Positions 1 through 64,000 of a stretch of 64,000 bases of DNA are shown in pieces. The notes beneath the pieces were generated by a model. It was not told where the DNA came from. It was given only the letters and a program-made list of their open reading frames with translations, and ran no database searches. Source of the DNA: Proales similis (Eukaryota; Rotifera; Eurotatoria; Ploima; Proalidae). The stretch's first letter is position 1, and each line of letters begins with the position of its first letter. The translations under genes were made by a program, and so were the position numbers. The stretch is from positions 1,116,001-1,180,000 of the forward strand of contig JAGVRJ010000007.1 in assembly GCA_019059635.1 (NCBI GenBank), read 5' to 3'.

Positions 1-136
1 GGCGATTATCGTTTACCGTAGCGACTAGGTGACACACGAGGCCACATTGAGCTGCGCAAGTCAATCGAGGACTTGGAATAATGTGACAAGGCTAATCTCC
101 AACATCAACAACGGCTCGATTGACTTGCAAACGTGT

Positions 137-155
137 ACACACACACACACACACC
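137..155. repeat. CA dinucleotide microsatellite
   Basis: Uninterrupted AC/CA run in non-coding sequence. A similar run lies at about 720-736. Confidence 0.9.
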
Positions 156-2989
156 AGCCGATACAAGTGTGGTCGGCTCGGATAGAGCTGAGCAAGATCT
201 GCTCTCTAATTTAAAACATTTGTACAAAAGTAACAAACAGAGCTGAGTTGCGCTCTGCTCAGTGTCTATAGGGCCCATTCTGAGGCTCGAATCACCGTCC
301 TCACGCCGTCCTAAACCTACTGGCCTCTTTGAAAATAATTAATAAATATTTAAATTATGCGTTCAACGAGCAAAACAAGGGCGTAAAATAAAGAAGAAAA
401 ATGCACTTGTTCGAGCGATCGACTCAAAGTAGAAGCGGGCCAGCGAATGAATAAATGTTTGATCGTTTCAATTCGAGCAGATCAAGTGAACGCTCTCGAG
501 TTTCTGCCCTATTCTGCTGCACAACACGTCTCTTAAAATACGAAACAGGCGTGAAGTCGCTTTCGGTTGAGGTCAACTTGGACAACGCCGCTTCGGCCTC
601 CAAGATCTGCTTGACTGCGAATAGAGTCGACTTAATTCGAAGTTAATGAAGCCATTCGCCATCAACATAACCATCAGTCGCACTTGCAGTTGATCAACAA
701 GACAACCTCCTCTCAGCAGACACACACACACACACTACTTACCCAAGCGGACGCGCTCTTCATTTCGGGACGCGGCGAATGAATAGGTCCAATATTGATG
801 CATTTGGTGCGAAATGCGTTCTTTTGCCTCTGAGTCTCCTCAATCCTTGGCCGGCATTCGGAGCCATTTGATTGGGCCGAGTCGATATGCGCGAATTGAA
901 TAAGAGCGACATCTCCAAGTCGAAGTTTAGGCTCTCGACTAGAAGTTGTGGCTGCGCGCACTCGCGCCTTTTATATACGTACAAGAAAGCGGAGATAAGC
1001 TGCAACTTTAATCTAATCTAAATCCTATCCTGTAACAATATCTTGAAAATATGGTTTATCTTAATAAAATTAGGACTTTTTTTTTATTTCCAAATGATTG
1101 TAGGCGAGTTTGATACTCTCCAATTGGCAAGTTTATGATTAATATCAAGCTGCTTGAATATAAAATTCTGTAGTCGCAAGCTATTTTACATATCAGATCA
1201 AAACTGGCGAGCGGCTCTTCAACAAGCCCAATAACAAAAGTCAGATAACGGATACGCAAATCATGACCGATTTGATTACATTCATTCAGACTGTTCTCAG
1301 GGCGGCGGCCAATATTTCACCTCTTGTTCGAGGGACGCTCTACTAACAGAGAAATATGCCAGACAGACATCTGAAGGGTGCCAGAGGGGGAAAAGGTCGG
1401 ATTGCGTCTGTGGTTCAGGATTTCTCATCTCCATTGCGCAGGATCGATTTCTACCATTCAAAGTAACCACTAGACTGTGCCGACTCTGCCGCTCTTTTGA
1501 GGCTGTTTGTTCACATGAACGTGAGCGAGCGGCTTAGTTTAGTCGTTTTGCAATTACACTACGAAATGCGCAAAAAGCCAGGTTGCGTCAGCGGTCGGTA
1601 AGTTTCTTGAGTTCCTCTCGTACTTTGTTCGAAGTAACCACTCAACTAAGCTGGCCCGGATCGTTTATGAATGAAATTTTCATTTTGAATTTGCTCTCTG
1701 CTGCTCTAGTCGTTGCGCAATTACTCAAGGCTCATTATGCTATTTTTGGGCATAGCGGCAAGCATCCACGGCCCGTGGTGAATTAGATGCAAAGCAAAAG
1801 CATATGGTGTTTATTTAAATTCGACGAAAAGAGAGAAATTGAAAAGCAGAAATTCGTCAAATATGCAACGTCCAACTCTCAAGTGGATTCTGCGATCGTT
1901 TGTGTAAAAGCCAAAAACTCGAATCGAGCAACAGATATCTTCTGCCCTAACTGTGGCAATTAGTGGTGGTGAGCTATTGAACAGGTTGTCAGCAACACGA
2001 TTGGTTCGTTTTCGATCACATTGATGAGCATGTGCCTGATGCATGTGTGCATCAGCCTGATGAAGACGATGATGAATCTAGCGTTTAACATTAGATCTTG
2101 AGAAGCGATAAGTTTAAATCGATTCGATTGAGCCGTTTTCGAGCAAGGGGCCGATTCTTGAGCAAGATTATGCCTTCGCTCCAACAGGCAATTTAGGGCC
2201 AACTCCGATGAGATTTGGTTGCCGTTTGGTGGCCAAAGCGTTTCTAATTAGCCAGCTTTGTTTTAATTTTTAATTCAAGCCAGGCCAGGACTGCTCTGAT
2301 TGCTCAATCGATCCTATTCGGCTGGTTTTCGCTCGCTTTATCTAATCTGAAGAATATAATTCGACGATACCTTGACATCGGGAACAGTTTATCTATGAGT
2401 TGAGTAAACAGTCGCCCTACGACATTTTTCCGACCATTTTCCTGCCCCTTTCTTATCTCTCGAATGGCTTTTCGCCTCGCCAAGCGGCCAATTTAGCTGC
2501 TCATGCTTCGCTTCAACTTGTACTTTAACCGTTCTAAACAAATGAACAGACAAGCGGGCAAAGCCCGGGCCGCCGATGCTTCACTTTTGCCCCGTCCATT
2601 GGTCCTATTCAATTTTCTGCCCAACTGAAAATAAAACGAAGCGAATCGGGTCGACTCACACGCACACTGGTACAAACACCAGTGAAGATGCGCGCATGTG
2701 TTCTCGGCCTGTCAAGATAAATTTGTATAAAATAAAGCAAAAAGAACAGGTACATCAATAATTAATGATGCTCAGAGTGATGAATAGACACGGTTCTGGG
2801 ACCTGCTCGAGTCCGCCGGGGACCTGCAGACAAATGATAATGAATGATTGCGAGCTATTGCGGCCACGCTGGATTAGCAGCCAATCTAAACGAGCTTTTA
2901 ATGCTGCTCTCCTAAAGAGCCAGGTAATTAGACTGAGCGTGATTTTCGCCCTCTCGGTCTAACGGGCCATGCATAGACGCTCGGTCGGT

Positions 2990-3005
2990 CGGTCGGTCGG
3001 CTGGT
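2990..3005. repeat. CGGT tetranucleotide repeat
   Basis: Four near-perfect copies of TCGG in tandem, followed by degenerate copies, in non-coding sequence. Confidence 0.8.
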
Positions 3006-4584
3006 CGGTGGGATTTAGGTTCAGGCGAATTAGAGGGCGCTAGACAACCTTGCAGTCGGTCAATTCTGATATCTGACCGATGCGCACGTACATGCGCGGC
3101 GACGATTCATAGTCAAGTTTCAAGATTCCTTTCGCAGATAGACTACCACGATTGGGATTGCTTTGGTGCCGCCTGGTGGTCAAACGATCAATCGCGGTCG
3201 GTAAACTGTTTCTCTTTCGACTTCTTCTTCTCCTACACCTTAAATAATTGCTGTGATTATTTCTTGGGCGATTAGCTCGTCTAATTACGGTATTCTGCGT
3301 TTTTCAAACGAGACTCAGCCAGTCAGCCAACTCTGTGAGACTAGAAAGTGAGCGAACGCGATTGCCGACGAAGCCAACAAATTAGTTTCGAGCAGCAAGA
3401 GAGAGAGAGAGAGAGCGCATTTCCCAATCTTTGGCGTCTCGCTTTCTATCTTCAAAGCGAGCGAAGACGAATAGCTTGCGCAGCACGCGCTTTCACTGCC
3501 GCTGTCTCAGCATTCCTTTTTAATTTCTTCCTACCTGGCGGCTTGCGCTTTCTGTTCTACTCGGATTAAATAATTTTAGAGCAAAACCTGAAGCCATGAG
3601 CAGCTTGTATGCGCGCGTCTAACAGACCAAGAGAGAGAGAGAGAGACCAAGAGAATGAGCTTCTTGATGGCCAAGCCTGCGCCATTGTTATTGAGTGGTA
3701 TTCTCGATTTCAAACCAGAAAACAAACAGAGCAAGTTGAGTATATATGAAGAGAAACGAGCTGAGCAGATGCAGAGCTCTTCTCTCGTCCCGATCCAATA
3801 GCGTACAAGCGTGCACTGACTTGACTCTGCTAGTCGAAACGCGATTGGCTCTCGGGCCCACAGCTCATAGCCAATCATTGCGCTATGGCTTAAACGAGCT
3901 CCTAATAGAAATAGCGGCCTGCCTACGTCAATACAATTCGCTTTGGCTCTCTTTCACTCTTTCTCTTTCGTTTGCTCTTGCCCTAGTCTCTCTCTCTCTC
4001 TCACTTCACATTTAATTCACTCGCGCTCCGGGGCCAACCATGGACGAGATAAAGCGAGAATTCCTTCTTCTATTCTATCTAATTTGAAAAACGAGTACGT
4101 GCCGCCTCTCTGTGTTTGCAGCGGTTTGGCCCTTTTTTTTTTAGTGTGAAATGGTTTCACTTTCGGCTCAGACACTCGAGCAGCATTTCGCTTCAGCACG
4201 AGACCGTTGTTTTTCTAACCTAGTCAGCAGAGAGGCAGCAGTGGGGGTGCAGCCAGCTTTCATTCAACTTTAAAATTCTCTTTTCTAATCGCTGCGGCCA
4301 ACTGCGTCTCACTTTCTTCTGCTCGCCACTCCTTTCCATTTGTTTGAATCGGCCAATGCTCGAAGCACAAAGTTGCACTCGAGTAGAGAGATTGCTCATT
4401 TGTGTAGATGGCCAGGCAATTATTTTACTGCACCCATCGTCAAGGCGAGGAATTCATTTGTCGCCTCTCTGTCTCGTACGTCATTCTTATCAATCAAGAC
4501 GCCTGTGGCACCGTTCGTTTTGAACAACCGAACACTTCTGGCATCTCCTTTCTTTATCGCAACGTTGTCACTTTTCGTTGTCCC

Positions 4585-4587
<3 letters not shown>

Positions 4588-4629
<42 letters not shown>
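4588..4629. repeat. TCA trinucleotide microsatellite
   Basis: About fourteen TCA units in tandem. In two frames the run produces artificial Ser or Ile homopolymers, so the ORFs covering it are not real genes. Confidence 0.9.
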
Positions 4630-4875
4630 GGCAGTAGTAGCAGCACTTTTCGCCTTTTATTTCCTTCTCCATGCCTCTTCTTTTTTTATTAATTTTTGAT
4701 TCACAAGCGCAGAGATAAGGAGCAAAATGGCTGCCTGTCGAAATAGAAGGCAGCTTTAATACCGAACGATTTGCCTCTTTCTTTCTCATGAAATTTGATC
4801 GTTCGTTTTGGTGCGACGCCAATTCATCGCAATTCGCTTTTCTTTGTTAGACTGAGCCAAGCCCGTGGAGCTGTC

Positions 4876-7064
4876 ATGTTATTGAACAATAGCCAACAAT
4901 TGTCCGCATCGCCCAGCACGAGCTTATCAGGTACAAATTGTATGGAGCTGCAGGATCATACAAAAATGCGTCGCACGGGCACAGCCGAATTCGACGAATC
5001 GACAACATTCGCCTCTTCGACCACGTCGTCAAGTGTGTCAAGTTCCGATTTGATGCCCGCTCTGGACACAAACACCAGTGGGAGTACGCCCGAGCGTCAG
5101 ACTAGAACGAGCTGCCACGAGATGTACCAAAGTCAGCTCAAGACTGCGAGCATGAGCTACGAGAACGAGTCTAAAATGACAGGCATTCAGGCGAACTACG
5201 GGCTCAATTCGATCGCCGCTGCTCAGTCCAATATGGGCGTCGAGATGGAGTCGACGAATGCGAATGCCACCGACTGGAATCAGTTCAACTGGGACGGCGC
5301 TTGTCCGAACTATCCAGACGCGTTCGGCGCCGTTCGAGCCCAGAGCGAGCAGGAAAATTTCGCCAACCTTCTCAACCATGACTCGTACAAATCTGTGTTG
5401 AACACGATCTACAAAACGAACGACTCAGACATTCAGGAATCGAGCGACTGGCCGGGTAAGGCAGAGTCGGGCTCGCTAGGCGAGGCGAGCATCAAGCAAT
5501 GTGTGAACTGCGGTCACAAGAAGACCCCGCTGTGGAGAAGGGACAGTCGCGGCTTTTATCTCTGCAACGCGTGCGGCATTTACAATCGAGCAAATCGAAG
5601 CACGACCGTCAATTCGAAAGCGAGCAGCGATAAGGTCGTCCGCAAATCTGTAAGTTTTCTAAATCCGCTCTACCGTTTCCCTCTCTCTCTCATTTTCTGC
5701 TTCATTCTTGGCCAGACCAACCTGAAGAGACTGAACACATGCACAAACTGCCACACGGTCGAGACGACTCTGTGGCGCCGCTGTCCGGACGGCAGTCCAG
5801 TCTGCAACGCTTGCGGCCTCTACTACAAGCTGCACAAAGTGAATCGGCCATTGGCCATGAAGAAAGAAGGAATTCAGACTCGACGTCGAAAGTCGAAAAA
5901 GTCAAAGTCGCCCAAGAAGGGCGAGCCGCTCGACGAGACCAGTAAGTTCAGGCAGTCGAACAGAATATGCCCGAATCGATTCTATTTAACCACTTGAAAT
6001 TTGATTTTTCAGATAAGGACGATTATTCTAAACAAACGTCGCTCAACAGCGGTACGGTCGCATCGAGTAAAAGCGGCAATAAGGCGATCGGCGCCCTTAT
6101 TGACAATTCGAGTCAATTTTTGTTATCGCCAGCACTCAACACGTCAATCAAAGGACTGGCAAATAAAAAGCCAGACTCGTCGAAAGCCAAGCGAGCAAAC
6201 CGCCCGTCCAGTGTCGCTCAGCCGCAGACCGGAAGTTTTGTCAAAGATAAAGATCAAAGTGCTGCTGTGGTCGATAGCAGCAGCAGCATTGCCTCCTACC
6301 AGGCCAGTTCAATGTATCCAGGCACCGCGGCGTACGGCACCACTGCCTCGTTCTATCCGAGCATGAGCGGCGATCGCAGCTACTTTACTAGTCACAACGA
6401 TAACGAGCTCGCCTCTTATCCGCATCAAGCATTCGCCACTCAACAACAGCCCTATTCACATTCGGCTCACTTTCAGCCACATTCGTCGTCTTCTGCTTAT
6501 CCGATGCATTTATACCAGCAGCCAACCCAGCAACAGCAGCAGCCAAACGGCTACTATTACTACCCGACGCCCGACTCTTCGCCTGACGTGCAGCTTCAGC
6601 TCTTGAACGAACAAGCAGTATTGAACGCAGCGCTTCACGGCTCGTCTCTCATTATGCCCAACTATCAAGCCAAATACCAGCTGAACGGGCCACCGAACGC
6701 ATCATCCGGCTCTTCGGCGTCTTCCTCGTCGTCGTCGCCAAACTCATCCAACCAAAACTACAGTCTGCTGATGAACGCACAGCTAAATGCCAGAGCCAGC
6801 GGCAACTACCAAAGCACCTATGCGGCGGCCGATTCTTTCCATCCGACAGAGCATTCTAAATATCTCAAGCCAGGTCAGACGTCCTCGTCGTCTACTTTCG
6901 CCACCACCGAACAGGCGAGCAGAGAAGCGGACAGCAGCAAGCTGCCAGTCAACTGGTACATGTCTGCCGCGTTCGCCGCTGCTGCCGCATCTAAAATGGA
7001 ACTGGCCGAGCAGGGCATGAACGAGTCGTCAGACAACAGTTATGCTTTTCAAAACGTCTATTAG
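4876..7064 (+). CDS. GATA-family transcription factor with two zinc fingers
   Basis: Sequence-specific nuclear transcription factor binding WGATAR sites. Exons 4876-5649, 5716-5941 and 6013-7064 give 683 aa; introns are 66 and 71 nt. Two GATA fingers with C-X2-C-X17-C-X2-C spacing are seen: Cys 209/212/230/233 and Cys 267/270/288/291. A basic tail rich in Arg/Lys follows the second finger, as in the GATA1-6 class of animals. The C-terminal exon is rich in Ser, Gln, Tyr and Pro with Gln and Ser runs, a typical activation region. The start is the first ATG after an in-frame stop at 4789; an upstream coding exon cannot be excluded. The first intron has no stop and a length divisible by three. 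A poly(A) signal lies at 7461-7466. I do not assign it to the GATA1/2/3 or GATA4/5/6 subclass. Confidence 0.93.
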
Positions 7065-9055
7065 TATCGTCGTCTCTTCGTCTCTTCAATGTCCATTAGT
7101 CAGCTCGCTTGCTAAATGTTGTAACTGACAGCGGCAGGTCGATGTGGAGCCATCTACCAATGAGCCGGTCGCTTTAGATCTCTATATTATTATTATTATT
7201 ATTTTTATTATTTAACAATTCGTTTGTCTAATTTAAACGCACAATAGTCTTGTTGTTTTGTTTATGCCGCTTGTCAGCAGCACGGCTACTATTTTCAATT
7301 TTCTTCTTCTCTTGTTCGTGTTTATCTTGCTCATTGTGTTTAAGTATTCTCTGTTGCTCTGAAAAGCATTCATTCGGATTGCTAAAGAAAAGAACGTTTT
7401 AACTCGTTTCTATCTCTCTCTCTCTCTCTCTGTTTCTCTCGCTGTCTCTCTCACTGTTGGAATAAAAAGGCACAACGCTTGGTCATGAATTTCGAGTCAC
7501 TCTTTCCCGGCCAAACATCAAGCATGAGCATCAAGAAGTGACAAGCAAGCATAGAGCGGCATAATTGGCTCGAAATGATCATTCTTATTTGTAGCATTGG
7601 ATCAGACCGGAAGAGCAGCTCTAGTCAAATTGCCGACCAAGAGAAGCATCCGCAGTCGAGCATTTCCGACCGCTCTCTGGCAAATGAATGCCAACGAGCG
7701 CTTGATTTGCAGCTGCTCTTCGCCCGTTTCGCTTTAATTCATTTCGACTCGTTGGCTGCAGATAAAGAAGGCGAATCAACGCAACACTCAGTCGATTGTT
7801 TTTCCTCTCCTAATTGGCATCCAAGTTTAGTAAGGCAAGCGATTCATGTCATTAGTCTGTTCCTCTCCAGCCCTCTTTCTCTCTCTCTCTCTCTCTTGCT
7901 TCTTTATTTGGCGGCTCTTCGGCTTAGTCTGTTCAATGATTTCCAAAACAGGCAGCGTTGCTCTTATCGCTCAATTTGCCTCTTTATCTTTTTATTTTTA
8001 CTTTCGATCATCACTTTTTACATTTGCTTATAATTTTCTCCTCCGATTCTGGTCTATTTTCGTTTCTTCATCCTTATCAGCGATTAAAAGCGGCGTGAAA
8101 GAATGCTCGCTGCTCTCTCTCTCCGCTACAATTTCAGGCAACCAGAGAGAATATTGGGCGCTATACGCCTGTGGCAGTCGGTTGTCGAGAGATACAGTCG
8201 AACGCGATAAGCGCGCCCAGTCGATCGGCATGGACACTTTGAGTAAATATTTTCGCTGCCGCCGGTGGTCTGACGCTGTCCGACAGCGGCGACTTAAAGC
8301 TGCCTAATTGCTTTATCTTTCTCTCCAGTTCTCTAATTTTTTTTTCGTTCTAATTGGCCACTGGTGCCGTCGATTGCTTCCACTCTTCATTTAAATAAGA
8401 ATCGATGCGTTTAATTGAAATTGACTGATCACTGCCGCGGGTCTTGTTCCCGATCCGCTCCTGTCCGACAATTCTCTCGTTGTCGCCCTGCTCGTGGCCC
8501 CTGTTTCGTAATATTAGCCCCAACAGGCCAGTTCGTCGACCCCATCCGGCTTGGTCTGCTCTTGACTCGTTGCGATTTGATGCGCATTTGTGTGCCCACT
8601 CGTGCTCATATGAAATGAATGAATAAAACTTTTATGCCATTTAGCCATGATGGCTCAATAGTGCTTGATGTAGAGGTGGTAAATGGCACAGCTCAAGCCT
8701 AAACGAAATAAATGCCAGGTGAAATTGCGAGGAATTAATTCGAAAATGAGCCGAACGCATATGAACTGATAAGCGGCCATGTCGACAAGAGATTTTCATT
8801 TCTCTCAAGCCGATTAGCGCATTGAGATGAGTAACACGCCTGCCAGATTCTTAATTACGCGCATGATATGATGATGAAAGGGGGATAAATTCCTGCAGAG
8901 GCGAACTTGGCACTGTCAACGCTGGGCCGGGTATAAATTATGCACGACGGAACGTGCGCCTACATGCATTCACGTCAATGCAGAAATCACTTTGAAATGA
9001 CACATTCGAAGCAAGTTTAGATAAGAGCACCGTTTCTGCATTCATCCAGTCTGCG
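7065..9055. other. GATA 3' UTR and intergenic region
   Basis: Contains the GATA 3' UTR with an ATT run (about 7187-7203), CT runs (about 7413-7450 and 7876-7893) and an AATAAA at 7461-7466. The rest to the RNF19 promoter shows no convincing gene; ORFs at 7575-8307 are low-complexity Leu/Ser translations of CT-rich DNA. Confidence 0.6.
8932..8939 (+). promoter_or_regulatory. Candidate TATA box of the RNF19-like gene
   Basis: TATAAATT after a GC-rich flank, about 120 nt before the ATG at 9056. It would place transcription start near 8962 with a 5' UTR of roughly 95 nt. Assigned by motif and spacing only. Confidence 0.5.
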
Positions 9056-10849
9056 ATGAACTCAGTCGAAAGGATAGAAGAAGCGGCTCCAAACATCGAC
9101 AAGATCTCTCCGGTCAGCGTGCCGAGTAGGACGAGGAACAGCAGCAGCAGTATGTCGACAGGCAAGCGCAAAGACTCGTCCGCCACGACCAACTCCGCAC
9201 GGCCAAGTTTCCTCCATCGACGAGTACGAAACGTGTTCGAACTGTTTCAAACTCGCAAAAGAGCGAAGAAAAGTGAAAAAAAGTCAAAACGCAACGAGTC
9301 GAGCGAGCCCAAGCCGCAGGCCAGTCCCGTACCGCCCGTCGATTCCAATCTATGCCCTCTATGCTACGCCGAGTTCGACCCGTCCGCCGTGTGCCTCAAC
9401 AACCACGACGAGCTCGACCATAAAAAACAAGAGAATTTCCTTTACCATTTAGAAACGTGCGAGCATTCGTTTTGCATTGAATGCTTGCGGCAGTATCTAA
9501 AGTACCAAATTACCGAGTCACGTATATCGCTGTCGTGTGCACAGTGCTCAGAAAAAATGCATCCGAAGGACATTTATCGCATTTTAAAAGGCCAAGAGGA
9601 CGTGATTGCCAAATACGAAGAGTTCATGGTCAGACGAGTGCTGGCCACCATTCCGGATGTGCGATGGTGTCCGGCGCCCGACTGCTCGTTTGCAGTGATC
9701 GCGTCCGGCTGCGCCAACTGTCCTCAGCTGTTTTGTGAAAAGCCCAATTGCAACACGTCATTCTGCTATCACTGCAAACAGTTCTGGCATCCGAACGTGA
9801 CGTGCGAGGATGCGGCCGGCCTAACAAACAACAAGATTATGCGCTCGATAATCGGCCGCTCGTTCTCATTGATCAGCAACGCGTCGTCGCTAAATTTGAC
9901 CAAGTCGGAGTTGAGCAAGGAAGAAATTAAAAAGTGTCCGCGGTGTCAAGCGCCCATTGTGAAAATGAACGACGGCTCATGCAACCACATCACATGCTCG
10001 GTGTGCTCGTGCGAGTTCTGCTGGCTCTGCATGAAGGAGATCAGTGACCTGCATTACCTGAGTCCGAGCGGCTGCACGTTCTGGGGCAAGAAGCCGTGGA
10101 GCAGAAAGAAGAAAATTTTCTGGCAAGTCGGCACGCTGATCGGAGCGCCGGTCGGCATTGCGCTCATAGCCGGAGTGTCCATACCCGCAATTCTCATTGG
10201 CCTGCCTATCTGGGCCGGACGCAAGGCCTTCACCCGTTACAAGTCAGCCGGCCGACTCAAGCGCAACGTGTTTGTGCTCAGCTCGGTGGTCGGCGCTGTT
10301 GTCATTTCGCCTCTGGTGGCTACCCTCGCCATCACAATCGGAGTGCCGGTTCTCTTTTTTTACGTCTACGGGGTTGTTCCGATCTCGTTGTGCCGCAACG
10401 GGGGCTGTGCATTGGGCACGAAAAGGCGACGTCAATCGGGCGTTACAGATCCGGTCGACGAAAAGCCATCCCAGGCGCCCGCAACAGTGAGCATTCCTAT
10501 ATCGGCCGTAGAGCCCAAGCCGCTCAGCGCAATTGTGGTCTCCTCGAGTAATGCGTCCAGCCAAGTGGTCACACCGGTCATGGTGACGATCACGATGGCG
10601 AACAAAGAGAAAAGGAAGCCGGACTTGAAGATGAACGAGAGAGAGCGTCAAAATTCAAACAGCTTGTGCGGAAGCGTTGAGCAAAACCAGTCGGCTACAC
10701 AACAGAAACAGAGCGACTTGAAGCAGGGAACAGTGGCCGGCGATATCGCAGCCTCTTCACATGGCCTCAATCTATACTCAACAAACAAGCAGCGTTCTAA
10801 TTCAAGCAAATGCCCACCGAATGAAATGCCCACCGCCAGTTGTAAATAG
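9056..10849 (+). CDS. RNF19: RNF19 (Dorfin)-type RBR E3 ubiquitin ligase, intronless
   Basis: Membrane-anchored RING-between-RING ubiquitin ligase; the family passes ubiquitin through a RING2 cysteine. The 597-aa single-exon ORF shows RING1 from Cys100 to about 164, an IBR at about 205-250 and RING2 from Cys294 to about 315. Cys309, in the GSCNHITC motif, is the likely catalytic residue. Two hydrophobic segments (about 361-385 and 412-438) follow, and the stretches CTFWGKKPWSRKKK and YGVVPISLCR are diagnostic of RNF19A/B. The tail is polar and poorly conserved. RING1 carries a 15-20 residue insertion. The ATG fits the candidate TATA box at 8932. AATAAA lies at 10871-10876. Being intronless in an intron-rich neighbourhood suggests intron loss or retroposition. 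Confidence 0.93.
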   Translation: MNSVERIEEAAPNIDKISPVSVPSRTRNSSSSMSTGKRKDSSATTNSARPSFLHRRVRNVFELFQTRKRAKKSEKKSKRNESSEPKPQASPVPPVDSNLCPLCYAEFDPSAVCLNNHDELDHKKQENFLYHLETCEHSFCIECLRQYLKYQITESRISLSCAQCSEKMHPKDIYRILKGQEDVIAKYEEFMVRRVLATIPDVRWCPAPDCSFAVIASGCANCPQLFCEKPNCNTSFCYHCKQFWHPNVTCEDAAGLTNNKIMRSIIGRSFSLISNASSLNLTKSELSKEEIKKCPRCQAPIVKMNDGSCNHITCSVCSCEFCWLCMKEISDLHYLSPSGCTFWGKKPWSRKKKIFWQVGTLIGAPVGIALIAGVSIPAILIGLPIWAGRKAFTRYKSAGRLKRNVFVLSSVVGAVVISPLVATLAITIGVPVLFFYVYGVVPISLCRNGGCALGTKRRRQSGVTDPVDEKPSQAPATVSIPISAVEPKPLSAIVVSSSNASSQVVTPVMVTITMANKEKRKPDLKMNERERQNSNSLCGSVEQNQSATQQKQSDLKQGTVAGDIAASSHGLNLYSTNKQRSNSSKCPPNEMPTASCK

Positions 10850-11754
10850 TTTGGCTCTCTTTTGCATCAAAATAAAATATTATATTTATGACCATCGCCG
10901 CACTCGCTCGTTCGATTGCAGATGGATTTTATTCTTGTTGGCATATTATTTCTTCTATTCAGCAAAGTTGAATCTAACAGTTTGGAGCAGAAAATCGAGA
11001 AAATTTCTTTTTACGAAAACGAATAAAAGTCTCTCTATATGTTTTTAATTCGATTTTTAACGCCCTCTGCCTTCACTCACTGTGGAATTAGAGCATTCTT
11101 GTTCAAATCGACTCCCACTCTGGCTCGAAACAATCAACGACAAGAAGAGAAAGCGCAAGCGTGTATGTGCAGCGCAGCTCACGCAACTGCAATTAGACTG
11201 CATTGGCAATAAAATGGAAAAATCGATCAGAAATCGAGCCTTTAAATTGCTAATTGGGCATTGTTTTTAAAGAAGCCAGAATGAACATCAACAAGAGCAT
11301 ATTTGCAGTGCGCACTGAGCCAATTTCCGCCCTAGGCAACAGGGACTCTGCTGGCGTGCCTACGCCGCAGGTTGGGTTGTTATGCAAATCAAGTAAACAT
11401 CGAGTGGGGATTTTTGATGCTTCAAGAAGTGTTTTCATGGCGACGCGTGTGCGATTCCTGACATTTGAACGCGTTCTGGCGGCGAACGGGGGCTTACGTA
11501 AAATTATGCCGCTTACTTCTGGTTGATTGGTTGCCTGCTCGGTTGGTACTAGAGATGAAATAGAATTTTCCTTTTGTTCCAGAACAGCTTCTGTTCAAAT
11601 TTATAGACAAGCTGGCCCAACTGACGCTACAGTTGCACCAATTTATGTTCCACTGATTAGAAAGACCTATTTAAGTGAGCCGGTTCTGAAAAAAAGCTGA
11701 AATTTAATTTTCAGAACGAATTGAAATAAATTCTTAAGCGCAGAAAAGAAGAAA
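10850..11754. other. Intergenic region before arginine kinase 1
   Basis: Holds the RNF19 poly(A) signal at 10871 and the presumed arginine kinase 1 promoter. ORFs here (for example about 11254-11526) have no recognisable domain and I do not call them. Confidence 0.6.
11668..11675 (+). promoter_or_regulatory. Possible TATA-like element of arginine kinase 1
   Basis: TATTTAAG about 87 nt before the ATG at 11755. The match is imperfect and the spacing only plausible. Confidence 0.3.
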
Positions 11755-13129
11755 ATGAGCCAGAACAAAAAGGTCAGTCTCACTGAAAAGTACTTGCCCA
11801 CTGATTTGTGGAAATGGATGAGCAAACGAACCAGCTTCGGAACGACCATCTACGATTGCATTAAGTCGGCTGTTGAGAACCCTGACAGCGGCGTCGGTCT
11901 CTATGCTCCTGGTATGAAGTCTGCGTTCGGTGATTTCTGAGCACCAGTCGTCTTACGGGAAATTTAAGACCCTGAGGCTTATGACACGTTTGCCGACCTC
12001 TTTCATCCTGTCATTGCCGACTACCACAAGGTGGATGTGGCCACTTTGAAATCGGTTCACGACCTTGGAGACGCCAGCCAGCTCGAAGACATGCCCAATG
12101 ACTACGCGGATAGAATCGTGTCGACGCGAGTGCGTGTTGGCCGCACCGTGAAGGGATTCCCGATGGCGAGCAAGCTCACCCGAGAGGTAGGCAATCGTGA
12201 GCGCCCGTCCACGTGTTCACATCTAACTCGACTGCCAGCAACGACTCGACCTCGAGTCCAAGGTCAAGGAGGCGCTCTCCAAGCTGGAGGGAGACCTCGC
12301 CGGCACCTACAAGTCGCTGACCGAGATGAGCTACGACGAGCGCAACAAGCTCATCGAGGAGCACATCCTCTACAACGACGCCGACGACCGCTTCTTGCGC
12401 AGCGCGGGCGGCTATGACGACTGGCCGGTAAGCCCTAGTCTGTGGAGGCGTCCGCCCATCTGCCCGGCGCTCACTTGTGTTGCTGTTGTAGCTCGGCAGA
12501 GGCATCTTCATGAACAAGAACAAGAACTTCATCGTGTGGGTCAACGAGGAGGACCACATCCGCATCATCAGCATGCAGAAGGGCGCCAGTCTCAAGGAGG
12601 TCTGGAGCCGTCTGGTCCGCGTAAGTGTGCAGGCGCTGGCTCGAGTTGGAGCTAAGAACTAAGCGAGCGGGTTGTGAAGGCCATCCACGCCATGGAGACC
12701 AAGTTGGAGTTCGTGCGCCACGACAAGTTCGGCTACTTGACCTTCTGCCCGACCAACATCGGCACCGGCCTTCGTGCCAGTGTTCACGTCAAAGTTCCAA
12801 AAATTGCCGATAGCGGAAAACTTAAGGAAATCTGCGAATCTATGGAACTACAGCCTCGAGGTGAGTATTCATGAGACATTTCTACTTTTTATATTTTCAC
12901 ACTTTTCATCATCATTCAACCATCAGGCGTTCACGGCGAACACACCGAGTCTGTCGGCGGAGTGTACGATATCTCCAACAAGATCCGCATCGGTCGAACT
13001 GAATGGAGTCTCATTAATACGATGTGGTATGGCACGTTATTCGCGGCGTGGATTTCACTTTTTCTCTTAAACGAGTTTATTTCAAGGACGGGAGTTCGAA
13101 AGCTGTTGGACGAGGAGCTTAAGAAATGA
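11755..13129 (+). CDS. Arginine kinase, tandem copy 1
   Basis: Phosphagen kinase transferring phosphate between ATP and arginine to buffer cellular ATP. Exons 11755-11911, 11969-12186, 12239-12427, 12492-12620, 12680-12860, 12927-13026 and 13087-13129 give 338 aa; introns are 52-66 nt. The guanidino-specificity region reads SGVGLYAPD as in arginine kinases. The reactive cysteine is Cys254 in CPTNIGT, and the STRVRVGR nucleotide-binding motif is present. It is slightly shorter than the usual 355 residues. All seven exons have the same phases as copy 2 downstream. A 675-nt core (12118-12792) is nearly identical to copy 2, introns included, while both ends differ. AATAAA at 13191-13196. Confidence 0.95.
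12118..12792 (+). repeat. Gene-conversion tract, arginine kinase copy 1
   Basis: Matches 14843-15523 of copy 2 across part of exon 2, introns 2-4, exons 3-4 and part of exon 5. I count about five substitutions and one 6-nt indel (in intron 2). Identity stops abruptly at both ends inside coding sequence. Confidence 0.85.
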
Positions 13130-14478
13130 TCAACTTAGACTAGATGTGTCGTTCGACTAAAGAATTATTGCTTCAGACATTAAATGGTAGAATAAAACCG
13201 ACTCGAAAACGTTTACTCTCACTACACGTTTTGCTGCTTCTATGAGCTTGTTAATAGCACGCAATGAAGAAGTCATTTTCCTTCATTTTAAAATTTCTCA
13301 TAAATGCTTCCTAATGGGTGTCGACATCTGCTCGGGCAGGGACGCTTTTTTCGCTCGCATCCAACGTTTAGATCATACAAAAACGAATTTGAAAGTGTTC
13401 AGAAACTGCCGTTCGCGTGCATTGCAAACGAGCTGTATGAAATAAATGAGAAGGGATCATTTATCTTGATGTGCCCATACATCATGGTCTACATTCTACT
13501 CAAACGAGTCTTAAATCGGGCTCAGCTCTTCAATCAGCTTCTGCATCGATTATCTCATTGATGAAGCGCTGGCATAATGATTTTGGCGGAAAATTTCATT
13601 CTGGCCAGGCGAATCCAATTAATTGAATTCCGTTTTGTTCTATGAACGCTCGTGCCTTGTTAGAAAGCGCCTTGTGTGTCTGCGCGCCTGTCGGGTGTTG
13701 CATAATTAGACCAGGTCTGGCAAACTAGTTCTTGTTGTGCAAACTGCTCGCTGTAGCCAGCAGCGTTGAAATCGATTGCTGGCATAATCTCGAGCCTTAC
13801 TTATCGTGTCATAATTAATAAGTATTACTCAATCCTGTGCAGAAGAAATATCTTGAGTGGCCTGTTTCACTTTTCTTCGCTAGAAAGCTGACGCTTCCTA
13901 GCCGCATTTGAGCTGTATTCTAGCCGACACTGCTGATATTAACCTCATTCTCGATCGGAAGTTGCCTCCTCTTCCCATACAGCTTCAAGCTGCTTATTAT
14001 TCCCCCTTTCTCTCTTTTAGCTAATCGCTAAGTAAACAAGCCTTGAACATTACTCTGAAACGGCGGCGTGTGCGCGTAATCTTAGCCCTGCAAGTCAGAC
14101 TCTAACGGTATTTAATGCTGATGTAATGTTCGATTCCGACGAATCGAAACGATTGGTGCACGGCGCACTAAATAAAGCGTCCTATCTTTGGTATTTTCTG
14201 CAGCTGCAGTGTTAGATTGGAGAGCAATTCAGACTCGCACTCTAAAGGCTAAGTTGCTTCATGCGCATTTAGCTCGCACCGAGATGTGCTTGAATTTCAG
14301 TTTTATTGATCGAATAAGAAGCGTCTAAGAGGCGCGCAGCTTAAACCCGCCTGGCTATAAATAAAACACTCTACTCGCAGACAGTCCGCATCAGAGATTT
14401 GGAGTCTAAACGATTTTCACCATTTTCCGAATCATTTCTAGACAAGCCCAGTGAAACTCATCCGCAACTCGTTGAATA
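13130..14478. other. Intergenic region between the arginine kinases
   Basis: Contains the copy 1 poly(A) signal (13191-13196) and the copy 2 promoter with its TATA box. No other gene is supported; the short ORFs have no domain. Confidence 0.6.
14356..14363 (+). promoter_or_regulatory. TATA box of arginine kinase 2
   Basis: TATAAATA flanked by GC-richer sequence, 123 nt before the ATG at 14479. Transcription would start near 14387. Confidence 0.6.
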
Positions 14479-15848
14479 ATGGCCGACAAACCAAAGAAGA
14501 TTAGCTTGACCCAGAAGTACCTTCCCGCTGACTTGTGGAAATGGTTTTCTCTCAAGACCTCGCACGGAACCACCATTTACGACTGCGTCAAGTCGGCTGT
14601 TGAGAACCCAGACAGCGGCGTCGGCCTCTATGCGCCAGGTAACCAAAGCATCGACTTGGATCACAATGTCTTTCCTAACTCAGACATGGCTAGATGCCGA
14701 GGCCTACGATGTCTTTGCCGATCTGTTTCACCCGGTCATTGCTGACTACCACAAGGTCGATGTTGCTACTCTCAAGTCTGTTCATGATTTGGGTGATCCC
14801 AGCCAACTCGAGGACCTTCCCGAGAACTATGCCAACCAGATTGTGTCGACGCGAGTGCGTGTTGGCCGCACCGTGAAGGGATTCCCGATGGCGAGCAAGC
14901 TCACCCGAGAGGTAGGCAAGCGCCTGCGTGAGCGCCCGTCCGCGTGTTCGCATCTAACTCGACTGCCAGCAACGACTCGACCTCGAGTCCAAGGTCAAGG
15001 AGGCGCTCTCCAAGCTGGAGGGAGACCTCGCCGGCACCTACAAGTCGCTGACCGAGATGAGCTACGACGAGCGCAACAAGCTCATCGAGGAGCACATCCT
15101 CTACAACGACGCCGACGACCGCTTCTTGCGCAGCGCGGGCGGCTATGACGACTGGCCGGTAAGCCCTAGTCTGTGGAGGCGTCCGCCCATCTGCCCGGCG
15201 CTCACTTGTGTTGCTGTTGTAGCTCGGCAGAGGCATCTTCATGAACAAGAACAAGAACTTCATCGTGTGGGTCAACGAGGAGGACCACATCCGCATCATC
15301 AGCATGCAGAAGGGCGCCAGTCTCAAGGAGGTCTGGAGCCGTCTGGTCCGCGTAAGTGTGCAGGCGCTGGCTCGAGTGGGAGCTAAGAACTAAGCGAGCG
15401 GGTTGTGAAGGCCATCCACGCCATGGAGACCAAGTTGGAGTTCGTGTGCCACGACAAGTTCGGCTACTTGACCTTCTGCCCGACCAACATCGGCACCGGC
15501 CTTCGTGCCAGTGTTCACGTCAAGGTCCCCAAGACCGCTGAGCGTGGAAAGCTGAACGATATCTGCGCCTCGATGGATCTCCAGCCCCGAGGTACTCCGA
15601 AATACCCACTAATCTTAATTTTCTTGTTGCATCAACGTTTCTTAGGCATCCACGGAGAGCACACCGAGTCCGTCGGCGGAGTGTACGATATCTCCAACAA
15701 GATCCGCATCGGCCGAACTGAGTGGGATCTAATCAACACTATGTGGTAATAATCCATCAAAATCAATTCTGCCCTATTCAATCTCGAGGCTTAACCATGA
15801 TTTCGCAGGATCGGAGTACGCAAGCTGCTTGATGAAGAGATGTCTTAA
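14479..15848 (+). CDS. Arginine kinase, tandem copy 2
   Basis: Second phosphagen kinase copy, same reaction as the upstream gene. Exons 14479-14638, 14694-14911, 14970-15158, 15223-15351, 15411-15591, 15646-15745 and 15809-15848 give 338 aa. [17 protein letters not shown] and the reactive Cys255 in CPTNIGT are all kept. Exon 1 and the C-terminal exons differ from copy 1 in many silent sites and several residues, whereas the core is almost identical. One replacement within the core turns Arg244 of copy 1 into Cys245. AATAAA at 15986 lies about 40 nt from the minus-strand poly(A) signal of the convergent RhoGEF gene. Confidence 0.95.
14843..15523 (+). repeat. Gene-conversion tract, arginine kinase copy 2
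   Basis: Partner of 12118-12792. A second short identical block of about 40 nt lies in exon 6 of both genes (around [13 protein letters not shown]). Confidence 0.85.
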
Positions 15849-16208
15849 ACCTTTGCTTGTTCCATCTTTCAAAGACAGTAGTGCCCGAAGTAGATCGTTC
15901 TGAATTGAATAATAATTTTCTATATATCGCTATCGCTTTTAGTAAATCGAATCTCTGTAAACTCTTAAGTTTTAGAATTTAATAGAATAAAACCCTCCTA
16001 GCATTGAATTTTTTCTTCGTTTAAAAGTTTTATTTGCAATTGCAACTTGATCGCCTTTTATGCTGTTGGGCGTCGAGTGCAAGTCTTCATCCATTCGAAC
16101 CGAGTCAAAGCAGGTGTAACATCAAAGAAGAAAAGCTCACGCTTGTTGGCGAATGGAATTTATTTAAATTTTGATTGTTTTTCGATCACTGAGCTTTTGT
16201 ACAGAATT
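15849..16208. other. Convergent 3' ends of arginine kinase 2 and RhoGEF
   Basis: Plus-strand AATAAA at 15986-15991 and minus-strand AATAAA (plus TTTATT at 16029-16034) show that two transcripts converge and end within a few tens of nucleotides. Confidence 0.6.
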
Positions 16209-19200
16209 TCAAATCTTCCAAGCGATTAAATAGTTGAGGGAATCGTCGGTGCCTAGGGCGGCAAGTTCGCTCGCCAAATTGTTGCTGTAGACGCCTTTGC
16301 TCTTTTCACTGTTGCTCGCTTCGTTTGAGGCCAACCATCTGGCAGATGCTTTGGCCTTGGCCACTTCTCCCAAGAATTGGTAGCCTTCTCCGCCCGAGAT
16401 TAGAATGGTCTGCATTGGCCTTGGACTGCCCGTTTCGCTTGAGTCTGGAATGTCCACGCTGGTCAGAAATCTCACCGGCCCGACGTGGCTCTGCTTCAGC
16501 ACTTATTTCCACGGGTTAATAATCTGCCCTGTTGATTGGGCTTTAGCTCGGTAGCTTACCTTGTACGAACGGCTCGGTGCTGAGCTTATTGGCCACATTG
16601 TCAATCGGAGGAATTCTGACGCTGACTACCACGCCTGCCGATGTTCCGAGCCAGAGCTGTTCGTTGCACAAATGCAGGCAAGTCGCTCTGAGCATTGCCG
16701 TTTTGTGTATTCTGATCAGTTCATGTTGACCGGTCAGTTTCTGCACCACCAGTTCTCTCACGTTCGTCTCGTAGAGCAAATTGAACTTTTTCGTCTGATA
16801 GATCTTTATCTCCAGACTCCTCTTGCCCACTATGCACAGGAGACGATCAGAGCCGGCTATTTCTATCGACTGGTCACCCTCCAGGCTTATTTCGTGCTGT
16901 CGATTGACAAATTAGAATTCAGAGCTCAGAGCGTTGAGCATCTGTGCCTACCTCGCGTTCGAACGTGACCGCATTCAGTACGAGCAAGCGGCCTTCGCTC
17001 GAGCAGCAAATTTTATTCTCAATATTGACGAGGCAATCCAGCTCGCTCACTGGCAGTTGCTTTTCTACCGGCGTTTCATAATCCCAGACTCCTGATGGCC
17101 AACGATCGAATTCGCTCTCAACTCGGTGCACTGTTCGAGGAAATTACCCGCATTCCGGCTAAATGTGATCACTCGTCCGTCTCTCATTGCAACGATGACC
17201 CGATTGTCCAAATAGCTTTGGTTTTCAATTTAAAAAAAAAAGAGTTCACCAAAGTTTGACAAACACTCACGCAAGTGATTGTATCTGGCCGCTGAGCTGC
17301 TTGGTGATTCGGCTTTTCCTCACAAGAGTTCGAAGTGTCGACTCGGAGCTCGGAAATATGTGAAGTCTGCGCTTGGCAATCAAGTCAAATGGCTTGTTTC
17401 TAAATTTTAGCGATCAGTGGCACCAACCCGCCGTCTTGAGTTCCAAGCCAAACAGAACCGTTGTTGTGCTCGCTAGAAGCGTCCTCAGGCAATGCCTCTT
17501 CATCTGATGAAGGCGAATCGATCATGGATCTGCAGTCTTGGCCGAGACTGGCCTCGCTCTGCCTCGAGCTGACTTTTGAGCTCAAGCTGCTGTGGCGGGT
17601 TCGCTTCAGCGTGTTTGAGCGTTTGATTTTCTGAACGGGCACACATTGAACGCATGTAATTCTGGAGCTGCACACCGTATTGCAGGAGGACACGTTCAAG
17701 TCAGGATAAGTGTTGAGCACTCCGATTTGTCCCATTTGCAAGTCGCTGCTGCACACCCAGACGTCGTGCTGCTCTTTGTTGGCAAACGAGCGAGCGGCTG
17801 CACAGCAGAACTTAGACCAGCCAGGTGTGATTAGTTTCTGAGTGAGCACGAGCAAGATAAGCACATTTACCTTGATTCCGCTTCGATTGCGTGGCATTGA
17901 GACAAGTTTGAGAAATGTCGGCTCATGGTTCAGAGACATGGCTTGCGCTTCAAGAATTGGACTCAAATCGACTCAAATCGCGATCGGCAACAATCAACGC
18001 TTACTCAATGTCTTCTTGGCCTCTTGGAAGCAGGACTCCCAGTTCAGGCGTTGTTCGGCGTTCAGAAACACAAGAGTTATGTTCTCGACCTTTTCTCTGT
18101 TTTTAGGGTCAAGAGCAATTTCCAATCGAGTTGACGTGCGGTGGTCACAGCCTACCCGGTATAAAGAGTGAGCACGATATGGTTGGACTGGGTGTTTAGA
18201 GTGGCCGGCTCGGTCTGCGACTGGCTTGAATGAACACTGTTTGAGGTGTTGCTGTTCAACGAGCTCAGGCTGTTCATTTGCTCGTTGAGCTGACGCAAAA
18301 TGTCCGCTGTGATCTCTTTGAGACTCTCGTCCAGGCTCTGTTCAGACATTGACTTATTGAGCTCGAGATCAATGTTCTGGGCGATACTTGCCTGGTGAGG
18401 GAAAGCCAGCGTCTTGACCATTTCGTTTATTTTCTTTATTGTGTCCAAGTCGTCATGTAGAAAGTCTTTTTGAAGAGAAAACTGCCGAAAGTAGTTTCCG
18501 CCTTGACATAAAAACAGATTAAATGTCGACTGTGCGCCGTTGTGTTCAGTTGAGCTTACCGCCGGTGATCTCCACGTCTCTGAGACTGAGCTTGAGCGTC
18601 AGCTTGTGCTTATTGGCCTCCAGACAGTGCTTTCCGTTCGGCGTGTTTCTAATCGAAATGCGAGTGATTCTGAGAGCTCTGTAGTTTGAACAAAATCGCC
18701 GCTTACAGTATGTAGGTGTTGATCTTTTTCGACAGGTTCGAAGTCCGACTGCTGCGCAGACAAGTGAGAAGAAGCGAGTCGGAGAGCAGGAATATGCAGC
18801 GGTCTTTCTTTATTCCACTCGAGCTGATCACTGTGACCACGTCGTGCCGCAGGTACTGCCGATTCGGACCGGCAATGAACTTGATTGCAAATTGCTATTT
18901 GACACGTTGCTCACAGAGACGCACAGTTCAGCGCTTACCTCGTCGAGATTTTCGATCATGTCTTGTATGACCTTGACTATTGAGCTGTTGTCGAACAGGA
19001 AGCATTCGCTGGCCTCCTTATGCACCTGGTCAATCTTCTCGGCGAATGCATGCAACTCTTCTTGAGCCCTGGACAACAGCTCGTAGTCCGGATGGTTTGG
19101 CGGAGTGCACTTGAGAAAGTCCTTCCAAAGCAAATGCGATTAGCCCCAAGTCGAGTGAGCGATAAATGTGTGAAAGACTGCTCACCTTAATGTAGAGTTC

Positions 19201-20376
19201 GTAGCGAGGTATTCGTTGCACTGGCTGAATGATCAGGTCCTTGATGCCCAGTCGGCCTTTGTGCTCTCTGGCCTGTTGCTCCAGGAACTTGGCAAACGGC
19301 GACGACTGCTCTTGGCTCGCTCTGATCGCTTCCTGCGATGTGCGAAAGTTGTTCACAAAACTAATGTATGTCTCGATGACCGACTGCTTGCCGAACTAAA
19401 ACAAAATTTGATCAAACAAGTGAATCTGGAGAGGCGAACTGAATGAGGCTTACAATGGCCAAGAGGACATCGCCGACCGTTTGTCGATTGTCCCACCAGT
19501 CGAATTTAGACTTAAGCTTGGAGAGGAGAAGCTCGTGGTGCACATGAATCTCTGGAATTTTGTAGAATATGTCGTTTATTCGCACTTTTTCGACCATGCT
19601 CTTCTCTTTCAGCGGCAAGTAGTATTTCTAAACACACACCGAGCAGATTGCTCACCAGCCGCTTGTTTCGGTTGACTAAGTGCGCCAACTTACATTTACA
19701 AGTATTTGAAGTGCTTCCACGTACGATTTTTCCGTGTCGTACATTTGAACCACGATCGCTTTCCTCTTGGCCTGTCGGGCGGTTCAAATGAATGAGAAGA
19801 TTAGAATGAGACCGATCGGATGGAAGAAAGGGGGAGGAAAGGGAGCCACAGGAAAGTAGTCAAGCGACAGACGGAGTTAAATCAAAATCAGGCAAAAATG
19901 GTCAAGAACCAAGAGACCTGGAGCCATTTGGCGTCGGTCTGCGGCGCTGAATGATGACGTCTGACTGCATAGCGTCTGAGGCCCATCATCTGAAGCTCTG
20001 GATTATCGTCCAGGTTCATCAAGTCTTGGCCAGCCAGTGCATCGTCGGCAGATTGAAAAGAAGAACCAAATGCGTTTTGCTCGTCTAACGTGCTGCCGGC
20101 TATTTCACAGCTCGACTCGTTCAGGTCGGCCAAGTTGTCTTCACTCATCTCCGTGTCGGAGGTCGAGCTCATCGAGCTAAAACGGCCAACCAGCATTGAA
20201 AGCGACGACCGACTCATCGAGCTTTTTCTCGTCTGCGAATCGCTCAGCGTCGTCTCGTTCGAATCGCCGCTCAACTCCAGAAGAGCTGAATTCTCCACTA
20301 AATCGGGCAGCAGCAGAGACGCTTCGCCCAATTTCAAGCTCAGGCTTCGCTTGTTTCTATTCAACTGCTGGCTCAT
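16209..20376 (-). CDS. RhoGEF with DH, PH-like and C-terminal beta-propeller (ARHGEF10/17 type)
   Basis: Guanine-nucleotide exchange factor for Rho GTPases. Sixteen exons (high to low): 20376-19918, 19771-19694, 19627-19454, 19395-19186, 19121-18939, 18894-18707, 18678-18560, 18501-18156, 18096-18005, 17971-17871, 17837-17428, 17366-17271, 17215-17148, 17091-16952, 16896-16560, 16501-16209. All phases agree and give 1,097 aa. The DH domain spans about 154-365 (TEKSYVEALQ; IQPVQRIPRYELYIK). A PH-like region follows (about 370-610). The C-terminal half has propeller-like strands VWLGTQDGG, LWLGTSAGVVVSV and ILISGGEGYQF, as in ARHGEF10 and ARHGEF17. The ATG is preceded directly by an in-frame TAA. 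A further 5' exon at 21907-23040 could give a longer isoform. I cannot decide between ARHGEF10 and ARHGEF17 orthology. Confidence 0.88.
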
Positions 20377-21906
20377 TTAGCGCTCGCGTGCAATCATCTG
20401 TGAGAGACGTAAAAGCTAGATGAACAGCAAATAGGCCGTCAGAGACGTGAGAGAGAGAGAGAGTCCGATAAATTGATGAAATGCTGTCGACTCTCTCTGC
20501 CAGATATCATCAAGCAAACATTGGGCATAAACGAATACTGTCTGCAAGTAAATCGAGTGTTAAATATTGACTAATGTGTTGAAATAATGAGCTTAAGCAT
20601 TCGCTCTTATTCCTTTTGGCTCGCTGCTCGTTTCGTTTGAACTCAGTATTCAATTACCGAACAAGCCCAAAAGCAGTTAGGCGAGCCGAAGAGAGCGCCT
20701 GAGAGAATCAGTAGTCTGGCTGTTGAACAAACTAGCAAGCGGTGCTCTCTTCTAAAAGAGAGACGAACAAACAAACAAACAAAGAGCCAAGGTCGCATGG
20801 CGACTTGTTCGGCGCATGAATAAAACATTCAAGCGGCGTCCGTCCGAACAGTGTTGAATGTGAACGTGCGATCTGCAGAGCGTCTATCAATGAAAATCGG
20901 CAGAGTTCACGCACTGCTCTTGCAGTCTCGGATGAAATGACACGGCTAGATGGTTCGCTTCGCTCTGAAATAATTGTTTATCAGGCAGGCATCTTGGCCA
21001 AATTGTGGGTAGCAATTAGTGCTGCAACTGCACAATAGGCACCGACTACCTCTTGTGTGATGCTATTCCACCGCAGAGCTATAGAGGCATCGACACCACC
21101 ACCACCACTTTCATGGAGCAAGGAGCACATAAGCTGCCGCAATTAATTGAATCTGAAGCGTTCGCATCCAATTAGAGAGTCTCAAGGCGGCAGCAAGGCG
21201 ATATCATCGACATCGACGATAATGCAAGAATCTTGCTGGCTTCCTGCTCCAAGTTGATCGAACAGAGATTAATGAAGTGAGCACGCTCTCTTTGGCTTAT
21301 TTGGCGTTCTCAGTTTTGTTTGGCTCAATTGCAATCGATCTTCAATATCTTTCTTGATCTTTGCCTTAATTCTCTCCAGGCCTAATCCGCTCTCTTCGTT
21401 GGTTTTCTCACTCTCTCACACTTTCTCTCTCTCTCTCTCTCTCTTGTTCACTCGCTCGCTGCCTCTATCTGCTTCTTTCTTTCACAGTTTCTATTTAAAT
21501 CGTGCTCAATTGAAATAAAGCATTCAAAGCGCGCACCCGTGCGCTCTTTAGGGCCAATAATCGAACCTGAATCATTGGCAGGCCAGCAGAGATTAGTTAC
21601 AGATTTCAATGTAATAATCTTGGCCTCAATTATTCATGCGCATCTGGCTTTGTTCTTGATGATTGTTATGCCAGCCAATCTTGGTCAGCAGCTTGGCAAC
21701 TATTTAACCAACTCCTACACCAAATAAGCAGCCGACTCAAGCCGGCAATCTCATCCTTGGCGCCTTTCTGCCGCCTAGACCGACTATTTTTTAAACCCAG
21801 CACCAATGGTTAGTTCACCTCGTACGGTCTGATTTCGATTTAACAGTGTCGCAGTGTCGAACGGGGAAAAGAATGGCCAGGCAAGCAAAAGCGAGCATGA
21901 ACTTAC
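20377..21906. other. Region 5' of the RhoGEF main ORF (intron or promoter)
   Basis: No supported coding sequence. It holds GA runs near 20450 and CT runs near 21423-21445. It would be the first intron of a long RhoGEF isoform, or the promoter of the short one. Confidence 0.5.
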
Positions 21907-23040
21907 GTGATTGAACGTGTCTGCGTCGTTGAGGTAGACATCAAAAGACAATAGTGGCCCGGTCTGAGAGGTGGATGCCGAGATGCTCGTTGGCGGCTCA
22001 ATTAGCTCACTGCTCATCGAACGGACATTTGGCTCGTTGGGCTTTTTCAAATCCTCTTTGTTTATATTGTAGCTATAGCTGCGCTTTACACTGGCCCGCT
22101 TGCGCCCAGGCTCGGGTATCGTGTCTGATAAGAGCGCCTCTGTATCTTGCTTGAATGCTTCGTCGCTCTCGGTAACCACCCGATCTAAGCTCTCGCTCGG
22201 ACTTTGATCCAGCACGGGCGTGAGCAAGGACAGCTTCTGAAATGTTCGCGAATGATAAACGCTAATCACTGGTCGAAAAGGTCGAATTTGCTTGGCCGGC
22301 TCAATGTCCAGCTGGTTTCTTAGATGAGTCACATTGAAGCTGGCTGACGTGTGCAACGCGCCTTTTACCGCATCTGCCAGGCCGTAGATACTCGTGGATG
22401 TCGGAAACTTGTCCCGGTTGAGTTTACTGGGCGGCGACAGAAGAAGCTGCTTAGCCGAGTCGTACATATCAATCGATGCTATTGATTCGACGCTTAGCTC
22501 TTTATCTGTTTCGTTTCTGTCGAGCGAAGATCTCCTCGCCGCCGAGCCGAATAAAGAACAAGTTGTCCGCCTCGGCGATGAACTCTCATCTGCTCTCTGG
22601 CAATGCAAGTCACGAACGCTATCTGTACAATGATCAACTCTCGTGCGACTGCTCTCTGCCCAAATGTCATTGCAAGAGTCCTTAATTGAGCTGCCTTTTC
22701 TTTTTCCCTCGAGAATGTTGTGAAAGAAGCGAATTGTTCGTCTGCACTGTTTCTGCTCAGAGATCAAATCAGGACAACTGGAAGAAAGGCGGCCAGCAGA
22801 CTTCTGAGAGGAGCCAATAGCCAGACTCGAGTTCATCATGCCAGAGTGCCATGAGGTGTCCATAAAGTGCTCGCTCGTCTGACTTGGCTGTTCGCTGGGA
22901 CCGTTCTGATTTGACCGTTCGTTCACAGATTCGCTGCTCGCCTCGAACCGAATGACGCTCGGGTATTTCGGCCTGTAGGCGCTCAGCTCCTTTCTTAAAT
23001 CGTGCATTTGTTCTAGATCGTCAACTTTGAGTATTGTCAT
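21907..23040 (-). CDS. Probable 5' coding exon of a long RhoGEF isoform
   Basis: An open frame from ATG 23040 runs 378 codons to a strong GTAAGT donor at 21906. Ser/Asn-rich, no recognised domain. The donor is phase 0. A phase-0 NAGNAG acceptor exists inside the RhoGEF start (exon from 20367 or 20364), which would replace Met-Ser-Gln and give about 1,472 aa. The same strand, phase match and absence of another downstream partner favour this. It could instead be a separate gene; no transcript evidence is available here. Confidence 0.5.
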
Positions 23041-25288
23041 GCTGATTTGGATCGCAAATGTTTATTCACGGCGAACTAAAGCCTCCTCTTCGTTTTGCTT
23101 CCGTTCTTCTTTTCCTTGCTTGTATTGGCCTACTTTTCCGATCAATTGTCGTGCTTCCTCTCCTTTATGAATGCGAGTCAACGTAAACGCGTGCTATTGC
23201 CCTTTTCAGTTCATGTCGATTGGATTCGCTTGCAGCCGAGTTGCAGCATCGTCTTTTTTTTTTCTAGAACAAAATCGCATTCAAAAAATAAATAGAGCAG
23301 CTTGGTAATCTACTCAGCGAGCCGAGTTGAGTGCGGTTAGTTGGCTGGGATTACCATGAGTTATGCAATAATTGAGAGCCCACAGGGGCCACTAAAGGAG
23401 ATAACATCGTTCACTTGGCCTCCTGATGATCGTCATTATCCTAAATGAAGTGAATTGCTTTTGCAACGGCTTCGTTCCGTTTAACTCACTTATTCGCTCA
23501 GTTGTCTCAAATAAATCATGTCTCGAAGTAAACATTGCTCTCGCACCTAATCCGAATCGTTGAGCGTAGTTTGCAAACACACACACCCACACACACACGG
23601 CACACGCGAGCTTCTTATGGAACTTGGTTCGCCACACTAAATGTGAGCACTAGAAATGCTAAATTACTATCAGCTGGCTTCATTCAGTATCTACTTAATT
23701 GAAGACCTCTCTTTCTCGATTGACTAAAAAGCGCCGTTGGTGGCTCACTGAGAATTCGACCGCAATTCGAGCATTTAAAATACTCCTCGAGCTGCTCTGA
23801 TCTCAATCGAGGCAACAAAAAGAAAAGTTCGAACTGGTCTCAAGTGTCCTCGTAGATTTCGGCCGACTCAGCAAAAAAAAAGAAGTGAATCGGATCGAGG
23901 GGCGGCGCGCCGGTTTTTCAACCAGCAGCCGTAGAAAAAAAAGCTCTCTTAGTTGTTGTGGTTCGGTCTTTGGCCAATCAATCTTGCTTGTGAGCAATCG
24001 ATGATTGATTACCATACAGACTATGACGAGAACTGAACGCCCCAAAATGAATGCAAAAATCACTATTCTCTCTTTAATCTTCATACACAAACAAAGAATT
24101 AAAACGAGTGGCTGCGAATCAAATGGCCAAGGAGAAAAAAAGAAGGCGTTGAAACGAGCATAATTGCTGTTAAGAGCGTCGATTAGCACCTTATACTACA
24201 GAGCCGGTGAGGCAATCTAGCGGGCCCGGCATCTAGCCAGCGCGCCAGCTAACTGGCAGGCATCAAACCTGTAATGAAGCCCGAGGCCAACAGAGTCGTG
24301 ATAAACACTGCGTTCAATTGAATTCGTTCGATTTAACACGAGGCGCCTGCGAACGGGCGCCTTTCAATAGATTTCATTTAGGCCGACTGTCGATCTCCAC
24401 AAGCCCTAATGTGAAGATGATGAGCCTCGCCCGAATGAGGAGAAATTAGCTCAGAGCTCGCTACCCGGCTAAAGTAAATGGCGATGGTTTGCTTGCTTGC
24501 GTAATAGAGGCCCGATGTGATCACTGGCCTGCTAGCAGGCGAAGACGAGTTGGTAACATACAGTAATTGCAATTAGCGATGCTTTACGCCGACAAACGAC
24601 TAATTGATTTATTTACAACCATCGAACGCCTTTCAAACTCGGCGGCCGGTACTCGTTACATCGAACAGCAGCAGCAGCAGCGCCATATAGACAGCAGCGA
24701 TGCCAGATCTATCAAGCTGTGATTCACTTTTATTCGTTAAACCAGCTGCCTTGCCTATTGGTCCATAATATTTTCTTGCTGAGCTTTTGATCTCGGCGCA
24801 GATAAGAGACCTAGAAGCAGACACATTCCTGCACGGATATATTTATATAAACTACTTCACCTAGCTCGATTGTTCCAAGTGCTCATTATCAAATTCAAGC
24901 CGACTCCATTTGCGCATCTCCGCCTCTCGTTCTCTCCTCTCTTTCTCTTTTTTTTTTTAAGATTTTGATTCATTCATATCGGAGTGCAGAGAGCAGTCGG
25001 GCCGTAAAAATGCGGCGCGCGAACTTTATTCTAGATCTGGCGCGCGCGAGCTCAAGTCTCGAATCTAGATAAGCTAAGAATAGAAGCCGAGAAGACACGA
25101 ATGAGTTTTAAGTAATCTGCGCGCCCGCATTGTCCTAAATTTATCTCAAATTCCTTTCCTCTTTAAAACACGCTCGTTGTCCATTCGAGTTGCTTAGTCT
25201 AAAATTGGCCCGCAACATTTGCACAGACTGCTTGCACACAAACAAGAATTCAGCGAGAAGCTTGCTTTTTTTCTCAAAGCCCAGTGAA
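23041..25288. other. Intergenic region
   Basis: No gene supported. It contains a CA run (about 23578-23600) and AT-rich TATA-like sequence at about 24836-24852, more than 400 nt before the next ATG. Likely regulatory sequence for the divergent RhoGEF long form and the small secreted protein gene. Confidence 0.5.
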
Positions 25289-25666
25289 ATGCGCCTTACG
25301 ATTTGTTTGATGATTTTCTGCCTCGGCTGTATTCTACGCGACGTCAATGCGGTAGACAGTGCGCAAAAGCAGCCGGTTAGTGCCAAAGTTGAAAAGCCAG
25401 TCAACAACAAGCAGGGCAGCAGCCAACAGCTGTGGCAGGAGCTCAAAGACATTTACGTGCAGAATCTGGGTCCTCAGATTGGCAATCGCCTCTACGAACA
25501 TTCCAAAGAGCAAATAGTCAGGAACCCAGAGATCGATCCCAGGTGGGTTCGCGGCCATTTGGAAACGTGGCTGAGGCCTTTGCTCCGATCGGACGCCTCG
25601 ATCATCATTAATCGCGTGACTGAAATTTACACTAATCTTTCCAATTTCGCCAATGCCCGTCCTTAA
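25289..25666 (+). CDS. Small secreted protein, family not recognised
   Basis: Single-exon ORF of 125 aa. The N-terminus MRLTICLMIFCLGCILRDV is a clear signal peptide with cleavage likely after about residue 21 (VNA). The mature part is about 104 aa, lacks cysteine, and is polar then amphipathic (LWQELKDIYVQNLG; HLETWLRPLLRSDASIIIN), which suggests helices. No cysteines means it is not a saposin. AATAAA at 25757-25762. I do not recognise the family and assign no function. Confidence 0.7.
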   Translation: MRLTICLMIFCLGCILRDVNAVDSAQKQPVSAKVEKPVNNKQGSSQQLWQELKDIYVQNLGPQIGNRLYEHSKEQIVRNPEIDPRWVRGHLETWLRPLLRSDASIIINRVTEIYTNLSNFANARP

Positions 25667-25807
25667 TCGGGCGTCACTCTCATTCCACCAATTGCAAGCT
25701 TGAGCAATTTTTTTTTTAATGCAGCTTTTACTTCTACTCGCATCAGGTGAAGAAAAAATAAAGCATTTGCTAAACGAGTGAGTGAGTTCATAATCTAGCT
25801 AGTGGCC

Positions 25808-27548
25808 TCAGAGAATATTGCAGCTGCGGAGTTCGGTCGAAGCCATCACGCCTTTGCTTGTCTTGGAGCTGTCATAGGGCGGATATCTAAAGCTAAACAC
25901 AGCAGATTTTAAGTCGGCTTTTGGGCATTCTGAGCAGTCCATGGGTCTTACAAAGAGAGGAAGTCTCCGAAGAAGCCGGCCTTGAGAACAGTTCTCGGAT
26001 GGCTGAACGTTTCAAACGAGTACTTGCCGTGGTAGCGGCCTACTCCTGATTCGCCCACGCCACCGAACGGCACACACTCGACTAGTTCGGATTGAAACAA
26101 AAGGAAATGAGACGCGGAGAGGACTGGAAATTGAACTGCATCGGTTACATGAAATCTGCATGAGAGTTTCGTTCACGGCCATTGAACCGCTGTAAGTCAA
26201 ATTCTGGAAATCATCGACCACAGACGAATCGTTGCTCATCACGTACAGAGCGAGCGGTTTCTCTCTTTTCAAAATGTTCAAAATGTTAGCGCAAGGCCAG
26301 ATTTTGAGGAGGCCGAGGGAAGATATTCTGAACGGCCTGTTACCTGTTGCGGATGAATTCGATCGCATCGCTATGCCCATTCACGGTCACGATCGGCAAC
26401 AGGGGACCGAATATTTCGTCTTTCATTATGCTGTCGTCGGCCGAGACACCGGCCAGAATGGTCGGCTCAATAAATCTCTCTTTCTCGTCACTGTTGCCTC
26501 CAATGACCACTTTGCTCTTATCGATCAAGCTCACCAACCGCCTTGGATTTCGTTCGTTTATATTTTTAAGCTCAAGAAGGCGCTTTCTTGCTCAAATTAC
26601 TTGAAATGGCGTTCGTTTATAATGCGACCGTACGAATCGCTTAGTTTGGCATCGGCGCCATAGAACGATTTCAGATGCTTTTCGAACAGTGGAATTAGAG
26701 CCTCCTTCGAGTAGATTGTAACATAAACAGTCTTCTTTCAAGAACACAGGTCTTTAAGATGGTGTTTGGTTTACTTGCGTCTCTTTGGTGCAAAGGATGT
26801 AGTCTGGCGCCACACACGTTTGACCGGCATTGGCGAACTTTCCCCACACGATTCGTTTGGTCGCTATCTCTAAATCAGCGCTGCTGTCAATGAACGCCGG
26901 CGATTTTCCGCCGCATTCAAGAGTGACCGGCGTCATGTACTGCGCAGCAGCCTGCATGATTATCTTGCCAACGGTAGTGTTGCCAGTGTAGAAAATGTGG
27001 TCGAATCTTTGCTTTAGAATCTCGGTGGTCTCCGGAATGCCACCGTTCACCACAGTCACAAACGATGGATCAATGTACTTGGGCAGGAGCTCTTCGACCA
27101 GTTTGGCCGAGTTTCCTGCCAGTTCACTTGGCTTGACCAGAGCACAGTTGCCGGCGGCCAGCGCTCCGACCAAGGGCACAAGCGTCAATTGAAGCGGATA
27201 GTTCCAGGCGCCGATGATGAGAACCACGCCCAGCGGCTGATATTGCACATAAGTGCTGTACATGACTCTCATCTGCAAGATGGGCGCCGTCCTCTGCGGC
27301 TGCATCCAAGTGGCAAGGTTCTTCAAAACGTGATTTATCGAGTTCCTAATCAACTGTAGCTCCATGAGGACACTTTCGTGCGAGTGCTTGTTCAAATCTT
27401 GACGCAGGGCATCGCACAATGCTTTCTCGTTCTCATTGACCAGTCGCTCGAGATTGAGCAGCTGCTTCTGGCGCCATTCCAGGCTATGCGTCACATTTGT
27501 GTTGAACGATGCCCTCAGTTTGCTGACAATTTGCTCCATTCTGTTCAT
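25808..27548 (-). CDS. ALDH3: Aldehyde dehydrogenase family 3 (fatty aldehyde dehydrogenase type)
   Basis: NAD(P)-dependent oxidation of aldehydes, typically lipid-derived, to acids. Exons 27548-26775, 26734-26601, 26541-26344, 26264-26149, 26081-25952 and 25892-25808 give 478 aa; introns are 41-79 nt. The catalytic cysteine is Cys245 in [11 protein letters not shown] and the general base is Glu211 in TLECGGKSP. Class-3 motifs [23 protein letters not shown] and [15 protein letters not shown] are present. The protein ends in Ser-Cys-Asn-Ile-Leu, a possible CaaX prenylation box, and lacks the hydrophobic C-terminal anchor of ALDH3A2. Family membership is certain; the member is not. Confidence 0.93.
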
Positions 27549-27987
27549 CTATTCTCAAACCTACAGCTTTTAGATTCGCCTAGGACTGGTGCTTAGTTCA
27601 AGCGACCAAAAAGTCAAGTGCTATCTTAGATAGGCCGCTTGGTTCGTCTCATATCTCCAAGCGATTAAAGTATTTTAAAAATACTTGCGCCATATCACTG
27701 CAAATCGCTGCTTTCATTAGAATAAATAATTCAAATGTATTCACGAGCTGCTGAACACATTAAACCAAACGCTGTTCGGATAAGACCACCTCAACCGGCG
27801 TCAATTATCATCGTGTTTACTTTATTTTTTCTCATTTATTCATCCAAACTCGAAGCGTTTGCCATTTCGGGTGCAAGTCGGAAGCGAATTTCGAACCTGC
27901 TGGTGCTGTTCATCACCAGCCCTAACCGCTGGGCTTTTCAGGCTGGCAAGTCATTCATACCGGCAATAGTTCTGGCACTGACAATTC
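27549..27987. other. GPX 3' UTR and ALDH3 upstream region
   Basis: Carries the SECIS-like hairpin and two minus-strand AATAAA signals (plus TTTATT at 27835-27840 and 27821-27826) that would end the GPX transcript. The remainder is presumably ALDH3 promoter. Confidence 0.7.
27898..27965 (-). promoter_or_regulatory. SECIS element in the GPX 3' UTR
   Basis: On the minus strand, 22 nt past the stop, the RNA can form helix I (TGCCGGT with ACCAGCA, one mismatch), then an ATGA core (27954-27951, with another just before it). A 12-nt helix side containing CCAGCC follows, then AAAA (27938-27935) and the returning GGCTGG with GA. AGCCC/GGGCT can form an extra mini-stem as in form 2 SECIS. The order and 12-nt spacing from ATGA to the AA loop match the eukaryotic SECIS consensus. 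Pairing was drawn by eye. Confidence 0.75.
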
Positions 27988-28592
27988 CTAAATTTCTAAA
28001 AGCGCCGCTAGTTCCTGCTCCAACTCTTTGATGGTCGAGCGCGGTCCAAATCGACGAACGGTTCGGCCGTCGGTCGAGATAAGAAATTTGCAGAAATTCC
28101 ATTCGATTGGCTTGTTGTTTGTTTTTGCCTTGAGAAACTTGAACACTTTGTGCTGGTCGGGACCGTTCACTTTGATTTTGGCAAATACGTCAAACTTGAC
28201 GTCCAGACTGAGCAAGTGGCGTCTTATTTCTGAATTGCTCTTGGGCTCCTTAAAACTCTTTAGGACGGATAGGGAACGTGACCGATCAGACGGAATCATT
28301 TACCTGTCGCAAGAACTGATTGCACGGAAAAGCGAGGATTCTGAGGCCGAGGCCAGAATACCTTCGATGCATCTCGTTTAGAATTAGGTAATTTCTGTGC
28401 GCTATTGCTCAATTAGAGGCCACATTTACAACCAGGCAAACGTTGTTTCTATTCAGTCTATTGATGAAAATTGGCTTGCAGCAAATTTAAAAAGCAGAAT
28501 GCAAACCGGTAATTTTCGAATTCAATTAAGTTTCCTTGAATATCCTCGGCGCTAAGGTCCCAGAAACGTAACCAGTCCGGCTCTCCTTCCAT
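27988..28592 (-). CDS. GPX4: GPX4-type glutathione peroxidase, selenoprotein with in-frame UGA
   Basis: Reduces lipid hydroperoxides with thiols and protects membranes from peroxidation. Exons 28592-28507, 28448-28304 and 28248-27988 give 163 residues, reading UGA at 28411-28409 as selenocysteine 42. The context VVNVASN-Sec is the GPX active site; FPCNQF supplies the Gln and EWNFCKF supplies Trp and Asn of the catalytic tetrad. Short length and no dimerisation loop fit monomeric GPX4. The residues after Sec (AIAHRNY) depart from the usual GLTDVNY. The first ATG gives a cytosolic form; no clear targeting peptide is seen. The SECIS at 27898-27965 supports recoding rather than a pseudogene. Confidence 0.9.
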
Positions 28593-28936
28593 CGGATGTT
28601 CTCTCCTCAGGCTATAGAATGCTCCCTTTGAGTGAACTGGCTTTAGTATTGTTAGCGGCAAAAAAAAAGCTGAGTGGCCTCTACCATCTAGGCGGTTCGG
28701 TGTGCTAATGGAGAAGAGAGATGTTTTTCAACGACTGATCCCTTCGACCAAGCCTAATTGGGGCCATATCGATTTCCTTTCGAGGTTTCTCTGTTTCGCT
28801 ATTTATTATGCGGAGCGGATGTAGACATTAGCGGTCTGATAGCTGAGCGGTCTTCGGCATCAAAGTCAACAGCCATTACGTGATTTATGTTCTAACTCAT
28901 TTATTTCGGCTCATAAGCAAACAGATGCATTAATAA
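28593..28936. other. Intergenic region, GPX promoter side
   Basis: Nothing coding is supported. An in-frame extension upstream of the GPX ATG stays open to about 28661 but contains no further ATG. Confidence 0.5.
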
Positions 28937-31178
28937 TCAAAAAAAATCAAACTCGTCAGAATCGTACAAGTCAGAGTGAGCATCGGCCGTGACCATATCT
29001 TCGTATTCGAAATCTTCTTCAAGTGTAGGGTCCCAGACATCGTCGATGCTGAGCTGCTGAAAGCTTCGCGCCTCTTCATTTGACCGGTTTATGTAGAACA
29101 CTGTGTCGAGCGGTATGGCTGTACAAACTTCGAAAACAAGACCCTTCAGAGTGTAGCGTGTGACGCCCGAGTACACAGAGCTGGCCTCCTCTCTCACGTC
29201 CGGATGCTCGTACTTGAACTTGATCGGGTCAACGCCAGTGTCATGGCATATGAGCTCGACCTTTCGTCCGAGCTCTATTGCCCGTTCGAGAATCAAATTG
29301 CCCAGCGGCCTGTTCAGGCGCATGTCGACGAATCGCAGACGCGGCATGTCAATCAGCAAGTTTATGATTCCTGCAGCTTTCTTTAGCACCAAAATGCCAC
29401 TCTGATCGAAGCAAACGCAATTACCTTCGTTGCTTATTCTTTGACACGAGCGCAGCCTGATTGAGCGAAGCGTGCTTTTTAGCTGACGCAGCGGTTTGAG
29501 GCCACTGTCGGTTATCTATTAGTCAGAGCGTATACTCGTTAACCAAACAAGGCGATTGGATGGAAATCAAATTACTTTGGAAAAGCTCAGATCGAGATCT
29601 TCTAGAGGAGCGCGAATCTCGCAGTCGGTTAGCACTTCGTCCAGAAGATTCGGGCAGTAGCCAATGTTAAGAGAAGTGAGCGCCACACAGTTGTAGAGAA
29701 GATTTCTGAACAAGGCTTGATCGGCCCTCGAGCTAGATATGTCCAGTTTGCGCAGTGCTTGCATCTGCTTGAAGCGCACTTGACTCGACTCGAGTCCAAT
29801 CAAGCTGTCGAAGCCGTGGTCGTTTATGTTCAGAGTGGTCAAGTGCGGAAGCTCTTCGATGATCTTGAGCAAGACCTCTTTGCTGATGGGCGCCGTTCGT
29901 CGCATGGAAAGCAGCGTCAGCTCGTGGTTGCAGTCGATCAGTTTGATCAAGTTTGAGTTGGTTATCTAGCCAAAGCGAGTGTAGCTCTTGAATGGTGCGC
30001 ATTTAAAAATTCAAAAACAGAATGGACATGCCTGATCACACTGGTCGATTGTGAGCTGCTCAAGGCTGTTCGGCTCGCCAAAGCAGGAGCCGGTTATTTG
30101 ACTGCAGTTGGCCATGTTCAGTTTGTGCAGATGTTTGCAGCAGCGAAAGAGCTGGGCGATTGTCTCGTCGCTGATGCTGTGGCAGAATGAAATGTTCAGC
30201 TCGGACAAGTGTCGCGCCCTTTTTATCAGACGCACGAGCGCTGTGTTGGACACTTTGCAGTAGGGTATGCTCAAATGGGTGAGCTTGGGGCACTCGACCG
30301 CCACGTACTTGAGCAAGTTTGAGCCGCTTATTCGCCCGAACTCGCTCATGTCAAGCGATTTCAAGTTGTGCTCGAATTTCCTAATCAAGTGTCGAAACGA
30401 GTCCGTGCTCACTTTGAACAAATTTGAACAAATTCAAAAGTAGATTTAATCAAATGATGCGGGCGAATGTCTACTTGATACTCTTTTGGCTACGCTGGTC
30501 TGCCGTCGAGTATTCTTCGATCCGTATATGAAGCTGTTGCTCAGCTTGAGTTCGTTCTTTGTTCGCCAGACTAGACGAGTCACTTCGTACCACTGCTTGC
30601 AGACTAGAGTCCGATAAGCTGGAGAGAGAGACTCGTTCGATGGTGGTGATCAATTTACCTTGTTGGACTGAGCACAAGTCTTTGAGACAAAGCTTTTCGA
30701 ACACGAGCGACATGACGTTGTAGGGAAGCTTCAGGATGGGCGCTTGATCGCAAGAATTCTGCACCGGCCGTTGACTGGCAACAATCGGCTTCTTGCACAC
30801 AACAGCCGCAGGTTGTTTGGGCCTCTCCTCCCATTTGCTGCATTTGAATGGGCGGCCGTTGAGCACGAGTTTGGCACTGCTTTCGAGCAGATTCTTGGCA
30901 TCCGCCTGATTCTTAAACTCGACCGTGGCGAAGCCTTTCGAGTCGTTGGTGTTGCTGTCGCGTATGATTGTGCATTTACGTATCTCGCCATATTTGCTGA
31001 GATACTTCTTGAGCAGACTCTCGTGGACGCTCCATTCCAGACTGGATATGTGCACTTTGTGCGCGTTTTTGCTCGACTCTGGCTTGCGCCGATTAGTTTT
31101 TTTCTTTCCGTTTGAGCTGGCTGCGCTGACCGAGCTTGCTGCCCAAGCGGCTGATTTGTTTCGTTCGGCGCTGTTCAT
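28937..31178 (-). CDS. RRM / F-box / leucine-rich-repeat protein
   Basis: Exons 31178-30659, 30603-30475, 30411-30032, 29965-29576 and 29515-28937 give 665 aa in consistent phase. Residues about 41-115 are an RNA recognition motif (KVHISSLEW as RNP2; KGFATVEF as RNP1). An F-box follows at about 148-190 (LPYNVMSLVFEKLCLKDL, then VCKQWYEVTRLVWR). Six or more LRRs follow (for example LTHLSIPYCKVSNTALVRLI; LSELNISFCHSISDETI). The C-terminus is acidic. RRM and the start of the F-box lie in one uninterrupted exon, so the join is not a splicing artefact. F-box/LRR proteins are substrate receptors of SCF ubiquitin ligases; an RNA- or RNP-linked target is inference. Intron 3 is GC-AG. Confidence 0.88.
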
Positions 31179-32020
31179 CGCAGATCAATCGGTTGGCTCA
31201 ATGTTTCTGTTGGCGAGTGGCCTGATGAAATCGCAGGGGCTAGGCCTCTTTGAATGCGGCAGTTATTTATATTTACAATCGACGGCCTCTTATTGTACAG
31301 CTGCTCGAGTTGAATATTATTATGCGAGCAAAAGATAAATCACGTGACGGCTGCATTCGAGCTCGGCTTTGATGATGATCGATTCAAGTCGAATCATCGC
31401 CCGGTTCTTCAATTTTTCTCACTTTTCTGACACTGGTCTCGCATTGAAGGCAAAATGAATAAACTCGCTCTTGGCAAGTCAGAGCCATGGAAATCTTGTC
31501 GATCTATTCCAAGTGTGGCCCTAATCGAAAAAGGCTTCACTTTACTGAATTGACGATCTCGAGCTAGTTTCAAGGCCCACCAAATCGACTGAGACTTAGT
31601 GGACGGGGAGTTGTTTAATAAGCTCAAGGAGCGATTGAATTGAAAATCAACAAAGCAAAGGCAACGCTGGAGATGTTCAAGTTTTTTAAGAAATTTGCTT
31701 CTTGGTCATATGACTGCATAATTAGCCGTTTATTTTCGCTCGCTCTCTGCTCTGGATGAAGATGATGTTCGCGTCGTCGAGTCGAGGGTTTTGCACCGAA
31801 TGTGCGCAAAGACGCGTTCTAGAATGCGTTGGCCAACGAAGCATTTGAATTTGCAAGCTGAGAATTGAAACACGCCCCAATAAAGCGACGTCAGCAATTT
31901 GATCTGTTTTTAATTTTTGCCTCAATCTGCGTTCTCGATGAAGCTCATCTATTTCGCTCGTGTGAGCCGTTCTAAAAACAAGCATTTTACTTTTCGTAGA
32001 CGTCAAAACCTCAAATCAAA
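31179..32020. other. Divergent promoter region between the RRM/F-box gene and MDH1
   Basis: 842 nt separating head-to-head genes. No gene or clear core promoter motif recognised. Confidence 0.5.
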
Positions 32021-33090
32021 ATGTCAGAGCCACTGCGAGTGTTGGTTACCGGCGCTGCTGGTCAAATCGCCTACTCCCTGCTGTTCTCGATCGCCAACGG
32101 TGATGTGTTCGGAAAAGACCAGTCGATCATTCTGCACCTTCTTGACATCACTCCGATGATGAACGCTCTGAACGGAGTGCGCCTAGAGCTGGAGGACTGC
32201 TCCCTGCCTTTGCTGAGAGGCGTGGTTACAACCGACGACGAGTCGGTCGCTTTCAAAGACATCGATGCCGCTCTTCTGATCGGTTCCATGCCCCGTCGTG
32301 AAGGTATTCATCTAAACTCGTTGGCGCACTTGCGCTGCTCAGTTGCTAAGCCTAAGAGCCAAATTAAGGAATGGAGCGCAAGGACCTGTTGGCTGCTAAT
32401 GTCAAGATCTTCAGATCGCAAGGCAAAGCTCTGGACACCTATGCCAAGAAGACGGTCAAAGTTCTGGTGGTCGGAAACCCGGCCAACACCAATTGCATGG
32501 TGGCCTCTCGATTTGCGCCGTCAATCGCGCCCGAGAACTTCTCTTGCCTGACTCGACTGGACCACAACAGAGCCAGAGGCCAGGTTGCTCTCCGTCTTGG
32601 TGTTTCGTCTGAACGAGTGAAGAACGTGATCATTTGGGGAAACCACTCGTCCACTCAGTTTCCAGACATCGCTCATGCAGTTGTCACTTTTGACGGCGGC
32701 ATTGAGAAAAATGCTCGACAGGCGGTCAACGATGAGAACTGGGTGCGAAACGAGTTCATTCCGTGTGTACAAAAGCGAGGAGCTGCCATAATCGCCGCCC
32801 GAAAACTCAGCTCGGCCATGTCAGCTGCCAAGGCCATCTGCGACCACATGAGAGACTGGTGGTTTGGCACGGCCGACAACGAATGGATCTCAATGGGCGT
32901 CGTCTCGGACGGATCCTATGGAATCGAGAAGGGTCTTGTGTACAGCTTCCCGGTCAGAATAGACAAGAATAGACAATGGACAATCGTTCAAGGTCTGGAC
33001 ATTGACGAGTGGTCGCGAACCATGCTGGACCAGACCGCCCAAGAGCTGATTCAGGAGCGAAACGACGCGCTCGAAGCCGTCAGCCAGTGA
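32021..33090 (+). CDS. MDH1: Cytosolic malate dehydrogenase
   Basis: NAD-dependent interconversion of malate and oxaloacetate in the cytosol, part of the malate-aspartate shuttle. Exons 32021-32303 and 32369-33090 give 334 aa, the usual length. The Rossmann motif [13 protein letters not shown] is at the N-terminus. LTRLDHNRA carries the catalytic Asp and [13 protein letters not shown] the catalytic His. There is no targeting presequence, consistent with MDH1. AATAAA at 33190-33195. Confidence 0.97.
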
Positions 33091-33497
33091 CTACCTGTAA
33101 TCAGCAGAATTTAGCCGAATTAAGTCTTAGACTCAGTCAAAAACTTTTAACTCAGTAGTCGTTTGCGGCTCACAGCCATTTAGGGAGGCAATAAATTGAG
33201 CAATGCTTACGTTCGTCCGATTCAATCACTCAAGTGCGCTCGGGGGTTTGTTCAGGGGCTCAAGTTGCTATGACGATCCTTATGTGTCAAGAGTCGATTT
33301 AAATAGTATCAAGCATCACGCCAACTAATAAAGAGCTTGTCGCTGTTCTGACACAGAATTAGGCACCGTAACGGACAATGGCCTCGCCTCTCCAATGTCT
33401 TCATCAAAAGCTTGAAAGGCTCAAGTATTCAAGGGTATAATTATTTCTCGACTCGAAAACTTTCCATGTTCGAGCCATCTGAAACGGTTCCTAGCTC
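33091..33497. other. Intergenic region
   Basis: MDH1 3' UTR with AATAAA at 33190, then about 300 nt with no supported gene before the IQ-motif gene. Confidence 0.6.
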
Positions 33498-36400
33498 ATG
33501 GACGACGAGAGATTCCGCGAGCTCTACGACGACGCACGTCAACACGAGCATGATACGAAGCTTAACAGATTTGCGTCGCGCTCCAGGAAGTAGGAAATTC
33601 GCAAACGAACATTTGCCGCCCTTGCCCTACTCGCAATCACATTCTCTTGTTTGTTCGAAAGCAATCAGCTGGATTCGGAAACAAATTTCTTCGTCATTTT
33701 GAGCGAAATGCTAATTGAACTAAACGAAATGTGAGCACAGCCATTCTATTCATCTGACGGCTTGTCTAAATTCTTGTTCATCTTCATCTTCTTGTTCTTG
33801 TTCATTCAGGGACGAGTTTGGCCAGGACATCGGTGAGAAAATGGAAAAAGTCTGCAAATGGTATTTGAACAGTCCAAACAAAAGTCAAAAAAGAAGCTCA
33901 AAGGCAAGCAGCCAGTCGCGTCCAACTCTGAATTTCATCGGAATTTATTCAAAATTAGAAAGTGGAGCGGAGAAAGACTGAAAAAGTGATTGAGCGGCCG
34001 CGGAATAGCGCTCTAGCCAAACACCATCATAGACTTAAGGAGCGGGTCGATTCGGCCTATGCGGCGCCGCTTGTCACTCCGGCTACGTCGCTGAGACCTC
34101 AGCCAAGCACACCTCCCGATTTTAAAGATCAGCCAAAGGCCAGCTCCCGTCATCCCGGTAGATTTCAGTCTTTTAGTTCAAACTTGTCCACTCATTCATA
34201 TGAAGCATTAGAGCAAGCGAAAAATGCAACGTTAAAGGATCAAACAAATTTGGCCGCGAATCAGTTACGAGACGAGAGAAAAAGAAATGAGGCGAGAGAA
34301 GCGGAGCCGATCCAGGAAAAAAGACCGCAAGAAACTTATCAGCTGGACGAAAACACGCGAAATGAAATCGTTCTGGCTCTGCGCGACTACGCACAACAGC
34401 TGCAGGCCGAAGAGGGTGAGGTTTAGACTGGGACGATTGGCACTGCTTTTCTAATGCGAGAAACAGATGAATCGTCGGCTGGGCGCGTCTATCAGCAGCT
34501 CAAGTCAATGGAAAAGTTCTATGACACGCTCAGTCTCAAGCCTCTGCCTGAGCTCAATCTCAGCTCTCTGGTTTTCTGGGCCAAAGACGTCAGCGACCGC
34601 ATGGTGATTGGAAAGTTTCAGGTAGCTGACTGGAGCTCGTGATTGTCTGCAGCAAATAAAGATTATTGAAACAGAACGAGAAACGAATTAGAGAGAACCG
34701 GCTCATATTCAAGTCATATTTAAACGAGCAGGGGCCACGTGTGAGGTCAATTCCGCCGCCGTCAGCAAACACCAATATCACTGAACGAGACGAAGAAGCC
34801 GAGGACAGACTGATCTATTCGATTGTTGTGAAAAGCGCATCAGGCAAGCGGCCCAAGTCAACGTCCTACATGGATTGGCGCGGTCAAATCAGCCGGCCAA
34901 CAGAAGAGGCGAATTCGATTGCTCAGAAGTAAATCAGCATCTAAATTTGCATTTGTAAGCGATTCGATTCTGATCACCAAATCGCAGTAAAATGGCACCG
35001 CCTGAGTTTGAGCTCACTTACAATCCGACCGAGAAGCCGTCTAGCACTGCTGTTCAGGTATGCTGATTGAAATGCCCTCTGTTCAGAAACAAACAAGCTG
35101 AGACGATTTTGGTCGGCGATCAGCTGTTTGGGGACAAAGAAGAGAGCAAGCTGAGTCGCGAGGGAAGCTTTAGCAAATTGACTCGGCCAAGGAAAAAACG
35201 AGACTCTCAGGCGCTCCCGTTTGCGCTCGCTCAGCAGAACAGCGCCAATAGCCTGAACGTCGGCGAGAGCAAAGAATTCATCCAACTGGTTAATGCGATC
35301 GAGAAAGAGAAGAGCGCTGGCCAGTCAAAAGCAGCAGACTCAAACCAATTGAAGGCGAATGCGATCAGCAACTTAAAAGACGAGATTCAAACTTGCGACT
35401 GCTGCAACACGGACAAAACGACTGAGCCAGAACAGACCGACATTTTTCAATTGACGCAAGAAAAACTCAACCAAAAAGACGATCAGAGTGAAGTCGAACA
35501 AGAAGTGGAGAGAGCCCGGTCTTCACCAGACGAAATGAAACTCAAGGAAATTCTTCTCAACAACTATGATCCTGACTTTGCGAGTCGAATCGGAGTGAGA
35601 GATTTCGTGCCGCTGGAAATCCTTGAGCCGGGCCGAGGAGAGCTCGAGTTCATTCCTTACGAGCAAATCGACCAAAATTATCCAAAGTATTTGGCTATGC
35701 CGCTCTCTATTCAGATTGCGTTGGTCTAACTTTTGCCACCCAAAAGGATCTATGGCCAGCCAGTGTTCGTGCCCAACCTGAATAAAAGAGCGCCAAAGCT
35801 CTATAGAAGCAATCCGTCTATTCCTCGGCCCGAGTCTCGTTACGGAAGCCGAGCGGAAGTCTACAACAGCATAATAAGTTTAAAGCGAGCCGATATTGAT
35901 CAGAGAGGTAGCACTGTGAGAGCAATATGAATTTGCAAGTCTCAACTGCTCATCGACAGCTCTAGACTCTTATGGCAGCAATCAATTCAGTGAGGACTTG
36001 AGCTACACTGCGTACGAGGCGCTCGATTGCGTCTTGACTGTGAGCGGTTTATTTCCGGACGGCATTCGAACGACGAAAAGCTGCGATAACATTCACGTCA
36101 ACACTCAGACGACGAGGATGGGCCGACCGGTGAATGTGCGCAGCTATCAAAAATGGAGGCCGCTTCAACGAACCAGATCGGACGAGGCCATTTATGAGCG
36201 AATTCAACGCGAAAAACAGTCTGTTGATTTGAGTTTCACTTTTCGCAAGCTAAATTAATAATTAGAAAAACAACAAAAACACTACAGAAACGAACAAGAG
36301 GACGCCGAAGAGAAGTTCTATCGCCGTAAGTAAACATTTGATTTAGAATTATCGCTCGACGCCAATTTCGACACTTGATTTGCAAGGCGAGAGGAACCAG

Positions 36401-38060
36401 TCGCGCTTCCGAGTAACTGGCAGCTCCCTGTCTAGCAAGAGACCGAACACGAGCTTGAGCAACGGACGACCAATACCGACCGCAGGCACCGTCTACACTC
36501 CTGTAGGAACTCGCTCTTTACTCTTTCACGTCGAGATGGATTAACGAGCTCGACTAAAGGAGAAACTCAACGAAGCAAGCCAGAAGATGAAAGAGGCCAA
36601 AGAGGCAGTTCATGTGCCCACGCTGTTTAGGGGCACCACGGTCAGAAACTTTGTTAAGGAGCTGAATTTCGAGCAGCGACAGAAAAAAGAGAGCCAACTT
36701 CGAACAGCGCAAAGAATTAAACAGTAAGGGCGATTCAGCTAATTAAATGGCCGAAGACGAACGAATTTGAATCGATTTGAAGAGAATACCGCAAACATTT
36801 AAGAGACAAGCGGTTTATTGAAAATCGACTGCCTGTGACCGACGAGGCCAGACAATGGGTGAGGAATTACAAGAGCGAGATGAGCAAGAGAAGACTTGAA
36901 CGCGAAAAGTCCTTTCTCGAGCAGAAGCTCATGTGAGTCCAAAAGAGATGCATCAACAACTTTGTGTCCAAATTTCAGACTCTTTCAACAAATAGACTGG
37001 AACGAGAAAACGCCAAGCTCAAACGCACTTTGAAGCGGGTCGGCATTCACGTGGATTTGTACGAGTAAGTAGAATGCTCAAGCTGTGCCGAATGGAACCA
37101 CCAATCAACAGGAACCAAATTGAAGAATTCTGCAGCGAAGAGGTCCCGAGTACACAAACAGAGTTCTCAACAAAGCGGCCACTTGTATTCAAAAGTGGAT
37201 TAAAGGTGAGAAAGTTTCAATTGACTTTGGTTAGCCAGTTGATCTGAGCAGTGCTCCTCTCAAGGCTGGCTAGTGAGGAAAGAAATGGACGAGCTGAGGA
37301 GAGTGGTGAGTTTAATTCAACTCACTCAGTTCTAAACGACATTTCAGCCTTTTTAAACAGCTGGACAAAAACGGCGTTGACTGGAGCAAGTTTTTAAAAA
37401 TGTACCGATCGACCATCAAGAGAGTGCAGAAAATTCGAGGCGTGATAGGAGCCGAGTTTGACTTCCGGCCACAAGAGGCCATTCATTTTTTCCTCACTCA
37501 AAAAAGTGAAAAATCTTTTCTTTGTTGCTTTGCTCTCGGAAATGCTCTAAATCAGATTCAGAGTTGGACAGCTACTTTCAGAAGCTTTCGTTCGCCGACG
37601 AGCTCGACCTTGATGACGTTGAGAAGCTGTTCAACTACGTCGATCTTTATCCGAGCACGAACGAGATCGCCGAAGCCAGAATGAACGTGTTCAGCTGTAA
37701 GTGAACATTACCTGGCTCACTCACACTCTCTTTCCGGTCTAAATCAGGCGTCTAGATCACAAAATTCGAAAGCAGCCAAACTCTATCAAGAAAATTGTCG
37801 CCTACGATATAATCTATTACATATACCCGCCAAAAGGCAGCAAACTGCTTTCAACGAGACGCTCGACCTGGACAAATCCGATCGTCGGAGGAGAGGATGC
37901 TCTCAAGCTAAAAGGTATTTCCGCTGATTTGAAGTGGCTGCTTCGTTGTTTATCCAAGCATTCATAAAATCGAAAAGGTTCAAGAATTGTGGAGGCAGCT
38001 GACTTTGAAGTCACTTGGAAACTGGTTACTTCTACCAAACAGCAAAACTTGAAAAATTAA
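33498..38060 (+). CDS. Large IQ-motif protein of unrecognised family, 21 exons
   Basis: Exons: 33498-33589, 33662-33730, 33810-33832, 33987-34415, 34467-34621, 34675-34928, 34988-35057, 35124-35686, 35747-35907, 35960-36218, 36288-36325, 36387-36502, 36560-36723, 36783-36932, 36996-37064, 37141-37205, 37265-37305, 37361-37505, 37556-37696, 37756-37914, 37978-38060. All phases agree, giving 1,081 aa. An IQ calmodulin-binding motif (IQKWIKGWLVRK) lies near residues 885-897. Charged, probably helical stretches precede it, such as KRRLEREKSFLEQKL. The N-terminal half is polar and low in hydrophobics. Exon 3 is only 23 nt, and the intron after it (154 nt) is the least certain part. A calmodulin-binding scaffold role is inference. 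AATAAA at 38117. Confidence 0.75.
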
Positions 38061-38330
38061 TTCTCACACTTGGACTCAATTTCGCGGCCTGTCAAATTGA
38101 ATCAAACGAGTTTGTTAATAAATTTCCATGCCCTTAAAGCCAAGGCGTTCAAGTCTCAGCCAAAATGACAAATTTGATTTGAGAGAAAAAAAAGAGTTCT
38201 CAAGCGCGCGTGACGAGTTTTTTAATCAGAAAGATTGATTTAGGTTGAAATAAAATCGACAGCATTCCGAAATTGATTTACTCTGTTGCGGAAAAATTGC
38301 AACTCAAAAACGAACTGTTCGGTTATTAGA

Positions 38331-39551
38331 ATGCTTTTTCGGATGAATACTGCACCATTGTGGAAAGCGTGCTGGCCATTGCTTCTTACATTTGGATGGT
38401 GTTCGGCCGTGTCGAAATTCGATCTTTTCCAAAGAGAGCAAAATAACGAAGAAAGATACGAGTTTGGCCGGCCTGATTCAGGCTTAATTGATATCGGGCC
38501 ATCGAACGACACACAGCGGTGTTTAGCCCAGTGTCTTGCCGAAGATCGCTGTGAATTGGTCATAAAGGAAATGGAAACCTGCCGCTTATTTTACTTTGAA
38601 AATCCAGACTGTTGGGATGACGATGATGACTTCGGCCATGTTCAAGCGTCTATTTATCGACGAAAGCGTCTTTATCTTGGCCAATCCCAAATCAATGGTG
38701 AAATAGTTTCACAGGCCGCGACTGGAATTTTCGATCTAACTACCGCGACAACAACTTTCAACGGAGATCTTGTGGTCGCCGGTGAATCGGGTGCAGTCAA
38801 TTTTTACGATTTGAACACTCGTGAGCTAATAAGAACGTACCAAACAGGAGCAACAAGAGTAAACTACTTGAGAAGACTGCCTAACGGAGAGTTGGCGCTG
38901 GCTGAAAGTGAAAACAGCTTGGAAATATTGAGCGTTCCGGATTTCTCGCAGAGGATAAAGCGATCAAACTTTGCGCACAATCCGACTACGGTTATCGGTT
39001 TTGAAGATGAGTATTTGTTTGTGGGTTTAGAAAGCGGGCGAATAATAAAGCTCGAGTTGGAGGACTTGTCAACCGACGAGTCCAGTGCGGACAAGCACTC
39101 TATGCGAGTGCATGACTTGGTTCTTATCCCAGACGGGAGGTTGGCCTCCTGCAGCGCAGATCAAGAAATTAAGATCTGGAGCACTGAGGAACTCACACTA
39201 ATTCACACTCTGACTGGACACTCGGATGTAATTCGACAAATTTCGCTTCTGCCCAACGGTCGCTTGTCAAGTGTTTCTCGAGACGGATTCATGTATTCGT
39301 GGGATCTGGAGTTTTTCACCAATGTGCACTATTTGCATGCAAACGTCACTTTGCAAAGCGTGAGCCTGTCTGCACAAGGAGTCGCTCTAGTCGGAACCGT
39401 TGACGGGCGAATACTGTTGGTGAACCCGGATACATTTGAGCTGATCGGCTCTCGCAACTTAACCAATGCGGGCATCAAAGATATTGTCCAGCTCCGCAAC
39501 GGTCTATTTGTCTCGGTGGGTGGCGATGATTTGGTTAAATTCTGGAACTAG
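38331..39551 (+). CDS. Secreted WD40-repeat-like beta-propeller protein, intronless
   Basis: Single-exon ORF of 406 aa from ATG 38331, or 402 from ATG 38343, which gives the cleaner signal peptide (MNTAPLWKACWPLLLTFGW). After it comes a short cysteine cluster (RCLAQCLAEDRCELVI, then TCRLFY and PDCW) with Apple/PAN-like spacing. At least six propeller blades follow, for example DLVLIPDGRLASCSADQEIK with IWSTEE, then HTLTGHSDVIRQISLLPNGR with WDLEFF, and VSVGGDDLVKFWN at the very end. WD40 proteins are nearly always intracellular, so a signal peptide is unusual. AATAAA at 39622. Function not assigned. Confidence 0.8.
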   Translation: MLFRMNTAPLWKACWPLLLTFGWCSAVSKFDLFQREQNNEERYEFGRPDSGLIDIGPSNDTQRCLAQCLAEDRCELVIKEMETCRLFYFENPDCWDDDDDFGHVQASIYRRKRLYLGQSQINGEIVSQAATGIFDLTTATTTFNGDLVVAGESGAVNFYDLNTRELIRTYQTGATRVNYLRRLPNGELALAESENSLEILSVPDFSQRIKRSNFAHNPTTVIGFEDEYLFVGLESGRIIKLELEDLSTDESSADKHSMRVHDLVLIPDGRLASCSADQEIKIWSTEELTLIHTLTGHSDVIRQISLLPNGRLSSVSRDGFMYSWDLEFFTNVHYLHANVTLQSVSLSAQGVALVGTVDGRILLVNPDTFELIGSRNLTNAGIKDIVQLRNGLFVSVGGDDLVKFWN

Positions 39552-39962
39552 GTTCCATGCTCTATCATAAAGCTTTCAATTTGTGTGCTTTCAGTTGTAA
39601 GTGTTGTCTTTTGTGTATGAGAATAAAGCTGCTCAGAAATGAAGAAATTGGTCAAGCGTGATCATGAAAGTGATGAATAAATTTCGAAACCGAATATGAA
39701 GCCGCTGATCGTAACCGAGGTCGAACTTGAGGTCTTTACTCAACAACAACGGTTAATTAACAACTGAGGCAACTCTGGTTCTCATGAACCAGTTTCGGTC
39801 GATGTGGCTTGTCGAATAAATAAAAGTTAACGATATATTGCAGCGCGATCGACAAAAGTACAACTGCTCGTCTGTGCGAATACGAATTCTGTGGTCCCTG
39901 CAAAATACCAAATTAAGGTGACTGACCGCGCAAAAAAAATCGTGCTCGACCCGCGCGCAACA
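39552..39962. other. Intergenic region
   Basis: 3' UTR of the secreted WD40 gene, then upstream sequence of CARS2. The frame is open for 24 codons upstream of the CARS2 ATG but has no other ATG. Confidence 0.5.
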
Positions 39963-42080
39963 ATGCTCGAGGTGAACAAGCTGCTGTCCTCAAGACTGGT
40001 CGTTCGATTTCAAACGCGGCGTCTAAGCGTGAACAGAAAAACATGCGACCTCAAGCTTTACAACACATTGAGCAAGGAGAAGCAGCCGTTGAAGCTGGAT
40101 AAACCAAATACTCTGTACTGGTATTCGTGTGGTCCGACTGTTTACGACTCGGCTCACATTGGTCATGCGAGGTGAATTTTACTTGAGGCGAATCGATGCG
40201 GCCTACATGTGACCAGTTTGTTGACCAAAATAGCTCGTATGTGGCGTTTGATATCATCAAGCGTGTGCTGAGGGGCCACTTTGGCCTGAACGTGGTCAAC
40301 CTGATGAATATAACCGACATTGACGACAAGATAATCAACAAAGCAAAAAAGGTAGCTCGCCTCAGTGACAAACTACGGCGTGCTGGGCTGCAACTAAACA
40401 CTGTAGGAAGGGCGAACTTTCAAGGAGATTTCTACCGCTTACGAAAAAGAGTTCATGAATGACTTGCGAGCCTTGAACTGTCAACGGCCGGACATTGTTC
40501 TTCGCGTGAGCGACTTTGTGCCGCAAATAGTGGGCTTCATTGAGAAGCTTGTGAAAGACGGCTATGCATACTCGTCGCCAAGTGGAAGCGTCTACTTTGA
40601 TACGCACAAACTCACGATCGACTCTTTCTTCGAGTTGAGCAAAGACGAGAGCTATCAAGGAAAAGGCAAGTGGCTTTTTGTAGAGCACTTTTCGTAAAGC
40701 ACAGTCCCATAGGTCCGGGCAGAATCGTGTGGCCTGAGGCTTAAGTATGCTGATGCGATAATAGCGCTGAATAGAGATTGTCTGGCTCTTGTCGGCAATC
40801 GACTTGGGTCGCTCTAACAGCAACATGTGTTCACCGCAATTCAGAGCAGCTGATTGCTAAATAGTTTAAAATTGCAGAAAACACGGAGAAGCGGCATCGC
40901 TTCGATTTCAGCCTCTGGAAGGGAAGAAAGGACTCGAGCGAACCGGCTTGGAGCAGCCCCTGGGGAGAGGGCCGGCCTGGCTGGCACATAGAATGCTCAA
41001 CGTTGGCCAGTGTTGGATTCGGCCAAAATCTCGATATTCACTCGGGTGGCAAGGACTTGATGTTTCCTCACCATCACAATGAAATGGTGCAATGCTGCGC
41101 CTACTACTCGTCACCTTGGTGGTCTCGCCACTGGCTGCACAGTGGACATCTCCATCTCAAGAACGATGTGAAAATGTCTAAATCGCTGTCCAACACAATT
41201 TCCATCCGAGACCTGCTCAACAAGTACTCGAGCAATCAGTTTCGCATGTTCTGTATGCTCAGTCCTTACAGAAACGGTAGGAGCTAGGCCTTTGTCCGAC
41301 TTTGACTCGCTCTGTTTCATATGAGTGAACATTCAGACAAGGAGTTTGACGACGAAAAGATGGCAAAAGCAGTCAGCATTCTCGAGAGCTTCACATCGTT
41401 CATTCAGTTCTGTCGATCATACTCTAACCGACTGATCGATGTCCGTCCAATCAGCATCGACGAAAGTCAAGTATTCTCTCGACTCGCCGCGTGTGAAGCC
41501 AACATCGCAGAGGCACTGGCCGATGATGTGGACACCTGCCGCGTAGTGGCCGAGCTTCAGGAGATGGTCGGTTTCATAAACAAACAGCTCGCGGCAAACA
41601 CCGCTCCTCAATCAGCGGCTACTGAGGGTCTCGGCCTCAATCGACATTATGGCTGCATTATGGCAGTTTCCAATTTGATCGAGTCCACTCTCCAAGTTTG
41701 TGGTTTTAGTCTGGCTGTGGACCAAGAGCAGCAGCAACAGCAGTTTGGGGTAGTTTGACTTTGGTTATTTACGGGATCGAATTCGCTTATGAACATTGAA
41801 CAAAGGTCTCGAGTATTGATGCGACCAAGCTGGCACAGGCAGGAGTTGATCTGAGGAGCGAGGCTCGCCGTATTGCCACTGACAAGTCGCATTCAATTCC
41901 GAGCTCAGTGCGAGATCGTTTATTAAGGGGCTGCGATGCTCTAAGAGACCGATTCAAGGAAGCTGGAGTCGACATAAAGGTTTGCCATTCGGACACTGGA
42001 TCAGATTTAAAGTCATTGAGACTTATTGCTTGTCTTACAAGGACCTTAGGGAGCAAACTTTGTGGAAAGTGAAAGGATGA
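39963..42080 (+). CDS. CARS2: Cysteinyl-tRNA synthetase, mitochondrial type
   Basis: Class I aminoacyl-tRNA synthetase charging tRNA-Cys. Exons 39963-40171, 40234-40351, 40407-40665, 40878-41276, 41337-41749, 41806-41979 and 42042-42080 give 536 aa. The first 30 residues are Arg-rich and unacidic after Glu3 ([17 protein letters not shown]), fitting a mitochondrial presequence. Zinc/cysteine site and signature are seen: [16 protein letters not shown] (HIGH motif), [27 protein letters not shown] and KMSKS. Similarity to CARS2 is greater than to the cytosolic CARS1, which has large insertions. Intron 3 (212 nt) uses a GC donor (AAAAG|GCAAGT) required by phase. AATAAA at 42112-42117. Confidence 0.94.
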
Positions 42081-43328
42081 GCAGTGTATTTTTGCGCCGA
42101 ATCGATTCTAAAATAAAGTGATCAGCTTGAGCTATCGAACGTTGGCCACCGGCCATGTATCTATGCAGGGCGGGCGGTGCAATAATAAGTGCTTGGTTGA
42201 CCGGGCCTTCCTTATTCTCTCATGAGAATGGTGAATTCGAACGACCGATCCATACCCTCGGTCTTTTCAGGGAATAATTTGGCCCGTGTCATAGATTATG
42301 CAAATTAGCAAAGAGTCAATAATGGGAGCGAGCCATAATCTATGCATAATGCATCTTGTGTTTGTGTCGGTTGCCTAGAATTCGCCCGGTCCGTGTCTAC
42401 AATCGCTAGACCTGAGATGCCGGTTTTTCCCAATTTTTTTTTTCCAATCTCCGAACGGCAATTTAATAAATTCGAGATGAATAAGACAAGCTCGATTTAA
42501 TCCAGACGAAAAGGTCCCTAAAAAAGAGAACCCATGTAGAGCAGAATCGAGTTCAAATGAGTTGGAAATAATTGCTGTTGAACTGGCCCCGAACTAAACG
42601 GCATTCGGTTTTCTAACTTGGTTTTTATTTTCTTAGGCTGGACACATCCGAATAAGGGGGGGGCTTTGGACGGGCTGTAGATCGGAGTTTATTCTTAAAA
42701 CGTTGTCTAATGAACTAGCGGCTTTCAAACGCAGGCAAATCTGCCGTGCTCAGTGCTTTAGTTCCGGCTTCATGACAGTCGCAGAGGAGACAGACGTGGG
42801 ACGTTGTTGTGTAGCCAGGGCAGAAATTCGCGCGAAATCTACCCCGCACGTATGTGGCCGCCATATTGTGTGTGCACGGACTAGGGAGGGGTCCGGGCAA
42901 CAACGAACAATGGCGGTGGGGACCGGTCTCGGGGTGGGGAGGCAAATAAAGCAGTAGGACGAGTCTAAAGCCTTAATGAATATGCGCACACTCATAGCAT
43001 CCAATGCAAACGCGCTTCATATGCATTAAGCATGATTGGCCGAATAGGCTTCTCCCAATCATAGCTCGTCGTTCGTTCTTCAAGCATTCGCTCATATAGT
43101 GCATGCATGCATTGCCCCGCGCATTCAGTTCGAACATAGAGCGAGTTTAGTATGGAGCGCATAGACGAGCGCACAACAACACACACACACACATACATCG
43201 CTCAACGCAGAAGAGAATAAGCCGAATGCAGCCTCTATGGACGGGGACCCCTCTTTGCCTCCCCGCCATTGGCTCATTATGCGAGAGCGCCGAATTCAAA
43301 TTCTCATGCGATTCAATTCCAACTTTAG
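42081..43328. other. Intergenic and HMGB promoter region
   Basis: No coding gene supported. It contains a G run at about 42655-42664, a CA run near 43180-43193 and a GCCGCCATATTG word at about 42859. An approximate inverted copy, ACAATGGCGG, lies near 42907; both resemble YY1-type GCCATNTT/AANATGGC sites. Probably the upstream regulatory region of the first HMGB gene. Confidence 0.5.
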
Positions 43329-44024
43329 ATGTATTCAATGAACCAGCAGTTTTACATGCAAAACCAGATGATGGCCAGTCCTGTAAGTGGCACTCCTTGT
43401 TTGTCAAATTCCGTTCTAGTCTTCATAACCGGCGTTCTGTGTTAGATGAGCAAGAAAGAGCTCAAGGCCAAGAAGCCTAAGGGACGAATGTCTGCCTACA
43501 CCTTCTTTGTGCAGACTTGCCGCGAAGAGCACCGCAAGAAGCACCCCAATGAGAATGTCAACTTCACTGAGTTCTCTAAAAAATGCGCTGAGCGCTGGAA
43601 GCAGATGACCGAGAAGGAGAAGAAGCGGTTCGCCGAGATGGCCGAAAAAGACAAGCAGCGATATGATCGAGAGATGGCTTCATACGTTCCACCACCTGGC
43701 GAAGGTGGCCGAAAGCGAAAGAAGAAGGACCCGAATGCACCCAAGCGACCTCTTTCCGCTTTCTTCTTGTTCTGTCACGATGAGAGACCGTCAGTGAAGG
43801 AGAAGTACCCGAGCCACTCTGTTGGCGAGGTGGCCAAGGAGTTGGGCGAGCGCTGGAACAAAGTGACTGCCGAGACCAAGGCCAAGTACGAGGCCAAGGC
43901 GCAGGAGGACAAGCATCGCTACGAGAAGGAAATGACCAAGTACAAGAACAAGCAGGCGGGCGCGGCTGCCTCGATTGACCATGTTGACGACGATGACGAT
44001 GACGACGAGGAGGACGACGAGTAA
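43329..44024 (+). CDS. HMGB: HMGB-type high-mobility-group protein with acidic tail (copy 1)
   Basis: Nuclear DNA-bending chromatin protein. Exons 43329-43382 and 43446-44024 join in phase 0 to 210 aa. Exon 1 gives an 18-residue Met/Gln-rich leader ([18 protein letters not shown]). HMG box A starts at [16 protein letters not shown], the linker is [14 protein letters not shown], box B contains [16 protein letters not shown], and the tail is a run of Asp/Glu ([12 protein letters not shown]). The second exon begins with its own ATG, so a 192-aa form is possible. AATAAA at 44357-44362. Large parts of box A are shared at DNA level with copy 2, and the 3' end with the ATRX-N/HMGB chimera. Confidence 0.95.
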
Positions 44025-44559
44025 GCATACAGTCCCCTTTGCTTCTATGTGCTTGTTCACATAACAAACGGCTCTCAACGCTGGTCGGACTAGTCGATCA
44101 GATCTACAACTTTCTGCGCCCCAACATTTCGTTCCTTTTTCTTCACTTTTTTTTTCTATTTGTACTAAAACAAAAACAAAAAAACACAATTCTGGCATCA
44201 ATCAAGCTCCACTTGTCGTCATTGTCGTTCCTCAAATATCCCCATCAAGCCATGTGCAGTCATCATTTGAGCCTGTCCAAGCCGCCTGATTGGAATATCA
44301 ACCAGTTGGTTACATTTTTCATCGCAATCTTTTCTCTTTTTTGATTGATTGATGTAAATAAAATCGGACGCACTGCTAGTTGACATAAACAATGGTAATG
44401 CTCTATTTCCCGTTCATTGGCGCCAACAGAAGCGCTTCTCTGCTCATATCCCTCTTTTCGGATGAGACAAAGCCAACAAAAGCGTTTGGTTTGATACCCA
44501 AATGAAGTAAAAAAAAAGGCAAAGTCGGCTAATCAGGTTCATTCGATTAGACTCTTAGA
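44025..44559. other. 3' UTR of HMGB copy 1 and spacer
   Basis: AATAAA at 44357-44362. Nothing else supported before HMGB copy 2. Confidence 0.6.
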
Positions 44560-45066
44560 ATGGATATAATTAAGAGTAAAAAACCCAAGGGTCGCATGTC
44601 AAACTACACGTTTTTTGTTCAAATGTGCCGCGAAGAGCACCGCAAGAAGCACCCCAATGAGAATGTCAACTTCACTGAGTTCTCTAAAAAATGCGCTGAG
44701 CGCTGGAAGCAGATGACCGAGAAAGAGAAGAAGCGGTTCGCCGAGATGGCCGAGAAGGACAAGCTGAGATACGAACGAGAGATGGCCAGCTACACACCAG
44801 AGAGCACAGACTCAAGTCGAAAGCGAAAGAAGAAGGACCCGAACGCGCCCAAGCGGCCACTGTCAGCTTTTTTCCTCTTTTGCCAGGACGAACGACCCGC
44901 AGTGAAAGCAGTCTATCCGAACTACTCGGTTGGCGAGGCTGCCAAGGAGCTCGGAGAGCGCTGGAACAAAGTGAGCGCAGAGACCAAGGCCAAGTACGAA
45001 GCCAAAGCGGCACAAGACAAGAGTCGTTACGACCGCGAGCTGGCCGTCTACAAGTCTCAGCAGTGA
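44560..45066 (+). CDS. HMGB-type protein lacking the acidic tail (copy 2)
   Basis: Single-exon ORF of 168 aa with two HMG boxes (MSNYTFFVQMCREEHR; then [18 protein letters not shown]) joined by the basic [14 protein letters not shown] linker. It ends at YKSQQ, so the acidic tail is absent. Loss of the tail in HMGB proteins generally raises DNA affinity; here that is inference. A run of about 100 nt in box A is identical to copy 1, and most of box B is nearly identical to the chimera downstream. AATAAA at 45393-45398, inside a 3' flank that is repeated after the chimera. Confidence 0.92.
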   Translation: MDIIKSKKPKGRMSNYTFFVQMCREEHRKKHPNENVNFTEFSKKCAERWKQMTEKEKKRFAEMAEKDKLRYEREMASYTPESTDSSRKRKKKDPNAPKRPLSAFFLFCQDERPAVKAVYPNYSVGEAAKELGERWNKVSAETKAKYEAKAAQDKSRYDRELAVYKSQQ

Positions 45067-45658
45067 ACTCGCACCATTTCAAACAGATTCAACATCAAGT
45101 TCAAACATATTCATTCTAGCGTCACATTCCGTTTGCCACACTTAACCTTCTACCGCCAGAGCTGATCCATTCAAAAAAAAAATAATTGTGTACATTTACG
45201 CAATGATGCATTTTCGCTGCATCCGCCAACATGCGACCAAATGTTTTCGCCTTTTTTTTGTTGACCAAGCAAAACCGAGCAGAACGTCCCGCCACTATCC
45301 GGTCAATGGTTTTGCTTACTCTCGTCAACATTTCTTTGTTTTGCTTTTATTATTCTCCTTTTAATTTAAAGAGTTCAAGCAGAGCCTTATAAAATAAAGC
45401 GTTAAAGAGCTCCAGGTCTTTGGCAGGCCTCAGAATTGGGTTTTAGAAATAGACTAGATAGACAGTCAGGCGATTGAACCGCCAAGACCAGGGCAAGACG
45501 CTTGCTTCCTCCAGTCTGACGATTGAATGAACGATAATATGGTCTCTTGACTCCAATTTAGTGGCCATAATGTCAGTTGAAGTAAATCTTGTGGCAAGTA
45601 AATTGTGCTCGCAATGTTCGCATCTCTGACGTCTGATTCAAGTCCCTTACCGGCCAAG
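45067..45658. other. Spacer holding duplicated HMGB 3' flank and ATRX 5' flank
   Basis: The part at about 45350-45412 resembles 46976-47036. The part at about 45595-45658 resembles 47190-47268 just upstream of ATRX (shared words AAGTAAATT and TCTGATTCAAGTC, and the start context CAAG-ATGGA-CC). These are the two flanks of a tandem duplication. Confidence 0.7.
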
Positions 45659-46819
45659 ATGGATCCGTCCTCTGTTCTCATCTGGGAATTCGATCAGTTT
45701 TTCCGACTCGGCAGCCGAATTGAAAAGCGCATTTCCATTCTAGCAAATGAGCTCGCAGAGATACGCGAGGAATTCAAAAGTTTCAGCCAGCTGGGTCAAG
45801 ATTTTAAGAAAAGGCTTGAGTTTGACATGGAAAAATCTGCATCGACAGGCAATGACAGTTCAGCAGACAATTTTGAATCTATAATTGAATCAGAAAGCAC
45901 TTGCCAGGAAGAAGAGATGATGCAAACCATCGACGCCCAGTTTGCTAGTGAAGAGGAGGGGCAGCCAGAGAATTCGATCGATCGCTGGTCATGCCAATCA
46001 GAAAATCAAGAAGCTGTGGGAACAGTCGGAGATAAGCTTAAGCAAATAATTAAGCAAAGAGCACCAAGCAGCGATGCAGACGGTCATCAATATTCTGAGG
46101 CAACGGTGATATCTCAAAAAACAGAAAGACGACTAGTTGACGTTCAAAATAATTATCAAACTATGCCACCTGAGCAGGTAAGCATCTAAGAGTAAAGCTC
46201 TTTGCGCTTGAAATCCGTTTTATTCTTAGAACTCGATTGTGCAAAGTTGAGCACTAACGAACTCAAGAGCAAAAAGCCCAAAGGGCGAAGCTCTGCCTAC
46301 ACATTTTTTGTTCAAACATACCGTGGAGAGCAACGCAAGGAGCGCCCCAATGAGAACGTCAATATCACTGAGTTTTCGAAAAAGTGTGCCGAGCACTGGA
46401 AGCAGTTGAATGAGGATGAGAAGAAGCAGTTTTCTGAAATGGCCCAGAAAGACAAGCAGCGATATGATCGAGAGATGGCCTCATACATTCGACCACCTTG
46501 GGAAGGCAGACGAAAGCGAAAGAAGAAGGACCCGAACGCGCCCAAGCGGCCACTGTCAGCTTTTTTCCTCTTTTGCCAGGACGAACGACCCGCAGTGAAG
46601 GCAGTTTATCCGAACTACTCGGTTGGCGAGGCAGCCAAGGAGCTGGGCGAGCGCTGGAACAAAGTGAGCGCAGAGACCAAGGCCAAGTACGAGGCCAAGG
46701 CGCAAGAGGACAAGCATCGCTACGAGAAGGAAATGACCAAGTACAAGAACAAGCAGTCGGGCGCGGCTGCCTCGATTGACCATGTTGACGACGATGACGA
46801 AGAGGAGGACGACGAGTAA
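45659..46819 (+). CDS. Chimeric gene: ATRX-like N-terminus fused to HMGB body
   Basis: Exons 45659-46177 and 46247-46819 join in phase 0 to 363 aa. Exon 1 (173 aa) is homologous to the N-terminus of the ATRX gene downstream: NELAEIREEFKSFSQLGQ matches SELAEINQEFSTFRQLGQ, and MMQTIDAQF matches VMQTIGTQF. It is acidic with a likely coiled coil. Exon 2 (190 aa) has two HMG boxes, the [14 protein letters not shown] linker and an acidic tail DDDDEEEDDE. Box B DNA follows HMGB copy 2, but the last 120 nt and about 20 nt past the stop follow copy 1. AATAAA at 47019-47024. The gene sits exactly between its two parents. Splicing of the two exons is predicted, not proven; the acceptor (TGCAAAG) is weak. 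Confidence 0.75.
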
Positions 46820-47268
46820 GCATACTGGCCCCTCCGATTATCTATTTTCAATATTTTCCTATTTTTACAAAATTGTATTTTAATTTGTACCGAAATTAAA
46901 ATTGGACCGATTAATATTTCTGCCATTTTGTGTTGGGATCAGACCGAGAAAAGCCCGATGCGTTCGACGGCTCAGTTATTCCCCTTTTAATATGAAAAGC
47001 TTAAGCAGAACCTTGTAAAATAAAGTGTCTAAGAGCCAGCTCAAAAAGTTTTAGGCAGTTTTCGATCCGGATTAATAGGCTGCTGTTTAGGCTGCCAGGC
47101 CAAGAACGGGCGCTTCAATCTACCGACAATGGAATCAAAGGCAAAATGGTCACTCACTCGAATGCGCTGTTCATAATGAGCATGTTTTGACAAGTAAATT
47201 ATGCCCTCGATGTTTGCATGTAACTATCTTGGACGGCCTCGTCTGATTCAAGTCTCAAACAGCCAAGG
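46820..47268. other. 3' UTR of the chimera and ATRX upstream region
   Basis: Shares its order of sequence with 45067-45658: HMGB-type poly(A) region (AATAAA at 47019) followed by ATRX-type 5' leader. This is the second copy of the duplicated junction. Confidence 0.7.
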
Positions 47269-50200
47269 ATGGACCCGCTCCCGGTTACATCCCTGATCGT
47301 TGAAAATTTGGTCGAGCCTCAAAAGCGTTCGACTGAAACAGCACATTCTGCAGACCGAAATGAAGGAAATTCGCACAAAGCTGTCGAAGAGCCTGTCGAT
47401 ATTAGCAGCCAGTCGGAAATTGCAGCCAAGCCCATTCATTCGATCGCTTCTGTTCTCATCGAGCAGTTTGATCAATTGTCTCGAATCGGCGATCAACTTG
47501 AGACACGCCTGTCGAATTTGGCGAGCGAGCTCGCAGAGATAAATCAGGAGTTCAGCACGTTCAGACAGCTGGGTCAAGAGTTGAAGAAAAAGCTCGAGTG
47601 TTGTGTGCATGTATCTGCATCGGCAGACAGAGCAGACAATTCAACAGGAAGCTCTGAATCTCTGATGGAAAGTCCTTCTCAGCAGTCGGAAGAGGTGGTC
47701 ATGCAAACCATTGGCACCCAGTTCGGCAGTGACGAGCACGACAACTCAAACGACTTGTTGTCAACTCAATCGGACAATGAAGAAGCTGAGCAAAGAGCCA
47801 AGCAGAAATTTAAAGAAATAATGAGCCTTGTTGTACTGAGCAGTGATCAAGAAGATGAAGAAATTTCAGAGCCAGCAGTGCCAGTCATCAAGACGGAAGA
47901 GCAAGAAATTCAGAATGATTCGGAAACGGCCAATCAAGAGCTGGAGCCAGCTCCACATTCGATTGAGGCTGCATTCAGACAGGATCCTAAACTTGCTCTT
48001 GAATGCCGAGTTGTCATCTCGAAAGAAGAGAGATCCAAATGTCAGCTGCTGCGCATGAGCAAGGAGACGACCAGGAGTCGACGATTCTCTGACGACTTGA
48101 CCAATATCGACCTTCGGCTTCCGCAAATGAACGTGTCAAAAAGCAGCAGCTCGCTTAGCTCTATGAACAAGAGAGCAGAAAAGCGAGCAGTTTCAAGCAT
48201 GTCGGAGGAAAGTGAAGACCAACTCGGCGTTGATTTAGAAAATGTGAACGATCTGCCCGACATGAATCCGGACTCAGAAGGCGAGTCAAAGCGGCGGCTA
48301 GAAGAGCTCATGGAACTTGACGGCGAAGACAGTGAACAGAGTGAAGAGGCAGACCAGAACTCGGAAGACAGTGCGCGTAATCTGTCGTCGTCAAAAACCA
48401 CCCAAGAGTCAAAGAGCAGTGAAGCCAGCTCGTCGAAATCGACCGTACGCATCGAAGGATCCGGAGTGAACGTTGAATCGCTCAACGAGACTCTAGTCCC
48501 TGAAGAGACAAGCGGTTCAGAAGAGCAGCCCACTCGGTCGAGGTCAACAAAAAGAGTGAATCCGTTTTCGAGCAGTTCGACCAGCTCGTCAGACGAGGAG
48601 TTCTCGTACAGAAATCAGCTCTACAGAAATAGCCTGCTCGGCAAAAGACAAAAGAGGAGTCCCAAGAAGCGACAGAGAAATCTGAAAAGAGTTGTGAAAA
48701 CCGAAGACTCCACTTCTGCGTTCAGTGAGACGACCAATGATCAGTCCGAGGAGGTCGAGGAGCTATTCAGCTCTGGCGATGGTTCCAGCGACGTGATCGA
48801 AATAGACGAAAGTGAACTGAAAGATGACTCGGCAAAGCCGAAGCGACCGAAATTAAGAAATTTAATGAACCAGGACAAGCTGCAGAAATCAACTGTGAAC
48901 GCCGAAAAAGCAGAGCGAGAACGCAAGAAAAGAATTGAAGCGAAAGAAAAGCTGGAGAAAAGCGTCCAGCCTGTGGACGGCTTGTATCTGGACATTGACT
49001 CGAAAACCAAAGAGCGCCTGCTTCAAGTTGAGCCTGGCATCGCCAAAAACCTCAAGCCGCATCAAGTCGAGGGAGTCAAATTCATGTTCGACTCGTGCTA
49101 CGAGTCGGTCGAGGCTGTTCAGCGTGGCGAGCCAGGCGGTGGATGCATTCTCGCTCATTGCATGGGCTTGGGCAAAACGCTTCAAGTGGTCGCGCTTGTG
49201 CACACAGTTCTGAACAACAGCGAGGCAACAGACACTCGGCATGTGATCATCATCATGCCCAAGAACGTGTTGCAGAACTGGCGCACTGAATTTCAAAAGT
49301 GGACCAGACCCTGCAGGAAGCAAATAAAAATATTCTCCGCGCTGGACAACTTCAGCAAAAGCGATCGCAACCAGAGCCAGAACAGCGAGCTGTTAAAATG
49401 GGACCGTCAAGGTGGCGTCTACTTGATCAATTATACCCGATTCGCCAACATAATGATAAAGCAGAGTCACGAGCGGCTTAAGGAAATACTGAAATCGACG
49501 CCCGATTTGCTAATATGCGACGAGGGCCACCTGCTCAAGTCGGATCAGACAAACAACTCAAAGTCGATCAATATGGTGGAGACTGCGCGACGAATTGTGC
49601 TTACAGGCACGCCGCTGCAGAACAATTTGAAAGAGTATCACTGCATGGTGTCAATAGTGAAGCCCAACCTGCTCGGCAACGCCAAAGAGTTTAACAATCG
49701 CTTCGTGAACCCGATCAAATACGGCCTTCACAAGGACTCGACAGAGTCGGACGTTCGTCTGATGAAGAAAAGGGCTCATGTGCTTCATGACACCCTGAGC
49801 GGCTGTGTTCAACGTCGAGACTACAACCTGATCAGAGACTCGCTGCCGGACAAATACGAGTACGTGATATCGATCAGGCTGTCCGAGCACCAGGTGCAGC
49901 TCTATCGTCTCTACTTGCAGCGAGTGAGAGGCATAAACGAGGAGAACTCGGCCGACGCCAGCAACTTTGCGCTCAAGAACAAACTCTTCCAGGACTTTGC
50001 CAATTTGTATTCGGTGTGGACGCATCCGTGGATTGTGCGCTTGCGATACGAAAAGCTCAAGCTGAAGCGGAAACTGAGCGAAGCGCGCAAGAAGAATCAG
50101 ATTTTAGACGGCGACGAAGAGCAGTTGAACGATCCATTGCTGAACAACGATCCGCTGCTCAGCAACGGCAACGACAATCAGCTCGACTCGACTCAAACAG

Positions 50201-51486
50201 AGCTGGCCGACATTCCTTGGTGGAATCAGTACATAAATGACGAGCACGAGCACGTGTTTGAGATCGCGCCCAAGTTCATGGTGCTCGAGCATATTCTGAA
50301 AATTTGCAAGGCGAAAAAAGACAAGCTTCTTGTGTTTAGCTATTCGCTGATGACACTCGACGCCATTCAGCGATTCCTGGCGCAGCTCAGCGCCCGAAGC
50401 GGCGAACAATGGGAAAAGGAGAAGGACTTTTACCGGCTGGACGGAAGCACGGACGTTCATCATCGAGAGAAAATCATAAAGCAATTCAACAGAGCAGAAA
50501 ATGAACGCGGCCGTCTGTTTCTCATTTCGACCAAGGCGGGCGGCGTGGGCATCAACTTGGTGGGCGCCAATCGCTGTGTCATATTCGACGCCTCCTGGAA
50601 CCCATCCGACGACAATCAGTCTATATTTCGCGTATTTCGCTTTGGCCAAACCAAAAACGTTTACATCTACCGCTTTCTGGCCCAAGGCACCATGGAGGAA
50701 AAGATCTACCAACGCCAAGTGACCAAGCTGTCGCTCTCTCAACGCGTAATCGACGAGCACCAGCTGGACAGGCATTTCACGAGTCAGCAACTGCGCGAGC
50801 TCTACAACTTTCAGCCGGACGAGAATCACGACTCAACGGGCGCGATGCGCTTCAAGATGCCCGACGACGACTTGCTCAAGCAAGTCCTCACCGAATGCAA
50901 GAGCCTGGTGGCCGACTACCACGAGCATGACTCGTTACTGGAGAATCGACTCGACGAGGGCCTCAGCGAGGAGGACCGCATCAGCGCCTGGGCCGAGTAT
51001 GAAGCTGAGAAAAGGAACGAGGCTCAAGTAGCCAGCTACAACGCTCAAGTAGCCGGCTACAACGCTCAATTGAGCCAGGACGCTCTGATGCAGCAATTGC
51101 ACGCACGTCTGCCCAACGCGCCTTGGAACCAGCCTATTCTGCCCGCGCTCGACCCGCAGTTTCAGAGATTTATGAACGCCAACATGAACTTGAACATGAA
51201 TATAGAAATGTTAAAATCGCTGGTCGCCTCCAGGCAAGCTAATGCTCTTCACGAGCATCACAGAAACCAGAACACTAATCGACCAATAGGAGCGAATAAT
51301 GTGCCTCGAGACATCGCAGAGCTGCCAAGAGACCAGCTACCGCCGCCATCCGATCTACGCATGGTATATCCGACCAGAATCAGACTGCCGGTGCCTGACG
51401 CCAACATGCCTGTGTCAATAGTGCACCTTCGCAACTCATTTCTCAATGAAAATCGCACTGACGCAAACGATGCAACTACCAATTGA
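47269..51486 (+). CDS. ATRX: ATRX/XNP-type SNF2 chromatin remodeller, intronless
   Basis: ATP-dependent chromatin remodelling helicase-like enzyme. A single exon encodes 1,405 aa. The acidic, Ser-rich N-terminal 560 residues have a coiled-coil-like segment near 75-105. SNF2 ATPase lobe 1 carries Walker A MGLGKT (Lys636), the ATRX-typical DEGH box (Asp751) and LTGTPLQNNLKEYH. Lobe 2 spans about 1005-1140 with LLVFSYSLMTLDAIQ, STKAGGVGINLVGAN and IFRVFRFGQTKNVYIYRFL. No ADD zinc-finger domain is present, as in Drosophila XNP. The Gln/Asn/Met-rich C-terminus has the near-repeat QVASYNAQVAGYNAQ. AATAAA at 51569-51574, convergent with CAMSAP. The N-terminus is duplicated in the upstream chimera. 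Confidence 0.95.
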   Translation: MDPLPVTSLIVENLVEPQKRSTETAHSADRNEGNSHKAVEEPVDISSQSEIAAKPIHSIASVLIEQFDQLSRIGDQLETRLSNLASELAEINQEFSTFRQLGQELKKKLECCVHVSASADRADNSTGSSESLMESPSQQSEEVVMQTIGTQFGSDEHDNSNDLLSTQSDNEEAEQRAKQKFKEIMSLVVLSSDQEDEEISEPAVPVIKTEEQEIQNDSETANQELEPAPHSIEAAFRQDPKLALECRVVISKEERSKCQLLRMSKETTRSRRFSDDLTNIDLRLPQMNVSKSSSSLSSMNKRAEKRAVSSMSEESEDQLGVDLENVNDLPDMNPDSEGESKRRLEELMELDGEDSEQSEEADQNSEDSARNLSSSKTTQESKSSEASSSKSTVRIEGSGVNVESLNETLVPEETSGSEEQPTRSRSTKRVNPFSSSSTSSSDEEFSYRNQLYRNSLLGKRQKRSPKKRQRNLKRVVKTEDSTSAFSETTNDQSEEVEELFSSGDGSSDVIEIDESELKDDSAKPKRPKLRNLMNQDKLQKSTVNAEKAERERKKRIEAKEKLEKSVQPVDGLYLDIDSKTKERLLQVEPGIAKNLKPHQVEGVKFMFDSCYESVEAVQRGEPGGGCILAHCMGLGKTLQVVALVHTVLNNSEATDTRHVIIIMPKNVLQNWRTEFQKWTRPCRKQIKIFSALDNFSKSDRNQSQNSELLKWDRQGGVYLINYTRFANIMIKQSHERLKEILKSTPDLLICDEGHLLKSDQTNNSKSINMVETARRIVLTGTPLQNNLKEYHCMVSIVKPNLLGNAKEFNNRFVNPIKYGLHKDSTESDVRLMKKRAHVLHDTLSGCVQRRDYNLIRDSLPDKYEYVISIRLSEHQVQLYRLYLQRVRGINEENSADASNFALKNKLFQDFANLYSVWTHPWIVRLRYEKLKLKRKLSEARKKNQILDGDEEQLNDPLLNNDPLLSNGNDNQLDSTQTELADIPWWNQYINDEHEHVFEIAPKFMVLEHILKICKAKKDKLLVFSYSLMTLDAIQRFLAQLSARSGEQWEKEKDFYRLDGSTDVHHREKIIKQFNRAENERGRLFLISTKAGGVGINLVGANRCVIFDASWNPSDDNQSIFRVFRFGQTKNVYIYRFLAQGTMEEKIYQRQVTKLSLSQRVIDEHQLDRHFTSQQLRELYNFQPDENHDSTGAMRFKMPDDDLLKQVLTECKSLVADYHEHDSLLENRLDEGLSEEDRISAWAEYEAEKRNEAQVASYNAQVAGYNAQLSQDALMQQLHARLPNAPWNQPILPALDPQFQRFMNANMNLNMNIEMLKSLVASRQANALHEHHRNQNTNRPIGANNVPRDIAELPRDQLPPPSDLRMVYPTRIRLPVPDANMPVSIVHLRNSFLNENRTDANDATTN

Positions 51487-52123
51487 ATGAACCGAATCGA
51501 AAATGCTCTCCGATGTAGATAGTTAATTTAAAGCTTCGTTTTTTCTAGATCGTATTTGTATGTGTAAAAATAAAAACTCACCTGTGTACGAGCTTGCCTA
51601 GAATAGAGTCACGAAATTGAATGAGCCCCAACCGCCAATCAACTGTTAACAATTATCCAGCCAGTGCCAAATTCAATGTTTGCTTGGATTTTATTTTGTT
51701 CGTTTGGCTTGAAATAAAATTAAAATAAAAAAACAAAACAAAACCAAAGAGACCATTTTGAGTAAAATTAAAAGCGGTGTGAGAAATAGAACAGAGAAGA
51801 TTTGGGAAATAAATAGCCAATGAGAGAGTGTGTTGGCAGAAGGATGGTGGCTAGGCAATTGAGACCATCACCATGATGAGGCTGATCACGATTTTTTAAG
51901 CAGAGATTGAAAACGTTTTATTTGAAAAAATACTTGACCTCCAACGGTTGTTGCGCTCCGACTCGTCTAGATTCATGTTGTGGCGAGTTGTTGAACGCAA
52001 TCAATCCAAAGGAGTTGCTTTTCTGAGAATTGGACGCAGATCTTAATTGAGACAACTCTTTTCCTGTCTCTTTCTTTCGGATGAGTCTGATGCTTTGTTT
52101 GATTTACAATCTATCATATGAAA
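51487..52123. other. Convergent 3' ends of ATRX and CAMSAP
   Basis: ATRX poly(A) signal at 51569. Minus-strand AATAAA candidates lie near 51690-51720 and 51917 (plus TTTATT). A low-complexity A/C-rich stretch is at about 51715-51750. No gene. Confidence 0.5.
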
Positions 52124-55100
52124 TCAGCGTCTGTAGTTGGCGACGCCGTTTAGAGGCGATGACAATGCGCTTTGGTTTGAATAGCCGATTGTGTTGGGAA
52201 CGGCTGCGCTCGGTTTCTTGCTCGACCAAAATATGCTGTGGATGGTGACCGCATCGCATTGCACACTTAAATGCTTGGTCGGCACGGGCGAGAACTGTTT
52301 CCCGCCGGAGTTGTACCTTTGAAGGCAAGCGGACGCATTAGATATATGTCATAAAGTCAGCACTGGCCCGTCTGCTTACTTGTAATATTTCTCGATCATG
52401 TCTTCGGTGATTTTGGCCGGACCTTGGCCAGTTATTTTCTCCAAATAGTCCGTCTCGCTTGTGTAGGAGTAGATGGCTCGGTATTGAAGGTGGTAGTCGC
52501 GAAACAGAATCACAAAGTGACGCGCATCTGATGCTTCAATTTCCTAATTGAAAATGAGGTCGTTTGAAACAACTGTGTATTGCACTGTAGCGAGAAGATA
52601 AATCACCTCGAGCACTTGCTTACGAGCCGGCGCATTCACTGTGCCTGCAAGCACCAGCTGATTGAGTGAGTTGACAATCGTCAATTTGTTATTCTTGCCC
52701 GTCAGGCGCTTGTAGAGCTTCGGACCTTCAATTCAAAATTTTTTTAATTTTAGATCAAGACGAGTGTTAGAGACTAGAAGTATAGAACTAAATCTAACAG
52801 TTAGAGGAAATGGATCATTCACAATATCGATAAATTCGATAAGCGCACGAACAAGGTCACCGCAACAACAAAAACCATCAAGTCCGACACAGGGCACACT
52901 CAAGCAGCTTACCACTGTATTCTTGTGTTAAAGTTTCAAACGACTTTTCAGGTCGCGGCGAGCTCAGGCAACAATTCTGATCTGACTTATTGACTCGTTT
53001 GCGTCGTTCAACTGTGGCATAGATTCTGCTCTTGTCGAGCGAACTGCGCGAGCTGAACGACACCGAGCTGGGCATTGTAGATGTGAAATTATTTTTCCTA
53101 TGATGATATTTCTGCTGCCCTGCGCTCTCTTCGCTAATCTGAGTCATTGTCGTCGAGGCTAAAGAAACAAAGCCGGGTCATCGGGTGGTTAATTTCTAGC
53201 TAGTTTTGACGGCGGAGGGGGCAACTTGTCCAAGACGGGAGCAGGATTATAAGTGACTGAGGTAGGAAGCAGGAGACAGGTCAAAGGGACGAGCAGTGTT
53301 ACTACCTGGCTTTGGAGTCATGCTCTGATCGGCTGAATGCAATGAGTAGGCAAAGAGCGAAGGGGAGTCGATTGACTTGGAGCAGGTGCCAACCGGCGAC
53401 GGAGCGGTTTGGCTCAGCCAGCTGCCCACAATCGAATGAGAGGATACGAGCGCGCTCTCGCGTCTGCTCTCGTCGCCTTTGCACAAACTCATTGCACTCA
53501 TGCCGGCTGCTCTCTGCAGCAGACGATAGAATTCAGATTTGTGACTATTTAGGGCCGCAGCTTCTTCCTTGTCGCCAGTTTCAAACACTTGAAAACAACA
53601 AAAGCAAAATTCACAAACGCAAGTGAACAAGACAGATAACAGCAAAACACTAAAAGTTCAGAACTGAGGCGATAAGTAAAGAAAGGAGCAGCGACAAACC
53701 TGAAAACGTGTTCGATTGCTCCCAATTGTTGTTGTTGTTTGCCTTTACGATTGGAGTTCGCATTTGAGACGGCACCGACTGTATTTGGGCAGTTTTGAAC
53801 GGCATTCGATTTATTGTTTGGCAGTTGGGAATTTCATGGCCATTCGACTCGTCCGTCATGTAGCCGACTTGATGGTCCGGCTCTGCTCCCAGATTTCGCT
53901 CTAGATATTCGTAATCGTCAAAGTCCAAGTTGTGATGGTTCATACGCTGGCTGGGCGACGTGGAGCTGTTCAGTTTGCTTACGGCGCTCATCAGAGGGCC
54001 CATTGACTTGTGCTTGGCATTTATAGAGTTCGGAGACGAAGTTGAGGTGTCAGTCGATGAGACACTGACCGCCTCCATGTCGTAGACGCCGCCGCCGATC
54101 GCAGTCGTATTTGATCGCATTTTGGCGCTTCTTGGACGATTATCTTGACTCAGCATAAAGCCATCGCCGTTCATGCTCGTTCTTCTCAATATCGAATGCT
54201 CGTCGTTAATACCATCAACGTCGACTGACTCATTGTTCTTGCCCGAGTCGCTCAAGTTTAGCATGCTGCCCACGTAGAAGCCTTTGGTCAAGTAGCCTTG
54301 GGTGTCGGTGACTCCGTTGGCGATCAGGAACTCTTCGACATTTCGCGGAGTTCTATGCCGCGGAGTGTGACGAGACTGCGCCAGATCGTTGAGGAAAAAC
54401 GAAGAGCCGTAACGAGAGCTGTTCGACTGCCGTCCCGCTGGCTGCTCATTGTACTTCATGAAGGAGGCAGAGGAGGCTAGCGGCGTCGGAGCGTTTATTG
54501 AACGGCCCGGCTCTTGGCTCGTCACGGGCATGCTAGCTGCTGCTGCCACGTTGGCCACATTGCTCAGTGAAAATGTTCGATTCATTTTGCGGAGAGAGCT
54601 GATCGTCGGTCGAGCGCACGACGGAGGCCGCATTGGTCGACTGGAACGCTTCACGGTCGGCGTCTGGTTCAAATTGGTCGTGCTGTGGTAGGCTGCAAAG
54701 TGAACATTGTTTAACGCTCAACACCACAAACAACATGCAAAGAAACAAGGAAAGGCTCATGCGTTAGGCAACAACACAACCAGACAATTCGCCGCAGCCC
54801 TAATTTGGTCGGAACAAATTCGCGCAAGTAGGACGGACAATGAGGTGAGGACGAGGACAAGTGGTGGGACCTTTTTTTTAAATCAACTGGCCACTTACTT
54901 TTCATGTTGGTGCCCGACTGCTCAGAGAGGATGGAGGCCGAGTCGTCTAGCTGTCGTCTCAGTCGATTGGTCGAATGGAATCGCTTCGCGTTCAGCAGAC
55001 TTTGTACATTGCCGAACTCGGACAAGTGGCTCTCTTGCTCGAGCTGCTTTTTCTTGTCGATATACGCCTGGAAGATGGTCTCCTTTCGAAGCTTCTCGGT

Positions 55101-58100
55101 CATCTTCTTTTGCGTGAGCTCCTCTTCACGCTGACGAGTCTCTTCCGCTTTTCTCGCCCTTTCTTCCTCGCGCCTGATGCGAATGAGCTCCTGCTGCTTT
55201 CTCCTCTCCAGCTGACGAGCCATTATGAGCTCTTTCTTTCGCTGTTTGATTTCCTCGCTCATCGGCTCGCTGGACTCCTTCTCGTCGGCGACCGTCATCA
55301 GCAGATTCTTTCCTCCGGTCTCGGCGGTCGCCTTCGCATTGCTCGTTTGGTTTGCTGATGTTTCGGTCTTGACGAATATGAGCTCTTTCTTGTTGGACGG
55401 CGCCGCAGGCTTGGCGCGCTTGGCACTTCCATCGCCAATCGCGATGAAGAACATGTCATTTGTCGTTTCATCGCCGGTCACTTCCACTTGCATCGTTGCA
55501 TCTGAGTTGACCTGCGGGCTCTTGGGGGAACTCGATTGAACACTCTTGCGGTCTTGCTGTTTGTGTTGGAGAAGTGTGAGGCGATTTATTTCGTTCTGCA
55601 GCTCGCTTAGCTTGGCATTCAACGTTTCAATGTCCTTGATCATGTGCGGCGAATTCTTCTGATTTGACTGTTGGCTCTGCTGCTGCATATTGACCGACTG
55701 AAGCACAAACTGGTCCTTGAGCTCTTGCAGTGCGTGCTCCATCTGCTCCCTCTTCTCCTGAAAACTCTGCATGGCCACGTTTGTCTGCTTGCTCGACTGA
55801 CTCGGCGGCGAATGAGAGGCAGTCGACGACGGAGTGCTCGACGTGGACAGACTCGAGCTCGGCTTCTTTCCTTTCGTCTGCGGCGCGTCTCCTCTCCTCT
55901 CCGTCTCTTTGCCGGGCTCAAACTCCAATTGCCGTTGCGTTCTGTCCCATTGTCGTCGCACAGGCGTCTCTTGTTTGCTGCTGGCCTTGATGCCATTTTC
56001 CGCTTCTTCCACTCTCGTCGGCTGCTCTTCTCGTCGACCGTGCATCACTTGGAGGAAAACCTGCTTGCCAATGTCTTGCCGATGCTTTTCCATTTCCGAC
56101 TCGACTTTGCGCTTGTCGCGCTCCATTAGCGACTTTTTCTCCTTCATTTGCATGCTACAAGCAAAAGAGAATTCACGATTAGTCGACTAGTTTTCTTTGT
56201 TTTTTTATCTATTCGCTGGTGTTAGAATGACGCTGTGGCCGCGTCAGTTGGTTAAATAGAGCGTTCGTTAAGAAAGGAGTCTGATCTCTAATAAGATGGC
56301 ATGTTTAAGAGAGACAGAGAGAGAGAGAGAGGGGGGAGTTGAGTTTTGAAAGGTCGCAACTCTCAGCAGGAATGGGATGTGTCTACGAGACGGGCTGATT
56401 AGTTTGCTTGAACCTTAGAGTATGCATCATGCTATGACGACGTGCCTCCATCGCTTGTCTAATGAGAATTGAGAATAAACGAAATCGAATAGAGAGAAAG
56501 AGGTCGCCGACGAAAAGTTGAATGTTGCTTTTTTTAATAAATAACGTGACGATCACTTACCGAATTGAAAGCAGCTCTTTGCTGAACGAGGCAGAGCCGG
56601 GTTCAGCGTTCGACGAGTTCTGGCTGTCTTGATTCAGAGCGCTGTGCTCCATCTTCTTCACGTTCCAAGTTGTGGTTTTATTGCTGGCCGCGTTCGCCTG
56701 AGCTGGCCTCGTCTCTTCTTGGTTGTTGCCGATCAAATTTCTCGAATGGGCCTCTTCTTCATCGCCAGTCGGTTCATAGTCGTTTGCGGCAGGATCAGTG
56801 GTCGAGCAGCTTTCCGTCACGTCCTTCACTTTGTAGAATATGTCGCCTGGCCGAGCGGTGACCGAAAGCCGTCGAGTCAGAGCAGCACTCTGGTTGCAGC
56901 TGGTCGAACTCTTCTCACCAAATTCGCCTTCCTCTTCTGTCGGCTCACTTTGAGCGCCTGTGAACTCGGATCTCGCGCTCTTCTCGCTGCTTTTTCTAAC
57001 TTGGTCTTCCGATACTTGAAATAGTCAAGTTTTGGCCACTGTCGCCGATCTAAGCACGAATGGCAGCTATTTACCGTCTAATTGACTTGACCTGGTCCAA
57101 GCGTTGGATCGCGCTGGGCTCGGCTGCATCGGCGGAGCGGGACTCTTCATCTCCTCGTTGGACGCACGTTCGCTTGTCTAAAGATGACAAGATTTAACCT
57201 CATTTCCCCCAAACAATCTAATCTGGATTATGCGTTCATGCAGGCGATGTGGTCAGCGATCAAAATAGAAAAAGGGCGTAAATATTTGCGCCCGATCAAG
57301 AAGAGGACAGCTCGCTCGAGAGCGCGGTTGGGAACAGCGAGCAAGCCACAGAGAGAGAGAGAGGTCAATATTATCGCAAATGATTTCATCGTCATTCACG
57401 CGGGCCTAATTCGCAGAGCGTATCGAATTAATTGCTTGGGAAAGCAGGCCCATGCATGCGAATCGAGGTCAGCAGCTGGCGCTCGATCAATCGAAAATGG
57501 GTCAGTCGCTGCTTGTGAGTGTTGGTGGTCTGTGTGTGTGCGCGCGCATGTGGGGATTTGGACCTACCTTGACATAAGTGCGTGAAGAGAACATCTCTTG
57601 CGGAGGCTCCTCGTTCATGAGACTCTGTGAAGGGTCAAAGTTTTGACTCGCTTCCAACGACACATTATCAAGCAACGTGCTAAATGAGCCTCGGCCCAAA
57701 TTGGCCTCTCTACGAAATCGGCAGCAAAATAAGACTCGGCTCGTTGAAGCTTTCCAAGCGCTGCGTACCTCTTTGAGTTTTTAAGGCTGTTGCTCTGTTG
57801 CTGCTGCTGTGAACCGCGAATGAAGCTGTTTCGGGTCACATCACCGATTCTGGCCGAGAGGAACGAGGTTGTGGCGTGAAAATTTCGCTGGGTGTGTCCT
57901 TGATCGAAGATTGGTGACCACCGCTGTTCGTGACCAGTGAGCCGCTGCTTACTTTTAATGTAACGCTTGAAGGCTTCGAAGTGATCTGGACGGACCAGTG
58001 CCGGATCGGGCTTGGACTCGAGTCTGAAGAAGAGTTCGGCGATGAACGCGAGCTTGTTGGCTCTTAGCTGGGCCGGATTGTAGAGGAAATCCTCGAAGCC

Positions 58101-60289
58101 GAAGCAGAACAGACTCGAGTCGAAATGCTTGTCGCAGAACTCCTTCACAATGTTCAAATTCTCGACGCTTTCTTCGAATCCGACCACTTCGTGCAGAGAG
58201 ACGTCTGAAATGCGTTCGTCTTTTATTCAATGCTGCAACCGCCAAGTCGGAGCACTTACCCGACAAGTCGATCTCCGAGTCGCAAGTGTAAAACACCAGA
58301 AGCAGAGAAAGAACAGCGCCGTTGACGAGCGCTTGGCCCAGATCGTCGGCGCCAATCTCAGGCACGTGCACGTGCGGCTGGCATTTGACGAAGCTGGCCT
58401 GTTTTTGGTCATTTTCATTCGTCGTCCAGCTCAAGTTGGCCGTTATTCTATTTCTTACTTGACGAGCGTAGGATTCGCACTCGGCCTGCATGCAATCGGA
58501 GACGAGCTTCATAATCTGATTGAGCCAAATTATACAGTTCTGCTCCAGACTCTCCTCTTCTGGCCTTCTCAGCTCGACTTCGCCGTATTGCCTGAAAGTC
58601 AGTCGATTAACTGCCTGACTCGGCTGAGAGCGGTTGCATGAAATGCATTACTTGAGAGAATTGAGAATGTTTTCAAACGGCATGACCCTGAGGCCGTAGG
58701 CGAGCATGAGCGCGTCGATAAGGGCCAGGTGCGAGTTCTTCGAAATCGGTTGTTGCATTTTAAATTTGCGCCGGCTAAAGACCGCTTGGTCGAACTTACC
58801 ACGTAGAATGGAGATGTTTGCTCGAGTAGCTCTGTGCTCACAAGCTCCTCGTTGTCGTCCAGAACTTCGATTGAGCTCCTTCGAGAGTTGAGAAAAGTGA
58901 ATTAGACAGCGTCCTGTTGCTTGGTCGCATTTCGCTTTACTTGGACAGCTGATCCAGAACTTGGCTCAGGTTTTCATATCGCACGCTTGAAGGATAAATG
59001 AAGCTGCAGACACGACAGTAGAGCTCGCCACTGACCAATCTGCTGGTCACTTCGTCCCTGAGCACTCGGCCGAGCTATGAAGCAATTCAACGATTAGCTT
59101 TGCTATTTGCAAGACAGAATTTAAAAGGTAGAACCTCGTTCTCTTCGAAAAATGGCTCGTTCAACTCGCTGGGTACGTTCAAAGTGGAATAGGCTTTGGC
59201 CAGTAGCCAGCGCAACGATGCCTGGAACTTGTTCTTTTAAAATATTTTTGAATCAGGATTAAATCGAGAGTCGGAGAGCTGTCTGCCAAAGGAGACGAGC
59301 AACGGTTCTTACGCCACAATCGAATATGTACGCCATTTAGAGTTCTCGCATAGTTTCTAAAGTCTAATAGGCCGCGTTGAATAATCGCCTGTGTGACCCA
59401 AATTGAAACGAATGAGGCGCCAAGAGACAATTTCTGACCTAAATTGGAGCAGAGCGCTCGAATTAAACGAGGCCTCGCCAACTCACAAAGGGCGCCCATT
59501 GATTCTTTCTTTCATTGGTCTTCGGGCGCAGGCTTTGAGAGATTCACCTGCTCCGCCCGTCGCAGCCACTGGGCCCGTCCTTCCCAATTACGCAAAGATG
59601 CAGGTGGCTGAGCGGACGATGGGTCAGCGGCGACTTTGCTTTTACTAGTCAAATAGCTCCGTTGCGAGTTTGAATAAAAGAAAACTGCGCTCTGACTGAT
59701 AGCTAAAGCTCAGCCGGTGCCGGACACCCGCCTGACGAAATGAAACGCAAATAGACGACTCGGGGGCAAACTCGCTCATCTCTAATTTACTCCTATTAAC
59801 CCGCTTTTTCTTGTCGGGCCTCATTAATCCAGAGCCGACTTGGCAGCGCGCAAATAGTTTTAAAATAGCCACACACACACCGTTCGTCCCGAACGGTAAA
59901 CGTTCAGATTTTGCGCTTGGAGAAGAAAAACATAAAGAAATGAAATTTCAAGCGCTAGTGCGATGAAGTAGTCCAAATGCAAATATTTGAACGGCGAGCG
60001 TCCCTCTTAAATGTCTCTCTACTGCGACTCTGCTCAAACGCCGCATCTACTTCTCATCTGCTTTGTTTGTACTCGAACTTAGCAGCCTTGATTAAAATCG
60101 AATGTGGCCTATCGAGTTGAATCGATTGGGCGTTGAGAGGTGGCAATGGCGAGTAGATGGCGTTTAGAACCGGCTCGTGATCGTTCGGCGCGGACAACAG
60201 TTGAGAGCAAGATTGAATCAACTAACCTCGTCAGCCCGGTACTGCTCGAGCGGCTCCAGCTCATAATATTCATTGTCAGTGTCCATCAT
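52124..60289 (-). CDS. CAMSAP: CAMSAP/Patronin microtubule minus-end-binding protein
   Basis: Binds and stabilises microtubule minus ends. Eighteen exons (high to low): 60289-60227, 59233-59135, 59074-58941, 58878-58800, 58737-58652, 58591-58260, 58204-57953, 57898-57769, 57709-57568, 57177-57075, 57014-56561, 56154-54899, 54692-53700, 53587-53306, 53158-52913, 52725-52607, 52543-52380, 52316-52124. In-phase total 1,708 aa. An N-terminal CH-type region lies near 160-285 (NGAVLSLLLVFY; FEDFLYNPAQLRANKLAFIA). Charged coiled coils occupy the big exon (about 625-1043, for example RRKQQELIRIRREEERARK). The C-terminal CKK domain is at about 1551-1690 (KKLYKRLTGKNN-like start; HFVILFRDYHLQYRAIYSY; YKYNSGGKQFSPVP). 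The 54-nt intron after exon 7 is in frame and without stop. The first intron is 993 nt. Confidence 0.93.
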
Positions 60290-60902
60290 CGCTCTCAGAT
60301 ATTCTCTCAAGTCTGCTGCATTTAAAACATCTAAAGTTGAGTCGAATTGAGCACAATTAGTGGACGCAAATCAAGTGCCAACGAGTCGCGTTTGTACGTG
60401 TGTGTGGTATGAACGAGCAAGCGAGCGAGTGGATAAACGGTTGAATGAACGTTCAGTTGGACACGAACAGAACGAGTGATGAATAGCTGAAACTCTTCAA
60501 GAGCATCGCAAGCCTCGAATGAGCTCTCGCTCTCTCGACAAGCGGATCGAAAACTTTTTCTAATGAAAAAAAAAAGCAAGGCAAATCAACGACAACTACG
60601 ACGACGAGGCTAATGGCAGCAACGCGATAGCTCAAGCCCGAGCGCGTTGGATAATCTCACAATCAATCCTCATTAGGGCAATTACAAATAACGGAGTGAC
60701 CGGACCCGTCATTTAGACGCACAATATCGGCGCGCATTGAGGCAAGCAGCGAGCGATGCTACACGCGGCTTAGCTCATACCTGATCACAATCCCCGGGTC
60801 AAAACAAGCGAATTGGTTACGCAACCCGGGCAAGAGTTGTAGACGAGGCGGAGGCGGTTAGAGGCGCGACGCGCGTCCACAGAGCCGTGTCGCTCGGCTC
60901 AC

Positions 60903-61049
60903 CTCGGCGCGCCAACACAGAACGATGCTTGCCATGATGCGTATGCGAATGAAATTATTCATGTTTGGCGCGGCCGTGGCCTCCGCAGCCGTCGTCGTAT
61001 AACATTTGTTCGGTGAGCAACCCAATTTTGCGAGTCTGAGCTCGGCCAT
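60903..61049 (-). CDS. Candidate alternative first exon of CAMSAP
   Basis: ATG 61049 in good context (ACAATGG) opens 49 codons ending at a strong donor GAG|GTGAGC. The phase (0) and last codon match those of CAMSAP exon 1, so it could splice directly to 59233. The encoded segment has no domain. It cannot join through exon 1 in frame, so it would replace it. Confidence 0.35.
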
Positions 61050-61562
61050 TGTAAACTATGCATACCTGCGCCCGCTCTCTCCCCCCAATTCGTTCTTGGG
61101 TTCACAAACCTCACTTTGTTTTTTTTCTTACTTTTGGTAAATGGGTTCGAGCATAATTTGGGTTTATGTGCGTGAGTCAAATTTTAGACATTCATAATCG
61201 AGCGCCCGGCGAATTTAGCGTTCGTGCTGATTGTCTTCAGTCCACTTGATGGCCTCTGAGTCGAAGCCGGCCAAACGCTCGCTGAACCGACGCACACACA
61301 CACACTAAACGACTTGTTTAAATGCTCTCTCTCTCTCGTTTGAACAAAAGCTTTACCGCTCTCTAAACTCCACCTTTCTTCGTGAACGCAAACTGAGATG
61401 CCGCTACTGTCCGCTCACCTACTCACTTGAGAACTAATCCTGCCCTTGAACGACCCAGTCGATGTGGCCTTTAACTCTAATGGCCTTTGCGACTTGAATT
61501 CTGAATTGCGACTTCAACAGTCGGACCAATACGAGCTACTCGGCTTTCATCAATTAATTTGG

Positions 61563-62156
61563 TCATGGATCTCGAGCGTACGCATCCACTCGACTCTGGG
61601 CGAGCAGTGTCTCTCTCTCCTGCTCAATCGCTTTGAAAATCGTGCGTTGAGTAATACCCGTGTTATTTAAAACATTGCTGCTATCGATGGGGAAATGGCT
61701 TATTCGAAGAAAGTTCCAAACAGGAAGCGCCCAAGCCGAGACTGCTTGGCTCAACTGGAAGACTTGATTGATTTGGCTTGAATCTGGCCTCAGTTCTTTG
61801 GAGAAAGTTGTTTCCAATTGCTCATTAAAATCCCGATTTTTCCCGGACTGGCCTTTTTTTTCCTTTTTCTCTCCCTGAACTTGATCGAGCTGCCTAGCTG
61901 ATTTAAGGGACCGCTCGCTTGTCGAGTGTCCATTTTCAAAACTTGTTAAGTGTCGAGCAGCTGGCCAGAAAAAGCAAAGAAACCGGTCGAAATGAATGAG
62001 ACAGTTTAGTTGCGTTGAAAGGAAAGCGCGAAACATGGGCTTGCTGATTGTCTTTGAGCTGCATAGAGCTACGCGATGGACTAGTTTTGCAATGCGAATG
62101 AAAAAGTGCGTTTCGCTCAGTTCGGCGCGGCAAAGTCGTTCGTTGAGAATTGCCAT
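61563..62156 (-). CDS. Unassigned ORF, hypothetical
   Basis: Open frame of 197 aa with a real ATG, 192 nt upstream of and divergent from RPL31. It has no signal peptide, no recognised motif and a mixed composition with a Lys-rich patch (GEKKEKKGQSGKNRD). It may be chance; length is the only argument for it. Confidence 0.2.
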   Translation of the reverse strand: MAILNERLCRAELSETHFFIRIAKLVHRVALCSSKTISKPMFRAFLSTQLNCLIHFDRFLCFFWPAARHLTSFENGHSTSERSLKSARQLDQVQGEKKEKKGQSGKNRDFNEQLETTFSKELRPDSSQINQVFQLSQAVSAWALPVWNFLRISHFPIDSSNVLNNTGITQRTIFKAIEQERETLLAQSRVDAYARDP

Positions 62157-62348
62157 TCAAATTCATATCTTCTATACACACACGGCCAGTGCGCTTGTCG
62201 TCTGAATCCGATTTAATCGCACCCGCTGCTGGGCCTGGCAGCTCACATGTCCGACACCAGACAACGCTAACCAGTCGAACTTGTTTATTTTTTTAAGAAA
62301 GCTGAAATTCGCTTGACAGGAGCAAATTGAAATCGCTTTGAAGAGAAA

Positions 62349-62909
62349 ATGGTTCGACGCGAGGGTAAAAAGAGCAACGTAACCAACGAGATCGTCACCC
62401 GAGAGTACACGGTCAACTTGCACAAGCGCATCCATGGAGTGTATGTACCTCTAATGAGCTGCCATTTCCATCTGATCGATTAATCTCTCTCTCTCGCTCT
62501 CTCAAGAGGCTTCAAGCGACGAGCGCCGCGAGCTATCAGTGAGCTGCGAAAGTTCGCCGAAAAGCAGATGGGCACCCCAGACGTTCGAATTGACACTTCG
62601 CTCAACAAGTTCTTGTGGTCTCAGGGCATCAAGTAGGCGCGCTCCTCCAGAGCTCTAATAGTCCGTCTCCAGACAATTCAGCGTTTGATCATAGGAACGT
62701 GCCCTACCGAGTTCGTGTTCGTCTCTCCCGCAAGAGAAACGAGGACGAGGACTCTGAGCACAAGCTCTACACCCTGGTCACCTACGTCCCTGTCTTGTCT
62801 TTCAAGGGTAAGTTGGCAATTTGCCCGATTCACTACCACTTAACCTTAATTTGCTTTTTCTTCTTCTTCTCTTGCAGAGCTGCAGACCGTGAACGTGGAC
62901 AGCGAGTAA
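62349..62909 (+). CDS. RPL31: 60S ribosomal protein L31 (eL31)
   Basis: Component of the large ribosomal subunit at the exit tunnel. Exons 62349-62440, 62507-62632, 62695-62807 and 62878-62909 give 120 aa in consistent phase. Family landmarks [48 protein letters not shown] and [18 protein letters not shown] are all present. The length is normal. The acceptors have clear pyrimidine tracts. AATAAA at 62944-62949. Confidence 0.97.
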
Positions 62910-63372
62910 ATGTCCAATCACCAATCCATTCGGCTCGTTGATAAATAAACAAAAAAAACGCAGCTTGCACGTTTACAGTTTGATTACAGTATTTATGCCA
63001 TGTTGCAACAACAGCCGAGAGAAAGAGAGAGCGATGGGAAGGGGGGGGGGTTAATTGTCAGGTTGATTGTTTTTGACAGAGCAGCTAATTGAGTTGTTTT
63101 ACGTGGCGCTATTTGTGGGCCAAATGCGGTTGAAATGCTCGAACATGCGAGATTTGGTGAAATTCGGGCCGAGAGAGAGAGTTCTCCTTTGTATCGAGCA
63201 ATTAAGGTTAGAGGGCGGGAGAGATGGAATCTCTTCAGGCAATGTGAGCAAATGCTTAAATAGTCACGAATGCACTTGGTTTCCATGGGATGCACCAAAC
63301 TTGCGAGCGTGTTTAACTACTACTGGGCCCTGCGCTCTGATCCCGAATCAGTTCGCTGGTAAGTAAATCAAA
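62910..63372. other. Intergenic region
   Basis: RPL31 3' end with AATAAA at 62944 and a G run near 63043-63050. Short ORFs on both strands have no domain. Confidence 0.5.
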
Positions 63373-64000
63373 ATGGAGGAAGAGATCGCTGAATCGCCGG
63401 CCCCTAATCACGTTCAAACCAACGAAGACGATCAGCTAAACGATGAAGAATTAGACAACGAGGTTCGACTGATAGTCTTTGTTCCTGTCTCAATTTCTAA
63501 ATTCAACCCCTCTTTTAAAATCCAATTTGACAAACTGAAGGACATTTTCAACACAATGCCGTCTTTCAATGGCAATGAGGACAGCGCTCCGATTAGCTTT
63601 ACGAGCGCCCAGCTATCGGGTACATTTCGCTCTAGACATAAACAGGCCTTGTTTCAAAATTGGCGAAATTTGTGCAGAATTCGAGGCCGCGTTTAAAAAA
63701 TTGGACCGAAATGGAACCGACCGAGTGTCGATAGATCAAGTGGGAGATTTGCTGCGAGCCGTAAAGCTCAATCCAACGCTCGGCATGATAGAGCACATCA
63801 CAGAGTGGTTCAAGTCGATAAGTGAGTGTTGACTTGGCTCCTCAAGTTCAAGATCTCGGCCTCAAAAGTCTGCCTGAAACAGACGTCAGCTTGATCTCGC
63901 ACGAGCAGTTTGTCAAGCTGCTTGAACGATGCTGGTACAAATACAACGCCGAGAAAGAGCTGGAGGAAGCGGTGAACGCGTTCGATCCTCTCGGCAATGG
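63373..64000 (+). CDS. EF-hand protein resembling EFCAB2/DRC8, 3' end outside window
   Basis: ATG 63373 opens an acidic N-terminus (MEEEIAESPAPNHVQTNEDD). One long first exon to 63619 is possible, or a 78-nt in-frame intron after the codon for Glu30 may be removed. Later exons are about 63678-63821 and 63883 to beyond 64000; the 58-nt intron before 63678 is needed for phase. The helix-loop-helix FEAAFKKLDRNGTDRVSIDQ is a degenerate EF-hand, and AVNAFDPLGNG at the window end starts another. The arrangement resembles the axonemal dynein regulatory subunit EFCAB2, but calmodulin-like relatives are possible. Confidence 0.6.

What the first reader, a model, noticed from the sequence alone, without database searches (positions are those of the whole stretch)
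45067..47500. Chimeric ATRX-N/HMGB gene born at a tandem-duplication breakpoint
The gene at 45659-46819 joins an exon homologous to the ATRX N-terminus to an exon with two HMG boxes and an acidic tail. It lies between HMGB copy 2 and ATRX. Its 5' leader resembles the ATRX leader and its 3' flank resembles the HMGB copy 2 flank, as expected if one unit spanning the HMGB-ATRX junction was duplicated in tandem. An HMG-box protein carrying the ATRX N-terminal region could be drawn to the same partners as ATRX. I know of no described ATRX-N/HMGB fusion.
Basis: partly seen in the sequence, partly recalled or inferred. Interest (0 to 1): 0.88.

Follow-up and report, generated by a model that had tools for sequence, protein, structure and literature searches.

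The report
Rotifer ATRX-N/HMGB fusion gene
In the tiny genome of a marine rotifer, a partial tandem duplication appears to have joined the front end of the chromatin remodeller ATRX to a DNA-bending HMGB protein, making an unusual fused gene that seems to have been kept open by selection, though its transcript has not been seen.

Summary
Between HMGB copy 2 and ATRX lies a two-exon gene. Exon 1 (45659-46177) is a diverged copy of ATRX's N-terminus (46% identity, E 1.8e-27); its leader copies the ATRX leader. Exon 2 (46247-46819) encodes two HMG boxes and an acidic tail. The joined frame is open; the donor is strong, the acceptor plausible but with a rival 17 nt upstream. Exon 2 has no ATG before residue 65, yet its box A shows constraint (pairwise dN/dS 0.17), so it is most likely translated only as part of the fusion. 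Exon 1 and box A diverged from their sources to about the same degree (dS about 0.8), as expected of one event. Corrections: exon 2 is a mosaic (box A of copy-1 type, box B front from copy 2, end and tail from copy 1), and the ATRX part is an N-terminal coiled coil, not the vertebrate ADD domain. No transcript data were available. No fusion was seen among the 120 best HMGB-type hits, a weak negative. The origin mechanism is a known kind; I found no earlier report of this domain combination. Function is inferred.

The parts
43329..43382 (+). HMGB copy 1, exon 1 ([18 protein letters not shown])
   Evidence: Read from sequence; similar Q-rich start in HMGBs of unnamed, rotifer-like sources P0122, P0124, P0127, P0128
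43383..43445 (+). HMGB copy 1 intron (63 nt), likely source of the fusion's intron
   Evidence: Best partner of the fusion intron: 8 of 5000 shuffles as high for 46186-46246, 19 of 5000 for the whole intron; weaker (74 of 3000) against a wider target
43446..44024 (+). HMGB copy 1, exon 2 (two HMG boxes, acidic tail)
   Evidence: Pfam, frame
44560..45066 (+). HMGB copy 2 (two HMG boxes, no acidic tail)
   Evidence: Pfam; in the box A tree it lies in a group of 12 rows, 10 of them tail-less
45350..45658 (+). Duplicated intergenic block: an AATAAA that could serve the upstream HMGB gene plus ATRX-type 5' leader
   Evidence: Aligns with 46976-47267, 0 of 2000 shuffles as high
45659..46177 (+). Fusion exon 1: ATRX N-terminal coiled coil and acidic stretch, 173 codons
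46178..46246 (+). Fusion intron, phase 0, donor CAG|GTAAGC, acceptor GTGCAAAG|TTG, two in-frame stops
   Evidence: Donor at 0.99 of 154 training donors. Acceptor at or above 41 of 41 training acceptors in the cleaner set, but ranked at 0.0 of the 154 in the earlier, contaminated set
46247..46819 (+). Fusion exon 2: HMG box A, HMG box B, acidic tail; no ATG in frame before residue 65
46537..46672 (+). Stretch of exon 2 recently copied from HMGB copy 2 (approximate bounds)
   Evidence: Residues 86-150: dS 0.16 to copy 2, 0.80 to copy 1; diagnostic bases
46693..46833 (+). End of box B, acidic tail and 14 nt past the stop recently copied from HMGB copy 1 (approximate bounds)
   Evidence: dS 0.10 to copy 1, 0.82 to copy 2
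46976..47268 (+). AATAAA block and leader of ATRX, the other copy of the duplicated intergenic block
47269..51486 (+). ATRX gene, 1405 aa, single open frame
   Evidence: SNF2 and Helicase_C; ATRX relatives incl. Brachionus calyciflorus at 52% over 98% of the helicase part
47446..47943 (+). Part of ATRX homologous to fusion exon 1 (preceded by about 56 codons absent from the fusion)

Best explanation
A tandem duplication in the lineage of Proales similis, running from about the first intron of an HMGB gene to about codon 225 of ATRX, placed a second ATRX leader and N-terminal coding region upstream of an HMGB second exon. An HMGB-derived intron lets the ATRX coding stretch splice in frame to two HMG boxes and an acidic tail, giving one protein of about 363 aa behind an ATRX-type leader. 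Shown: anatomy, homologies, open frame, lack of HMGB's own start codons together with constraint on box A, later gene conversion by the neighbouring HMGB copies. Inferred: that the splice is used, and how the protein acts. Most likely it is a helicase-less ATRX-N adaptor: the coiled coil pairs with itself, ATRX or an ATRX partner, while box B and the tail bind and bend DNA, so that it works as a DNA-architectural partner or competitor of ATRX at the same chromatin.
For: Exon 1-ATRX homology; duplicated leader; intron resembling copy 1's intron; strong donor and, in the cleaner set, a top-ranking acceptor (at or above 41 of 41; AAG ends 19 of those 41 introns); the frames of exon 1 and exon 2 score best of six by hexamers while the intron is negative in all six. 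Exon 2's first Met is residue 65, against 1, 15, 54 in copy 1, yet box A pairwise dN/dS is 0.172, and a worst-case value for the fusion branch is 0.34 (95% 0.14-0.73; 3 of 2000 bootstraps at or above 1). Similar age of both halves: dS 0.84 for exon 1 versus ATRX, 0.78 for box A versus copy 1. Neutral survival of the frames at that divergence is rare: 13 of 5000 for exon 1 and 218 of 5000 for box A, stops only. The coil is recognisable in P0003 (unnamed, Brachionus-like ATRX; 0 of 1000 shuffles as high) and less strongly in B. calyciflorus ATRX (1 of 1000), and exon 1 keeps its heptad core (12 of 14 hydrophobic, 4 of 5000 shuffles as good).
Against: No RNA evidence. Exon 1 overall dN/dS is 0.51 (95% 0.30-0.76), which a neutral copy facing a fully constrained ATRX could also give. 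A competing acceptor at 46229 (at or above 36 of 41) would end the protein at once, and in the first, contaminated splice model it outscored 46246 (0.32 against 0.0 of training). Nine conserved positions in or at the end of box A are changed, against 0 in copy 1 and 1 in copy 2 (99 conserved columns, 19 reference rows that include copies 1 and 2). No fused relative was seen. Function is untested.
Confidence: 0.72

Rival explanations
1. The locus makes only a short ATRX-N protein (176-179 aa): intron retention or the 46229 acceptor stops translation just after exon 1, and the HMGB part is untranslated 3' sequence. It would act like a truncated ATRX isoform.
For: A natural human isoform without the SWI/SNF domain, ATRXt, exists (PMC13074095, abstract).
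Against: Box A would then be free to decay, but its dN/dS is low and the whole HMGB frame is open. The 46246 acceptor ranks higher in the cleaner model and is the position that aligns with copy 1's acceptor; a further in-frame acceptor at 46267 (30 of 41) would also give a fusion.
Confidence: 0.13
2. Exon 1 and the HMGB exon are separate genes; HMGB copy 3 is expressed alone (own promoter, or trans-splicing at 46247).
For: Copy 1 and copy 2 next door are stand-alone HMGB genes.
Against: No in-frame ATG between the splice acceptor and residue 65, inside box A. Exon 1 ends in a very strong splice donor (0.99 of training).
Confidence: 0.05
3. A decaying chimeric pseudogene, its frames open by chance and its box B refreshed by gene conversion.
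For: Nine changed conserved residues in the box A part; recent conversion explains the fresh box B and tail; exon 1 dN/dS near 0.5.
Against: Survival of both frames is rare under neutrality at the measured divergence; box A dN/dS below 1; with strict gap costs the one indel between exon 2 and copy 1 is a multiple of 3, and 5 of 6 in exon 1, against 6 of 16 in the flank, though loose gap costs show no such contrast.
Confidence: 0.1

Closest known systems
Chimeric genes made by tandem duplications that cross gene boundaries (Drosophila yakuba, PMC5460883; passages seen)
   Same: The 5' end of one gene is joined to the 3' end of its neighbour at the duplication junction.
   Different: Those are polymorphic variants within a species; this one is old (dS about 0.8), has a maintained frame, and was reshaped by gene conversion from the neighbouring copies.
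ATRXt, the ATRX isoform without the SWI/SNF domain (PMC13074095; abstract and outline seen)
   Same: Carries ATRX N-terminal sequence without the motor.
   Different: Made by retention of intron 10 in the one ATRX gene; no HMG boxes. That it holds the vertebrate ADD domain is recalled.
Drosophila dADD1 (PMC4249797; abstract and outline seen)
   Same: A separate gene supplying an ATRX N-terminal function; its products bind dATRX and HP1a.
   Different: Supplies the ADD domain; here it is a coiled coil joined to HMG boxes.
BAF57/SMARCE1 (recalled; only a search listing seen)
   Same: HMG domain plus coiled coil serving a remodeller.
   Different: One HMG box, BAF complex, unrelated coiled coil (recalled).
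HMGB1/DSP1-type two-box HMGB
   Same: Two HMG boxes and acidic tail.
   Different: Q-rich N-terminal exon replaced by 173 ATRX-derived residues; box A altered, including C25Y and F40I of exon 2 (C23 and F38 in HMGB1 numbering, recalled).

Membership tests
Chimeric gene from partial tandem duplication | Both parents present in tandem beside the chimera | tested here: met
   HMGB copies at 43329-45066, ATRX at 47269-51486
Chimeric gene from partial tandem duplication | Shared flank shows that the unit spans the HMGB-ATRX junction | tested here: met
   45350-45658 versus 46976-47267, 0 of 2000 shuffles
Chimeric gene from partial tandem duplication | Breakpoint located | tested here: inconclusive
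   ATRX similarity reaches about 46178 weakly (28 of 3000, 52 of 3000 over a longer stretch); copy 1 intron similarity starts at 46183-46187 (8 of 5000, 19 of 5000, 74 of 3000 by range); junction within roughly 46165-46187
Chimeric gene from partial tandem duplication | Chimeric transcript | not testable with these tools
   No RNA data at hand
HMGB (two-box) | Two HMG boxes | tested here: met
HMGB (two-box) | Acidic C-terminal tail | tested here: met
   DDDDEEEDDE end
HMGB (two-box) | Box A redox cysteine pair (typical, not defining) | tested here: not met
   First Cys is Tyr (C25Y), second kept (C47)
HMGB (two-box) | Binds and bends DNA | not testable with these tools
   Needs protein
ATRX | SNF2 ATPase/helicase | tested here: not met
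   Neither fusion exon has one; the gene derives from ATRX but is no remodeller
ATRX | N-terminal coiled coil as in Proales ATRX | tested here: met
   no structure model could be made
ATRX | ADD domain | tested here: not met
   None in Proales ATRX or exon 1 by Pfam. A genome search found none, but its controls were silent too, so absence from the genome is not shown

The most novel reading that the evidence does not exclude
A new kind of ATRX accessory protein: through the shared coiled coil the fusion pairs with ATRX itself and supplies the complex with HMG-box DNA bending, or blocks it as a natural dominant negative, while gene conversion from the HMGB neighbours keeps its box B fresh.
Probability: 0.3. 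Interest if true: 0.68.

Novelty: new variant of a known kind. Interest (0 to 1): 0.52.

Why it matters
It is a case in which the stages of birth of a fused chromatin gene can be read in one 8-kb stretch: both parents, the duplicated leader, the junction, the probable borrowed intron, the lost start codons and later gene conversion. If expressed, it links the ATRX N-terminus to an architectural DNA binder and offers a natural test of what that N-terminus does without the motor. Proales similis can be cultured (recalled), so cDNA would settle the matter.

Tried and rejected

I rejected it for acceptors because it had picked exonic AAG ends and gave copy 1's acceptor the bottom rank too. The second set (41 introns, chosen by donor pattern and with a single frame-compatible acceptor each, at most 80 nt, copy 1 and the fusion left out) put 46246 at or above 41 of 41, 46229 at 36, 46267 at 30, but copy 1's own acceptor at only 5. 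In that set 15 of 41 introns hold an unused AG at least 40 nt from the donor and at least 8 nt before the acceptor, 7 of 41 are 69 nt or longer and 2 of 41 are 52 nt or shorter. Splice support is therefore good for the donor and moderate for the acceptor.

Indel test: with loose gap costs exon 1 showed 21 gaps, 4 multiples of 3, no better than the flank (7 of 32); with strict costs 5 of 6 against 6 of 16. Weak evidence either way.

Origin of the fusion's exon 1 end from HMGB exon 1: no similarity (2550 of 3000 shuffles as high). Intron from copy 2's upstream region: no (551 of 3000). DAXX search: nothing, but its controls were silent, so uninformative. Two chromo-shadow (HP1-type) matches exist.

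Relatives: exon 1 alone, 27 candidates, none at E 10 or better (only proteins of about 95-303 aa were eligible, so a 363-aa fusion was not). Whole fusion, 860 hits among 3400 candidates, 120 listed and examined. phmmer of exon 1 against the 240 proteins held (the 120 listed of 2176 ATRX-type hits and the 120) gave at best E 0.094, for an HMGB; but the known ATRX coils of P0002 and P0003 were not among its 20 rows shown either, so that scan would miss a diverged fusion. A pairwise test with four coils on the 49 of 120 HMGBs that have 40 or more residues before box A had working controls (Proales coils against P0003 z 6.1 and 7.6, against P0002 z 3.3 and 4.1). Its best row, P0137 (z 5.4), proved on reading to be the ordinary Q-rich HMGB start that shares MDPS and scattered residues with exon 1 (1 of 5000 shuffles as high, one of 196 comparisons); I read P0137, P0145, P0230 and P0151 and count no fusion among the 49. 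P0138 covers 74% of the query but has a Q/N-rich N-terminus.

Papers: judging from titles and abstract starts only, (14 listed; 8 of 21 listed; 1) showed no ATRX-HMGB fusion; one search returned none.
Full report
Source. The window lies at C7:1116001-1180000 of a 32.7-Mb genome in 15 contigs. C1 (3,837,811) and C6 (2,428,301) have exactly the largest-scaffold length and N50 that PMC11954553 gives for Proales similis. ATRX relatives include Brachionus calyciflorus (P0002, 52% over 98% of the helicase part) and several unnamed proteins at 50-54%.

Anatomy. From left to right: HMGB copy 1 (exon 1 at 43329-43382, 63-nt intron, exon 2 to 44024), HMGB copy 2 (44560-45066, no acidic tail), the fusion (exon 1 45659-46177, intron 46178-46246, exon 2 46247-46819) and ATRX (47269-51486, one open frame, SNF2 and helicase C). 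All are on the + strand.

Exon 1 is ATRX. In a six-frame search of the genome it matches itself and ATRX (46% over residues 4-169, E 1.8e-27); the only other match has E 0.098. The stretch contains a coiled coil near the N-terminus that is recognisable in P0003 (unnamed, close to Brachionus; 0 of 1000 shuffles reach the score for exon 1 or for Proales ATRX) and in B. calyciflorus ATRX P0002 (1 and 4 of 1000). In exon 1 the heptad core is 12 of 14 hydrophobic (4 of 5000 shuffles as good), in ATRX 12 of 14 (0 of 5000); in P0002 the pattern is not significant (378 of 5000) and in P0003 moderate (37 of 5000). The fusion lacks about 56 codons after MDP that Proales ATRX has; P0002 and P0003 also start their coil within about 20 residues, so the insertion probably arose in ATRX after the duplication (inference).

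The duplicated unit. The block 45350-45658 is a copy of 46976-47267 (0 of 2000 shuffles). It starts with an AATAAA that can serve the HMGB gene upstream and runs into the ATRX leader. The fusion intron is most like copy 1's intron (8 to 19 of 5000 shuffles; 74 of 3000 in a wider target), not copy 2's upstream region (551 of 3000). The last coding bases of exon 1 are weakly like ATRX up to about 46178 (28 of 3000). So the joint lies close to the present splice donor, but the breakpoint is not fixed to the base.

Mosaic exon 2. Up to about residue 85 it is of copy-1 type (dS 0.78 to copy 1, 1.33 to copy 2); residues 86-150 are close to copy 2 (dS 0.16 against 0.80); the end and tail are close to copy 1 (dS 0.10 against 0.82). 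In a box A tree of 42 rows it is sister to copy 1 (98/84) on a long, flagged branch, while copy 2 sits in a group of 12 rows of which 10 are tail-less; in box B front it is identical to copy 2 (83 and 62 columns, many forks unresolved; most rows are unnamed proteins taken as rotifer by similarity). The simplest history is a duplication from copy 1's intron through copy 2 to ATRX, merging of the duplicated copies 1 and 2 into one, then two recent conversions. The order of the first steps is inference.

Is it a gene? For: exon 1 and exon 2 score best in their own frame of six, the intron is negative in all six (exon 1's score, 0.034, is modest, at the 92nd percentile of 8000 random frames; ATRX's own N-terminus scores 0.162). 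Exon 2's first methionine is residue 65, where copy 1 has 1, 15 and 54 before it, yet box A shows dN/dS 0.172 (95% 0.07-0.36). If all 25 non-synonymous and half the 25 synonymous changes are laid on the fusion's branch, the value is 0.34 with 3 of 2000 bootstraps at or above 1. Neutral copies would keep exon 1 free of stops in 13 of 5000 runs at 0.415 changes per site and 122 of 5000 at 0.2; box A in 218 and 702 of 5000 (no indels simulated). The donor is among the best of its training set. Against: exon 1 dN/dS of 0.51 does not by itself prove constraint on the fusion branch; the coil part is 0.36 (95% 0.12-0.74); nine conserved residues in the box A part are changed; the acceptor ranks top in one model and bottom in another, with a rival 17 nt upstream that would end the protein. 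Constraint on box A could also partly predate the fusion.

How it may work. Shown: a coil of ATRX type, an intact box B and an acidic tail in one open, spliceable frame behind an ATRX-type leader. Inferred: expression like ATRX's; pairing by the coil; DNA binding mainly by box B, since box A has lost C25 and F40, which align with a cysteine and a phenylalanine of HMGB1 (alignment; their redox and DNA-intercalating roles are recalled). Precedents for ATRX N-terminal parts acting apart from the motor are ATRXt (abstract) and dADD1 (abstract).

Novelty. Gene birth by tandem duplication across gene boundaries is well described (PMC5460883, passages). I found no ATRX-N/HMGB fusion among the listed proteins or, by title and abstract start, in the paper searches. 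The negative is weak: lists were capped at 120, exon 1 diverges fast, and the protein collection seems not to hold Proales itself, so how widespread the fusion is remains open.

Noticed in passing
window 11788-13029 and 14515-15748: Another tandem duplication in the same window: 86% identical over an alignment of 1256 columns, with one identical pair of predicted introns at 12427 and 15158.
   Followed up: partly
window 1390-1486 and 1571-1657, - strand: Two adjacent vault RNA matches (Rfam RF00006, 37.1 and 42.1 bits, gathering score 34).
   Followed up: no
window 47281-47448: About 56 codons near the start of Proales ATRX that neither the fusion nor P0002 and P0003 have; probably an insertion in ATRX.
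   Followed up: partly
window 43446-43700 and 44560-44810: HMGB copies 1 and 2 are almost identical through the middle of box A (about 130 bases) though dS is near 1 overall: gene conversion between them too.
   Followed up: partly
protein P0125: A metagenome HMGB with a copy-1 type N-terminus and box A but a copy-2 type box B and end; either the same sort of conversion in another rotifer or an assembly chimera.
   Followed up: no
L031, - strand, near 2332 and 5450: The same predicted intron sequence occurs twice 3.1 kb apart, suggesting another local tandem duplication in this compact genome.
   Followed up: no
20 loci plus window: The 41 unambiguous predicted introns are short (median 60 nt, with a cut-off at 80) and 19 of 41 end in AAG, which seems unusual for an animal (recalled comparison).
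   Followed up: partly
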